From the NCBI GenBank assembly GCA_913064725.1, contig CAJYAI010000017.1, positions 1-47,902 of the forward strand: a DNA stretch of 47,902 bases, written 5' to 3'. The stretch is from an uncultured Alteromonadaceae bacterium (GTDB taxonomy: Bacteria > Pseudomonadota > Gammaproteobacteria > Pseudomonadales > Halieaceae). The notes beneath the pieces were generated by a model. The model saw nothing but the letters and a program-made list of their open reading frames with translations, had not been told where the DNA came from and did not search any database. Below, in pieces: positions 1-47,902 of the stretch (position 1 is the first letter of the stretch; each line of letters opens with the position of its first letter). Made by a program: the position numbers and the translations under genes.

Positions 1-332
1 CGAATGTTGTTTTGGTTCATTTGCTCTGTGGCTGAGATCACAATCGCCATCTGGTCTATGCCCTCGCGTCGCGCGAGTTCATAACCCTTCATGTTTGGCA
101 CAAGCGCGCTGAACTTGGGGCCACTGCGTGGAAGTGTTCTCGCTAACGCGTCCGTTCCAGCCATCTGTGGAACCGCTCTAGATGAAACAAAAGAACCAAT
201 TTCAAGCTCTGGGACCTTGGCTTTACTCAGTGCTTCGATCAACTCTTGTCGCTGCTCCAACGAAATTTCGACAGACTGTGCTTGGAGTCCATCGCGCGCA
301 GCAACTTCTTTGATTGTTACGATATCGGTCAT
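1..332 (-). CDS. Hydroxymethylglutaryl-CoA lyase family protein (N-terminal part; runs off the left edge)
   Basis: The reading frame starts with ATG at 332 and stays open to the window edge, giving about 110 residues. The N-terminus carries the family's R-D-G-L-Q signature (residues 13-17), which holds the catalytic Arg and the metal-binding Asp of the DRE-TIM metallolyase superfamily. It is followed by the IEALSKAKVPELEIGSFVS-type strand-helix pattern typical of HMG-CoA lyases. The family cleaves HMG-CoA to acetyl-CoA and acetoacetate, usually in leucine or isovalerate catabolism. A VOC-fold gene lies 147 bp upstream on the same strand, so the two may be co-transcribed. The C-terminal signature cannot be seen, so a related acyl-CoA lyase of the same family is possible. 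Confidence 0.85.
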   Translation of the reverse strand, partial: MTDIVTIKEVAARDGLQAQSVEISLEQRQELIEALSKAKVPELEIGSFVSSRAVPQMAGTDALARTLPRSGPKFSALVPNMKGYELARREGIDQMAIVISATEQMNQNNI

Positions 333-479
333 GTAGAAAGATTTACCTGCGAGACTCATCAACTAAGCTGGTCGCTATTGTTATTTAATAGTGCCAAGAC
401 CATCATGGTGTCAGCGCCCATTCTTACGTGAATTGTACTGCGCTGGCTAGACTGCGGATCGCGTTAGGACTTACGGGAC

Positions 480-890
480 TCAATCAGTTTGGCAAAAGGC
501 CAGTTGCAACTGACCGCGAGGCTCGTCCCCAACTTGAATATCAGCGACCCGCCAATCTGAAATACCCTTCCTGATTTTAGATACCTTACCTCGCATTCCT
601 GAACCAATGGAAGCTGTTTGCCCCGATTGAGCAACGCCGAGCGAGAGTAAAAACAGGCCTTCTCCGCGCTCGCGAAGCTGCTGCATAGGCTCGCCCTCGG
701 CAATCGGTTCAATCAAGACTAGCCAAGATTCACCAACAGAGAACCGAGAAGTCAGCACACCTCTCTCAGGCAGAGCCTCATCGATAAATTCGACATTGAA
801 AGCGTCCCCATAAGCTTGCTTGGCCGTTTTAAGATCGCGAACGAGTAAATTAATATGGTGAATCCCTATCAAATCGAATTTTTCTGCCAT
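480..890 (-). CDS. VOC-superfamily (glyoxalase/epimerase/dioxygenase fold) protein
   Basis: A 136-residue protein. Its N-terminus (GIHHINLLVRDLKTAKQAY) is the first beta-alpha-beta unit of a VOC module, with a His in the usual first metal-ligand position. LVLIEP near residue 80 fits the strand carrying a Glu ligand. The C-terminal half is atypical, so the second metal-binding motif is not clear. Methylmalonyl-CoA epimerases share this opening, and the position just upstream of an HMG-CoA-lyase-type gene would suit a role in acyl-CoA metabolism, but that is inference. Substrate unknown. Confidence 0.75.
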   Translation of the reverse strand: MAEKFDLIGIHHINLLVRDLKTAKQAYGDAFNVEFIDEALPERGVLTSRFSVGESWLVLIEPIAEGEPMQQLRERGEGLFLLSLGVAQSGQTASIGSGMRGKVSKIRKGISDWRVADIQVGDEPRGQLQLAFCQTD

Positions 891-1085
891 CGAATAATCT
901 CTTTTATCTGATGAGCGTCAGACCCTGAAGCTCTGTCTTAATAATCCCTTTGCAAATTACCTGCATTTTTACAATTCGTCTGGACTGCAGAGGTTAATTC
1001 TAAACACACAGGTTCTTTACGATGCCCTTGCGAGCGATCTGTCCTACGTAGCATCATGCTGCTTAGACTTAAGAGGAGCAGCTCC

Positions 1086-1688
1086 ATGTCGAGCACGGAA
1101 CGAAAGGCACTTGAACGCGAGACACAGGGCCTAGGCAACCATCCGGCCCTCCTCATAGTCGATATAATTAACGGATTTACCGATCCGACCTGTCCACTAG
1201 GCAGTGACGCGGACTCTATTGTCGCTGCGAATAGCCAGCTACTGAATGCTTTTCACGAGCGAAACTATCCAGTCTTCCTTACCACGGTCGTTTATGACAA
1301 TGACGAGCAAGCTTCTGTTTTTCGCGCGCGAGTGCCGGCGCTAAATCTGCTCACACGAGGTTCGCACTGGTGCACCATTGACCCACGACTGCCTTTACTG
1401 GGGTCCGACGTATTGCTAGAGAAAACCCATGCCAGTGCATTTCACGGTACGGATCTCGCTGAGCGACTAAGGCGAGAAGGCGTTGACTCACTTATTGTTA
1501 CTGGACTCACCACCAGTGGCTGCGTACGCGCATCCGCCGTCGACGGCCTGCAGCACAACTTTAAAGTCGTTATCCCCAAAGAAGCGACGGGCGATCGTGA
1601 TACGAAAGCACATCACGCAAACTTATATGACCTCAACGCAAAATATGTCGATGTGTTGTCGCTAGAAGAGACTCTCCACCTGCTCTGA
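1086..1688 (+). CDS. Isochorismatase-family cysteine hydrolase
   Basis: A 200-residue protein with the full Asp-Lys-Cys catalytic triad of the isochorismatase-like fold: D26 in LLIVDIINGF, K113 in LLEKTHASAF and C146 in TTSGCVRAS. The non-prolyl cis-peptide region precedes the Cys as usual. Members hydrolyse amides such as N-carbamoylsarcosine, nicotinamide or ureidoacrylate; nothing here fixes the substrate. The start at 1086 is chosen over an in-frame ATG at 1056 because AAGAGGAG lies 8-9 bases upstream of it. The gene is divergent from the VOC gene, leaving about 195 bp for promoters. Confidence 0.88.
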   Translation: MSSTERKALERETQGLGNHPALLIVDIINGFTDPTCPLGSDADSIVAANSQLLNAFHERNYPVFLTTVVYDNDEQASVFRARVPALNLLTRGSHWCTIDPRLPLLGSDVLLEKTHASAFHGTDLAERLRREGVDSLIVTGLTTSGCVRASAVDGLQHNFKVVIPKEATGDRDTKAHHANLYDLNAKYVDVLSLEETLHLL

Positions 1689-1695
1689 GTCCTAA

Positions 1696-2007
1696 TTGGT
1701 CGTCAGACGGGACTCAGCTGGCGAGTCTGGGAACGAGAGGTTTCTAAAGAATCGAGTTAGCGCCGTGTGCAAGCTCTCTTTCACCATGTCAGCATTAGTG
1801 TTTTCCCAAAAGGTAATCAAGCCAGGCGCAGGGTATTGGGTATTTTTTATGGAGCGATCTCCACCCTATTTGATCCATAACGCCCCACTACCACTCAAGA
1901 ATGGCGCTACGGGGGCCGCAATACTGATCCAGCGTTTTGACTCTACTCTGAGCGTCAATGGCCAGTTTCATGCCCTAATGTTGGATGACGCATATGTGCA
2001 CCTCTAG
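1696..2007 (+). pseudogene. IS91-like transposase relic
   Basis: An open frame whose last about 35 residues (from about 1900) read NGATGAAILIQRFDSTLSV then NGQFHALMLDDAYV. This matches, from memory of the family, the conserved IS91/IS801-type transposase segment TGAVTLIQRFGSALNLN-xHFHMLxLDGVY. The rest of the transposase (zinc-binding N-terminus, catalytic Tyr region) is absent and the frame stops straight after the match. The upstream part of the frame is not recognisable. I read it as a decayed fragment, not a functional gene; no terminal repeats were found. Confidence 0.55.
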
Positions 2008-2181
2008 AAACGAACGCGCCATCGTCGTAGCGTGAAGGCGCAAAAACTGAAACAGCATTTGGAAGCAAGGACAGCGGAAGTATTTTCGGTTTATTTACCA
2101 GCATCGCTCATACCGAGATATGCTACCCAACTGCAAGCGGGCCGTGCCCGATGCTTAGAGCAACCGCGTGGAGTGTACGAA

Positions 2182-2565
2182 GTGAAAACATTTTTTCTCG
2201 GCATAATGCTGGCGGCATCTAACGTAGCGACTGCAGCCGACGACATTTCGGGGTACTGGCAGCACCCCGAGGATCCGGTATGGATAGAAGTGGTACTGGA
2301 CACCGGATTTGGTCTCGCAGTTCGAAATGACAACGACGACACAAGTGTCGGGTTTGCAGTGCTTAAAGACATCGCTAGTAGCAATCAAGCAGGGCTCTGG
2401 GTGGGTCAGGTATTCGTTCCACAATTGGATACTTACAAGTCCGTGGAGCTCACCTTACCCGACGCTCACACACTGAAGATGAAGGTAAATATTGGGTTTC
2501 TTAGGCGCTCACTGGAATGGACGCGTGTAGCCAAGGTTCCGATCAAGTCAGCAGATGACACCTAA
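2182..2565 (+). CDS. DUF2147-like exported protein
   Basis: The start is a GTG at 2182 with GGAG 8 bases upstream. It opens a 127-residue protein with a short signal peptide (VKTFFLGIMLAASNVATA) and a mature domain beginning ADDISGYW. The mature part follows the DUF2147 pattern: G-x-W near the start, then W-x-GQVFVPQLDTYKSVEL-type strands and an ending of SLEWTRV, close to the usual T-W-x-R. DUF2147 is a small lipocalin-like domain in exported proteins, often of unknown function. The frame is open further upstream to 2032, but that part lacks a ribosome binding site and family similarity. Confidence 0.65.
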   Translation: MKTFFLGIMLAASNVATAADDISGYWQHPEDPVWIEVVLDTGFGLAVRNDNDDTSVGFAVLKDIASSNQAGLWVGQVFVPQLDTYKSVELTLPDAHTLKMKVNIGFLRRSLEWTRVAKVPIKSADDT

Positions 2566-2750
2566 ATCAAGCATCTCTAATGAGAATGCCCTCGACAGAA
2601 AAACGGTCCACTTTTCACAATCAACAATTTCACAGTCTTAGGCGCCTTAACGCCAAAGCTGAATGAAAAATTACAGGCTATGAATCCGCAAATAAAATCT
2701 TATGTGGGTGGTGCCTGTTAATGAGCCGGTCATTTGGCATGACAAAATAG

Positions 2751-4418
2751 CTACCCAACTCGAATAGCGATCCTCAGAGTGTAGTCGTTACCAATGTCGG
2801 TTTCCGACCGCGACGTTACCGTCACCGCAGAGAATTTGAGACAGGCGATAAGCGCCTTTAATGACGTATTGTCGCCAGCAGATTGCGTAGACGTCTCTGA
2901 ATAATTTAGATCGCCCCACCCGACTCCCGAGTCCTGAATCCTAAGATACAGACCAGAATCAGACTCATCCTCCCCTTCTAACCACAATGTGACCTCAACC
3001 TGCCCTTCCTCAGTTCCCTGTACGGACAAGGAGATCGCTGCAAGAACTGCCGTAAATGCACTCGACGGAGCCTGCCGAGTATCTTGCAACACATCATCCG
3101 ACACCAAAAACCGTGTCTCAATCGGCGTATCCACAGAAGTCACCTCGAGTGCCATCTGCGCAAACTCAATAAGGTCTTTCAGATAAAATGATCTCTCTCG
3201 AGACGCCAACGCGTGCTCCGAAGCGGTGCGCTCGAGCATCAGGGTGTTAAGACTAAGATTGGCTTCCATAAATTCGCTGATGGCGATATCAAAATAACGC
3301 CGCTCGGACTCATGCATATCTTTTTGACGTATTGCATAGGTGAAGCGACTCAGCATGTCTAAGTGCGATGACAATACCTCATGAATCGACTCATTGATTG
3401 AGTCCTTCTCCGACAAAGACCGCATGAAGGAATTCATCAAACTCTGGCTCTTCAAGCGGTATCTGACGTAATTCAGCGTCGTCAGCAGTAATATAAAAGC
3501 AAGAAAGACAGGTACCAAGGAGCGCCAGACATTTGACGTCGCGGCACCCGCGGCCCGATAGGCTCGATAGGCATCGCTGGGCTGATAGAGACTATACGTG
3601 AACTCGTCGATACCCCGACTCGGATAGGTCACCTCGTAATTCAGGGCATTGCCGAGAGTTGCTTGGTCGCAGGCAATCCTACCCTCCCCTGTATCCCATA
3701 CCAGCTGACAGTCTCCTGAGCGAGCATCGACAATGATGATGCGCATGGGCGTTACACCACCCGCCATTTGCTGACCAATGAGGTCAAGACTGCGATGGAG
3801 ATCGGCAATCCCCACCCGAATGGAGACAAACCAAGAGGAAAACTCTTCATCACCCTTCGCGATCAACCGAGAACTAATGAACACTGGCTGAGGATTTGAA
3901 ATGCGTAGTAAGGAATCAGCCTCTAGCTGATAAAGCACGTTTTCCATGCGGAACAACTCGGCTGTATCGAGGTCAATATGTGCCAAAAGAAGGCTGTCAG
4001 AGACATCAACAGTTTCCGACGTTAGTGCGGTGGGATAGCGACCGTGCGCTAGGAGATCTCCCCCCGGCGTCCGCTCGATGAGGAATGCTTCCACAAAATC
4101 GTAGCGCGAGTTTTTCAGCGCAAAGCCGAGCTGTTCAAACGAGGACTCAAGCCAAGCGCGGCGGGCCTCATTCGTATCCATGGCATCTAGCTCAGAGAGC
4201 CCATGCAGTGCAAACTGAACGGCCGTTTGAACGTCGCGTCCGAGCATGTCCCTAATACCCTCGCGTCTACTGGCATCCACCTCGAACCCGCGTTCAAACT
4301 GCTCCAATGCCACTTTTTCCGCCGAAGACAGGCGCGTCGTGACGTCCGCTATTAAAATAACGAAGATCACGAAGGGCACTGCAATGTACCCTAGGCTTGT
4401 CCGATCAATAGCAAACAT
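2751..4418 (-). CDS. Membrane sensor protein resembling a degenerate histidine kinase
   Basis: A 555-residue protein with one N-terminal membrane segment (about 10-26), a large periplasmic sensor region (about 30-298) and a second membrane segment (about 300-318). The cytoplasmic part has a DHp-like helix (candidate His at 346 or 352 in SIHEVLSSHLDMLSRF) and a HATPase-like end with DSGVG (about 496-500), the ATP-lid D-x-G-x-G motif. The N-box segment (about 451-466) lacks the expected Asn, and no second glycine box is obvious, so ATP binding is doubtful. No response regulator lies next to it. It could be a pseudokinase sensor or partner of a remote regulator. Confidence 0.6.
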   Translation of the reverse strand: MFAIDRTSLGYIAVPFVIFVILIADVTTRLSSAEKVALEQFERGFEVDASRREGIRDMLGRDVQTAVQFALHGLSELDAMDTNEARRAWLESSFEQLGFALKNSRYDFVEAFLIERTPGGDLLAHGRYPTALTSETVDVSDSLLLAHIDLDTAELFRMENVLYQLEADSLLRISNPQPVFISSRLIAKGDEEFSSWFVSIRVGIADLHRSLDLIGQQMAGGVTPMRIIIVDARSGDCQLVWDTGEGRIACDQATLGNALNYEVTYPSRGIDEFTYSLYQPSDAYRAYRAAGAATSNVWRSLVPVFLAFILLLTTLNYVRYRLKSQSLMNSFMRSLSEKDSINESIHEVLSSHLDMLSRFTYAIRQKDMHESERRYFDIAISEFMEANLSLNTLMLERTASEHALASRERSFYLKDLIEFAQMALEVTSVDTPIETRFLVSDDVLQDTRQAPSSAFTAVLAAISLSVQGTEEGQVEVTLWLEGEDESDSGLYLRIQDSGVGWGDLNYSETSTQSAGDNTSLKALIACLKFSAVTVTSRSETDIGNDYTLRIAIRVG

Positions 4419-4571
4419 AAAAAATAGTCACTCTAATTACCGTTCAAGCATAGCTCATCTACTCAACAGCGCCGAAAATAACGCGCCTACATTGATGGGA
4501 TTGAGTGAATTGACTCTATAAAGCGCGATCTTTTACTTCGTCGAATGTACTAACTGCGCTTTACAATCGAT

Positions 4572-4913
4572 TTATAGGACGTTTCTCACCACTACAATAG
4601 ACGACAGACCTATCCACAAGGTATTGAACGCCACCATGGTCGGTAGCAATTTTCGTTCCGACACCCAGATCAACAATGCCGAGGTCACCAGCGTAATAAT
4701 GTGCAGCTGCCAAATTTCTTTTTGCCAAATCAGCCCCGGAAGAATAACCGCGGCTTTTGCAACCCAAGCTAGCGCTTCTACGATGTTGTAGTTCACCCAG
4801 TATCCTGGCTCGAACCACATGCCATAGCTGCTAACTATCTTAGAAAAGCCAATCCGAGCATAAACCAATAGGGTTATGACTAGGAAAAGACAAAGCGCTA
4901 CGGGTACTTCCAC
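4572..4913 (-). CDS. Small integral membrane protein, unknown function
   Basis: 113 residues with four strongly hydrophobic stretches (about 3-18, 44-60, 69-84 and 90-110) and few charged residues, so a four-helix inner-membrane protein is likely. I do not recognise the family. It lies on the same strand as the sensor-kinase-like gene downstream, with a gap of about 150 bp, and no shared function is evident. Confidence 0.5.
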   Translation of the reverse strand: MEVPVALCLFLVITLLVYARIGFSKIVSSYGMWFEPGYWVNYNIVEALAWVAKAAVILPGLIWQKEIWQLHIITLVTSALLIWVSERKLLPTMVAFNTLWIGLSSIVVVRNVL

Positions 4914-5053
4914 AGTTGCTTACCTATGCTGGCTAAAGTCCACATGTTAACGTGCAGCCGCTTACCATGAGGCTTTAGCCTGGTCTTCGTCCGAAAAATA
5001 TTGGGACGATGCGTCGCTAAGCAATGGCACTCCTTAATTACAGAGTATCGACT

Positions 5054-5425
5054 ATGTTGAATACAGACGTTGTCATAAAACGCTTTGAATCACCGGACGA
5101 ATTGAGAACATTCGACAAGGGTCAGTTTGAGCTTGTAGAGGTCGGCGGCATGACCATCGGACGCGCCACCTATCAACCGGGCTGGCGCTGGTCTACTGAC
5201 GTTGGGGCAGCGATGGACGAACTGTATTGTCAGGTTGAGCACGTTGGCATGGTGCTCTCTGGATGCGCGACGGTCGCTTTACCTGGTCAAGCTGTCGTTG
5301 AGATGAAGCCGGGAGACGTCTTTTACGTCCCCCCCCTGCCCCACGATAGTTGGGTTGTTGGCGAGGAGCCCTACGTCTCGCTGCACTTTCTCGGCGCTGC
5401 TTCTTACGCTACAACGAAAGAGTAA
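5054..5425 (+). CDS. Cupin-domain protein
   Basis: About 123 residues forming one cupin barrel. The second cupin motif is clear as G-D-V-F-Y-V-P-P-x-P-H-D in MKPGDVFYVPPLPHDSW. The first motif is degenerate (VEHVGMVLSGCATV), keeping only one His. The region GGMTIGRATYQPGWRWSTDV is typical of a stand-alone cupin subfamily of unknown role. ATG 5054 is preferred by similarity of the N-terminus; ATG 5024 is also in frame, and neither has a strong ribosome binding site. It converges on the TonB-receptor gene. Confidence 0.75.
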   Translation: MLNTDVVIKRFESPDELRTFDKGQFELVEVGGMTIGRATYQPGWRWSTDVGAAMDELYCQVEHVGMVLSGCATVALPGQAVVEMKPGDVFYVPPLPHDSWVVGEEPYVSLHFLGAASYATTKE

Positions 5426-5438
5426 CAAGACCGATAAA

Positions 5439-5457
5439 GGCGGATGTTCACACCGCC
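5439..5457. terminator. Hairpin between convergent genes
   Basis: GGCGG at 5439-5443 and CCGCC at 5453-5457 can pair around a 9-base loop, between the stops of the cupin gene and the TonB-receptor gene. There is no clear T-tract on either side, so a terminator role is only suggested by position. Confidence 0.25.
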
Positions 5458-5480
5458 AAGCGAGCGAGGGCAAAACCAGC

Positions 5481-7739
5481 TTAGAAGCTCACACGCGCAT
5501 CGAGCCCATACGTTGCCGGGGCACCCCAATAACTTATGGTCCACAAACCAAAGGGAATGGTGTTCTCCCGATACTCTTCATCAAAAATATTCCGTCCCCA
5601 TGCTGAGACCTGCAAACGCGCAGTTTCACCAAGCGCGATATCACTCCAAGTAATTCGCGCATTGACCACGTCATAGGACGCTATTTGCCCGCTCACATTT
5701 TGATCACGATTGGCATAGACGACGTAATCATCTTTGAAGTTCCAGTCAACATGCGTATCCAGCCGGCCCCATGGGCCTGCCGCCATAGACCAGTCTAGAG
5801 CTACGCTGGCTGTGGTTTCGGGTGCATAGGGAAAGTCTTTTGAGCCTTTGACATCGACTCCCAGTTCGATGAACTCATCGTACTCTGCATCGAGTGTCCC
5901 AATATTGGCTGACAATCTTAGTGCGTCAGTGACCTGAGCCGTCAACTCAAGTTCTATTCCTTTGATCGTTGCGGCACCGGCGTTATCCACTGTTGATGCA
6001 GCACCGCCTGAGCCCTCTAGAAATACACTGAATTGCATATCGGATATGTCGTTCAGAAACGCGGCCGCATTCAACTGGATGCGATCATTCGCGAACCGCG
6101 CTTTGTAACCCAGCTCAATAGCCAGGACCTCTTCTGGATCAAAACTATTTATAAATGCATCAGCTGTCGGCGCCTCTCCATTGAAACCGCCCGCTTTCCA
6201 GCCTTGCGACACTTTAAGATAGCCCGTGCTTTCATCCGTCAGTGCGTAGCTGGCAACCGCTGTACCCGTGGTATTACTCCAAGAATCGTCGGCGCTGAGA
6301 TCGAATGCACCGACGCCACCGGTCGAGGCATTAGGGTGTGTGATGTATTGATCTTTGTCTTCATTGGTGTATCGCAAGCCAGCCGTCAGTGTCCAGCGCG
6401 GTGCAGAAGCAGGGGTAAAGTCTGCCTGCCCGTAGAGCGCATAAGAAGAGTTATCCAAGCCATATTCGTTGTTATCCGTGGGTGAACCGAATAACCCAAA
6501 GAACGAAATGGGATTGTCGATATCGCCCTCTTCCGTAAAATAATAAATACCGGCCACATAACTTAATGACTCGTCGCTACCACTCACCTGAATTTCTTGC
6601 GAAAACTGTTCGTAGCTGGCAAAGCGCGCAGAGTGGAAGAGATCCATATTTGTACCATCAATATCCAGCTGATCTCGCCAGTCCAGATCTCGTTGCGCAG
6701 TAATTGACGTGAGCGTCATGTCGCCCAAATCCCAGGTCATTGTGAAGCTGTGACCCGTCGTTTCAGACACCTCCTCGATCGCGTAGTCGTTGCTAATTTC
6801 ATCGGCACGACTGTTCCCGGAGTTAAGGTAGAGCGAGTGTAATCCAGCGAAATCTCCCAACCCAAAAAACCCGTAAACGGCTGGATCAACATTGGTCACC
6901 TGCCCCATATTTGGGGTGTTATCCGCAGAGCTGCTGTTGTAGTTGTAACGCCAGCTAAAGCGGTCCGTCACATCCGCCAGGATATCAACTCGAATTGCAT
7001 CAGTATCCAGTGATGACAGTTCCGATGTCGACACAGGAGCGACAAACGGATTGTTGCCGACAGTAGGGTCTAAAAAGACGTTGTCGTAAAAACCATCGCG
7101 CTCACGCGACGAGTACGCGACGGAGGTCCTGATCGCACCCAAGCCCTCTCCAACAGTGCCTAAGGCGCCGGTATCGAGTCGCGCCCTCATAGCGCGCGCG
7201 CTGTAATTTCCCGCACCGAACTCAAGATAGGCATCGAACTCCTCACCGGGCCTTCGGGTGATGAGATTAATCGCACCGGCAACAGTATTCTTACCGTAGA
7301 GTGTACCTTGTGGCCCCCGAAGCACTTCGACCCGCTCCAACTCGGCGACATCAAAAATGCCGCCTAGATTTTTGCCTATAAACACACCGTCAAGATACAT
7401 CCCCACCGTCGCTTCCCAGGTAATGGCCGGGTTGATTGTTGTCGAACCTCTGATTGCGAACGTCGCCGAGGTTGCTCCGCCCGGATTGGGTGCCACCTGC
7501 ACGTTGGGTACATATAAGCCAATATCTTGTACGTTATACATACCTCGCTGCGCCACGTCCGCGGCGCCGAAAGCTGTGACTGCCAGTGGCGCGTCTTGAA
7601 GTGACTGCTCTCGCTTCTGCGCTGTCACAATAACTTCTTCAAGTGCCGGCTGTGCAACAACGACAGAGGACACAACGACGGAGGATATGGTCGCACTAAG
7701 TGCAGCGGAAATAGTCAGTAGCTTGCTCGGTGTTTTCAT
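5481..7739 (-). CDS. TonB-dependent outer-membrane receptor
   Basis: 752 residues, the usual length for the family. There is an N-terminal signal peptide (about 1-29), a TonB box (EEVIVTAQKR, about 34-43), a plug domain (about 45-165, with the VLRGPQGTLYGKNTVAGAINL motif region) and a 22-strand-type beta-barrel ending in Phe (DARVSF). The plug and barrel style matches the large iron-complex/organic-substrate receptors abundant in marine gammaproteobacteria. No siderophore or polysaccharide genes adjoin it, so the ligand is unknown. A short perfect inverted repeat lies 25-40 bases upstream of the start. Confidence 0.95.
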   Translation of the reverse strand: MKTPSKLLTISAALSATISSVVVSSVVVAQPALEEVIVTAQKREQSLQDAPLAVTAFGAADVAQRGMYNVQDIGLYVPNVQVAPNPGGATSATFAIRGSTTINPAITWEATVGMYLDGVFIGKNLGGIFDVAELERVEVLRGPQGTLYGKNTVAGAINLITRRPGEEFDAYLEFGAGNYSARAMRARLDTGALGTVGEGLGAIRTSVAYSSRERDGFYDNVFLDPTVGNNPFVAPVSTSELSSLDTDAIRVDILADVTDRFSWRYNYNSSSADNTPNMGQVTNVDPAVYGFFGLGDFAGLHSLYLNSGNSRADEISNDYAIEEVSETTGHSFTMTWDLGDMTLTSITAQRDLDWRDQLDIDGTNMDLFHSARFASYEQFSQEIQVSGSDESLSYVAGIYYFTEEGDIDNPISFFGLFGSPTDNNEYGLDNSSYALYGQADFTPASAPRWTLTAGLRYTNEDKDQYITHPNASTGGVGAFDLSADDSWSNTTGTAVASYALTDESTGYLKVSQGWKAGGFNGEAPTADAFINSFDPEEVLAIELGYKARFANDRIQLNAAAFLNDISDMQFSVFLEGSGGAASTVDNAGAATIKGIELELTAQVTDALRLSANIGTLDAEYDEFIELGVDVKGSKDFPYAPETTASVALDWSMAAGPWGRLDTHVDWNFKDDYVVYANRDQNVSGQIASYDVVNARITWSDIALGETARLQVSAWGRNIFDEEYRENTIPFGLWTISYWGAPATYGLDARVSF

Positions 7740-7764
7740 GGATCTACCCTAGTTACCATTCTGA

Positions 7765-7777
7765 GTACTGAGAGTAC
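7765..7777. promoter_or_regulatory. Inverted repeat upstream of the TonB-receptor gene
   Basis: A perfect palindrome GTACT-GAG-AGTAC lies 26-38 bases upstream of the receptor start. Position and symmetry would suit an operator, but it is short and no regulator is known. Confidence 0.25.
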
Positions 7778-8023
7778 CAAGCCTTCAGACAGTCACATCG
7801 TCCGATCAGATGATGGGGTGCCGTACTCCGAAAAGCTTATTATCAGGGTGCAGAACTCTCAGTCTCAAACATGGCTGGAAAAAAAGATGCCCAGCCTGCC
7901 AGGGATCACTAAGCAACACATCACCGGGACGCGTGTAACTCCCGTGGGCGCCAATCTTATGCCATCGACATCGCGGGTGATGCCGAGGTGATACCGAGAA
8001 GACCAGCACCCACAAGCGCTACA

Positions 8024-8323
8024 TTACGTTTTGCGCCAGGGTAATATCATCGTCCGGCCACACAGTTTCCGTAACGTCCACAACACCAACATCCAGACAA
8101 GCATGATCAGCGGCGTATCAGATATCAGATCGAGGGACCATGCGTAGTGACTCTGATGGTCGCTGTTTGCCGCACCAGCAACCTCATAGCCAAGGTCTGG
8201 AGGCATACCCAAGGCCGACAGCGATAACAAGTAAATCAGGGGCAGAAACTTGATAAGACCAGCAATTGCTAGGCTGAAATTAAACCACGCAATCAGCGTA
8301 ACAATGGTCTTGAATTGGCTCAT
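8024..8323 (-). CDS. Small membrane protein, unknown function
   Basis: 99 residues starting at ATG 8323, which has GGAGG six to seven bases upstream; the open frame extends further but without a better start. There are two or three hydrophobic segments (about 8-38 and 68-86) and a basic C-terminus, consistent with an inner-membrane protein. I do not recognise the family. Confidence 0.5.
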   Translation of the reverse strand: MSQFKTIVTLIAWFNFSLAIAGLIKFLPLIYLLSLSALGMPPDLGYEVAGAANSDHQSHYAWSLDLISDTPLIMLVWMLVLWTLRKLCGRTMILPWRKT

Positions 8324-8441
8324 CGAATGCCTCCACTGACCTAGCCAACTGCCACAACCGACTTGACTCATCGTTGCCAGATAGTCAGTGTGGAGCGCTT
8401 CGTATACAACACAACTGTAATCGGCCCGTGTATTTATGACC

Positions 8442-8594
8442 ATGGAAAACAACAAATCGAAGCGACCAGCCGGCCTCTCGGTTGGAATAGGACTTATATT
8501 CGGGGTTGTGCTTTATCTATTAACAGATGAGAGCGTCTGGATTGGGGTCGGCATCGCATTGGGCGCTGCCAGAGAAATTCGTCAACAAGCCTAG
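8442..8594 (+). CDS. 50-residue glycine-rich small membrane protein
   Basis: A short frame with a basic, Asn/Lys-rich N-terminus (MENNKSKRPAG) followed by two glycine-spaced hydrophobic stretches (GLIFGVVLYLL and GVGIALGAA) separated by a charged turn. This layout is common among small predicted membrane proteins of bacteria. An alternative ATG lies two codons upstream at 8436. The ribosome binding site is weak, so reality rests on the amphipathic pattern. Confidence 0.45.
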   Translation: MENNKSKRPAGLSVGIGLIFGVVLYLLTDESVWIGVGIALGAAREIRQQA

Positions 8595-8699
8595 TTCCGG
8601 TTCACTTCAGCGCCCTTGCACGCTAAGACAAGAACGCCACGAACCGAGCGTCTCTGCAACATCGATACACAACGGACACAGTGAAGGATTTGCTTTTTT

Positions 8700-10130
8700 A
8701 TGGACACTCTAGCCGCATCAATTGATGCCTTCATGGCCCCCCTAGCCAGCGCGCTCTCGGCTTTTGTTTTTTTCGCGGTTCCGCTCTTCGGCGAGCAGGT
8801 GCCTCTCGTTGTCATTTGGCTGGCAGTGGGCGCGCTATTTTTTACCGTTTATCTCCGCTTTATCAACGTACGCGGCCTTTGGCTAGCATTTCGTCACGTT
8901 CGAGGTGATTTTAAAGACCCGTCTGCCGAAGGTGAGATCAGTCATTTCAGGGCGCTCGCTACAGCTATCTCAGGTACCGTGGGAGTGGGTAATATTGGCG
9001 GAGTTGCCGTTGCCATCAGCCTAGGCGGCCCGGGAGCTGCCGTTTGGCTATTTGTCGCAGGATTCTTGTCGATGTCGACGAAGCTTATTGAGTGCACCCT
9101 CGGCGTTAAATATCGGCGGGTCCACGAGGATGGCACCGTATCAGGCGGCCCCATGTACTACTTAGACGCCTATTTCTCTGAGCGTAGCTGGCCCCGAGCA
9201 GGACGAGTGCTGGGCAGTATCTATGCCCTAGCTCTTGTCATTGGCTGCTTTGGCGTAGGTAATATGTTTCAGTCCAATCAGGCTTATCAGCAAATGCTAG
9301 TCATAACAGGCGGTCAGTCGAGTTTTCTTGCCGATTACTCGCTGCTATTTGGCATCGGCTTAGCCACGATTGTGGGTTTGGTCATCATCGGTGGCATCAC
9401 ATCAATTGCTCGCGTCGCAGCCTATATCGTTCCGTTTATGGCAGGTATCTATATTGTCGGCTGCCTCATCATTATCAGCATGAGCTGGCAAAATATACCG
9501 CTGGCTATCGGCACCGCGGTATCAGGCGCCTTTGGTACTGATGCCATGGCCGGCGGGGCGCTGGGCGCCATGATTATGGGGTTTCAACGTGCGCTCTTTT
9601 CCAACGAGGCGGGGCTTGGCTCAGCCTCCATCGCTCACTCGGCAGTAAAAACGCGAGAACCCGCGTCCGAGGGTTTGGTAGGCTTGCTGGAACCCTTTAT
9701 CGATACCGTAGTCGTCTTAACGCTCAGTTCGCTAGTCATACTCACTACGGCGATACCAAATGGCCTGATGGGCGGTGAGCTCTCGGGAATAGAAGTGACG
9801 TCGGCCGCATTTGGCTTTCACTTACCCTGGTCACCCTATCTAATTGCCTTTGCCGCCATCCTGTTTGCGTTCTCCACAGCACTCGCCTGGTCTTACTACG
9901 GGCTACAAGCCTGGAATTACCTGGTTGGCATAGGGCGCTGGCGCACACTGAGTTTCCAGTTAGTTTTTCTGACCTTCTTTGCCCTAGGATGTGTCCTCGA
10001 GTTGAGGGCAGTGCTGGATTTCTCGGACGCTATGATCTTCTTGATAGCGCTGCCAAACTTAATTGGTCTCTACCTATTCGCGCCACTGGTCAGACGAGAG
10101 GTAGAGACCTATCTTCGCGAGGTCAGCTAA
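8700..10130 (+). CDS. AGCS-family sodium:alanine/glycine symporter
   Basis: 476 residues, about 10-11 membrane helices. The family hallmark is present: the TAISGTVGVGNIGGVAVAIS region (about 87-106), and later GGPMYYLDAYF and FQRALFSNEAGLGSASIAHS. AGCS carriers take up alanine, glycine or related small amino acids with sodium, which suits a marine cell. Its TAA ends directly against the TAG of the convergent dioxygenase gene, with no spacer. Confidence 0.95.
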   Translation: MDTLAASIDAFMAPLASALSAFVFFAVPLFGEQVPLVVIWLAVGALFFTVYLRFINVRGLWLAFRHVRGDFKDPSAEGEISHFRALATAISGTVGVGNIGGVAVAISLGGPGAAVWLFVAGFLSMSTKLIECTLGVKYRRVHEDGTVSGGPMYYLDAYFSERSWPRAGRVLGSIYALALVIGCFGVGNMFQSNQAYQQMLVITGGQSSFLADYSLLFGIGLATIVGLVIIGGITSIARVAAYIVPFMAGIYIVGCLIIISMSWQNIPLAIGTAVSGAFGTDAMAGGALGAMIMGFQRALFSNEAGLGSASIAHSAVKTREPASEGLVGLLEPFIDTVVVLTLSSLVILTTAIPNGLMGGELSGIEVTSAAFGFHLPWSPYLIAFAAILFAFSTALAWSYYGLQAWNYLVGIGRWRTLSFQLVFLTFFALGCVLELRAVLDFSDAMIFLIALPNLIGLYLFAPLVRREVETYLREVS

Positions 10131-10952
10131 CTAGTAGGGCCTGTCACCCTCGCTGACCACTCGGTGCAGGGCGCGGCTTGCGGGTAGAAAGTCATTAACC
10201 GGCTTGTGCTGAGTACTACGGTTATCCCATAGCACCAAACTATTAATCGTCCAGTTGAAACGACACGTGTACTCGGGCAGCACGCAATGTTGGTAAAGGA
10301 ATGAAAGCACTTCCGACGACTCAAGGGCAGACACACCTTCGATGTGAGATGTGAATAACGCATTGACAAAAATGACCCGCTTTCCGGTTTCAGGGTGAAT
10401 TTGAATCACCTTATGTCTAACGGGTGGGTTATCCGAAAGTGCATCTGCAAGCCGCTCCCGCCCACCGGGCTCGGCAAGGCTCTCTTTAAATCCATGCGAA
10501 AAATCGTGAACTGCGACCAATGGTTCTAGATAGACCTTCATGCCCTCAGACAAACCATCGTAGGCTGATGTCATGCTGGCGAACAACGTATCGCCCCCAA
10601 CCTCAGGAATAGTGACACCTTTCAGAACCGTGACAGATGGAGGGTGCTGGCGAAAGGTCATATCTGAGTGCCAGACCTCGATCTTCGAGGGGTTTGTAGG
10701 CGTGCTCTCGAGCAGCATGACCTCGGGAATATTATCGACAGTGCCGTAAGCCGGGTGTGTCTGAAGGGGACCAAATAACCTAGCGACATCCCGCTGTTCA
10801 CTTGGCTCAATCTGCTGATCTCTAAAAAACAGGACCTCGTGCTCATTGAGTAGCTCGCGAATGGCTCTAATGCCGCCGTCAGCCAACGCCTCGCGTACAT
10901 TTAGCTCAGACACCTCAGCGCCTAGTGCACCTGCGACCCTTGTCACTCTCAT
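10131..10952 (-). CDS. TauD/TfdA-family Fe(II)/2-oxoglutarate dioxygenase
   Basis: 273 residues from the start at 10952, which matches the usual opening MRVTxxAGALGAEVS; the frame is open to 11042. The iron facial triad is visible: H95-x-D97 in WHSDMTF and H249 in RSTQHKP. R264 in RALHRVV is the 2-oxoglutarate-binding Arg. Family members hydroxylate taurine, 2,4-D, alkyl sulfates and similar compounds. A TauE/SafE permease lies about 0.7 kb upstream on the same strand, which hints at sulfonate or sulfate-ester use, but no other sulfonate genes are present. Confidence 0.88.
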   Translation of the reverse strand: MRVTRVAGALGAEVSELNVREALADGGIRAIRELLNEHEVLFFRDQQIEPSEQRDVARLFGPLQTHPAYGTVDNIPEVMLLESTPTNPSKIEVWHSDMTFRQHPPSVTVLKGVTIPEVGGDTLFASMTSAYDGLSEGMKVYLEPLVAVHDFSHGFKESLAEPGGRERLADALSDNPPVRHKVIQIHPETGKRVIFVNALFTSHIEGVSALESSEVLSFLYQHCVLPEYTCRFNWTINSLVLWDNRSTQHKPVNDFLPASRALHRVVSEGDRPY

Positions 10953-11129
10953 GCTTCCCCCCACAGAGACTCTTTCCATCTCAGTGTCTTGCCGTTCGTA
11001 GGCCGCTGAGCCAGGCCGAGAAACAGATATCAGAACGTACACAGCGGGTGCGAGAGCTTATCAGCCCCCACATTGATACTGCCATCCTCCAAAACAACTA
11101 AATGAACCCAGGGATCTGACTGAAGCGGG

Positions 11130-11555
11130 CTAACTTATATCCAATGCGTAAGGTTTTAGCACATCGAGCGGTATAGCCCGGAGCGTCACAATATTGGTCG
11201 CTCTCAAATAAATTCGTGGCGCCTTACCTACTCGGTGTGCCTGCTCCCAGCGGAGCGCGCAAAGACACCAACGGTTTCCCTCAACAAGTCCCGGGAAATT
11301 GAACTCGGGCCGCGGTGTCGTCAAGTCATTACCCGCTGAGGCCGAGTACGTCAAAAACTCATCGGTCATCAACGCACAAACGGTGTGCGTGCCCAAATCG
11401 TTGGGGCCCGTATTACAGTGACCGTCGCGATAAAAACCGGTAACTGGATCTGAGCAACACAGAGCGATAGGTTCGCCAAAAACGTTTTGCTGCGACTCGG
11501 GTAAACCTTCTGCCTTCACTGAAACCTCCACTTTTGGCGCTGAAAACCAGCCCAC
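11130..11555 (-). CDS. DUF2237 family protein
   Basis: 141 residues matching the DUF2237 pattern throughout: NVFGEPIALCCSDPVTGFY, then RDGHCNTGPNDLGTHTVCA, MTDEFLTYS, GNDLTTPRPEFNFPG, then NRWCLCALRWEQA. The conserved cysteines and the HTVCA and RWCLCA motifs are intact. The family has no established function. It sits between the dioxygenase and TauE-like genes on the same strand. Confidence 0.85.
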   Translation of the reverse strand: MGWFSAPKVEVSVKAEGLPESQQNVFGEPIALCCSDPVTGFYRDGHCNTGPNDLGTHTVCALMTDEFLTYSASAGNDLTTPRPEFNFPGLVEGNRWCLCALRWEQAHRVGKAPRIYLRATNIVTLRAIPLDVLKPYALDIS

Positions 11556-11669
11556 AACTTGTCCCGTGTCGCTTGAAAATACTATACAGCCAATATCACC
11601 AAGGTAGATCTTCTTTTAACACAGTTGCTGCAATTGGGGTGCTCACTTACGTCTTCTATATCGGCCACA

Positions 11670-12431
11670 TCAAACATAAATGAACCAAGCCAAAAGGGTT
11701 CTAACACCCACCAGCAGGACGAGAATACCAGTCAGCTGCGCGACGCGCTGATGGGCAACACCTTCTATGACAAATCGCCCGCCGACAACACCGCCGATAG
11801 TGACTGCCATCAGCAGTGGTGCCCCTACTGAAATACCCATGAGGACCGCATCAGTGCCCATTTTTAGCGCCTGTCCGGCGAGACCACTTAACGAATTGAT
11901 CAAAATAAAAAAGCTGCACAGCGCTGCGATCGTTTTAGCAGAGGCCCACCGCAAGTGATGTAATACGGGCGCGAGAAAAATACCGCCGCCGATACCAACC
12001 ATCCCAGACACGAAGCCAAGTCCGCCTCCGATGATACTGGCTAGTCGCGATGACTGGGGAAACGACTCAGACTCATCCGGCGCGCGACGCAATAGCAGGC
12101 TGATTGCAGCGCCGATCAAACAAACGCCCAGTAGAAAAAAATAGACGCTGGCAGTGATCGAGATCAGGCCGCCGATGAATGCCATAGGAACAGAGGTCAC
12201 AAAAAAGGGAGCTGATGTCCGCCAATCGAAGTTCCTGCGATACACCGCTAGATAACTGCCAACCGCGACTACAGCGATATTACAGGGCAATGCAATGAGA
12301 GGGATAAGCTCAGCGGGCTGCCCACTCAATGCAAGTAAGGCGATGTAAGTAGAGCCACCGCCAAAACCGACAGCCGAATAGAGCGTGGCCACAATGAAAA
12401 AAGCAAATGCAAGCATGACGGTGATGATCAC
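11670..12431 (-). CDS. TauE/SafE-family membrane permease
   Basis: 253 residues with about eight hydrophobic helices and the two family repeats, each with its glycine motif: SAVGFGGGSTYIALL (about 19-33) and SGMVGIGGGIFLAP (about 140-153). The family includes exporters of sulfite and organosulfur anions. A GTG at 12431 opens the longest frame; ATG 12416 is an alternative. The gene begins 90 bp after the glucosylglycerate operon on the same strand. Confidence 0.9.
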   Translation of the reverse strand: MIITVMLAFAFFIVATLYSAVGFGGGSTYIALLALSGQPAELIPLIALPCNIAVVAVGSYLAVYRRNFDWRTSAPFFVTSVPMAFIGGLISITASVYFFLLGVCLIGAAISLLLRRAPDESESFPQSSRLASIIGGGLGFVSGMVGIGGGIFLAPVLHHLRWASAKTIAALCSFFILINSLSGLAGQALKMGTDAVLMGISVGAPLLMAVTIGGVVGGRFVIEGVAHQRVAQLTGILVLLVGVRTLLAWFIYV

Positions 12432-12521
12432 ACAGTTGTTAGACCATAGACCAGCCGCCGGCGTCCGCCCTCGCTTAAGGGGCCGTTGCGCAGACGACCC
12501 GCTTTACGTCTAATCGCCGAC

Positions 12522-14282
12522 TTACAAGGTCAGGTTCGCCAGCCAAATCGCCTGATACGGCTCAAACGTCAACATCGGGTCATCACCATCAAGGTCCACC
12601 GAGGAGCCACTAATCAAATCGCTCCACGTATTGTTACCGACCAAATTGAGCGACGCCAACGCTACATGTGTAACAGTCCGCGTAACATTGTAAAGGCAAA
12701 ATATACTTTGCCTGCGATCTTGGCTTTGCCGCCAGAAACCAAATACGGATCGTCCGCAGTTAAGCGTGTACTGAGTGGCATTAGGATGAAATGCCGGCTG
12801 CTGCTGACGAATTGCAATCAGTGCTTTCAACGCTGACAGACAGTTTGCATGCGGACTGCGCTGATTGTTAAGTGCCACTGACAGGTCCTCAGCATTCCAC
12901 TGATGGCGATTAATCGCACGATTGTGCCCAGTGTTCTTCACCCGTGCCATGTCGTTCGGCGTCGCCAAGAAACTGTGAATATAAATGGCTGGTATCCCTT
13001 CCAGCCCCAATAAGACCGCATGTGCCAGCACCATCCGCTGCAGAGTCATATCGACGGGCTCATTCGCATCGCGAAACGCATCGAACAACGAGATGTTGAC
13101 CTCATAAACACTGCGCTCGCCGCCCGCTTGCTCACGCCAAGACAGCAGCGCACCATTGTGCTGCAACCGGTCAATCATCGAATTTAACTCGCCATCACTG
13201 AGCAAGCCCTCAACAGGCCGAAGGCCTATCCCATCGTGCGACGCTAAAAAATTGAAGTAAGTCGTGCCCAAAATAGCGGGCGGCATGCTCATGAGCCAGC
13301 GAGTCAGTCTTGAGCAATCAGCCTCTATTAGGGTGTGCACTAACAGTGGCGGTAAAGCAAAGTTATAAATGCAGTGAGCCTCATCGCGCTGACCAAAGTA
13401 GGCGAGATTCTCGATATTAGGGACGTTCGTCTCAGTAATGATGATGGCGCCAGGCTGAACCGCCTCGATGAGTGCACGTAGCAATCGAACTAAGTCATGC
13501 GCCTCCGGCAAATTAATGCAGGTTGTTCCGGAGCGTTTCCACGTAAAGGCGACAGCATCGAGCCTAAACACTCGGACACCTTGATCGAGGTACAAGCGAA
13601 TAATCCGGACAAACTCGAGTAATACGTCGGGATTAGAAAAATCGAAGTCCACCTGATCATGACTAAATGTGCACCAAACCTGTCGCTCACCGCCAATAGT
13701 CTGCACTGGCATGAGCAACTCGGTCGTTCGGGGTCTGACAACGCGGGAGGCATCAAACTGCTGATCCGGTGCAAAGAAGTAACCCTTTCCGGGATCGACT
13801 CCCCGCTTGAAATTATCAAACCAAGCGGAGCGACTCGAACAGTGGTTCAACACCAAATCAGCCATGAGTGTGTACTCGTTAGCCAGTGCGCTGACGTCCT
13901 CCCAGTTACCCAGTGCTTGATTAACAGACGAGTAATCCAGCACCGAAAAACCGTCATCCGACGTCCAGGGGAAAAAAGGTAAGACGTGCACCCAGGTCAC
14001 ACTGTCTTTCAACCACCGCCGGCAAAAATCAGAGAGGACTTTGAGGGGTTTTTCTCCCCCACCTAGAATTGAGTCACCGTAGGTAATCAAGGCAACGTCT
14101 CGCTGCGACCAGAGATCAGCAGACTCCCCCACCGTAGTGGCATTCTCGGTACTATTCGAGGCCGAAGCCGCGCCAATAGTGGTTACAAGTTGCGCTGCAA
14201 AGTCAGCGACACCAACAGCGCCCAATGTGTCCGCATACAGCTGAGTAGCGAGATACTTTATTCGACTTTTGTGGTCTGCCAC
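12522..14282 (-). CDS. GH13_18 phosphorylase, likely glucosylglycerate phosphorylase
   Basis: 586 residues of the sucrose-phosphorylase-like glycosidase family. Catalytic residues are in place: nucleophile D242 in RVFRLDAVAF, acid/base E284 in ITETNVPN, and D350 in LASHDGIG. The segment TETNVPNIENLAYFG followed by EAHCIYNFALPPL resembles the YcjM-type group, whose E. coli member is reported to phosphorolyse glucosylglycerate to glucose-1-phosphate and glycerate. The operon carries both synthesis genes for this compound, which supports that substrate over sucrose. Translation starts at a GTG overlapping the upstream stop by one base (TAGTG). Confidence 0.85.
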   Translation of the reverse strand: MADHKSRIKYLATQLYADTLGAVGVADFAAQLVTTIGAASASNSTENATTVGESADLWSQRDVALITYGDSILGGGEKPLKVLSDFCRRWLKDSVTWVHVLPFFPWTSDDGFSVLDYSSVNQALGNWEDVSALANEYTLMADLVLNHCSSRSAWFDNFKRGVDPGKGYFFAPDQQFDASRVVRPRTTELLMPVQTIGGERQVWCTFSHDQVDFDFSNPDVLLEFVRIIRLYLDQGVRVFRLDAVAFTWKRSGTTCINLPEAHDLVRLLRALIEAVQPGAIIITETNVPNIENLAYFGQRDEAHCIYNFALPPLLVHTLIEADCSRLTRWLMSMPPAILGTTYFNFLASHDGIGLRPVEGLLSDGELNSMIDRLQHNGALLSWREQAGGERSVYEVNISLFDAFRDANEPVDMTLQRMVLAHAVLLGLEGIPAIYIHSFLATPNDMARVKNTGHNRAINRHQWNAEDLSVALNNQRSPHANCLSALKALIAIRQQQPAFHPNATQYTLNCGRSVFGFWRQSQDRRQSIFCLYNVTRTVTHVALASLNLVGNNTWSDLISGSSVDLDGDDPMLTFEPYQAIWLANLTL

Positions 14283-15514
14283 TACCGCCCCCGAGCTGAA
14301 AACTCTTTATGGTCCTCCTCAACCGCATGCACCAATCGCTCGTAGATATCGGGCATGGCACTCACGACTCGAGACCAGGTTGGCATAAACGGCGCGTCGA
14401 GCGGCCGCTCCAGAAACTGCTTACCCGCCTCGAGAATATTGGTAGCAAAAAGCTCTACTGCTTGCTCTTCCGCATGCGTATCGAAGTCTAGGCCATTCAT
14501 CATAGCGTCTCGACGAAAGCTCTCAACATAATCCAGCGCCAACCGATAATAGGTCGCTTTTAGCGTTCTAAATGTTTCCTGGCTAAACACTTCACCCTGA
14601 ATGGCCAGTTTACGTATCAGCGACTTTGTAATATCTAGCGACATACGGGCAAGGCCACGTTGCATATCATTTGCCGAGAGGTCTTGGTGCTTATGATCGT
14701 AAAAATCCGTCAACTCCACCTGACAGATGCGATTGGTACTGTTGTTTCGATACATCTCCGATGCCACACCCATCTCGAGCCCCCAATCGCTGGGAACGCG
14801 CATATCAGTCAATAGGTCTCGACGAAAAGCAAACTCTCCCGCAAGCAAATAACGGAAACTATCGAGGTAATTCAAAAAGTCATTTTCACCCTTGACCCGC
14901 TTCATTGCGTGAATCAAAGGCCCAACCAATAGGCGGCAGGCGCGACCGTTCAACTTGTTATCGGCAACCCGAGCGTAATAACCCTTGCAAAATTCAAAGG
15001 AAAATTGCGGGTGCGCAACCGGATAGATCAAGCGTGCTAAAAGACTTCGATCATATGTGAGAATATCGCAATCATGTAAGGCCACAGCGTCCACACGAGA
15101 CGTTGCCAATATATAGCCCATGCAGTACCACACATTACGGCCTTTACCGGGCTCATGCGGAGCTAGTCCGCGGGTAGCCAACTCTGAATGAATAGCGCGA
15201 AGCCGAGGTCCGTCATGCCATAGCACGCGGTGTTGCTGAGGTAATTTAGAAAAGAACTGCAGGGCGGACTTGTAGTCATCCTCATCCGCCCTATCCAGTC
15301 CTACAACGATTTGAGAGAGGTAAGGCACCTTGGTCAGTTCTTCTCTGATTTTTGGCATTGCCGGTGTTTCGAGCTCTGAAAAGAGCGAGGGCAAAATGAG
15401 ACCTAGAGGTCGCGTATTTGAGAAATTGACGAGCTGTGCCTCGATTTCCTCAACAGCGGTATTGCGGAGGTTGTGCAATGTCGCGATGTACGGCGTTTGA
15501 TAAAAATCAGCCAT
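14282..15514 (-). CDS. gpgS: Glucosyl-3-phosphoglycerate synthase (GT81 type)
   Basis: About 410 residues. The family signs are PGKGRNVWYCMGY, which would hold the acceptor/donor loop, and the metal-binding D-C-D of ALHDCDILTY (about 148-157). The enzyme transfers glucose from an NDP-glucose to 3-phosphoglycerate, giving glucosyl-3-phosphoglycerate. The start at 15514 (TAATG overlap with the preceding stop, GGGAAG just upstream) is preferred to an ATG four codons earlier at 15526. It is the third gene of the operon, between phosphatase and phosphorylase. Mannosylglycerate-type synthases are a less likely alternative. Confidence 0.88.
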   Translation of the reverse strand: MADFYQTPYIATLHNLRNTAVEEIEAQLVNFSNTRPLGLILPSLFSELETPAMPKIREELTKVPYLSQIVVGLDRADEDDYKSALQFFSKLPQQHRVLWHDGPRLRAIHSELATRGLAPHEPGKGRNVWYCMGYILATSRVDAVALHDCDILTYDRSLLARLIYPVAHPQFSFEFCKGYYARVADNKLNGRACRLLVGPLIHAMKRVKGENDFLNYLDSFRYLLAGEFAFRRDLLTDMRVPSDWGLEMGVASEMYRNNSTNRICQVELTDFYDHKHQDLSANDMQRGLARMSLDITKSLIRKLAIQGEVFSQETFRTLKATYYRLALDYVESFRRDAMMNGLDFDTHAEEQAVELFATNILEAGKQFLERPLDAPFMPTWSRVVSAMPDIYERLVHAVEEDHKEFSARGR

Positions 15515-16344
15515 TAAACTTCCCATCCTATGCTAGTCAAAATATCCAATATGCCCTTCGCCCAGGCTTCGGGTCCTGCACTGTTAGATAGCCAGGTCGG
15601 ACCTGACCGAGTCAGCTCCAAAGCCCTACCTCGGTTATTGCGCATGAGTAACGCGTAATCAGCGGTCTCTAACAACTCTTTATCATTTGGCGCATCACCC
15701 GCTGCAATCGCGACCACATCCGGCGAGAGCTCTCGCTTTAACAAGGCCTGAAACCACTGTGCGGCAATACCCTTGTTGTTTGGACCCATAAGATGCACGA
15801 ACCGTCCGCCGGCCGATACACAAAAACCAATACGGGTGAGCACATCGCTAAATGCAGACAGAGCCTCCTCACTATCACGCCAGTCGAGCGTTTCAGAATA
15901 CAGCCGCTGCTGTGCCCGCCGCGCAGACGCTAGGTCGAGACCCGTGATATCCGCGACTTCGGAAGAGCGCATATCGGTGAGTGATTTAAATCGGTAAGAG
16001 CTGCCCAGATCGAGCGCCTCGAGAACATCACATAACGCTTGGCGCTTAACACCAAATTCTCGCACCCAAAAGCCGTCGAATAATTTACTACCCATTGGAC
16101 ACCGGATGTCAGCATCGACTGGCACATAGAGCGCGGCACCATTCTCAACGATAAATCCGTGAGTAAGATTCATGGAACTGCGGAATTCCACGACCTCACT
16201 GTAGGTCTTACTCGTTGCTGGAACGATGGGAATACCACCCGCGCCAACTCTTTCCAATACCGATCTCGCAGCTTCGGCGCTGTAGGTATCGTGGTCCAAA
16301 AGTGTTCCATCAAGATCGGTATAGATGACAGGTAAGACGCTCAC
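15514..16344 (-). CDS. HAD-IIB glucosyl-3-phosphoglycerate (or mannosyl-3-phosphoglycerate) phosphatase
   Basis: 276 residues of the HAD superfamily with the MPGP-type cap. Motif I is YTDLDGTLLDHD (nucleophile D10, general acid D12), motif II is in IPIVPATSKT, and motif IV is AAGDAPNDKELLE. It would dephosphorylate the product of the next gene to glucosylglycerate. Start is a GTG whose GTGA overlaps the glycerate-kinase stop by four bases, suggesting translational coupling. Confidence 0.88.
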   Translation of the reverse strand: MSVLPVIYTDLDGTLLDHDTYSAEAARSVLERVGAGGIPIVPATSKTYSEVVEFRSSMNLTHGFIVENGAALYVPVDADIRCPMGSKLFDGFWVREFGVKRQALCDVLEALDLGSSYRFKSLTDMRSSEVADITGLDLASARRAQQRLYSETLDWRDSEEALSAFSDVLTRIGFCVSAGGRFVHLMGPNNKGIAAQWFQALLKRELSPDVVAIAAGDAPNDKELLETADYALLMRNNRGRALELTRSGPTWLSNSAGPEAWAKGILDILTSIGWEV

Positions 16345-17255
16345 GATTGAAGTCGCTCATAGACAATACATCGATCGGCCTGCAACTCCCAAACGTCAGC
16401 ACTTAACTCCGGTAACACCTCGATAGCATGGTACGTGAGACGCCGGAAGCTCTCTATAAACTCGGCCACCTCTGACGCTGACATGCCCGTAACCGACGCG
16501 TGTCCGCCACCCATTTGCCTGCGCGCAACCAGCCGACTTTCTTGCTCTAAACGCCATGCAAAAACCGACTCAAAACTCGGCGATCTGAGCATACTCAATC
16601 GGTCGATACGATCGAAAATCTCAGCATAGGGGCCTTTCAACTGGTCATTGACATAGGCCCTCCACGTACCCCCGTTGTCATGCGTGAATTCAAAATTACT
16701 CACCGGAACTGACAAAGCAAGTTGACCTTGGGGAGGAATCCCAACACACCAACCCTCCAGCAAAATCACGGTAGGCTTTGCACTCATTTGGATTTTACGC
16801 ACCAAATTAGTGCGATCATCTGCCAGTTTGTCGAAGACAGGGAGCTCCACGGTAGTGCACTTAGGATCGATAAACGCCGCTAAGGCGTCGCGCAATCGAT
16901 CGCAATCGTGCGTCCCCGGCACACCCCGAGTAGCCAAAAGTGGATGGATCGACCTAGCCAGGTTTTGCCTCTCCATCCGCGTTAGGTAAAAGTCATCTAT
17001 CGATACGACATGGCAGTCAATATCGAGCACACTAGCCATCATCTGGCTTAAATAGTCGCTTAGCGTCGACTTGCCGGACCCCTGAGCACCATTGATCCCA
17101 ACGATCAAAGGCCGCTCGTGTACTACCGCAAGCTCAGATAAACGGCATGCGTAGGCATTGAAATAACGAGTCGCATTTGTTCGAAAAATATCACTGAGCC
17201 CTTCAGCTTGAGCGAAATTTTCGAGAAACTGCTTAAATTTGATGTTGCACCTCAC
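16341..17255 (-). CDS. D-glycerate kinase (GLYK-type P-loop kinase)
   Basis: 304 residues. The P-loop is GINGAQGSGKST (about 53-64), followed by VVSIDDFYLT, the THDCDRL region and ILLEGWCVG, the pattern of plant and fungal D-glycerate 3-kinases related to uridine/pantothenate kinases. It would phosphorylate glycerate, probably to 3-phosphoglycerate. Heading a glucosylglycerate operon, it can return glycerate released by the phosphorylase to the pool used by the synthase. Start is GTG 17255 with a weak ribosome binding site; a perfect palindrome abuts it. Confidence 0.85.
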   Translation of the reverse strand: MRCNIKFKQFLENFAQAEGLSDIFRTNATRYFNAYACRLSELAVVHERPLIVGINGAQGSGKSTLSDYLSQMMASVLDIDCHVVSIDDFYLTRMERQNLARSIHPLLATRGVPGTHDCDRLRDALAAFIDPKCTTVELPVFDKLADDRTNLVRKIQMSAKPTVILLEGWCVGIPPQGQLALSVPVSNFEFTHDNGGTWRAYVNDQLKGPYAEIFDRIDRLSMLRSPSFESVFAWRLEQESRLVARRQMGGGHASVTGMSASEVAEFIESFRRLTYHAIEVLPELSADVWELQADRCIVYERLQS

Positions 17256-17256
17256 C

Positions 17257-17273
17257 CGTTGTTATCAACAACG
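17257..17273. promoter_or_regulatory. Palindrome directly upstream of the glucosylglycerate operon
   Basis: A perfect inverted repeat CGTTGTT-ATC-AACAACG lies two bases upstream of the glycerate-kinase GTG. Its place at the head of an osmolyte operon would suit an operator of a LacI/TetR-type repressor or a short leader hairpin; no regulator gene adjoins it. Confidence 0.35.
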
Positions 17274-17449
17274 CAAAAAACACACGTTACAGCAACTTAG
17301 CGCAACGCAGACGTCTGACGCCTGGGCTAGAGCACTGCAAAGACCGTGCCTACTTTTCCTGGCGCGCCCAACGGCGCATTTTAGTTCACAGACAAAGATC
17401 GACCCTGTAGTCTCAAACCGGAATGCAGTCAGCTCAGGGACGTGATGCC

Positions 17450-18454
17450 ATGTTTAATAATAATGATTGGCTTGGACAGCTAAACGAGGACGTTATCGAT
17501 CCAGAGCGAGAAATTGTTGATCCACATCATCACTTGTGGCCCCAGCCTGCAATGGCATACAACATAGAAGAATTTCTTGCGGACACCTCAGATGGACATA
17601 ACGTCAGTCAAACTGTGTTTATGGAGTGCGGTGCCGCCTACCGGCCGGACGGCCCTGAGCACCTGCGCTGTGTGGGCGAAACGGAGTTTATTGCAAACGC
17701 GGCCAAGATAGCACGAGCGGTACCGTCGGCCTCTCAAATTGCGGGGATCATTGCCCACGCAGACTTGAGAGATGAGCAGCTAGAGGAGATATTGGATGCG
17801 CATGCAGAGGCCGCTCAGGGGTTGTTTAGAGGCATTCGTCATGCGGGGGCGGCAGCGGGTGATATCGAGGGCTTGACCATCCCGGGGCCGGCCGACCGTG
17901 ATCTCATGAAACAGGATACCTTTATACAGGGCCTCGGGCGTCTAGGTGAGAGGGGACTGACTTATGACACTTGGCTCTATCACTTTCAAATCACGGATTT
18001 TGCCCATCTCGCGAGTGAAATCCCGGGCACGACTATGATTCTGGATCACTTTGGCACACCACTTGGCGTGGGAAGCTTCGCCGCTGATCGAGATCGTATC
18101 TTTGAACAATGGCGGGAGGATATAGCGCGGGTAGCAGACTGCCCCAATGTATTTGCCAAATTAGGCGGTCTAGCGATGCCCGACAATGGGTTTGGATGGC
18201 ATGAAAGACAGCTGCCACCGTCTTCCGATGAATTTGTCGATGCGCAGTCGCGCTACTACCACCACGCCATAGCGTGCTTTGGACCAGAGCGCTGCATGTT
18301 TGAGAGTAATTTCCCTGTGGATCGTCTCTCAGTGGGGTATCGCGTGCTGTGGAATGCGCTGAAGAAAATGGCTGCCGATTATTCACCGGCAGAGCAAGAC
18401 CTTATGTTTTCAGGTGTCGCGCGTAAGGTGTATCGTCTTAGTCCGTCATCCTAG
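17450..18454 (+). CDS. Amidohydrolase_2-family metal-dependent hydrolase
   Basis: 334 residues of a TIM-barrel amidohydrolase (PF04909 type). REIVDPHHHLWP (about 20-31) carries the N-terminal metal-binding histidines, MILDHFGTPLG the barrel His, and MFESNFPVD the C-terminal Asp. Members act as lactonases or decarboxylases on dicarboxylic or aromatic acids. Start at ATG 17450 is chosen for the GGGA about 10 bases upstream; a codon at 17423 is in frame. The gene is coupled to the exported protein downstream by a TAGTG overlap. Confidence 0.88.
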   Translation: MFNNNDWLGQLNEDVIDPEREIVDPHHHLWPQPAMAYNIEEFLADTSDGHNVSQTVFMECGAAYRPDGPEHLRCVGETEFIANAAKIARAVPSASQIAGIIAHADLRDEQLEEILDAHAEAAQGLFRGIRHAGAAAGDIEGLTIPGPADRDLMKQDTFIQGLGRLGERGLTYDTWLYHFQITDFAHLASEIPGTTMILDHFGTPLGVGSFAADRDRIFEQWREDIARVADCPNVFAKLGGLAMPDNGFGWHERQLPPSSDEFVDAQSRYYHHAIACFGPERCMFESNFPVDRLSVGYRVLWNALKKMAADYSPAEQDLMFSGVARKVYRLSPSS

Positions 18455-19341
18455 TGATGCTGCTTCGACTCATCGCTATCATCGCCATCCTCGGCGCGGC
18501 CACAGTCAGCGGAGCAGACATCGATCCCCTCATCTCCCTCACTGACAGCGAAGAAGACTATAACTTAAGTGCGGGCACTGGTATCTATCGCGTGCACTAC
18601 AACTACACCGGTCAAGATTGGACCCATGCCGATGTTGCAGGCATCAAAGTAGAGACCAAGAAGCCCATAGCGATTTTACCAATGCAATACACTGAGCCAT
18701 CGGGGATGCAACCCGGCGCCATGGTTGCTGGCAGACATGTCGGTAAAGAGTGGAACACGATCACGCAACGCGCGATGGCGACGCGATTGACCGCTAGAGG
18801 CTTTTTTGTTTTGACGCCCAGCATTACGCAGTACGGAGAAAATCTGCAGGGGTTTCAAGCCTTAGAACACTTCATTGCGGGCGTGCACAAGGGAAACCGC
18901 CACGTCCAAACGATTCTTCTGACAGCAGACGCGGACACCCCAAATCCACAAAATCCGCTTCCCGGCCCACAAATGCTGGTGACCGGAACCCACCAGCGCA
19001 ATATAGCCTGGGAAAATACCCTACAGAATCACATGACGGACTTTTACCAATCGATAGGACTGACAAACCGCGGCGCTCGAGTCCGAGGTGGCTTGTCTGA
19101 TGTCGAAGGTTCCTCAGCTGCCTGGCACCCGTTAATTGAACGTGCGGCGGAGTACGGCCCTGAGGTGGCCATTTTGGAAGTTGCACGCGCCGTAGATATT
19201 GTCGCGCGGGCCGGCAGTATCAAACAGGGTGAGACTTGGGCCGCACCGCTATTTGATGCGATTGCAGACGCTATGCTTGCGTGGACGCGACGCAATGAGT
19301 TGGCGCCCCGCTCTCCCAATAACGATCTACCGGAAACTTAA
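18454..19341 (+). CDS. Exported protein of unknown function
   Basis: About 295 residues with a clear signal peptide (MLLRLIAIIAILGAATVSGA). I do not recognise the family. GRHVGKEWNTITQRAMATRL near residue 90 and AILEVARAVDIVARAG near residue 250 distantly recall the two Glu-bearing regions of N-acetylmuramoyl-L-alanine amidase (Amidase_3), but the expected G-H-G and later His are not clear. The GTG start overlaps the amidohydrolase stop by one base; ATG 18457 is an alternative. Coupling suggests a shared pathway. Confidence 0.6.
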   Translation: MMLLRLIAIIAILGAATVSGADIDPLISLTDSEEDYNLSAGTGIYRVHYNYTGQDWTHADVAGIKVETKKPIAILPMQYTEPSGMQPGAMVAGRHVGKEWNTITQRAMATRLTARGFFVLTPSITQYGENLQGFQALEHFIAGVHKGNRHVQTILLTADADTPNPQNPLPGPQMLVTGTHQRNIAWENTLQNHMTDFYQSIGLTNRGARVRGGLSDVEGSSAAWHPLIERAAEYGPEVAILEVARAVDIVARAGSIKQGETWAAPLFDAIADAMLAWTRRNELAPRSPNNDLPET

Positions 19342-19540
19342 GACAATGACACCAGTGACGCATAACCTCGCGTCACAATGGATCAATAGATTCAGCTGAT
19401 GGCCACGCGGTCGAGTGGGCCGATGCGGTTGTCTAGTTGAAACTCATGCTAAATATAATGGCAGCGGGTGCACGATTGTCGCTAACGCAGGACGAAGATC
19501 TACTCAGTGGGTTTTCTATGGTCCCAATGAAGGCTTCCTT

Positions 19541-19585
19541 TTATTCTGCTTCAATTTATTCCGCTTCAATTTATTCTGATTCAAT
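19541..19585. repeat. Three tandem copies of a 15-bp unit
   Basis: Three adjacent 15-base units of the form TTATTCYGMTTCAAT, differing at two positions. They lie in the 281-bp gap between the exported protein and the dehydrogenase and keep a short open frame in register (YSASI units), but that frame has no convincing start. Confidence 0.8.
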
Positions 19586-19622
19586 GGCCAGTTACAGCAG
19601 TCTTGGGAGCTCAATAACAATT

Positions 19623-20585
19623 CTACGAATCTGAGCCTCTCGGTCTCACCTCATAACCTCGCTCCTCTGGCTCATCGTCAACTATCTGAGCCGGAAAACC
19701 CGCGGCCAGCACACTCGCTCCGCAGGCTTCCTCTAACCGGCGAATGATATTAGGAGACCATTCTCGCTCACCAAACCGTGACTGCCCGTCTTCAAAGATG
19801 TCGATCAATTTAGGGGAGATCTCCAACGGCACACCAGCCTGATCGGCCATACTCTGAAATAAACCTATGTCTTTCAGCACTAGGTCCATCGTGAAGTTGA
19901 TATCGCGACTACCGTTTAAGATTACTTGGCTTTCTGTTTCATGAACGAAGGAATTACCCGACGATATTCGAATAGCCTCGTATACAGTAGCCAAATCTAG
20001 ATCCGCCTTACTCGCGGTTACCAAAGCCTCGCAAAGACTGACTAAATTGGCCGTAGCAAGATAGTTAGTCATTACCTTTATCTTAGAGGCGCTCCCTAGA
20101 GGGCCGCTATGGAGCACCCGGCGCCCAAGAATGGTCAGTAACGGTAAGACATCGTCGAATACCGATCGCTCACAACCGGCCAGAATAGCGATATTGCCCG
20201 TCGCTGCTCGATGACACCCACCCGAGACAGGACAATCAGCGGGACTCGCACCTCGGTCTTGTACGATCTTGCCAAGCCGCTGCACTTCAAGGTGATCGGT
20301 CGTGCTCATCTCTATCCAAATCTTGCCGGGACCTAGCCCAGCAATCACACCGTCATCGGCTTCCATGACCTCTGCGCAAGCCCTTGGGCTTGGCAAACAG
20401 GTGATAATTACATCTGACGCGCTCGCGAGTGCGACTGGAGAACTAGCCCACTGCGCGCCCTCTTCTAAAAAGGGCTGCGCTAGGGCTGGGTCCAGATCGC
20501 GCACGATAAGAGGCACCTTATTGCGGAGTAAACTTCCTGCCAGTTTTGAGCCAACGTTTCCTAGACCAATAAAACCTACAACCAC
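19623..20585 (-). CDS. 3-hydroxyisobutyrate-dehydrogenase-family oxidoreductase
   Basis: 320 residues. The NAD(P) Rossmann motif is FIGLGNVGSKLAG (about 5-17), the substrate-binding loop is DCPVSGG (about 117-123), and the catalytic Lys lies in SASKIKVMTNYL. The family oxidises beta-hydroxy acids such as 3-hydroxyisobutyrate and tartronate semialdehyde. It is divergent from the alcohol-dehydrogenase/enolase-superfamily pair with a 98-bp shared promoter region, so the three may serve one catabolic route for a hydroxy or sugar acid. Confidence 0.9.
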   Translation of the reverse strand: MVVGFIGLGNVGSKLAGSLLRNKVPLIVRDLDPALAQPFLEEGAQWASSPVALASASDVIITCLPSPRACAEVMEADDGVIAGLGPGKIWIEMSTTDHLEVQRLGKIVQDRGASPADCPVSGGCHRAATGNIAILAGCERSVFDDVLPLLTILGRRVLHSGPLGSASKIKVMTNYLATANLVSLCEALVTASKADLDLATVYEAIRISSGNSFVHETESQVILNGSRDINFTMDLVLKDIGLFQSMADQAGVPLEISPKLIDIFEDGQSRFGEREWSPNIIRRLEEACGASVLAAGFPAQIVDDEPEERGYEVRPRGSDS

Positions 20586-20683
20586 TGAGACCTCCCGCCG
20601 TTTTTATTGTAACTTCCATATCGCACGTCGCATGACGAGTGTGTCCGCAAAGCACTAAATTGTCGATCTGAGGAGAATAAAAA

Positions 20684-21763
20684 GTGAGAGCAGCCGTTTG
20701 TAGAACATTTGGCCAGCCCCTGACGATTGAAGAATTACATATTTCCGATCCAGGCCACGGCGAGGTTAAGGTCAAACTTACCGCCTGCGCGATCTGCCAC
20801 AGCGATATCACGCTCGCCACTGGAGGCTGGGGGGGTGATCTACCGGCAGTCTATGGACATGAAGCTGCTGGCATTGTCGTCTCAGTAGGACCCGGTGTCA
20901 TTGGATTACAAAGTGGTGACCATGTGGTGGTGACACTCATACGTTCATGCGGTCATTGCCACTTTTGTACTCAGGCCATTGAGACCCAATGCGATAACAA
21001 CTTCAACTTAGATCAGCAAAGCCCACTATCGGATAAAAAGGGGCAGACTATTGTCCAGGGGCTCAACAGCGGGGCCTTTGCGGAGCAGGTGGTGGTAGAG
21101 CAAAGTCAGGTTTGCGCTATTCCTCACGATATCCCCCTCGATGTCGCATGTATTTTAGCCTGTGGCGTCTTGACAGGCTTTGGTGCGGTCACGAATACAG
21201 TCACAATCAAGCCTGCCAGTACGGTCGCCATTGTCGGCTGCGGCGGCGTGGGCATAAATAGCATTCAGGGAGCAGTCCACTCCGGCGCGGCGCGCATCAT
21301 TGCGCTCGACTTATTGGACGAAAAACTGACATTGGCACACCAGTTCGGTGCCACGCATTCCGTTAACAGCGGGCGGCCAAACTGTGTCGAGCAAGTCCTA
21401 GCACTTACCGATGGCCGAGGTGTTGACTACGTCTTCGTGACTGTTGGTGTAAAAGCCGCGATAGAGCAGTCGCTGTCTCTCCTCGCCAAATCGGGCACAG
21501 CCGTTATCGTAGGCATGCCCGCATCTGGCGTGCTGGCAGAGTTCGACCCAGCTGCGCTTGCGGCTAACGGTCAATCTCTGATCGGCTCAAAAATGGGGTC
21601 AGCCTCCGTCAAACGCGATATTCCAAAGCTTGCGGCTCTGTACCAATCGGGAGACTTAAGGCTGGATGAATTAATCAGTAAGCGTTACGTACTCGACGAA
21701 ATCAACGAGGCAATTGCATCAGTCAAACGCGGCGAAGCACTGCGTAACGTGGTCATTTTTTGA
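20684..21763 (+). CDS. Zinc-dependent alcohol dehydrogenase (MDR family)
   Basis: 359 residues. Catalytic zinc ligands are C38 (ICHSD) and H59-E60 (YGHEAAG), and a third lies in LACGVLTGF. The structural zinc site is complete: C89, C92, C95 and C103. The coenzyme fold has IVGCGGVGINSIQGA, and the layout resembles glutathione-dependent formaldehyde and aryl-alcohol dehydrogenases. The start is GTG 20684 with GAGGAG about eight bases upstream. The stop overlaps the next gene's ATG (TGATG). Confidence 0.92.
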   Translation: MRAAVCRTFGQPLTIEELHISDPGHGEVKVKLTACAICHSDITLATGGWGGDLPAVYGHEAAGIVVSVGPGVIGLQSGDHVVVTLIRSCGHCHFCTQAIETQCDNNFNLDQQSPLSDKKGQTIVQGLNSGAFAEQVVVEQSQVCAIPHDIPLDVACILACGVLTGFGAVTNTVTIKPASTVAIVGCGGVGINSIQGAVHSGAARIIALDLLDEKLTLAHQFGATHSVNSGRPNCVEQVLALTDGRGVDYVFVTVGVKAAIEQSLSLLAKSGTAVIVGMPASGVLAEFDPAALAANGQSLIGSKMGSASVKRDIPKLAALYQSGDLRLDELISKRYVLDEINEAIASVKRGEALRNVVIF

Positions 21764-22971
21764 TGATTATCAAAGACTTTGAGACCTTTGTTGTAGGTAA
21801 CCCACCACCCCGGTTTGGTGGGCGATATTTTATATTTGTTAAGCTCGTCACTGACACCGGGATAATAGGCTACGGCGAAGTCTACTGCGCCACGTTTAGC
21901 GCCCATACAGTAGAGGCGATGCTTAAAGACACAGCTGAGCGCTACGTTGTCGGGCATGACCCGTTTCACATTGAACGACTATGGCGACGTGTCTATGGGG
22001 CCGGATACACGCAGCGTCCAGATGTATCGTTAGTCAGTATTCTCTCCGCACTTGAGATGGCCTGCTGGGATATTATTGGTAAGGCCTGCGACAAGCCCGT
22101 ATTTGAATTGCTGGGCGGACAAGTTCATGAGCGCCTGCGTAGCTATACCTATATTTACCCGTCAAAAGGCGATGTTTATCCCGACAAGTCGGACGATGAT
22201 CATGTCTATGTCAACCCCGACAGAGCCGCAGAGCGCGCACTTGATTACGTCGCACAGGGCTTCACAGCGGTCAAATTTGATCCCGCGGGTCCCTACACCG
22301 TGTTTGATGGGGGCATGCCGACGGGCGAAGAGTTGGATCGGTCAGAGGCTTTCACACGACGAATTCGGGAGGCAGTTGGCGGCGAGATTGATCTACTGTT
22401 TGGAACCCATGGACAGTTCTCGCCCGCTGGCGCTATACGGCTAGCTAAACGGCTTGAGCCACTTGATCCACTGTGGTTTGAGGAGCCAGTTCCGCCCGAC
22501 AATATCCAGGCCATGGCGCGAGTCGCTGGCAGCACTTCCATACCGATTGCTACCGGTGAGCGACTCTGCACTAAATACGAATTTGCACAGGTATTGCAGG
22601 ATAACGCCGCATCGATCCTACAACTCAATCTCGGGCGAGTGGGCGGCTTGTTAGAGGCCAAAAAAATTGCAGCCTTAGCGGAAGTGCACCACGCTCAACT
22701 AGCACCACACATGTATTGTGGACCTATCGTGGGTGCGGCCAATATCCAGCTCGCCACCTGCTCCCCAAACTTTTTGATTTTGGAAGGCATAGAGAGGTGG
22801 ACGGGCTTCCAAGCTGAATTGCTCGATAAGCCCGTGACATGGCAGGACGGCTACGTCATCCCCTCCTCGCAACCTGGACTGGGCGTCTCGCTCAATGAGG
22901 CCGTGGCCAGGGCTCACCCGTGGGAGGGAAACGATCTGCACCTTGAAATGGGGCAAGATCCCGTCAGGTAA
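21763..22971 (+). CDS. Enolase-superfamily dehydratase/cycloisomerase (mandelate racemase/muconate lactonizing type)
   Basis: 402 residues with the capping domain and TIM barrel. Metal-ligand Glu residues are in WFEEPVPP and ATGERL, and a catalytic-type His is in LAPHMYCGP. At the third barrel strand, where related galactonate dehydratases read D-x-H, this protein reads FGTHGQ, so the Asp ligand appears replaced by Gly. Sugar-acid dehydratases and 3,6-anhydrogalactonate cycloisomerase belong to this broad group; the substrate is not fixed. The start is ATG 21763, coupled to the dehydrogenase. Confidence 0.88.
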   Translation: MIIKDFETFVVGNPPPRFGGRYFIFVKLVTDTGIIGYGEVYCATFSAHTVEAMLKDTAERYVVGHDPFHIERLWRRVYGAGYTQRPDVSLVSILSALEMACWDIIGKACDKPVFELLGGQVHERLRSYTYIYPSKGDVYPDKSDDDHVYVNPDRAAERALDYVAQGFTAVKFDPAGPYTVFDGGMPTGEELDRSEAFTRRIREAVGGEIDLLFGTHGQFSPAGAIRLAKRLEPLDPLWFEEPVPPDNIQAMARVAGSTSIPIATGERLCTKYEFAQVLQDNAASILQLNLGRVGGLLEAKKIAALAEVHHAQLAPHMYCGPIVGAANIQLATCSPNFLILEGIERWTGFQAELLDKPVTWQDGYVIPSSQPGLGVSLNEAVARAHPWEGNDLHLEMGQDPVR

Positions 22972-23238
22972 CCTACATCAGTCAGTAGATCGACGATTAC
23001 TGCTCAACGAAAGGCGGTGGCCAACCGAACCTACATCGATGTCTGAGTTTGGTAGTTGCGCATCTGGTTAGATGGCGGAGAGGAAGTTGGCATTCTTCGA
23101 TCAGTATGACGTAGCGGCGCTTAAGCCTCTGTGATGATGAATATAAATAGAGGTTAGTACCAAATCGTTGCGTTTTTGGTGGCATTTTGCGGCATTAGAG
23201 TTCGACAATTTATGTTGGGTAGGGAGGAGGGCTTATAG
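22972..23238. other. Intergenic region upstream of the integrase relic
   Basis: About 270 bp with no recognised gene. No tRNA or clear att repeat was found here; it ends in a strong GGGAGGAGG ribosome binding site at 23222-23230 serving the relic ORF. Confidence 0.5.
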
Positions 23239-23613
23239 GTGCCGAAAGTTCCTTCTGAGCTAAACGGACGCCAAGTCCGCGGCCTGCGTCCGCCTGGGCT
23301 ACATGCCGTGAATCGCGTTCAGGGACTTCACCTGATTGGCCCGGCACCGCAGGGCGCCATATTGAAGATCCAACTGCTCGCACGCGTCTTTAATGCTGAA
23401 ACCTTGATCAAGAACCATTTAACCCGCTTAGCGTTTGAACTCACAGGAAAAAGTACGTCTGGTATACATCTGAACACCCCTCCATTGGTGGTAGACTGCC
23501 ACCTAAAAGCGTGTCCAAAATCAGCTAATCACAAAGACCACCGCTGTAACAATGATGGAGGTAGTGACGAGTCTTGTTTCCATGGGGAACCCATTTATTG
23601 TTGTAGAAATTAG
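23239..23613 (+). pseudogene. Tyrosine integrase N-terminal relic (DUF4102-type)
   Basis: A GTG with GGGAGGAGG eight bases upstream opens a 124-residue frame. The first about 32 residues (MPKVPSELNGRQVRGL then PPGLHAVNRVQGLHL) match the opening of P4-type phage integrases, which typically read MPKxxKELSxxEVKRL then GxHAVGGVxGLxLxV. The similarity fades in the next 20 residues and no core-binding or catalytic R-H-R-Y region follows. I take it as a truncated, decayed integrase that kept its translation start. Confidence 0.6.
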
Positions 23614-23791
23614 CCCGCTGCAATGGGGAAGAAAGGGCCACTGAGATTGCTTGCCAGATTTGATAGAAAGCGTTTTACGGCATGTCACCGATGCTACGCA
23701 GTAATCACCTATTAATAATTAATCTTCTCGAGCTTTGTGAGCTTAGCGTGTCGATGCTTTGGTCGGTTGGTGTGATGGTGGACTGAGCGAC
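23614..23791. other. Short spacer after the integrase relic
   Basis: I see no gene, RNA or terminator with a T-tract in this 178-bp stretch before the stop of the large exported protein. Confidence 0.4.
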
Positions 23792-26700
23792 CTAAAAGCT
23801 ACCGCCTAACAGGTAGCCATTGCCACCAATATAAAATCTATCGCCGTCGATCACAGTGCGCTGAAGATCAACGGGTAGCTCAACATCTATCTCAGTCCAT
23901 GTCTCACCCGCATCTTGAGTAGTTGCAGCGAAGCCACCCAGCGAAGTCGGGTAACGATCGCCAACGACGATACCCGTTAAACCGTCGGAACCAAACTCAA
24001 TATCCCTAATGATGTCGATCTCAGGCCCGGTATCAATCCGGGACCAGGTGTCTCCGTCATCTTTAGAGAAGTAAAAAATAGCTGCAGCTTCAGGTCCCGC
24101 GCCCTCAAGTCTTCCGCCCACAAACCACGTGCTTCCATCGTTGGGCGTTCCGAGCGCAACAGCACGTGTAATAATCGCATCGTCAACACTCACTGCCTTG
24201 AGGTTGAACCAGTCTGCGAAGCCAGCAGTGGATGGGCGGAAGAACACAGGTGGAATACTGTCAATCGATCCAGCCCCGTAAATGCCGTCAGAAGTCGATG
24301 CAAGATTGGCGATCTGGTAGACCGCGCGCTCGCCATTGAGGTTTGATTCTTCAAAGGTCTCCGTTGGCGTCCAGGTCAAACCATTGTCGTCACTGTAGGC
24401 CATGAGTCCTGCCGTGTTACTCATAGCCATGAGACCACCATTGGGGTGCTCGATCAATTGGCCGCAGTTAGACATGTAGACGCGGTTACTCTCTGTATTG
24501 TTGTTTCCATACCAGAGCAAATTTTTCCAACTTGTTCCGTCCCATTTGCGCGCCAGAACTCGCTCATAATCAGGATCAGTGTCGTAGTCACGCCCGCACA
24601 GCAAGACCTCGCCGTTTGAGGAAGAACGGATGTCGAACACATATAAATCATTGCTTGGATGCGCCTGCTCGAATGTCACACCATAATCCCTACTCTTCCA
24701 TAGGCCACCGCCATTACCGCACCCCACCCACACATAATCAGGTGTAGTGTGCAGCGCGTAAATGGGACCGATACCCTTACAGGGGTCATTTAGGCTGATA
24801 TCAACAGAAGCTACAGAGTCGATGACAGACCAGTCAGAACTATCGGAATCGTCGTTGTCGTCCGAATTCGTCGTGTCATCATCAGACGAGTCACTAGACT
24901 CGCCATTAGTAATGTCAATCGCGGCTTTTATAAGGCCGATACTCAAACCGTCAGAGTCCGGGACTGATTGATCCGCCAGAGGGTCAGAGCCTGCGGCTCT
25001 CTCTTCCAGGTCTGAGTAGCCGTCGTTATCGTCATCATCATCAAGCGTCAGCGTAGAGGCCGCAATTTGCTCCTGTGTCGCGCCGTCATTCCAATCATCG
25101 GGCATACCGTCGCCGTCTGTATCGAGTGAAGCCGCCGGGTCCTCTTGAAAGTCGTCATTGTCATCGTCGACACCGTCTCCGTCGCTGTCGACAGCCGTAT
25201 ACGCATAGGCGCCTTGTGTCGTGCCAGCGATGAGGTCGTCGTATACCAGTGTCTCGATATTTTCGTGATCGTCGGTACACGAGCCGCCAAAGTCAGACCA
25301 GGTCCGTCCAGTGTCAACTGACTCCTGTATACAGTTCGAGTAGGCGACCCACACATGATCTGGGTTAAATGGCTCAACGGCAATGGCCTCCACGGCGCCA
25401 TAGATAGCTGGTGGCGTTACGTCATAGAACTGCCAGCAAGCGAAACCACTGGTTGTGCAGGTAGCAGAGTTCGCCTGCAGGCCCAGTGTAACGCGGTAAA
25501 TATCACCGTTGATCTCGTTTGATCCAATATAGACCATCGCATCATAACTAGGGTCTGACGGCGTTACGGCGCCATCGATAGCTGTTACATAGTGATTTGC
25601 TTGTATATCCGTGAAAAGAGGGTCAGACGTCGTAGGTTTCCACCAGTCAGAGCTCCCGCACAAGCTGCGACGGGCGTAGACACCATTGAGGGAAGCGCGC
25701 CCCATTTCGTCGCCTGCACCAACCCAGAGGAAGTTATCGTTTGAGACAAGGGTGTTAATGGGCGAGCTAAATCGACTGCCTGAGAGCGTATCAATGTTCC
25801 ATGTGGCGCCGTCATCATCTGAATAGAAAACGCCACCTTGCTTGCCCTCATCGGTGTTAGCAACTGTGTAGTAGACCCGGTCGCAGGAACCCGTAGAGCT
25901 GGTTTGCCATTCGATGGCTGTGCCGTAATTTCGACGAACATTTCCACTAAACAGTGGATGAGTGGTTCCAGGTGATGTCGCGGGGTCGTCGTCATAATTC
26001 TCGGGATTGAATACCTCAGTCCAATTCCCTGCATCCGACACGAGAAGGGGATCAAAAACCCCCGCACCATCCAAGCCATCGCCGGTCTCGTTGCGATACA
26101 CATTTTGTGTGGCAATCAAAACATTCGCTTTGTCGTTGGGGTCAATGGCAATAGCACGGTGCGGCGCACCATCACCAGCCGCAAAGATGGGGTAGACCCA
26201 ACTACTTGCCATCGACACGCTCATAGGGTTCGTTGGGTCATAGTTAAGTGCGAATGCTGCGCCACTTTTGGTAGCGATCCAAAGGTGCTTGTTAGTGGGC
26301 GCTAGCTCGTAATAGTCGAGATCATTGATCACCAGACCTTCGATGCCCTGTGCGCTTGCCATTTCGGTCCCTGGCACAGTGTAGGTGGTCGTATGCGCCA
26401 TCTCGCCAATCGCCAGATCGGTAGCAATGTAAACCGTGGTTGGATCATTGGGATCAATCTGAATGGCGGGGTCATTTGCATTGGTTTGGATAGTGACAGT
26501 TGAGCCGCTCGACATTGTCACCGTGCTGAGTTTCTGAGTTCCTTGCCAACCAGCGCCTAGATTGTCGTTGTCGAATACCGTGCGCGAAATAAAGACATGT
26601 CTGCTTTCGAGACCTGAAGCCGCAGTATCTTTAAATCTCACGACATCACCGCGTGGATAACCATCAAAGAATTCACCGCCACTACAAGCCGGGTCAGTGC

Positions 26701-27631
26701 TCTGTATACACTGATAATCAGCACCATCATCCCAAGTTACTCCGCCATCGCTGGACTTAAATACCATGGGATTTACGGATGATCCTGCGATGTAAATGGT
26801 GTTGCCTGAGGTATCCACCGGATCTGCGGCAATTGACTCAACAAAAACATCGCAACTGGTAAAGCCTGACGGACAGGTACCGGTTCGAACCTCAATAGGT
26901 GAAGCTGCAGGCAGCGTAACGCGAGAGCCACTACCAAAGCTAAAGTTGACACGATAAAGCCTAAAGTTATCTGTGTTTTTTCGTCTGATCGATACATAAC
27001 CGTCGGAAGCGCTGACTACGGCAAAATCGACTATGGACCAGTTTGCGGGGGTTATACCGCTCAGGGCGCTAGTTTTGAAAACCGTGGTAATCGTGGCACC
27101 ACCACTGGTAATCACTTGCACACTATCTGGTTGGGCAAAGTACATCCCGGAACTATGTCCGTGAAGCATGACGACGTCCGTGATGTCGCTTCCATCTGGG
27201 TAGGTAACAGACTGCCAAAAATCAGCTGTTCCTACTGCGATGCCGTAGTTTGTGTGCCCGTAAAGCTGTCTTTCTACGAAGGTCGCATCATTACTCAGTG
27301 TTGCGAAAACAAAACCCGGATTAGAGGGGTCTGCTTCAACTTGGCTCGCATAGCCCGGCGTTTGCAAGCCCGTTGGGTGTGTACCAGGTGGATTGCTCTC
27401 CGAAGCCCAGATTGGACCGGATCGATCGTACCGGTAAATACCTCGCTGGCTGTTTTCGACAGCAATCAAAATCTCGGTGGTGCCGCCGTTGTCCATCGCT
27501 TCAATGTCGGCAATGTATCCCCCAAAAAGGCCCAAGTTCGTCTTAACGGGGTCAGCGATGCCCAAGTTTGTAAAGCTAATCAACAAAGCCAAGGCGAGCG
27601 TGTTAGAAACTTTTCGCACTAATGTCTGCAT
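23792..27631 (-). CDS. Large exported beta-propeller protein with thrombospondin type 3 calcium repeats
   Basis: 1279 residues with a signal peptide (about 1-26). Many BNR/sortilin-type blades are visible as S-x-D-x-G-x-T-W variants, for example SSDGGVTWDDG, YSDDDGATWNID, YSDDNGLTWTPTE, SKDDGDTWSRID and TQDAGETWTEID, spread over two large blocks. Between them (about 810-895) are D-x-D-x-D-G calcium loops such as DSDGDGVDDDNDD and DTDGDGMPDDWND, and then an acidic Ser/Asp linker (about 910-935). It ends with a Ycf48-like propeller. Such proteins act as surface binding or enzymatic scaffolds; no sorting tail was recognised. An integrase relic lies at its 3' side. Confidence 0.85.
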   Translation of the reverse strand: MQTLVRKVSNTLALALLISFTNLGIADPVKTNLGLFGGYIADIEAMDNGGTTEILIAVENSQRGIYRYDRSGPIWASESNPPGTHPTGLQTPGYASQVEADPSNPGFVFATLSNDATFVERQLYGHTNYGIAVGTADFWQSVTYPDGSDITDVVMLHGHSSGMYFAQPDSVQVITSGGATITTVFKTSALSGITPANWSIVDFAVVSASDGYVSIRRKNTDNFRLYRVNFSFGSGSRVTLPAASPIEVRTGTCPSGFTSCDVFVESIAADPVDTSGNTIYIAGSSVNPMVFKSSDGGVTWDDGADYQCIQSTDPACSGGEFFDGYPRGDVVRFKDTAASGLESRHVFISRTVFDNDNLGAGWQGTQKLSTVTMSSGSTVTIQTNANDPAIQIDPNDPTTVYIATDLAIGEMAHTTTYTVPGTEMASAQGIEGLVINDLDYYELAPTNKHLWIATKSGAAFALNYDPTNPMSVSMASSWVYPIFAAGDGAPHRAIAIDPNDKANVLIATQNVYRNETGDGLDGAGVFDPLLVSDAGNWTEVFNPENYDDDPATSPGTTHPLFSGNVRRNYGTAIEWQTSSTGSCDRVYYTVANTDEGKQGGVFYSDDDGATWNIDTLSGSRFSSPINTLVSNDNFLWVGAGDEMGRASLNGVYARRSLCGSSDWWKPTTSDPLFTDIQANHYVTAIDGAVTPSDPSYDAMVYIGSNEINGDIYRVTLGLQANSATCTTSGFACWQFYDVTPPAIYGAVEAIAVEPFNPDHVWVAYSNCIQESVDTGRTWSDFGGSCTDDHENIETLVYDDLIAGTTQGAYAYTAVDSDGDGVDDDNDDFQEDPAASLDTDGDGMPDDWNDGATQEQIAASTLTLDDDDDNDGYSDLEERAAGSDPLADQSVPDSDGLSIGLIKAAIDITNGESSDSSDDDTTNSDDNDDSDSSDWSVIDSVASVDISLNDPCKGIGPIYALHTTPDYVWVGCGNGGGLWKSRDYGVTFEQAHPSNDLYVFDIRSSSNGEVLLCGRDYDTDPDYERVLARKWDGTSWKNLLWYGNNNTESNRVYMSNCGQLIEHPNGGLMAMSNTAGLMAYSDDNGLTWTPTETFEESNLNGERAVYQIANLASTSDGIYGAGSIDSIPPVFFRPSTAGFADWFNLKAVSVDDAIITRAVALGTPNDGSTWFVGGRLEGAGPEAAAIFYFSKDDGDTWSRIDTGPEIDIIRDIEFGSDGLTGIVVGDRYPTSLGGFAATTQDAGETWTEIDVELPVDLQRTVIDGDRFYIGGNGYLLGGSF

Positions 27632-27740
27632 AGCTATTAGCCCTTTAATGACATATACATAACTTAGACAAGTATGGACAAAGCTTCAACTGCTGTTGCT
27701 CTAGAGATGAGTCCGATATCTAATTATGAAGAATAGGGCG

Positions 27741-28214
27741 CTACGCGGCAGATTGTGTTGTGTTGTGTTGTGTTGTGTTGTGTTGTGTTGTGTTGTGTTG
27801 TGTTGTGACGAATGATCCGTCACCGCAAGTTCGGCGCCCATAAGATGATGCACGGACACCGCAAATACTGACGCCGCATTTTGTGGTGTAGGCGATTGCA
27901 CTGAACATCTGTGAACTCTCGACAAACCCAAGCTGTACCGCGTCAGCTGCATATGTCATAGGGTCTGGCCCACAGTTATAAAACTCGGTTCGCGCCAATA
28001 TATGGACCTCGAGGGCGTCGAGATAATCTGGCAGCCAAACTGTCACTGGGTCATTAAAGCCAGCGCTGCCGTCATCGGTTGCGATATGCGCCGCCGCGAT
28101 ATCCTTGCACTTCTCACTGAAGTACAAGAGATCCGCACTGAGTGCGCCGGCAAAGATCTGGGCCCGCTTACCGTTGGACCCAAAGTCGCGCGCCACATGA
28201 CAAACGGCGGCCAA
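27741..28214 (-). CDS. Hypothetical protein ending in a pentanucleotide-encoded TTQHN repeat
   Basis: A 157-codon frame opening at TTG 28214 (GTG 28196 is an alternative; no good ribosome binding site). The body (about residues 1-135) has ordinary composition with several Cys, and I do not recognise it. The C-terminus is TTQHN units written by an 11-copy CACAA repeat, ending TTQSAA. Because the unit is five bases, each copy gained or lost shifts the frame of the last residues. It may be a real phase-variable gene, a gene fragment or a chance frame. Confidence 0.35.
   Translation of the reverse strand: MAAVCHVARDFGSNGKRAQIFAGALSADLLYFSEKCKDIAAAHIATDDGSAGFNDPVTVWLPDYLDALEVHILARTEFYNCGPDPMTYAADAVQLGFVESSQMFSAIAYTTKCGVSICGVRASSYGRRTCGDGSFVTTQHNTTQHNTTQHNTTQSAA
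27753..27807. repeat. 11-copy TTGTG/CACAA pentanucleotide tandem repeat
   Basis: Fifty-five bases are an uninterrupted run of eleven TTGTG units on the plus strand (CACAA on the minus strand). Perfect short repeats of this length are prone to slipped-strand change. On the minus strand all three frames stay open through it, since the unit reads as TTQHN in rotated register. Confidence 0.97.
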
Positions 28215-28524
28215 ACTCGTAAAAAAATAAGTAACTTAAGTTATTAATGTGGTCTCGCCGAAACCTTTGAACGCCTTTTGTCACCCCCCCCATAAATTCC
28301 TTCTAAATTATCATTGGGCTTTATGTCGGGTTTTTTCTTTTATTGAGGCTAATGCATTGATATAGATCAAAATAAAGGGAAGAGGGAGGGATTACCCAAA
28401 ACAGCCTGAGGGCCGTTTTGACCCTGCGGGCTTCGCCGCCAAAGCGGCTCGGTGCCCAATGCTCCGCGGGTCGCATTGGGTCGAACCATAGGGTTCTCAT
28501 CAAACCGCCCACCCCATCAAAACC
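28215..28524. other. Non-coding stretch with several stable hairpins
   Basis: No gene is recognised in these 310 bases. The part from about 28397 can fold: a perfect 8-bp stem CCCAATGC (28455-28462) with GCATTGGG (28473-28480) around a 10-base loop, preceded by GCGG-CTTCG-CCGC and an AAAAC/GTTTT stem. It lies directly 3' of the tRNA-Ser terminator and could be processed transcript, a structured RNA or an intergenic repeat. Confidence 0.45.
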
Positions 28525-28553
28525 AAAAAAGGACCCTAACAGGTCCTTTTTGG
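28525..28553 (-). terminator. Intrinsic terminator of tRNA-Ser
   Basis: On the minus strand, right after the tRNA, AAGGACC and GGTCCTT pair around a 6-base loop and are followed by a run of T. It ends the tRNA transcript a few bases after the CCA. Confidence 0.8.
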
Positions 28554-28557
28554 ATTT

Positions 28558-28648
28558 TGGCGGAGAAGGAGGGATTCGAACCCTCGATACGCGATTAACG
28601 TATACTCCCTTAGCAGGGGAGCGCCTTCAGCCACTCGGCCACTTCTCC
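28558..28648 (-). tRNA. tRNA-Ser(GCU)
   Basis: A 91-base gene with the long variable arm of a class II tRNA. The acceptor stem is GGAGAAG/CTTCTCC with discriminator G and an encoded CCA. The anticodon stem-loop reads TCCCCTGCTAAGGGA, with anticodon GCT reading AGC/AGU codons. The T-arm is GAGGGTTCGAATCCCTC. Confidence 0.96.
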
Positions 28649-29044
28649 GTATTACTGCGCTCACACCTTTCAATGCAAGCAACTAAACGCTCCCGGGGAG
28701 CGCGTTACTCGACGCACTGCGTCTCGCCCTTCGGGTCGTCCTCGTAGCTCGGGCGCTCCTTCGCAATCTAAGATTGATCGGTCAACGACTCGGCAACGTT
28801 TCCCTGTCACTGAGGCCCACTCTGCTTGTCAAGGCCGTCACAGCTCGGGTGCGCGAGAATAACATAACCATCGCGATTTGCGATATCGACTGCATAAAAA
28901 TTCGAGCCACTGCCTATGGGCCAACAATCATGCATGCGGTCTACAGCAAATAGAACGCAGGCAGAGCAGGTTCTTCAGATGGGATCGACAACAGTAATGA
29001 CGTCAGGGCACGCGGCGATGCAAGCGAGGGACCACTTCACCGGC
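28649..29044. other. Spacer between csrA and tRNA-Ser
   Basis: About 400 bases without a convincing gene. The first 120 bases hold GC-rich inverted repeats (GCTCC-CGG-GGAGC near 28692, the palindrome GACGCA-C-TGCGTC near 28712, and CGCCC/GGGCG around 28730-28755), probably a structured tRNA leader or an intergenic repeat. I found no clear promoter for the tRNA. Confidence 0.4.
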
Positions 29045-29239
29045 CTAGTCGTCAGACAGCTCGACCGAGGACTGCTCGTTCGCATCGCCCTTGCTCGCCA
29101 ATTCTTCGCGATGGACCGACACATCCTTCGGCGCGTCGACGCCAATCCGGACCTGATTGCCTTTCACACCTAAAACCGTCACCGTGACGTTGTCACCAAT
29201 AACCAGCGCCTCGTTGATTCGTCGAGTGAGTATGAGCAT
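29045..29239 (-). CDS. csrA: CsrA/RsmA global post-transcriptional regulator
   Basis: 64 residues beginning [16 protein letters not shown], with [17 protein letters not shown] and VHREEL: the complete CsrA fold with the RNA-contacting LTRR at the N-terminus and VHREE at the C-terminal side. CsrA binds GGA motifs in leaders and changes translation and stability of many mRNAs. AGGGACG lies upstream of the ATG. It follows lysC by 39 bp, the order conserved in gammaproteobacteria. Confidence 0.97.
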
Positions 29240-29278
29240 ATTTAACGTCCCTGTTTGCTGTATCGTGTAGACTAAACC

Positions 29279-30520
29279 TTAGTCACCAGCGTCTCCAGCC
29301 TCGACCGCATCAAGGCCGAACGCCGAGTGCAAGGTCCTTACCGCCAATTCGAGAAACTTCTCTTCAATAATAACTGATATTTTAATTTCAGAAGTGCTGA
29401 TCATTTGAATGTTGACACCCACATCAGCAAGCGCCTTAAACATATTTGCCGCGACGCCAGCATGTGAGCGCATCCCCACACCAACCACAGACACTTTGGC
29501 AATTTTGCTGTCTGAACGCCACTCCAGAGCACCTAACTCTGCAATCCGCGATTCAAGTATCACCTCGGCCTTCTCCAAGTCGTTTCGGGACACCGTAAAC
29601 GTAAAGTCCGTTTTCCCCTCGTCCCCAACGTTCTGAAGAATGACGTCCACTTCGATGTTGGCTTCACCGACGGGTCCTAAAATCTGGTAAGCAATGCCAG
29701 GCGTATCGGGCACACCAATCACAGTTAACTTGGCCTCGTCCCGATTAAACGCAATACCCGCAATGGTTGGCGCTTCCATGACATCGTCCTCATCCATTTT
29801 TATGAGGGTTCCAGGTCCCTCTTTGAAACTACTCAGCACCCGCAATGGGACTTGATACTTACCGGCAAATTCGACGGACCGAAGTTGCAACACTTTGGAC
29901 CCCATACTGGCCATTTCCAACATTTCTTCAAATGTGATGCGGTCGAGTCTCTGCGCACCATCGACCACCCTTGGATCCGTGGTATAGACCCCATCGACAT
30001 CCGTATAAATTTGGCATTCTTGTGCATTAACCGCAGCGGCCAACGCCACCGCTGAGGTGTCAGAACCACCGCGCCCTAGAGTCGTTGTCTCCCCGTTCTG
30101 ATCAACGCCTTGAAATCCAGCCACAACGACGACTTTTCCTTGATCCAGCTCGGCACGAAGGCGACGATCATCAATGCTCTGGATGCGTGCTTTACTGTGA
30201 ACACTGTCGGTGGTGATCGCTACTTGGCTCCCTTTAAGGGATAGGGCATCGATACCCCGGCTATGTAGAGCCATCGTCAATAGGGCCATCGACACCTGCT
30301 CACCGGTGGACACCAACACGTCGAGCTCTCTAGGGCTGGGCTGCGATGTCAACGCGCGCGCCAGACCGATGAGTCGGTTTGTTTCTCCAGACATGGCAGA
30401 AACGACAACGATTAGCTGGTGGCCATCTTGATGGCATTTCAAAATACGATCGGCAACAGCCCCAATCCGCTCAACAGAACCGACTGAAGTGCCACCATAT
30501 TTTTGCACTATGAGCGCCAT
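29279..30520 (-). CDS. lysC: Aspartate kinase
   Basis: 413 residues. The kinase domain opens with [15 protein letters not shown], and [27 protein letters not shown] carries the nucleotide and aspartate-binding elements. Two ACT domains follow (about 265 onward, with [15 protein letters not shown] and [16 protein letters not shown]). It makes aspartyl phosphate for lysine, threonine and methionine synthesis. The length and ACT arrangement fit a monofunctional, feedback-regulated enzyme; an internal start for a beta subunit is possible. Confidence 0.97.
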
Positions 30521-30537
30521 AGACCGTGGTTTACCCC

Positions 30538-30571
30538 AGAAAAAGCGGCGTATTAAACATGGTTTAACGCC
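30538..30571 (-). terminator. Intrinsic terminator after alaS
   Basis: On the minus strand, GGCGT-TAAAC pairs with GTTTA-ACGCC (2-base bulge, CAT loop) and is followed by GCTTTTTC. It sits in the 97-bp gap before lysC, so lysC probably has its own promoter or depends on read-through. Confidence 0.7.
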
Positions 30572-30617
30572 CTACATAAAGCTAATAAGTGCTGATCTGC
30601 TTTTACAAATTCTGAAA

Positions 30618-33221
30618 TCACGCCTCAAGCTGCTTTGTTATCCAGGGCGCTAGATCCGCGAGTGCCGGCGCCAGAGCGCCAACATCAGAGCCACCACCCT
30701 GAGCCATATCGGGGCGTCCGCCGCCTTTACCACCCAAACGACCCGCGAATTCTTTCATGATGTCCCCGGCGCGAAGGCGGTCAGTCAGATCTGACGTGAC
30801 ACCCGATACCAATGCGATTTTATCTCCCTCAACCGCTGCTAGTAACACCACGCCCGAGCGCAACTTATTCTTGCAGTGATCAAGGGTCTGTCTCAGTGTG
30901 GAAGCATCGGCGCCTTCAACAACGGTTCCCAAGACCTTAAAGCCCATGACGTCGACCGCCTCGGACGTAAGATCTGCACCCGCTCCTGTCGCGAGCTTTT
31001 GTTTTAATTGTGTAATTTGCTTTTCTAACTCGCGGACTTCAACGCGCAAACTAATCACTTTATCTGCCGCATTTTCGGGCGACGATTTCACAACATCACA
31101 AATGTCAGCGACCACCTTGTCGACTTTCGCAATATCGCTCAGCGCACCAATACCCGTGACTGCCTCTATGCGCCGAACACCTGCAGCAACGCCGCTTTCA
31201 TTCAAAATTCTGAACACACCAATATCACCCGTGCGGGCTACATGCGTACCACCGCAGAGCTCAACTGAAAAGCGGTCACTGCCCATGGTCAGAACGCGGA
31301 CCGCATCGCCGTATTTCTCACCAAATAGCGCAGTAGCACCTGCCTCTATCGCCGCGTCCATTTCCATCTCTTGGGTAAGCACCTCAGAATTATGCCGGAT
31401 CTGCTCATTCACTAGCTGTGTTACGCGAGACAACTCGTCCGCACTCAGCGACTGTGTATGGGAAAAGTCAAATCTCAGCTTATCCGCATCAACCAGAGAG
31501 CCTTTTTGCTGGACATGCTCACCCAGTACTCGCCTCAGTGCTTCGTGCATTAGATGTGTGGCAGAGTGATTGGCTTTAATTCGAGCCCGCAGTGACTCAT
31601 CGATCGTCGCGGAGACCGATGCACCCACCTCAATCGACCCCTGCACAACGACTGCATGATGCAAATGATGGCCTTGGGCTTTTGTTGTATCTCTCACTTC
31701 AAGTTTTGCACTATCGGTTCGCAAGTAACCTGTATCACCCACTTGCCCGCCACTCTCACCGTAGAACGGCGTTTGGTCTAAAATGACGACGACGTCATCC
31801 CCTTCGCTGACACGCTCTATCAGCCGCCCATCAACGAACAATCCGCGGATAGTGGCTGCTGCCTCTGCCGCTGTGTAGCCGAGAAACTCGGTCTCTCCTT
31901 CGGCAGTAATGATATTGTGATAATCGACCTGGAACGCGCCACTCTCTTGAGAGCGCTTGCGCTGCGCTAGCATTGCCGCCTCGTAACCCTCTACATCCAG
32001 CTCAAGATCGCGCTCACGGGCGATATCGTTGGTTAGATCCACCGGAAACCCAAACGTGTCATACAGCCGAAAAACGACCTCACCCGGAATCTGTTTGCCG
32101 GTCAGCGAAGCGAGGGCGTCTTCCAAAATGGCCATACCCTTATCTAACGTTCTAGCGAACTGCTCCTCTTCCGACGATAGCGCCTTCATGATCGTCTCTT
32201 GCTGCTTACGAAGCTCCGGATAGGCGTCTCCCATTTCCTGCGCGAGTGACGGCACCAAATCAGCAAAGAAGGGCTCTGTGGCGCCTAACTTGTTTCCATG
32301 ACGAATCGCTCTGCGCAAAATTCGCCTCAGCACATAACCCCGTCCCTCGTTACTCGGCAGCACGCCATCAGTGATAAGAAACGCGCACGACCTCAAGTGG
32401 TCAGCGACGACGCGTAATGACGTATCTGATAGATCGGCCACGCCCAACCTATCGGCGGTGGCGGCAATCAACGCCTGAAATAAATCGATGTCGTAGTTAT
32501 TGTGCACGCCCTGCATAACCGCGGAAATACGTTCAAGGCCCATCCCTGTATCCACCGACGGCGCAGGCAATGGGTGTAATTCACCGGCACCATCGCGGTT
32601 GAATTGCATAAACACCAAGTTCCAAATCTCGATGTAACGATCCAAGTCGTCGTCGGGCGAGCCCGGCGGTCCGCCCGGAACGTCAGGTCCATGATCGTAA
32701 AATATCTCAGAGGATGGGCCACACGGGCCGGTGTCACCCATTTGCCAGAAATTATCTTCATCGAGACGAGATAGCCGATTTGGATCAACACCGATCTCGT
32801 CAACCCATATCTGGGCGGCTTCATCATCTGAGGTGTGCACCGTGACCCACAGCTTCTCCTTCGGCAACTTAAGCTCCTCGGTCAAGAACGTCCAGGCAAA
32901 GTTAATTGCCTCACGCTTGAAATAATCGCCGAAACTAAAATTACCGAGCATTTCAAAGAAGGTATGGTGTCGTGCTGTATAGCCCACATTTTCTAAATCG
33001 TTGTGCTTGCCTCCGGCTCGGACACAACGCTGACTAGAGGCCGCACGGATGTAATCGCGCGTCTCGAGTCCCAAAAACGTGTCCTTAAACTGGTTCATAC
33101 CCGCATTGGTAAATAACAGTGTCGGATCGTCATGCGGCACCAGGGAACTCGATACGACCCGGGTGTGCCCCTGACGCTCAAAATAGGATAGGAACGCTTC
33201 TCGAATTTCAGCAGTTTTCAT
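30618..33221 (-). CDS. alaS: Alanyl-tRNA synthetase
   Basis: 867 residues, the normal bacterial length. The N-terminal class II catalytic core includes [19 protein letters not shown] and [16 protein letters not shown]. The editing domain has [11 protein letters not shown] (about 557-567) and CGGTHVART (about 655-663), both with zinc-binding His/Cys. The C-terminal C-Ala domain ends with [15 protein letters not shown]. It charges tRNA-Ala and clears mischarged Ser and Gly. Confidence 0.98.
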
Positions 33222-33256
33222 GCTCAGATCTCAGAAAAAAATGTGTGATAGCTTGT

Positions 33257-33616
33257 CTATCGACTCAGTCCGGCCGCCAAATCGCCTTCTTTCATGTCGC
33301 CACTGGCAAGAATGTGTAAATGCAGATGAAAGACCGTTTGGCCACCACCCTCACCGTTATTAATGACCAATCGAAAGGCGTCGCCCACGCCAAGTTGATC
33401 AGCCACCTTACCTGCCACAATCAGTAGATGGCCAAGTAAGGCCTGATCATCTTCGGCGGCTTCGCTGAGCATAGGAATCGGCTTCCTGGGTATGATCAGC
33501 ACATGTGTCGGCGCCTGCGGATAAAGGTCTTTAATGACGACACAGAGCTCGTCCTCATACAGAAAATCGGTTGGAATCTCGCCGCGCGTGATTTTGCCAA
33601 AGATAGTATCTGTCAC
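33257..33616 (-). CDS. HIT-family nucleotide hydrolase (HinT-like)
   Basis: 119 residues with the HIT triad H97-x-H99-x-H101 in TVFHLHLHILA, and the family opening TIFGKITRGEIPTDFLYED. HinT proteins hydrolyse nucleoside phosphoramidates such as AMP-lysine. It lies five bases after the Trm112-like gene and just upstream of alaS on the same strand, so the three may be one transcript. Confidence 0.95.
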   Translation of the reverse strand: MTDTIFGKITRGEIPTDFLYEDELCVVIKDLYPQAPTHVLIIPRKPIPMLSEAAEDDQALLGHLLIVAGKVADQLGVGDAFRLVINNGEGGGQTVFHLHLHILASGDMKEGDLAAGLSR

Positions 33617-33621
33617 GCGAT

Positions 33622-33807
33622 TTATCCCAGCTTCTCATCAGTCGTTAGCACGCGGGCCTCAGTCTCGAGCAGCACAGGAATCCCATCGCGAACCGGATAG
33701 GCCAAACCGCTCGCCTTGCAAATGAGCTCCGCATTGGACTCATCATAGTCTAGGGGCGCTTTCGTGACTGGACAGACTAGTATTTGCAATAATTTCTTAT
33801 CGAGCAC
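33622..33807 (-). CDS. Trm112-like/YcaR-family small protein
   Basis: 61 residues: [19 protein letters not shown], then [20 protein letters not shown], typical of the UPF0434/Trm112 family. Of the usual zinc-type Cys pairs only single Cys residues remain at each site, as in many proteobacterial members. The role is unclear; in several gammaproteobacteria it sits beside lpxK or kdsB, which is not the case here. Confidence 0.9.
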
Positions 33808-33852
33808 GTTTATCTCCTTATAGGCCCGACCAAGTATACGCCCTTATGTGCA

Positions 33853-34689
33853 TTAGGGCATCGGGGGCACAAGCAACTGCGGGTCAATTCTCTGGTTGAA
33901 CCAACTCATACGCCAGTCAAGATGCGGACCGGTGGCCCGACCCGTAGCGCCGATGGCACCAAGTGGATCCCCTGTACGCAACTCGTCGCCAACACTGACA
34001 TCAACGCGGCTCATGTGTAAAAAAGACGAACTCAGCCCATAGCCGTGGTCTAGTATCACCGTACCTCCCGAGTAAAAAAGATCCGGCTCAGCCAAGGTGA
34101 CAACACCCGGGCCGGGTGCCAGCACGGGGGTACCGGTGGGTCTTGCGATATCAACACCATAATGTGGATTACCCGGTTTTCCGTTGTAGAATCGTTGACT
34201 CCCGTACACACCGCTAATACGCCCCTCAGCGGGCCATGCGAGGCCAGCTTGTACCGCCCGCAGAAACGTTTGATTTTCGATGACCTGCGCTTTTGCAGCA
34301 CGCACAAGCTGACGCTCTTTACGTATGCGTTCAAGTTGCTCCTCGGGCGGTGTCACTGTTCTCTGCGGCACACCCTCAACGCGTGAAATACGATATTCGC
34401 GCTTGGCAATATCGAGGTCGCAAGAAATGCTCACCCCATCAGTCTCGACGCTTACCGTCAGCGTGACACTGGAAGGCGCGTCGCGGCCCAGACCTAAAAC
34501 AAAAGACCCATCGGGTAGTATTGGGACATCGATACCCTCAAAGACGATTGCCGCTGTGGGCGCCACCGTCCCCCACAACAAGCCTCCCGGCTGCAAGTTG
34601 CCCTCAAGCTGGGGGCAAGCAGCCTCCTCGGCGGTCGCAACCATCGGATATGTGACAAAGAACAAAATGACAGAGAACGCTAATTTCAT
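33853..34689 (-). CDS. M23-family (LytM-type) peptidase-like exported protein
   Basis: 278 residues from ATG 34689, which opens a signal peptide (about 1-20); the frame is open to 34746 but with no signal sequence there. There is an N-terminal Ig-like domain, a helical linker (about 115-145) and a LytM domain with H176-x3-D180 (HYGVD). The second motif reads GPHLDW (H256, D258), where M23 enzymes normally have H-x-H. If Asp replaces the zinc-ligand His, activity may be altered or lost. Active members cut peptidoglycan crosslinks. Confidence 0.88.
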   Translation of the reverse strand: MKLAFSVILFFVTYPMVATAEEAACPQLEGNLQPGGLLWGTVAPTAAIVFEGIDVPILPDGSFVLGLGRDAPSSVTLTVSVETDGVSISCDLDIAKREYRISRVEGVPQRTVTPPEEQLERIRKERQLVRAAKAQVIENQTFLRAVQAGLAWPAEGRISGVYGSQRFYNGKPGNPHYGVDIARPTGTPVLAPGPGVVTLAEPDLFYSGGTVILDHGYGLSSSFLHMSRVDVSVGDELRTGDPLGAIGATGRATGPHLDWRMSWFNQRIDPQLLVPPMP

Positions 34690-34715
34690 GCTGGCACCGG
34701 AAAAACATACAACCC

Positions 34716-34764
34716 TATAATCCCGCAGTAAAAATGATGAATCCATACATTCGGATCATTTTTT
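34716..34764 (+). promoter_or_regulatory. greB promoter -10 box with terminator-like leader hairpin
   Basis: A perfect TATAAT lies at 34716-34721 on the plus strand; a -35 match is weak (CTGGCA at 34691). About 10 bases downstream, AAAATGAT-GAAT pairs with ATTC-GG-ATCATTTT (34731-34762, two-base bulge, 6-base loop) and runs into a T-tract (to 34764). Transcription from this box would enter the hairpin at its 5' end, so it can act as an intrinsic terminator or stabilising 5' hairpin ahead of greB (start 34808). Confidence 0.5.
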
Positions 34765-34807
34765 ATAAAGGTGTAGTGTGTGTAGGTAACATCCTCAAGG
34801 TAAAGCT

Positions 34808-35320
34808 ATGTCTCGCTACCGTCCGCCAAGAGTAAAGGGTTCGCCCTACATCACCCCCGAAGGTGCTGAGCAACTGCGTGCCGAACTTCACAGTCTCTGG
34901 AAAGTCGAACGACCACAAGTGACGCAGGTTGTTCACGCCGCCGCACTGAACGGCGATCGCTCGGAAAACGGCGACTACATTTACGGAAAAAAGCGACTGC
35001 GTGAGATTGACAGTCGGGTTCGATTTTTACAAAAACGACTGGATGAACTGAAGGTGGTAGGCACGGCTCCCCCTGACAAATCACGGGTCTTTTTCGGCGC
35101 CTGGGTCGACTTGGCAGATAGCAATGACAAAAACCATACGTATCGAATCGTCGGCCCGGATGAGTTCGATTTACAACAGGGCTATTTAAGCTGCGACTCG
35201 CCACTTGGCAGAGCTATATTAGGAAAAACAAGCGGCGACATCGTGAGCGTGCAGAATCCAGAGGCGAGAACCGAATGGACCATTGTGTCGGTGACCTACC
35301 ACAGTGACCTACAATCATGA
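34808..35320 (+). CDS. greB: Transcription elongation factor GreB
   Basis: 170 residues. The N-terminal coiled coil has LNGDRSENGDYIYGKKRLREIDSRV, with the Asp-Glu tip residues that stimulate RNA polymerase cleavage. The C-terminal FKBP-like domain ends with SCDSPLGRAILGKTSGD then IVSVTY. The YIYGKKRLREID signature is GreB rather than GreA. It rescues backtracked RNA polymerase. It is divergent from the M23 gene. Confidence 0.96.
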   Translation: MSRYRPPRVKGSPYITPEGAEQLRAELHSLWKVERPQVTQVVHAAALNGDRSENGDYIYGKKRLREIDSRVRFLQKRLDELKVVGTAPPDKSRVFFGAWVDLADSNDKNHTYRIVGPDEFDLQQGYLSCDSPLGRAILGKTSGDIVSVQNPEARTEWTIVSVTYHSDLQS

Positions 35321-35522
35321 CTTTAGAAGCGCTCAATTGCTCTTTTCATGCGTCGCGAATATGTGCCATTAAAAATGCACAAAAGCGACAACGAGGACTG
35401 GGGACAATACGGACACCTGCTAATATTAGAACGACCTTCGGCCGGTAGTGATGCAGAATCATCGCCACTGCTGACGATTACGTTACTACTAACGAAAACG
35501 CCATTACTATTGAGAGAGTCCT

Positions 35523-38363
35523 TTGACATACCGAGGCATAGACGCATTTCAGCAACGCCACATCGGCACATCGACAGCACAACAAGAAGAGATGGCGAAT
35601 AGCGCAGGATTCGATAGCGTTGCCCAGCTTATTGATACTGCGGTACCTGACAACATAAAGTTGCCCCAGGCATTGAACCTTCCCGACCCGCTAACTGAGC
35701 GCGAAGCACTCTTAAAATTGCGCGCTTATGCGGACCAAAACAAGGTACTCAGAAGCTGCATCGGCATGGGGTACTACGACACCACAACGCCGCCCGTGCT
35801 ACTCAGAAATGTCTTCGAAAACCCCGGGTGGTACACCGCTTACACGCCCTATCAACCGGAAATATCACAAGGGCGATTAGAAACACTGCTTACCTTTCAG
35901 CAGGTCATCATCGATCTGACAGGAATGCCCCTGGCGAATGCATCATTGCTCGATGAGGCAACTGCGGCTGCGGAAGCCATGACCCTCATGCAGCGGATGA
36001 ATCGCAAGTCCAAATCAACAAACTTCGTGGTTGCGAGTGACTGCCATCCGCAAACGCTCTCGCTGATTCAAACTCGTGCTGAGCCACTTGGTATTGAGGT
36101 GCATATCGTCGAGCCAGAGGCCATCGAGACCGTTACCGATGCCTTTGGTGTCCTAGTGCAGTACCCGGGCTCCTACGGGGAGGTAAGAGACCTCACTGAG
36201 ACCATCTCCTGCTGTCACCAGAACAACGTACTCGTCGGTGTTGCGTCTGACCTGCTTGCGCTCACCGTACTGAAGTCACCGGGATCAATGGGCGCTGACG
36301 TGGTACTGGGTAGCTCGCAACGATTCGGGGTGCCTATGGGATACGGTGGTCCGCACGCCGCATTTTTTGCGACCCGTGACGAATTCAAGCGTTCAATGCC
36401 AGGGCGCGTTATTGGCGTTTCGGTCGACAGCACCGGCCGACAAGCGCTGCGCATGGCAATGCAAACTCGCGAGCAGCACATTCGCCGCGAGAAGGCGACA
36501 AGCAACATCTGCACCGCGCAAGCCCTCCTAGCGATCATGGCTGGACTCTTCGCTATGTATCACGGACCACAAGGCTTGAGAGGCATTGGCGAGCGCGTCC
36601 ACGGACTAACATCTGATCTCGCGGCATCTCTAAAAGCCGGTGGGTACACACTGATCAATGAGACCTGGTTCGATACAGTGTGTGTTGCGGTCGATAATGC
36701 CGCCGATGTCATCAATAAAGCTGAATCGCTGGGCTTTAATTTCCGGAAGATTGATGAAAACCACATAGGCGTATCATTGGACGAGACGACAACACCGGAT
36801 GAGCTCGTCCAGATTTGCACCGTATTTGGAGTTGATCGAGATAGTGGAACGACAGGCGTCCCGGAGAGCGTCGCTCGAGCCGTGGATTATCTCAGTCACC
36901 CTCTCTTTCACGATTATCGCACTGAGACCGAGATGCTTCGCTACTTGAAGAGGCTGGAGAATAAAGACATCTCACTGACTCGGGCAATGATCCCTTTAGG
37001 TAGCTGCACAATGAAACTCAATGCGGCAGCCGAAATGATCCCAGTGTCATGGCCTGAATTTGCCAGAATCCACCCCTTTGCGCCGTCTCATCAGGTGACG
37101 GGTTACCACGCAATGCTACAAGAGCTGTCACACTGGCTTACCGAGTGCACGGGTTATGACGCTATGTCGTTACAACCCAATTCAGGTGCTCAGGGCGAAT
37201 ACGCGGGACTCATGGCAATTCGTCGATATCACCGCGCGAGGGGCGACGCACACCGCAATGTTTGCCTGATACCCACGTCTGCCCATGGTACAAACCCAGC
37301 AAGTGCAGTGATGGCCGGTATGAAGGTTGTCTTGGTAGCCTGTGATGAAAATGGCAATGTCGACATGGATGATCTGACCGCGAAGGCTGAAGCTCACTCC
37401 TCAGAACTCGCAGCTATTATGGTGACCTACCCGTCCACTCATGGCGTCTTTGAAACCTCTATCGTGGCGCTTTGCGAGCTCATCCATAGGCACGGCGGAC
37501 AAGTTTATGTCGATGGCGCGAATCTTAATGCATTGATTGGTCTGGCTGGTCCAGGAAAGTTTGGAGCAGACGTATCTCACCTCAACCTCCACAAAACATT
37601 TTGCATTCCACATGGTGGCGGTGGCCCAGGCATGGGACCCATTGGCGTGGGGCAGCACCTGGCGCCCTACTTACCATCGTCGGAAGTCCTGCCACAAGTG
37701 GGGCTCGATGCAAAAAATAACGTCATCTCAGCAACGCCGTTTGGTAGCGCCTCGATACTCCCAATCTCTTGGATGTACATTGCAATGATGGGTGGTAGCG
37801 GCGTCACCGACTCTAGTCGAGCGGCCATCGTACATGCCAATTATATAGCGGGCAGGCTAAAAACGGCTTTCGATGTGTTGTACACGGGCAGACAGGGCAC
37901 GGTGGCGCACGAGTGCATCATTGACATTCGACCTCTAAAGGAGCGCAGCGGTATCACGGAAGAGGATGTGGCCAAGCGACTGATTGACTACGGTTTCCAC
38001 GCACCAACCATGTCATTCCCGGTTGCGGGCACACTCATGATCGAACCTACAGAGTCTGAATCGCTCGCCGAGATTGACCGCTTCTGCGATGCGATGCTGT
38101 CGATCCGCAGCGAAATTCAGGCGGTAATGGAAGGACAATTTGATCCCAACAATAACCCGCTCAAAAATGCGCCGCATACACTAGACGAAGTCACCGCCAG
38201 TGAATGGGATAGGCCTTATAGCAGAGAGCAGGCCGTATGGCCGGTTGCCTCTTTGCGCGCTGACAAATATTGGGCACCGGTTAACCGCGTGGATAATGTG
38301 TTTGGGGATAGGAACTTAATCTGCTCCTGTCCCAGCATAGAAACCTACCTAGAGTCGGCCTAA
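35523..38363 (+). CDS. gcvP: Glycine dehydrogenase (decarboxylating), P-protein
   Basis: 946 residues, single-chain type (about 950 is usual). The N-terminal half starts with FQQRHIGTS and has [21 protein letters not shown]; the C-terminal half has the PLP-lysine segment [15 protein letters not shown] (Lys about residue 690). It decarboxylates glycine and passes the aminomethyl group to H-protein. The start is a TTG at 35523: an in-frame stop lies 12 bases upstream, GAGAG precedes it, and the next ATG would cut the conserved N-terminus. No gcvT or gcvH is nearby. Confidence 0.96.
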
Positions 38364-38391
38364 CGACTGCGCTAGGCAGCGTAGCTTCGAC

Positions 38392-38643
38392 TTAGTCGGT
38401 AGAGCGCGGCGTCTGATGTCGCTGTTTCCACTCATCGTAGGGCATACCGTAAACACGCTCGCGAGCATCGTCTCGCGACATCTCGATACCCTGATCTGCT
38501 GCGGCCTCTGCATACCACTTTGACAGGCAGTTACGGCAAAACCCCGCCAAATCCATTAGATCTATATTCTGAACGTCTGTCCGCTGCTGAAGGTGATCCA
38601 CCAATTTACGAAACGCGGCCGCCTGTAGCTCGATATCACTCAT
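38392..38643 (-). CDS. DUF1244 family protein
   Basis: 83 residues with the family core DLAGFCRNCLSKWYAEAA and RERVYGMPYDEWK. DUF1244 is a small all-helical protein of unknown function, widespread in proteobacteria, with a conserved F-C-R-N-C-L motif that may bind metal. Its ATG overlaps the stop of the Nudix gene by one base (TAATG). Confidence 0.92.
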   Translation of the reverse strand: MSDIELQAAAFRKLVDHLQQRTDVQNIDLMDLAGFCRNCLSKWYAEAAADQGIEMSRDDARERVYGMPYDEWKQRHQTPRSTD

Positions 38644-39101
38644 TACTGTCTCGCTGCCATCAAATCTGCAACCATATCGCCCTGGTTAGCATAGCGCCAA
38701 TTCAGTTGCGTGAAGATCTCGGGTGCGTACCAATCAGCATGGTGAATCTCAATCGGTCGTGTAATGTCGATGCCGCGTCCCGAGGTCGATGTGCACCAAT
38801 ACAGGTTAAATCCATTGTCAAACTCAGCGGCCAGCTCGCCTGCTACGGCGTGAACACCAGTCTCTTCCCAAGTCTCTCTCTCGGCAGCGCACTGGGCTGA
38901 CTCTCCGGAATCAACAGACCCACCGGGTGGCCCGAACTTTCCACCCATGATTCGTACAAGAAGTAAATCGCCCTCATTGACGACCAAACATCCTGCACTG
39001 GCTGCGCCAAAATCACCGTCAGCAACAGAGCACGTTGGTTGTTGAGAACAGCCCAGTAGTCCGAGCATCACACCCATCGCCATAACGCATAAGAGTCTCA
39101 T
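38643..39101 (-). CDS. Predicted lipoprotein with a Nudix hydrolase domain
   Basis: About 152 residues from ATG 39101 (GGAG eight bases upstream). It begins with a lipoprotein signal ending LLGC (Cys18) and then has a full Nudix box, G61-x5-E67-x7-R75-E76-T-x-E79-E80-x-G82-V83. Nudix enzymes hydrolyse nucleoside diphosphates linked to other groups and are normally cytoplasmic, so an exported, lipid-anchored form is unusual. The frame is open to 39182, but the lipobox and ribosome binding site favour 39101. Confidence 0.8.
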   Translation of the reverse strand: MRLLCVMAMGVMLGLLGCSQQPTCSVADGDFGAASAGCLVVNEGDLLLVRIMGGKFGPPGGSVDSGESAQCAAERETWEETGVHAVAGELAAEFDNGFNLYWCTSTSGRGIDITRPIEIHHADWYAPEIFTQLNWRYANQGDMVADLMAARQ

Positions 39102-39279
39102 CACGCTCACTCCAATATATGAAACGCACTGATTAATGGACGGCAACTCCTTTATTGACTTGCTTATTGTTCGAAAACGCACCGTCTTTCGCTGCAGTTT
39201 ACTCGCGAGTGTGTCGAAATTGTGACAAAAAAGGCACTTTTGAGAAAAATTACGCGGAAAAAGAGCGATTTGGCTGCCG

Positions 39280-39308
39280 GAGACGCCGCTTCACACAGCG
39301 GGCATCTC
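39280..39308 (-). terminator. Possible terminator hairpin after dnaE
   Basis: GAGACGCCGCT (39280-39290) can pair with AGCGGGCATCTC (39297-39308) with one mismatch and one bulge, about 36 bases past the dnaE stop. No T-tract follows directly, so this is only a candidate. Confidence 0.3.
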
Positions 39309-39343
39309 GTCCTTGCACTCGATTACGCTGCCGTATGCGGCAA

Positions 39344-42300
39344 CTATCGCTCGTATATCAGCTCAACGCAGTCGTGACCAACCAGCTCCTTCAACTGATC
39401 CAACAACGTATCAGTAGGCGTTACGCGCCATCGCTCGCCCATTTTGATTAACGCCGAGCCCGCGGGCTGCCGGTATTCCACTACGATGGGACAAACCCCA
39501 ACGCTTGAAGACAACGCTCGTTTTAGCTCGGACGTGACGCCGGCTTCAACAACATCGGGTCTCAATCCGAGTTTCAGCTCCAGCACACGCGAACTCCTTG
39601 CCTGCTCCAGCGTCGTGAACGACTTGGCCCGGAGCGACAGTTGCCCCCTGAAATCATCCATCTGAAGTCTGCCATCTGCGAGGACAATCTGGTCCTTGAC
39701 CAGCAAATCGCGATGCTGATCGTAAATTTCACTGTAGGCCGTCGCCTCAATCTGCCCAGTACCGTCATCCAACTGAAGGACGGCCATTGTCCCTCGCTGC
39801 GTCTTAACCAGTCGGACATCGACAATCAGACCTGCGACCCACTGCTTACTGCCGGCATTGAGGTCACGAATGGCCCTAGGTGAGAACTTGCGAACTTCCT
39901 GCTCGAATTCATCCATCGGATGGCCACTCAGAAAACTACCCAAACTCTCCTTTTCACCGGCCAAAACGTCTCTCAGTGTCCACGAACGCGCTCGTCTATG
40001 ATCTCGATAGGGATCTCCCGACCCAGATGTGGGGATGACCTCACCAAACAAATCCCCCATACCCGCCGCTTCGTTAGCCGCTGATTGTTCTGCGGCCTTG
40101 AGCGCATCATCGAGCGCTGACATGAGTACCGAGCGCTCCGCATCGAGCTCATCAAATGCCCCGCTTTTTATCAACGCCTCCAGCGCACGGCGATTAACCT
40201 TTCGAGGGTCAGTCCTGGCGCATAAATCAAACAGGTCCTCAACCGGCTTCACCTCCCTCGCCGCCAGCAAGTCCTCAATAGGGCTCTCTCCCAGTCCTTT
40301 GATAGCGCCCAAGCCGTAAACAATATGTCCCTCACTATTTACTGAGAAGTGAAATTTCCCTTCAGCGATACTCGGCGGCTTAACAGTTAGACCCATTCGA
40401 CGACACTCGTCGCGTAACCCAAGTAATTTGTCCGTATTGTCAATTTCCGAGCTCATCACCGCGGCCATGAATTCCGCGGGATAGTGACGTTTCAGCCACG
40501 CGGTTTGATAACTCACCAGCGCATAAGCCGCAGAGTGAGACTTGTTAAACCCGTAGCCTGCAAACTTCTCAACCAAGTCGAAGATCTTAATGGCGAGGGT
40601 TGGATCAACCCCCTTTTCTCTAGCGCCCGACTCAAAGACCGAGCGCTGTTTCGCCATTTCCTCGGGCTTCTTCTTACCCATCGCGCGGCGCAACAAATCA
40701 GCACCGCCTAACGTGTAGCCGGCCAATTCTTGAGCGATCTGCATGACTTGCTCTTGGTACAAGATGATGCCGTAGGTAGGCTCAAGAATAGGCTTCAACC
40801 ACTCATGCTGATATTGCGCATCGGGATAAGACACCTGCTCGCGACCGTGCTTCCGATCAATGAAGTTCTCGACCATACCTGACTGCAGGGGACCCGGGCG
40901 GAATAAAGCAACCAAGGCAATGATGTCCTCGAAACAATCGGGCCTCAGATTTTTGATCAGCTCTTTCATGCCGCGGCTTTCAAGCTGAAAAATAGCGGTT
41001 GTTTCAGCGCTTTGAAGCAAGGTATAAACGGCTGCATCGTCCAGCGGTATCTGGTTGATATCGACTGGCTGATCCAACTCGCTCCGCGCGTTGATCATTG
41101 CCACGGCCCAGTCAATGATGGTTAAGGTTCGCAGCCCTAAGAAATCGAACTTAACCAGGCCGGCGTCTTCCACATCATTTTTATCGTACTGCGTGACAAG
41201 ACCGCGTCCTTCCTCGTCACAAAAAAGTGGTGAGAAATCAGTCAGCTTTGAGGGCGCTATAACCACACCACCGGCATGCTTACCCGCATTTCGGGTGAGA
41301 CCCTCAAGCTGAACGGCCATATCCCAAATTTCTTGAGCGGCGCTGTCCTCGCGCAGCAGCGTAACCAGTTGATCCTCTTGCTCAAGTGCCTTATCGAGCG
41401 TCATTCCAACTTCAAATGGGATGAGCTTGGACATTCGATCTGCCAGCGCATAAGGCTTATCCTGAACACGCGCGACATCTCGAACTACGGCCTTTGCCGC
41501 CATCGTACCGAAAGTAATAATCTGTGAGACCGCGTTTTTGCCATAGGTATTCGCCACATACTCGATGACTTCGTCGCGTCGATCCATACAGAAGTCGACA
41601 TCGAAATCTGGCATCGAAACACGCTGAGGATTGAGAAAACGCTCGAATAACAAGTCATATTCAATGGGATCAAGATCGGTTATCTCAAGCGCATAAGCGA
41701 CCAGAGATCCGGCGCCTGAACCCCGTCCCGGTCCGACCGGTATGCCATTAGCCTTACCCCAGCGGATAAAGTCCATCACCACTAGGAAGTAACCGGGAAA
41801 TCCCATCTCGTTGATGATGTTAAGTTCGAACGTCAAGCGCTCTCGATAGGGTGTTTCGTCAGCGACATTCAGTGCTGATAAGCGCTGGTCGAGCCCCTGA
41901 TTGGATAGGTTCTCTAAATGCTGTTCTATGGTCACACCTTGAGGTGTCGGAAAGTCCGGCAAGTAAGCCTTACCCAACTCAATTTCCACAGTACATCGCT
42001 CGGCGATACGCAGCGTGTTTTCAAGCGCCTCTGGAATGTCAGCGAACAAGGCCTGCATTTCTTCAGCCGATCGCAAATACTGCTGTTCGGAGAAATGACG
42101 AGGACGTCTTGGGTCGTTGAGGGTACGTCCGTCGCCAATACAGACTCGCGCTTCGTGGGCCTCAAACTCGTCGGACGCCAAAAAACATACTTCATTGGTA
42201 GCAACTACAGGGCAGTCCGCTTCAACTGCTAGGGCTACGGCAGCATGCAAATAGTCCTCTTCGTACTCTCGACCTGTCCGTTGAAGCTCAAGGTAATAGC

Positions 42301-42784
42301 GATCTGGAAAGTGGGTCGTCCACCAAGCTAGCGCCTGTCGCGCATCGGAGTCTCTGCCCGCAAGTAGGTGCTGACCGACATCGCCATGACGGCCCCCTGA
42401 CAAGACCAGCAGACCATCACTGCAGGCCTCGATCCACTCCCGACGTAACAATGGCCTGCCTAGGACTTGGCCTTCCTGGTAAGCGCGGGAAATCAATAGG
42501 GTCAAGTGTCGATAACCAACATGACTTTGTGCAAGGAACGTGACCTGACTGCGTTTTTCATCAGACTCCAACAAGTCGAAGTCAGCGCCGACAATGAGCT
42601 TTACACCCGCACGCTCCGCGGCCTTATACGCCTTAATAAGACCAAAGAAGTTGGTCCTGTCAGTCAAGGCCACCGCGGGCATACCCTCCGCTGCGACAGA
42701 TTGCATAAGCGGACCGATCCGGACTAGCCCATCGACAAGAGAATATTCGGAATGCACTCTGAGGTGGACGAAAGTTGCTGACAT
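39344..42784 (-). CDS. dnaE: DNA polymerase III alpha subunit
   Basis: 1146 residues (E. coli 1160). PHP domain at the start (FVHLRVHSEYSLVDGL), then the C-family polymerase core with PGRGSGAGSLVAYALEI and the catalytic MPDFDVDFCMD (about 393-403). Helix-hairpin-helix and OB domains follow, and a beta-clamp-binding tail. It replicates the chromosome. In many relatives accA follows dnaE; here the downstream genes are a Nudix lipoprotein and DUF1244 instead. Confidence 0.98.
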   Translation of the reverse strand: MSATFVHLRVHSEYSLVDGLVRIGPLMQSVAAEGMPAVALTDRTNFFGLIKAYKAAERAGVKLIVGADFDLLESDEKRSQVTFLAQSHVGYRHLTLLISRAYQEGQVLGRPLLRREWIEACSDGLLVLSGGRHGDVGQHLLAGRDSDARQALAWWTTHFPDRYYLELQRTGREYEEDYLHAAVALAVEADCPVVATNEVCFLASDEFEAHEARVCIGDGRTLNDPRRPRHFSEQQYLRSAEEMQALFADIPEALENTLRIAERCTVEIELGKAYLPDFPTPQGVTIEQHLENLSNQGLDQRLSALNVADETPYRERLTFELNIINEMGFPGYFLVVMDFIRWGKANGIPVGPGRGSGAGSLVAYALEITDLDPIEYDLLFERFLNPQRVSMPDFDVDFCMDRRDEVIEYVANTYGKNAVSQIITFGTMAAKAVVRDVARVQDKPYALADRMSKLIPFEVGMTLDKALEQEDQLVTLLREDSAAQEIWDMAVQLEGLTRNAGKHAGGVVIAPSKLTDFSPLFCDEEGRGLVTQYDKNDVEDAGLVKFDFLGLRTLTIIDWAVAMINARSELDQPVDINQIPLDDAAVYTLLQSAETTAIFQLESRGMKELIKNLRPDCFEDIIALVALFRPGPLQSGMVENFIDRKHGREQVSYPDAQYQHEWLKPILEPTYGIILYQEQVMQIAQELAGYTLGGADLLRRAMGKKKPEEMAKQRSVFESGAREKGVDPTLAIKIFDLVEKFAGYGFNKSHSAAYALVSYQTAWLKRHYPAEFMAAVMSSEIDNTDKLLGLRDECRRMGLTVKPPSIAEGKFHFSVNSEGHIVYGLGAIKGLGESPIEDLLAAREVKPVEDLFDLCARTDPRKVNRRALEALIKSGAFDELDAERSVLMSALDDALKAAEQSAANEAAGMGDLFGEVIPTSGSGDPYRDHRRARSWTLRDVLAGEKESLGSFLSGHPMDEFEQEVRKFSPRAIRDLNAGSKQWVAGLIVDVRLVKTQRGTMAVLQLDDGTGQIEATAYSEIYDQHRDLLVKDQIVLADGRLQMDDFRGQLSLRAKSFTTLEQARSSRVLELKLGLRPDVVEAGVTSELKRALSSSVGVCPIVVEYRQPAGSALIKMGERWRVTPTDTLLDQLKELVGHDCVELIYER

Positions 42785-42789
42785 AACCT

Positions 42790-43407
42790 TTAATTAACCC
42801 CGCTTGCGGGCTTGATTAAGCGGGCAACGGGACCAAAGCTCCGCCTATGAATATCGGTTACGCCCAGCGCCTCAATGGCTTCTATGTGTTGCCTTGTCGG
42901 ATAACCTTTGTGCTTCGCGAGTCCGTAGCCGGGATATTGCGCATCCAGTGCAACCATCTCTCTATCGCGGGTGACCTTTGCCAGAACCGATGCTGCGCTA
43001 ATACAGGGAACCGATCCATCGCCGCCCACAATTGCCTCCGACGAAAATGCCCACGTGGGCAATCTATTACCATCGACCAAAACATGCTCAGGGACAACCG
43101 TCAGAGCCTCCACTGCTCGACGCATCGCCAGTAGCGACGCATTCAATATATTCAGCTCATCAATCTCTGCAACGTCCGCTCGCCCAATTGCCCAAGAGCG
43201 CGCCGACGACGTAATTTCCTCAAAGAGTGCCTCCCGCCTCCGCTCTGTGAGCTGCTTTGAGTCTTTTAGCCCGCTGGGAATCACGTCCCCGAGTATCACG
43301 GCCGCAGCCACGACATCTCCAGCTAAAGGTCCACGACCTACCTCGTCGCAGCCTGCGACTCGCGAACCCGTCGTTGTTTTACTCTGGCGGGAGTTACCTA
43401 TCGACAT
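42790..43407 (-). CDS. rnhB: Ribonuclease HII
   Basis: About 205 residues from ATG 43407, which overlaps the end of lpxB; the frame is open upstream to 43455. Catalytic carboxylates are in [14 protein letters not shown] and LVDGN, with DSKQL and [10 protein letters not shown] completing the family pattern. It removes ribonucleotides from DNA. Confidence 0.95.
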
Positions 43408-44536
43408 CGGACAATAGCTCCTCGATGGCATCGACTGACCTGACGGCAAAGTCACTGCCGATACGCTCGCTCAACTCTACAAAACGCTGCCTCTGACCGT
43501 CGCCTGCGCTGGAGAACGACTGCAATACAGCACGATAGAGGTTTTCAGGCGTTGCATCCCCTTGAAGAAACTCTGGCGCCACCGCCTGCCCGGCAATGAC
43601 ATTAGGCAGACCGACATAGGGAGACGTCACCATTCTGCTTAAAATTTGCCAAGACAACCAACCCATTCGATAAGCAATTGTCATGGGCCTACCAATCAGC
43701 ATCGCCTCCAAGGTGCTCGTACCTGAAGCGCATAAAATCGCGTCCGCTGCGACCATGGCAAGGCGGCTCTGCCCCTCAATGACCGAAAAACGATCATCCT
43801 CGATGGGCATAAAATGTCGAATCTGCTCCATACGCTCTAGTGACGCAGCAGGCACAACAACCCGCATCTGACGATCAGATGCCAGCAACCGCATAATCAC
43901 TTGCGTAAAGACTGGGCCCAGATGTTCAATTTCACTGGCACGGCTGCCCGGCATACACACCAACACCTGCCCAGCCTCGGGTAGTCGCAAGTAATTGCGC
44001 GCCGTGCCTTGATCAGGCAACGCCGACAGTTCCTCAATAAGTGGGTGGCCGACTAAGGCAGCTTTAACACCGTGACGCTCATAAAAATCGCACTCGAAAG
44101 GTAACAAACACAACATAAGGTCTACTGCCTTTTTAATGTTGTGAATGCGCCCGGGGCGCCATGCCCAAACAGAAGGACTGACTAAATGAGCTGTTTTAAT
44201 GCCCTTGGAACGCAGTTGACGCTCAAGGGTGAGATTAAAGTCGGGACTGTCGATACCAAGAAACAATTGTGGCCGACTCTTGAGCATATGCTGCCTGACA
44301 GATCGACGAATCGACAACAATTCAGGCAGTCGCTTCAGGGGCTCGATAAGACCAAAAACGGCCAGCCGCTCCATGTCATAAAGACTCGTCAACCCGTGAA
44401 GCGACATTTGCTCGCCGCCAATACCGGTAAACTCGAGTGACGCTTGTCGGCGTTTCAACTCTCTTAATACGGCACCGCCAAGAATATCTCCGCTTACTTC
44501 ACCGGCCAAGACACCGATGTGATGCGCGTGACTCAT
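43394..44536 (-). CDS. lpxB: Lipid-A-disaccharide synthase
   Basis: 380 residues of GT19: [20 protein letters not shown] at the start, then [31 protein letters not shown] and [13 protein letters not shown]. It joins UDP-diacylglucosamine and lipid X. The ATG is adjacent to the lpxA stop. Confidence 0.97.
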
Positions 44537-45306
44537 TATCGAACAATACCGCGCTCAGACAGTTTAAGTGACTGCAGCAACGGGATAATTTCCGGAGTAG
44601 CGACCGTCATCTCCTCAAGGCGCTCCATGGCGACATCTAGCGTAAGTCCCTGACGATAGATTAATTTGAACGCGCGGCGAAGGTCTGACAGCGAGGCATC
44701 GCTGAATCCTCTGCGCCTCAACCCCTCTGTGTTGATCGTTCGAGCCTCTGCGGGACTGCCGGCAACTGTTACATAAGCGGGGACGTCTTTGCCTATTGCC
44801 GTACCCATGCCACTAAAGCTATGCGCGCCGATCTTACAAAACTGATGCACCAGCGTGTATCCCGACAAAATTGCCCAGTCATCGACGATGACGTGTCCAG
44901 CGAGGGCGGTGTTATTCACCAGAACTGTGTGATTTTTGACCCAACTGTCATGCCCAATATGGACGTAACTCATAATGAGATTGTGATTGCCAATACAGGT
45001 ATCACCACGGTCCTGCACGGTACCCCTGTGGATGGTTACGCTCTCGCGAATAACGTTGTTATCACCAATCGTTAGTGTCGTGGGCTCGCCTTTATACTTA
45101 AGATCCGGCGTCGCCTCCCCAATTGAGCTGAACTGAAAAATATGATTGCGCATCCCGATTCGCGTCGGACCTTTAATCACAACGTGAGATTCGACGACGG
45201 TCTCTTCGCCAATAACCACATTCGGCCCGATTACGGTAAACGGCCCAACGCTTACTGATGGATGCAGTTCAGCCGACGGATCTATGACTGCAGAAGGATG
45301 GATCAT
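44536..45306 (-). CDS. lpxA: UDP-N-acetylglucosamine acyltransferase
   Basis: 256 residues of left-handed beta-helix hexapeptide repeats, with the catalytic-His region SYVHIGHDSWV and the C-terminal helical domain (GLRRRGFSDASLSDLRRAFK). First step of lipid A synthesis. It sits three bases after fabZ. Confidence 0.97.
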   Translation of the reverse strand: MIHPSAVIDPSAELHPSVSVGPFTVIGPNVVIGEETVVESHVVIKGPTRIGMRNHIFQFSSIGEATPDLKYKGEPTTLTIGDNNVIRESVTIHRGTVQDRGDTCIGNHNLIMSYVHIGHDSWVKNHTVLVNNTALAGHVIVDDWAILSGYTLVHQFCKIGAHSFSGMGTAIGKDVPAYVTVAGSPAEARTINTEGLRRRGFSDASLSDLRRAFKLIYRQGLTLDVAMERLEEMTVATPEIIPLLQSLKLSERGIVR

Positions 45307-45309
45307 GGC

Positions 45310-45741
45310 CTAGCGATCCGCACAAAGGATAGTCGCCGACGCGGCCGTTGCGCCTTCCACTGACGCACGCACGTCGAATTTCCAAATACCGCGTTTCTCA
45401 CTGACGATCGCGGCCTCAAAAGTGACTTTATCGCCCGGTACACAGGGACGTTTGAATCGCAGCTTATCGGTACCGACGAGGTAGTAAATAGAACCATCCT
45501 CAGGCGTCTTTCCCATCGTGGCAAAGCCGAGGATACCCGCGGCTTGTGCCATTGCCTCGACCAACAAAACGCCCGGGAATATCGGATTTCCCGGAAAGTG
45601 TCCATCAAAGTAGGGCTCATTGATGGTGAGATTCTTGTAGGCCTCGATAGAGACACCGGGCTCAAGTGACACCACCCGATCGATAAACAAAAAGGGGTAA
45701 CGATGGGGTAAGTGGCGACGAATATACTCAATGTCCATCAT
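45310..45741 (-). CDS. fabZ: (3R)-hydroxyacyl-ACP dehydratase
   Basis: 143 residues of the hotdog fold. H48 in [14 protein letters not shown] and E62 in LLVEAMAQ form the catalytic pair. It dehydrates hydroxyacyl-ACP in fatty-acid synthesis, competing with LpxA and LpxD for their substrate. Confidence 0.97.
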
Positions 45742-45747
45742 AGTCTT

Positions 45748-46785
45748 TTAGTCCTTAACGCTACTGCTAGCTTTTTCAGCCAGCGCTTTTTCTAACGCAT
45801 CAATCCGCTTAACGAGGTCATTCAACTTCTCATAGCGCGATGCGCTTCGAGCCCAGTCGCGGGTCCGCATCAATCCAGTACCCGATGCGTAATCTCCGGG
45901 CTGGGAAATACTTCGAGAGACTCTGCCTTGACCACCAATATGGACATCGTCAGCCACCTCGAGATGCCCTGCGAAGCCGGCTTGTCCGCCAACGGTACAA
46001 CGCTCACCTAGCTTCGTGCCACCGGCAAATCCGACTTGCCCGGCGATGGCTGATTTTGCCCCTATCGACACACCATGCGCGATATGAACTAGGTTATCGA
46101 TGATTACGTCGTCTGCGATTACCGTATCGTCCAGCGCACCGCGGTCGATCGAACAACCAGCGCCGATCTCAACGCGATCCCCAATTCGAACGCCACCGAG
46201 CTGAAGTATTTTTTCCCAGCCAGAGTCGGTTGGCGCAAAACCAAAACCGTCGGAACCGATGACCGTATTTGCATGAATCAGGCACGAATGGCCAACACTG
46301 ATTCCATGATAGAGCTTTACACCAGAACGCAGCTCTGTCCCCGAACCCACTCTAGAGTGCTCACCAATCCAAACATTAGGGCCAATCCAAACATCGTCAC
46401 CAAGAACCACGTTATCGTCGACGACTGCGCCGGCGTCTACAGTTACATTCTTGCCCAGCTTTGCCGTAGCAGCGATGACCGCCGTGTCATGCAGGCGGCG
46501 CGTGCGTGTAGGACGATTGTCAAATAAGCGAGTTGCTCTGGCGAAATCTCGATACGGCGCGTCACTGAAAATGACTGCCCCCGAAAATCCGCCAACCCAT
46601 TCTCGAGGGCAAATGACAGCGCTGACCGTAGACGCTTCCAGTGACGCCACAAACTTCTTTCTCGAGACAAAGGAAAGGTCTCCCTCGTCCGCCGAGTCGA
46701 GTGACGCCAGACCCCGCAAGGGCATATCGTGTTCGCCTCTGTAAGGCAGGTCTAATGCTTTAGCGATATCGCCGAGCGTTGGCAT
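45748..46785 (-). CDS. lpxD: UDP-3-O-acylglucosamine N-acyltransferase
   Basis: 345 residues: an N-terminal uridine-binding domain (PTLGDIAKALDLPYRG, then GLASLDSADEGDLSFVSRKKF), a hexapeptide-repeat beta-helix with DNLVHIAHGVSIG, and a C-terminal helix. Third step of lipid A synthesis. It starts one base after the skp stop. Confidence 0.97.
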   Translation of the reverse strand: MPTLGDIAKALDLPYRGEHDMPLRGLASLDSADEGDLSFVSRKKFVASLEASTVSAVICPREWVGGFSGAVIFSDAPYRDFARATRLFDNRPTRTRRLHDTAVIAATAKLGKNVTVDAGAVVDDNVVLGDDVWIGPNVWIGEHSRVGSGTELRSGVKLYHGISVGHSCLIHANTVIGSDGFGFAPTDSGWEKILQLGGVRIGDRVEIGAGCSIDRGALDDTVIADDVIIDNLVHIAHGVSIGAKSAIAGQVGFAGGTKLGERCTVGGQAGFAGHLEVADDVHIGGQGRVSRSISQPGDYASGTGLMRTRDWARSASRYEKLNDLVKRIDALEKALAEKASSSVKD

Positions 46786-46786
46786 T

Positions 46787-47299
46787 TTACTCTTGTGGCA
46801 GCTGATTCAACTTATCCGTTACCTTAGCCGTAATGTTGTAAGACGGGTCAAAATGAATAACCGACTGACCCGGCAACAACAGCGCTATGTTATCGGTCTG
46901 AATCACTTCTCGAAGCACTTGCTGAGCGGCTGGAGCCAGCTCCTGCAAAACGCCCTGCAGGTTTTGCTGCTGCAAAGACTGCAGTTTTTTAACGACGTAC
47001 TCAAGATCAGCATTTTTACTCGCGAGTTTCTGACGCGCTGCTACTTGCTCATCTTCGCTCATCGCTGCCTGATCTCGTTGGAAGTTCTGCACGAGCGTGT
47101 CGAAATCAGCTTTCAACTTATCGAACTCCGTACGATCCTCCGCGAAGGCCTCGCTAGCCTCAAAATCACGGATCCGCTGTTGGGCGAGATCAGTCTGCAG
47201 AATAGCCTGCTCTAGATCGACAACAGCAGTGCGACCTTGAGCGTGTACAACAGTCGATGCAAGCAAAAGTGCCATAACGGCGATAGTGCGAAACAACAT
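46787..47299 (-). CDS. skp: Periplasmic chaperone Skp/OmpH
   Basis: 170 residues with a signal peptide (about 1-20) and a long coiled-coil tentacle region (about 45-130) rich in Gln, Asp and Lys. The opening RTAVVDLEQAILQTDLAQQ matches the OmpH family. It carries unfolded outer-membrane proteins to BamA, the adjacent upstream gene. Confidence 0.93.
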   Translation of the reverse strand: MLFRTIAVMALLLASTVVHAQGRTAVVDLEQAILQTDLAQQRIRDFEASEAFAEDRTEFDKLKADFDTLVQNFQRDQAAMSEDEQVAARQKLASKNADLEYVVKKLQSLQQQNLQGVLQELAPAAQQVLREVIQTDNIALLLPGQSVIHFDPSYNITAKVTDKLNQLPQE

Positions 47300-47323
47300 T
47301 AGGGAGAACCTCCTGGTTAGTGA

Positions 47324-47902
47324 CTAGAATCCACGCCCTAGCGTGAATTGGAAAACTTCTCGACGATCAGTCTCGCTGGCATTAAGCGGTCTGGCAAGGG
47401 CGAACGTCAATGGACCAAAGCCGCTTAACCAGGTGACACCGATACCTACAGAATAGCGGAGCTCGTCAACCTCGACACCAAAGCAATTAATCTGATTTTC
47501 GCGACAATTTGTATTGAAAACATTACCGACATCCAGGAAAAGTGCGGATCGAATCGATCTTCTATCTTTCACAAACGGCATCGGGAACAAAATCTCCGCT
47601 GAGCCCTCAACCACCACATTGCCGCCGAATGGGTCAGCTCGACGCCCAAGAAATACTTGTTGTGTCTCTATCTTTCCTGTGTCTGGATTCACAATGTAGC
47701 CGAAGCCCTGGCCATCGGGGCCACCAATTTCTGTGGCGACGCCATCATCGTCCACTGCGGTTGCAGCAAATCCAGTTTGGTAAAGAATGGGGGGGGTACT
47801 TCTAGGGCCAAGCGTATTTGTTTCGAATCCACGGACGCTGCCGAATCCTCCCGCAAAGAAGTGCTCATAAAATGGCAACTCGGTGGTATCACCGTAACCA
47901 TC
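47324..47902 (-). CDS. bamA: BamA outer-membrane assembly factor (C-terminal part; runs off the right edge)
   Basis: About 192 residues of the barrel end, open through the window edge. It includes LPFYEHFFAGGFGSVRGFETNTLGP, where VRGF is the lid-loop motif of the Omp85 family, and it ends in a terminal Phe (FTLGRGF). BamA inserts beta-barrel proteins into the outer membrane. It heads the minus-strand cluster seen here. Confidence 0.96.
   Translation of the reverse strand, partial: DGYGDTTELPFYEHFFAGGFGSVRGFETNTLGPRSTPPILYQTGFAATAVDDDGVATEIGGPDGQGFGYIVNPDTGKIETQQVFLGRRADPFGGNVVVEGSAEILFPMPFVKDRRSIRSALFLDVGNVFNTNCRENQINCFGVEVDELRYSVGIGVTWLSGFGPLTFALARPLNASETDRREVFQFTLGRGF

Follow-up and report, generated by a model that had tools for sequence, protein, structure and literature searches.

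Within a 47,902-nucleotide stretch of DNA (the window) from a Halieaceae-like, probably marine gammaproteobacterium, four genes appear to form an operon for the synthesis, breakdown and recycling of glucosylglycerate, a reading to which we assign a probability of roughly 0.87. It builds on the gene content, order and overlaps of the locus, the families and signature residues of its products, and its conservation among relatives. On the proposed pathway, GpgS would join glucose from NDP-glucose to 3-phosphoglycerate, and GpgP would remove the phosphate to yield 2-O-alpha-glucosylglycerate, a charged compatible solute. GGaP would then split glucosylglycerate with phosphate into alpha-glucose-1-phosphate and D-glycerate, and GlyK would convert D-glycerate and ATP to 3-phosphoglycerate. 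These reactions, and the physiological role, are deduced from sequence: the operon may serve osmolyte turnover, in which synthesis would probably prevail under salt or low nitrogen, and recovery once the stress is relieved. The original prediction had called the operon ‘self-contained’, which overstates the case because NDP-glucose must come from elsewhere.

Layout of the locus

All open reading frames of the predicted block of four overlapping minus-strand genes, running from 17255 to 12522, lie where they had been placed. The first gene, glyK (16341..17255), encodes a 304-aa P-loop kinase akin to D-glycerate 3-kinase (GLYK). It is followed by gpgP (15514..16344; 276 aa), for an MPGP-family HAD-IIB phosphatase (glucosyl-3-phosphoglycerate phosphatase), by gpgS (14282..15526), for a GpgS-type (GT81) glucosyl-3-phosphoglycerate synthase of 414 aa in its longest frame or 410 aa from the second ATG (15514), and by the last gene, ggaP (12522..14282), for a 586-aa GH13_18 glucosylglycerate phosphorylase.

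The three proposed junctions were read directly: GTGA between glyK and gpgP, a 4-base overlap, TAGTG between gpgS and ggaP, a 1-base overlap, and, if GpgS starts at 15514, TAATG within TTTAATGG between gpgP and gpgS. With regard to this start, 39 of 80 loci match the query from its residue 4 or 5 onwards, but the four closest do so from residue 1. From the gene overlaps alone, we infer that the four genes constitute a single transcript.

A 167-base gap (17256..17422) separates the operon from a divergent amidohydrolase gene and is the presumed site of the operon promoter. A scan for promoters and terminators returned 3 and 6 sites, versus 4.5 and 5.7 in shuffles, both within one standard deviation. 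It found no promoter-like site in the gap; a terminator-like hairpin on the plus strand (17364-17377) lies inside it, in a scan that was at chance level overall. The G+C content of the four operon genes (0.50-0.52), compared with 0.53-0.54 in four neighbours, does not suggest recent transfer.

Assignment of the four enzymes

The four enzyme assignments of the original prediction were borne out by sequence, and those of the kinase and the phosphorylase also by predicted fold class. GpgS aligns over residues 7-409 with positions 2-402 of the 402-position model NF040724 (E 1.1e-108), though its score of 363.7 bits stays below the equivalog cut-off (700), and matches the solved GpgS 7p5l at E 1.1e-5. 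The patterns HD[CAS]D, GKG[RL]N and WG[LI]E are common to GpgS and its relatives, the first being present in 79/79 and the second in 78/79 homologues; these two correspond to the conserved DxD and GKG motifs of the family.

GpgP scores 206.1 bits with TIGR01486, above the cut-off of 164.75, and its translation carries DLDGT and GDAPND. With TIGR02461, the model for mannosyl-3-phosphoglycerate phosphatase proper, it reaches 164.6 bits, under the equivalog cut-off of 244.35. A GT55 mannosyl-3-phosphoglycerate synthase (PF09488) was not found in the window genome, while the control was positive in Thermus composti; a mannosylglycerate pathway was rejected on this ground. A search of the genome for ectoine synthase yielded no match, but neither did its control, and it has no bearing on other osmolytes.

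GGaP belongs to PF00128, with relatives of the sucrose-phosphorylase type, and shares 41% identity over 526 residues (413 bits) with E. coli YcjM, which is annotated and listed as a characterised glucosylglycerate phosphorylase. The literature describes two signatures of GH13_18 glucosylglycerate phosphorylases: a TETN motif (PMC7178133) and a loop-A Glu in place of the Gln of most others (PMC7178133, PMC6720575). GGaP carries both, at T283-E284-T285-N286 and Y393-E394, and these residues, together with D242 and D350, do not vary among 16 aligned sequences, that of the window being one of them. Among the complete homologues from named loci (77; three more were cut off), [TS]ETN plus YE occurs in 77/77, as does YE[VILM][NS], one of the 77 additionally having a YQ pattern somewhere. 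Foldseek ranked amylosucrases first for the predicted structure, whose low-confidence stretches span residues 42-54 and 105-116; predicted folds alone are insufficient to settle the identity of the phosphorylase. From its signatures, GGaP would be predicted to phosphorolyse 2-O-alpha-glucosylglycerate.

The kinase is the weakest of the four assignments. No family model scored above its cut-off for GlyK in the profile search; its nearest match, by sequence and by the fold of the predicted structure, is a D-glycerate 3-kinase. The best solved relative is 6ckg, and identity to the solved enzymes (6ckg, 7xpc) amounts to 20-26%. Neither GK1 (PF02595) nor PF13660 was found in the window genome, in searches whose positive controls worked, leaving GlyK as the sole glycerate kinase detected out of three kinds sought. 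Where the operon lacks the kinase gene, 13 of 22 genomes searched encode the kinase elsewhere and 8 the unrelated GK1, at least one of the two being present in 20; GK1 was found in none of the 49 genomes carrying the operonic kinase. This near-exclusion supports GlyK as a glycerate kinase, and we infer that it phosphorylates D-glycerate, giving 3- rather than 2-phosphoglycerate.

In 5 of 56 named loci, kinase and phosphatase are fused in one open frame; no paper connecting such a fusion with glucosylglycerate was found among open-licence full texts. These fusions, which occur in several lineages, and the presumed translational coupling of the two genes in the window underlie the idea of a kinase-phosphatase complex that passes substrate between the arms, the glucosylglycerate pool being set by continuous making and breaking. 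We consider this very improbable.

Conservation and the direction of the pathway

The gene-order survey that the original prediction had proposed recovered the order kinase-phosphatase-synthase-phosphorylase in 56 of 80 named relatives. Across all 110 loci (the window included; 30 with only 1.5 kb flanks), 80 have this order, 29 the last three genes, and one is cut at a contig end. The operon occurs in many gammaproteobacteria, named cultured strains among them, and the retention of gene order across many genera shows that the cluster is not due to chance. Of 293 genomes in the taxonomic order, 107 encode kinase and synthase, 39 the synthase only, 42 the kinase only and 105 neither, at a kinase threshold of E < 1e-20 that scored nine genomes with weaker matches as lacking it.

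In preferring a storage/osmolyte cycle to a one-way pathway, the original prediction goes beyond the evidence: the operon may instead be an osmolyte pathway with turnover, and its kinase-first order equally fits D-glycerate feeding synthesis. Were all enzymes active together, the cycle would merely spend ATP and NTP unless regulated. An unlikely alternative is an osmolyte synthesis operon in which the chief task of the kinase is to turn D-glycerate, external or metabolic, into 3-phosphoglycerate, the reversible phosphorylase being an overflow valve or second synthetic route instead of a recycling arm. The 42 kinase-only genomes fit this, as does the reversibility of phosphorolysis by this enzyme class, described in PMC11009771. 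Sugar-acid-type genes also lie nearby, encoding a tartronate-semialdehyde-reductase-like (19623-20585) and a galactonate-dehydratase-like protein (21760-22971), both below equivalog cut-offs; however, divergent genes (17423-19341) separate them from the operon, and operon genomes keep the kinase nearby, elsewhere or phosphatase-fused, or swap it for GK1.

The use of phosphorylase and kinase mainly to catabolise glucosylglycerate released by other microbes, such as picocyanobacteria, we deem very improbable. In its favour, an exchange between Alteromonas and Prochlorococcus, there directed towards Prochlorococcus, has been proposed (PMC11631117); against it, the synthetic genes sit in the same operon as the phosphorylase and kinase, and this operon comes without a transporter gene. 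Among 26 window ORFs of at least 200 aa, 24 were covered by Pfam and one more by NCBIfam; transport-type matches were a Na/alanine symporter (8700-10130), a TauE-type exporter (11670-12431) downstream on the operon strand, and a TonB receptor (5481-7739).

It is hardly credible that the GH13 enzyme should be a phosphorylase of sucrose, sucrose-6-phosphate or glucosylglycerol that is clustered by coincidence: its nearest solved chains by sequence are indeed sucrose and glucosylglycerol phosphorylases, yet at no more than 188 bits compared with 413 for YcjM (the scoring programs differ), its gene adjoins that of the synthase in 110/110 loci (not so in 5/29 of another set), and TETN plus the loop-A Glu make unlikely the exclusive action on sucrose or glucosylglycerol that the original prediction had named as a counter-case.

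Comparison with known systems

The enzymes and their clustering have been described before, and the operon is an ordinary, well-preserved example. According to a 2020 review (PMC7178133), many producers have no known possible sink other than glucosylglycerate phosphorylase (EC 2.4.1.352), whose metabolic function was unconfirmed at that time; the compact operon offers a convenient system for testing this function. The kinase-phosphatase fusions and the GLYK/GK1 exchange lend modest comparative support to glycerate salvage as part of the pathway.

The window enzyme resembles the GH13_18 members in that review, from Meiothermus silvanus, Spirochaeta thermophila and E. coli (YcjM), in its signature motifs and in having genes for glycerate kinase, GpgS and GpgP as neighbours, one or other of which frequently accompanies such phosphorylases. 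In contrast to the window, where all four genes overlap in one block, no GpgS or GpgP is annotated within the 13 kb surrounding ycjM in E. coli. Synthase and phosphatase belong to the same families as in two-step GpgS/GpgP synthesis, to which the window adds phosphorylase and kinase. Compared with the D-glycerate 3-kinases 6ckg and 7xpc, GlyK is bacterial, located in an osmolyte operon and, in some relatives, phosphatase-fused. The Prochlorococcus NATL2A operon, as reported in PMC11631117, likewise combines synthesis with recycling to glucose-1-phosphate and 3-phosphoglycerate, but comes with a putative transporter gene, which the window block lacks.

Enzyme assignments in the four-gene block

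As originally predicted, four overlapping open reading frames run along the minus strand from 17255 to 12522, encoding a D-glycerate 3-kinase-type protein (GLYK; 16341–17255), a phosphatase (15514–16344), a synthase (14282–15526) and a phosphorylase (12522–14282). The proposed junctions GTGA, TAATG and TAGTG were likewise recovered, TAATG with the synthase’s second ATG. The host assembly comprises 2.63 Mb in 113 contigs (98.3% complete), with the window on contig C17. The closest named synthase relatives reach 93% identity in their best segment; three of these loci bear the title Halieaceae bacterium and a fourth is titled Gammaproteobacteria bacterium. Gene-order comparison also revealed flanking genes in common between the window and its relatives’ loci. 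On the strength of the synthase and these shared neighbours, the host is probably a gammaproteobacterium of the Halieaceae. Two further features were recorded: a 555-aa ORF (2751–4418) without a Pfam or NCBIfam match at E 0.001, and, in the related locus L032 (11828–13239), ~1.3 kb of extra sequence between TauE-like and DUF2237 genes relative to L033.

An NF040724 match covered the whole synthase (E 1.1e-108, below the equivalog cut-off), which also weakly matched solved GpgS, and the phosphatase passed TIGR01486. Since mannosyl-3-phosphoglycerate synthase (PF09488) was not found in the window genome by a search that detected its positive control, the phosphatase is assumed to work with the glucosyl enzyme. 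Among phosphatase homologues, GD..ND was present in 79/79 and D.DGT, as written, in 55/79; the L063 protein, outside the latter pattern, reads DMDGS.

The operon’s last gene encodes a GH13 protein (PF00128) whose best solved relatives are sucrose and glucosylglycerol phosphorylases. E. coli YcjM, annotated as glucosylglycerate phosphorylase and listed among characterised enzymes in PMC8950772, shares 41% identity with it over 526 residues. A (T/S)ETN motif at strand 5 and a Glu in loop A are the two signatures of glucosylglycerate specificity given in PMC7178133. Both occur in the window phosphorylase (TETN, 283–286; YE, 393–394) and in every one of the 77 homologues that were complete; three others from the 80 named loci were cut. 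This phosphorylase was the sole PF00128 protein found in the assembly, which thus yielded no second GH13 enzyme, a glycogen branching enzyme for instance. Glucosylglycerate could be the host’s main glucose-containing reserve.

Gene order and the operonic kinase

The kinase-phosphatase-synthase-phosphorylase order was found in 80 of 110 synthase loci (80 named, plus 30 with 1.5-kb flanks including the window itself), selected as best synthase matches rather than drawn at random. Another 29 had phosphatase-synthase-phosphorylase, although in six of these a kinase could lie beyond the short flanks, and one was cut. Within the named set, the kinase was present in 56 and not nearby in 23, and one locus was cut. 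A wider draw placed the synthase in 50/398 genomes of the phylum. Among 29 short loci from that set, some in genomes common to another synthase search, 16 had all four genes in order, seven had phosphatase-synthase-phosphorylase (phosphorylase inverted in L134 and L139), one had the phosphorylase first, and in five neither phosphorylase nor kinase lay within 1.5 kb. Across 293 genomes of the order, 107 carried kinase and synthase together, 39 had the synthase alone, 42 the kinase alone and 105 neither, with nine genomes whose kinase matches were weaker than 1e-20 scored as kinase-less. Where synthase scores were high (60 genomes), the kinase lay within 4 kb in 43 and elsewhere in 12, with no strong place among those listed in five.

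Five of the 56 named kinase-bearing loci (L048, L063, L073, L097 and L106; hosts three Methylophaga, Alteromonadaceae M269 and Pseudoalteromonas haloplanktis) joined kinase and phosphatase in a single open frame of 580–594 residues upstream of the synthase gene. From their sequences, these are predicted to be natural two-domain glycerate kinase/GPG phosphatase proteins. On the 56-row kinase tree, the fused label required three changes, perhaps a single gain with two losses. At least two were imposed by the well-supported branches, and a single change sufficed in 0% of 200 bootstrap trees. Six further kinase matches sat in open frames of 578–672 residues. A search of open-licence texts returned no paper on such a fusion. 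Separately, the kinase was the fastest-diverging gene of the block between the window and its Halieaceae relative L031 (62% identity, versus 93% for synthase, 83% for phosphatase and 73% for phosphorylase), and the branch leading to the window kinase’s clade is 1.35 changes per column long.

For 22 of the 23 kinase-less named loci, genomes were searched. A GLYK homologue was encoded elsewhere in 13 (E below 1e-50, leaving out one match at 1.8e-4), the unrelated glycerate kinase GK1 (PF02595) in eight, both together in one, and neither in two (L054 and L056). GK1 was absent from all 49 searched genomes having an operonic kinase. Pooled, GK1 occurred in 1/62 genomes with GLYK versus 7/9 without (Fisher p 2e-7, kinship ignored). 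These seven genomes comprise two Vibrio, two Psychromonas, two Shewanella and one Verrucomicrobiales record, so lineage habits may partly explain the pattern. Even so, replacement of GLYK by an unrelated glycerate kinase is fair evidence that the operonic enzyme phosphorylates glycerate. Because GK1 enzymes give mostly 2-phosphoglycerate, the loop need not always close exactly at 3-phosphoglycerate.

Proposed turnover and comparison with described operons

The chemistry originally proposed, in which glucosylglycerate made from 3-phosphoglycerate and NDP-glucose is split to glucose-1-phosphate and glycerate for rephosphorylation, follows from the established families of the four proteins. The loop is not self-contained as had been suggested: a pyrophosphorylase encoded elsewhere has to regenerate NDP-glucose from glucose-1-phosphate, and PF00483 candidates numbered five in the genome and none in the window. 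Near the operon lie sugar-acid-type genes (19623–22971) whose products resemble a tartronate-semialdehyde reductase, a zinc alcohol dehydrogenase and, thirdly, a galactonate/gluconate dehydratase, each match falling below its equivalog cut-off; known tartronate-semialdehyde reductases form D-glycerate.

Simultaneous activity of the four enzymes would only drain ATP and NTP. Co-transcription would therefore argue for regulated turnover and not by itself for storage. Turnover of an osmolyte is the more economical explanation of the operon’s role. Alternatively, the operon might feed D-glycerate into synthesis or serve to scavenge glucosylglycerate.

PMC7178133 notes that glycerate kinase, GpgS or GpgP genes often accompany these phosphorylases, a context that revealed their specificity; PMC11631117 describes in Prochlorococcus an operon for glucosylglycerate metabolism that includes its recycling into glucose-1-phosphate and 3-phosphoglycerate; and PMC10608839 applies the same phosphorylase motifs to another marine bacterium. 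With context, recycling and motifs thus already described, the window operon is a well-preserved new example, with the fusions and the swapped kinases as minor additions.
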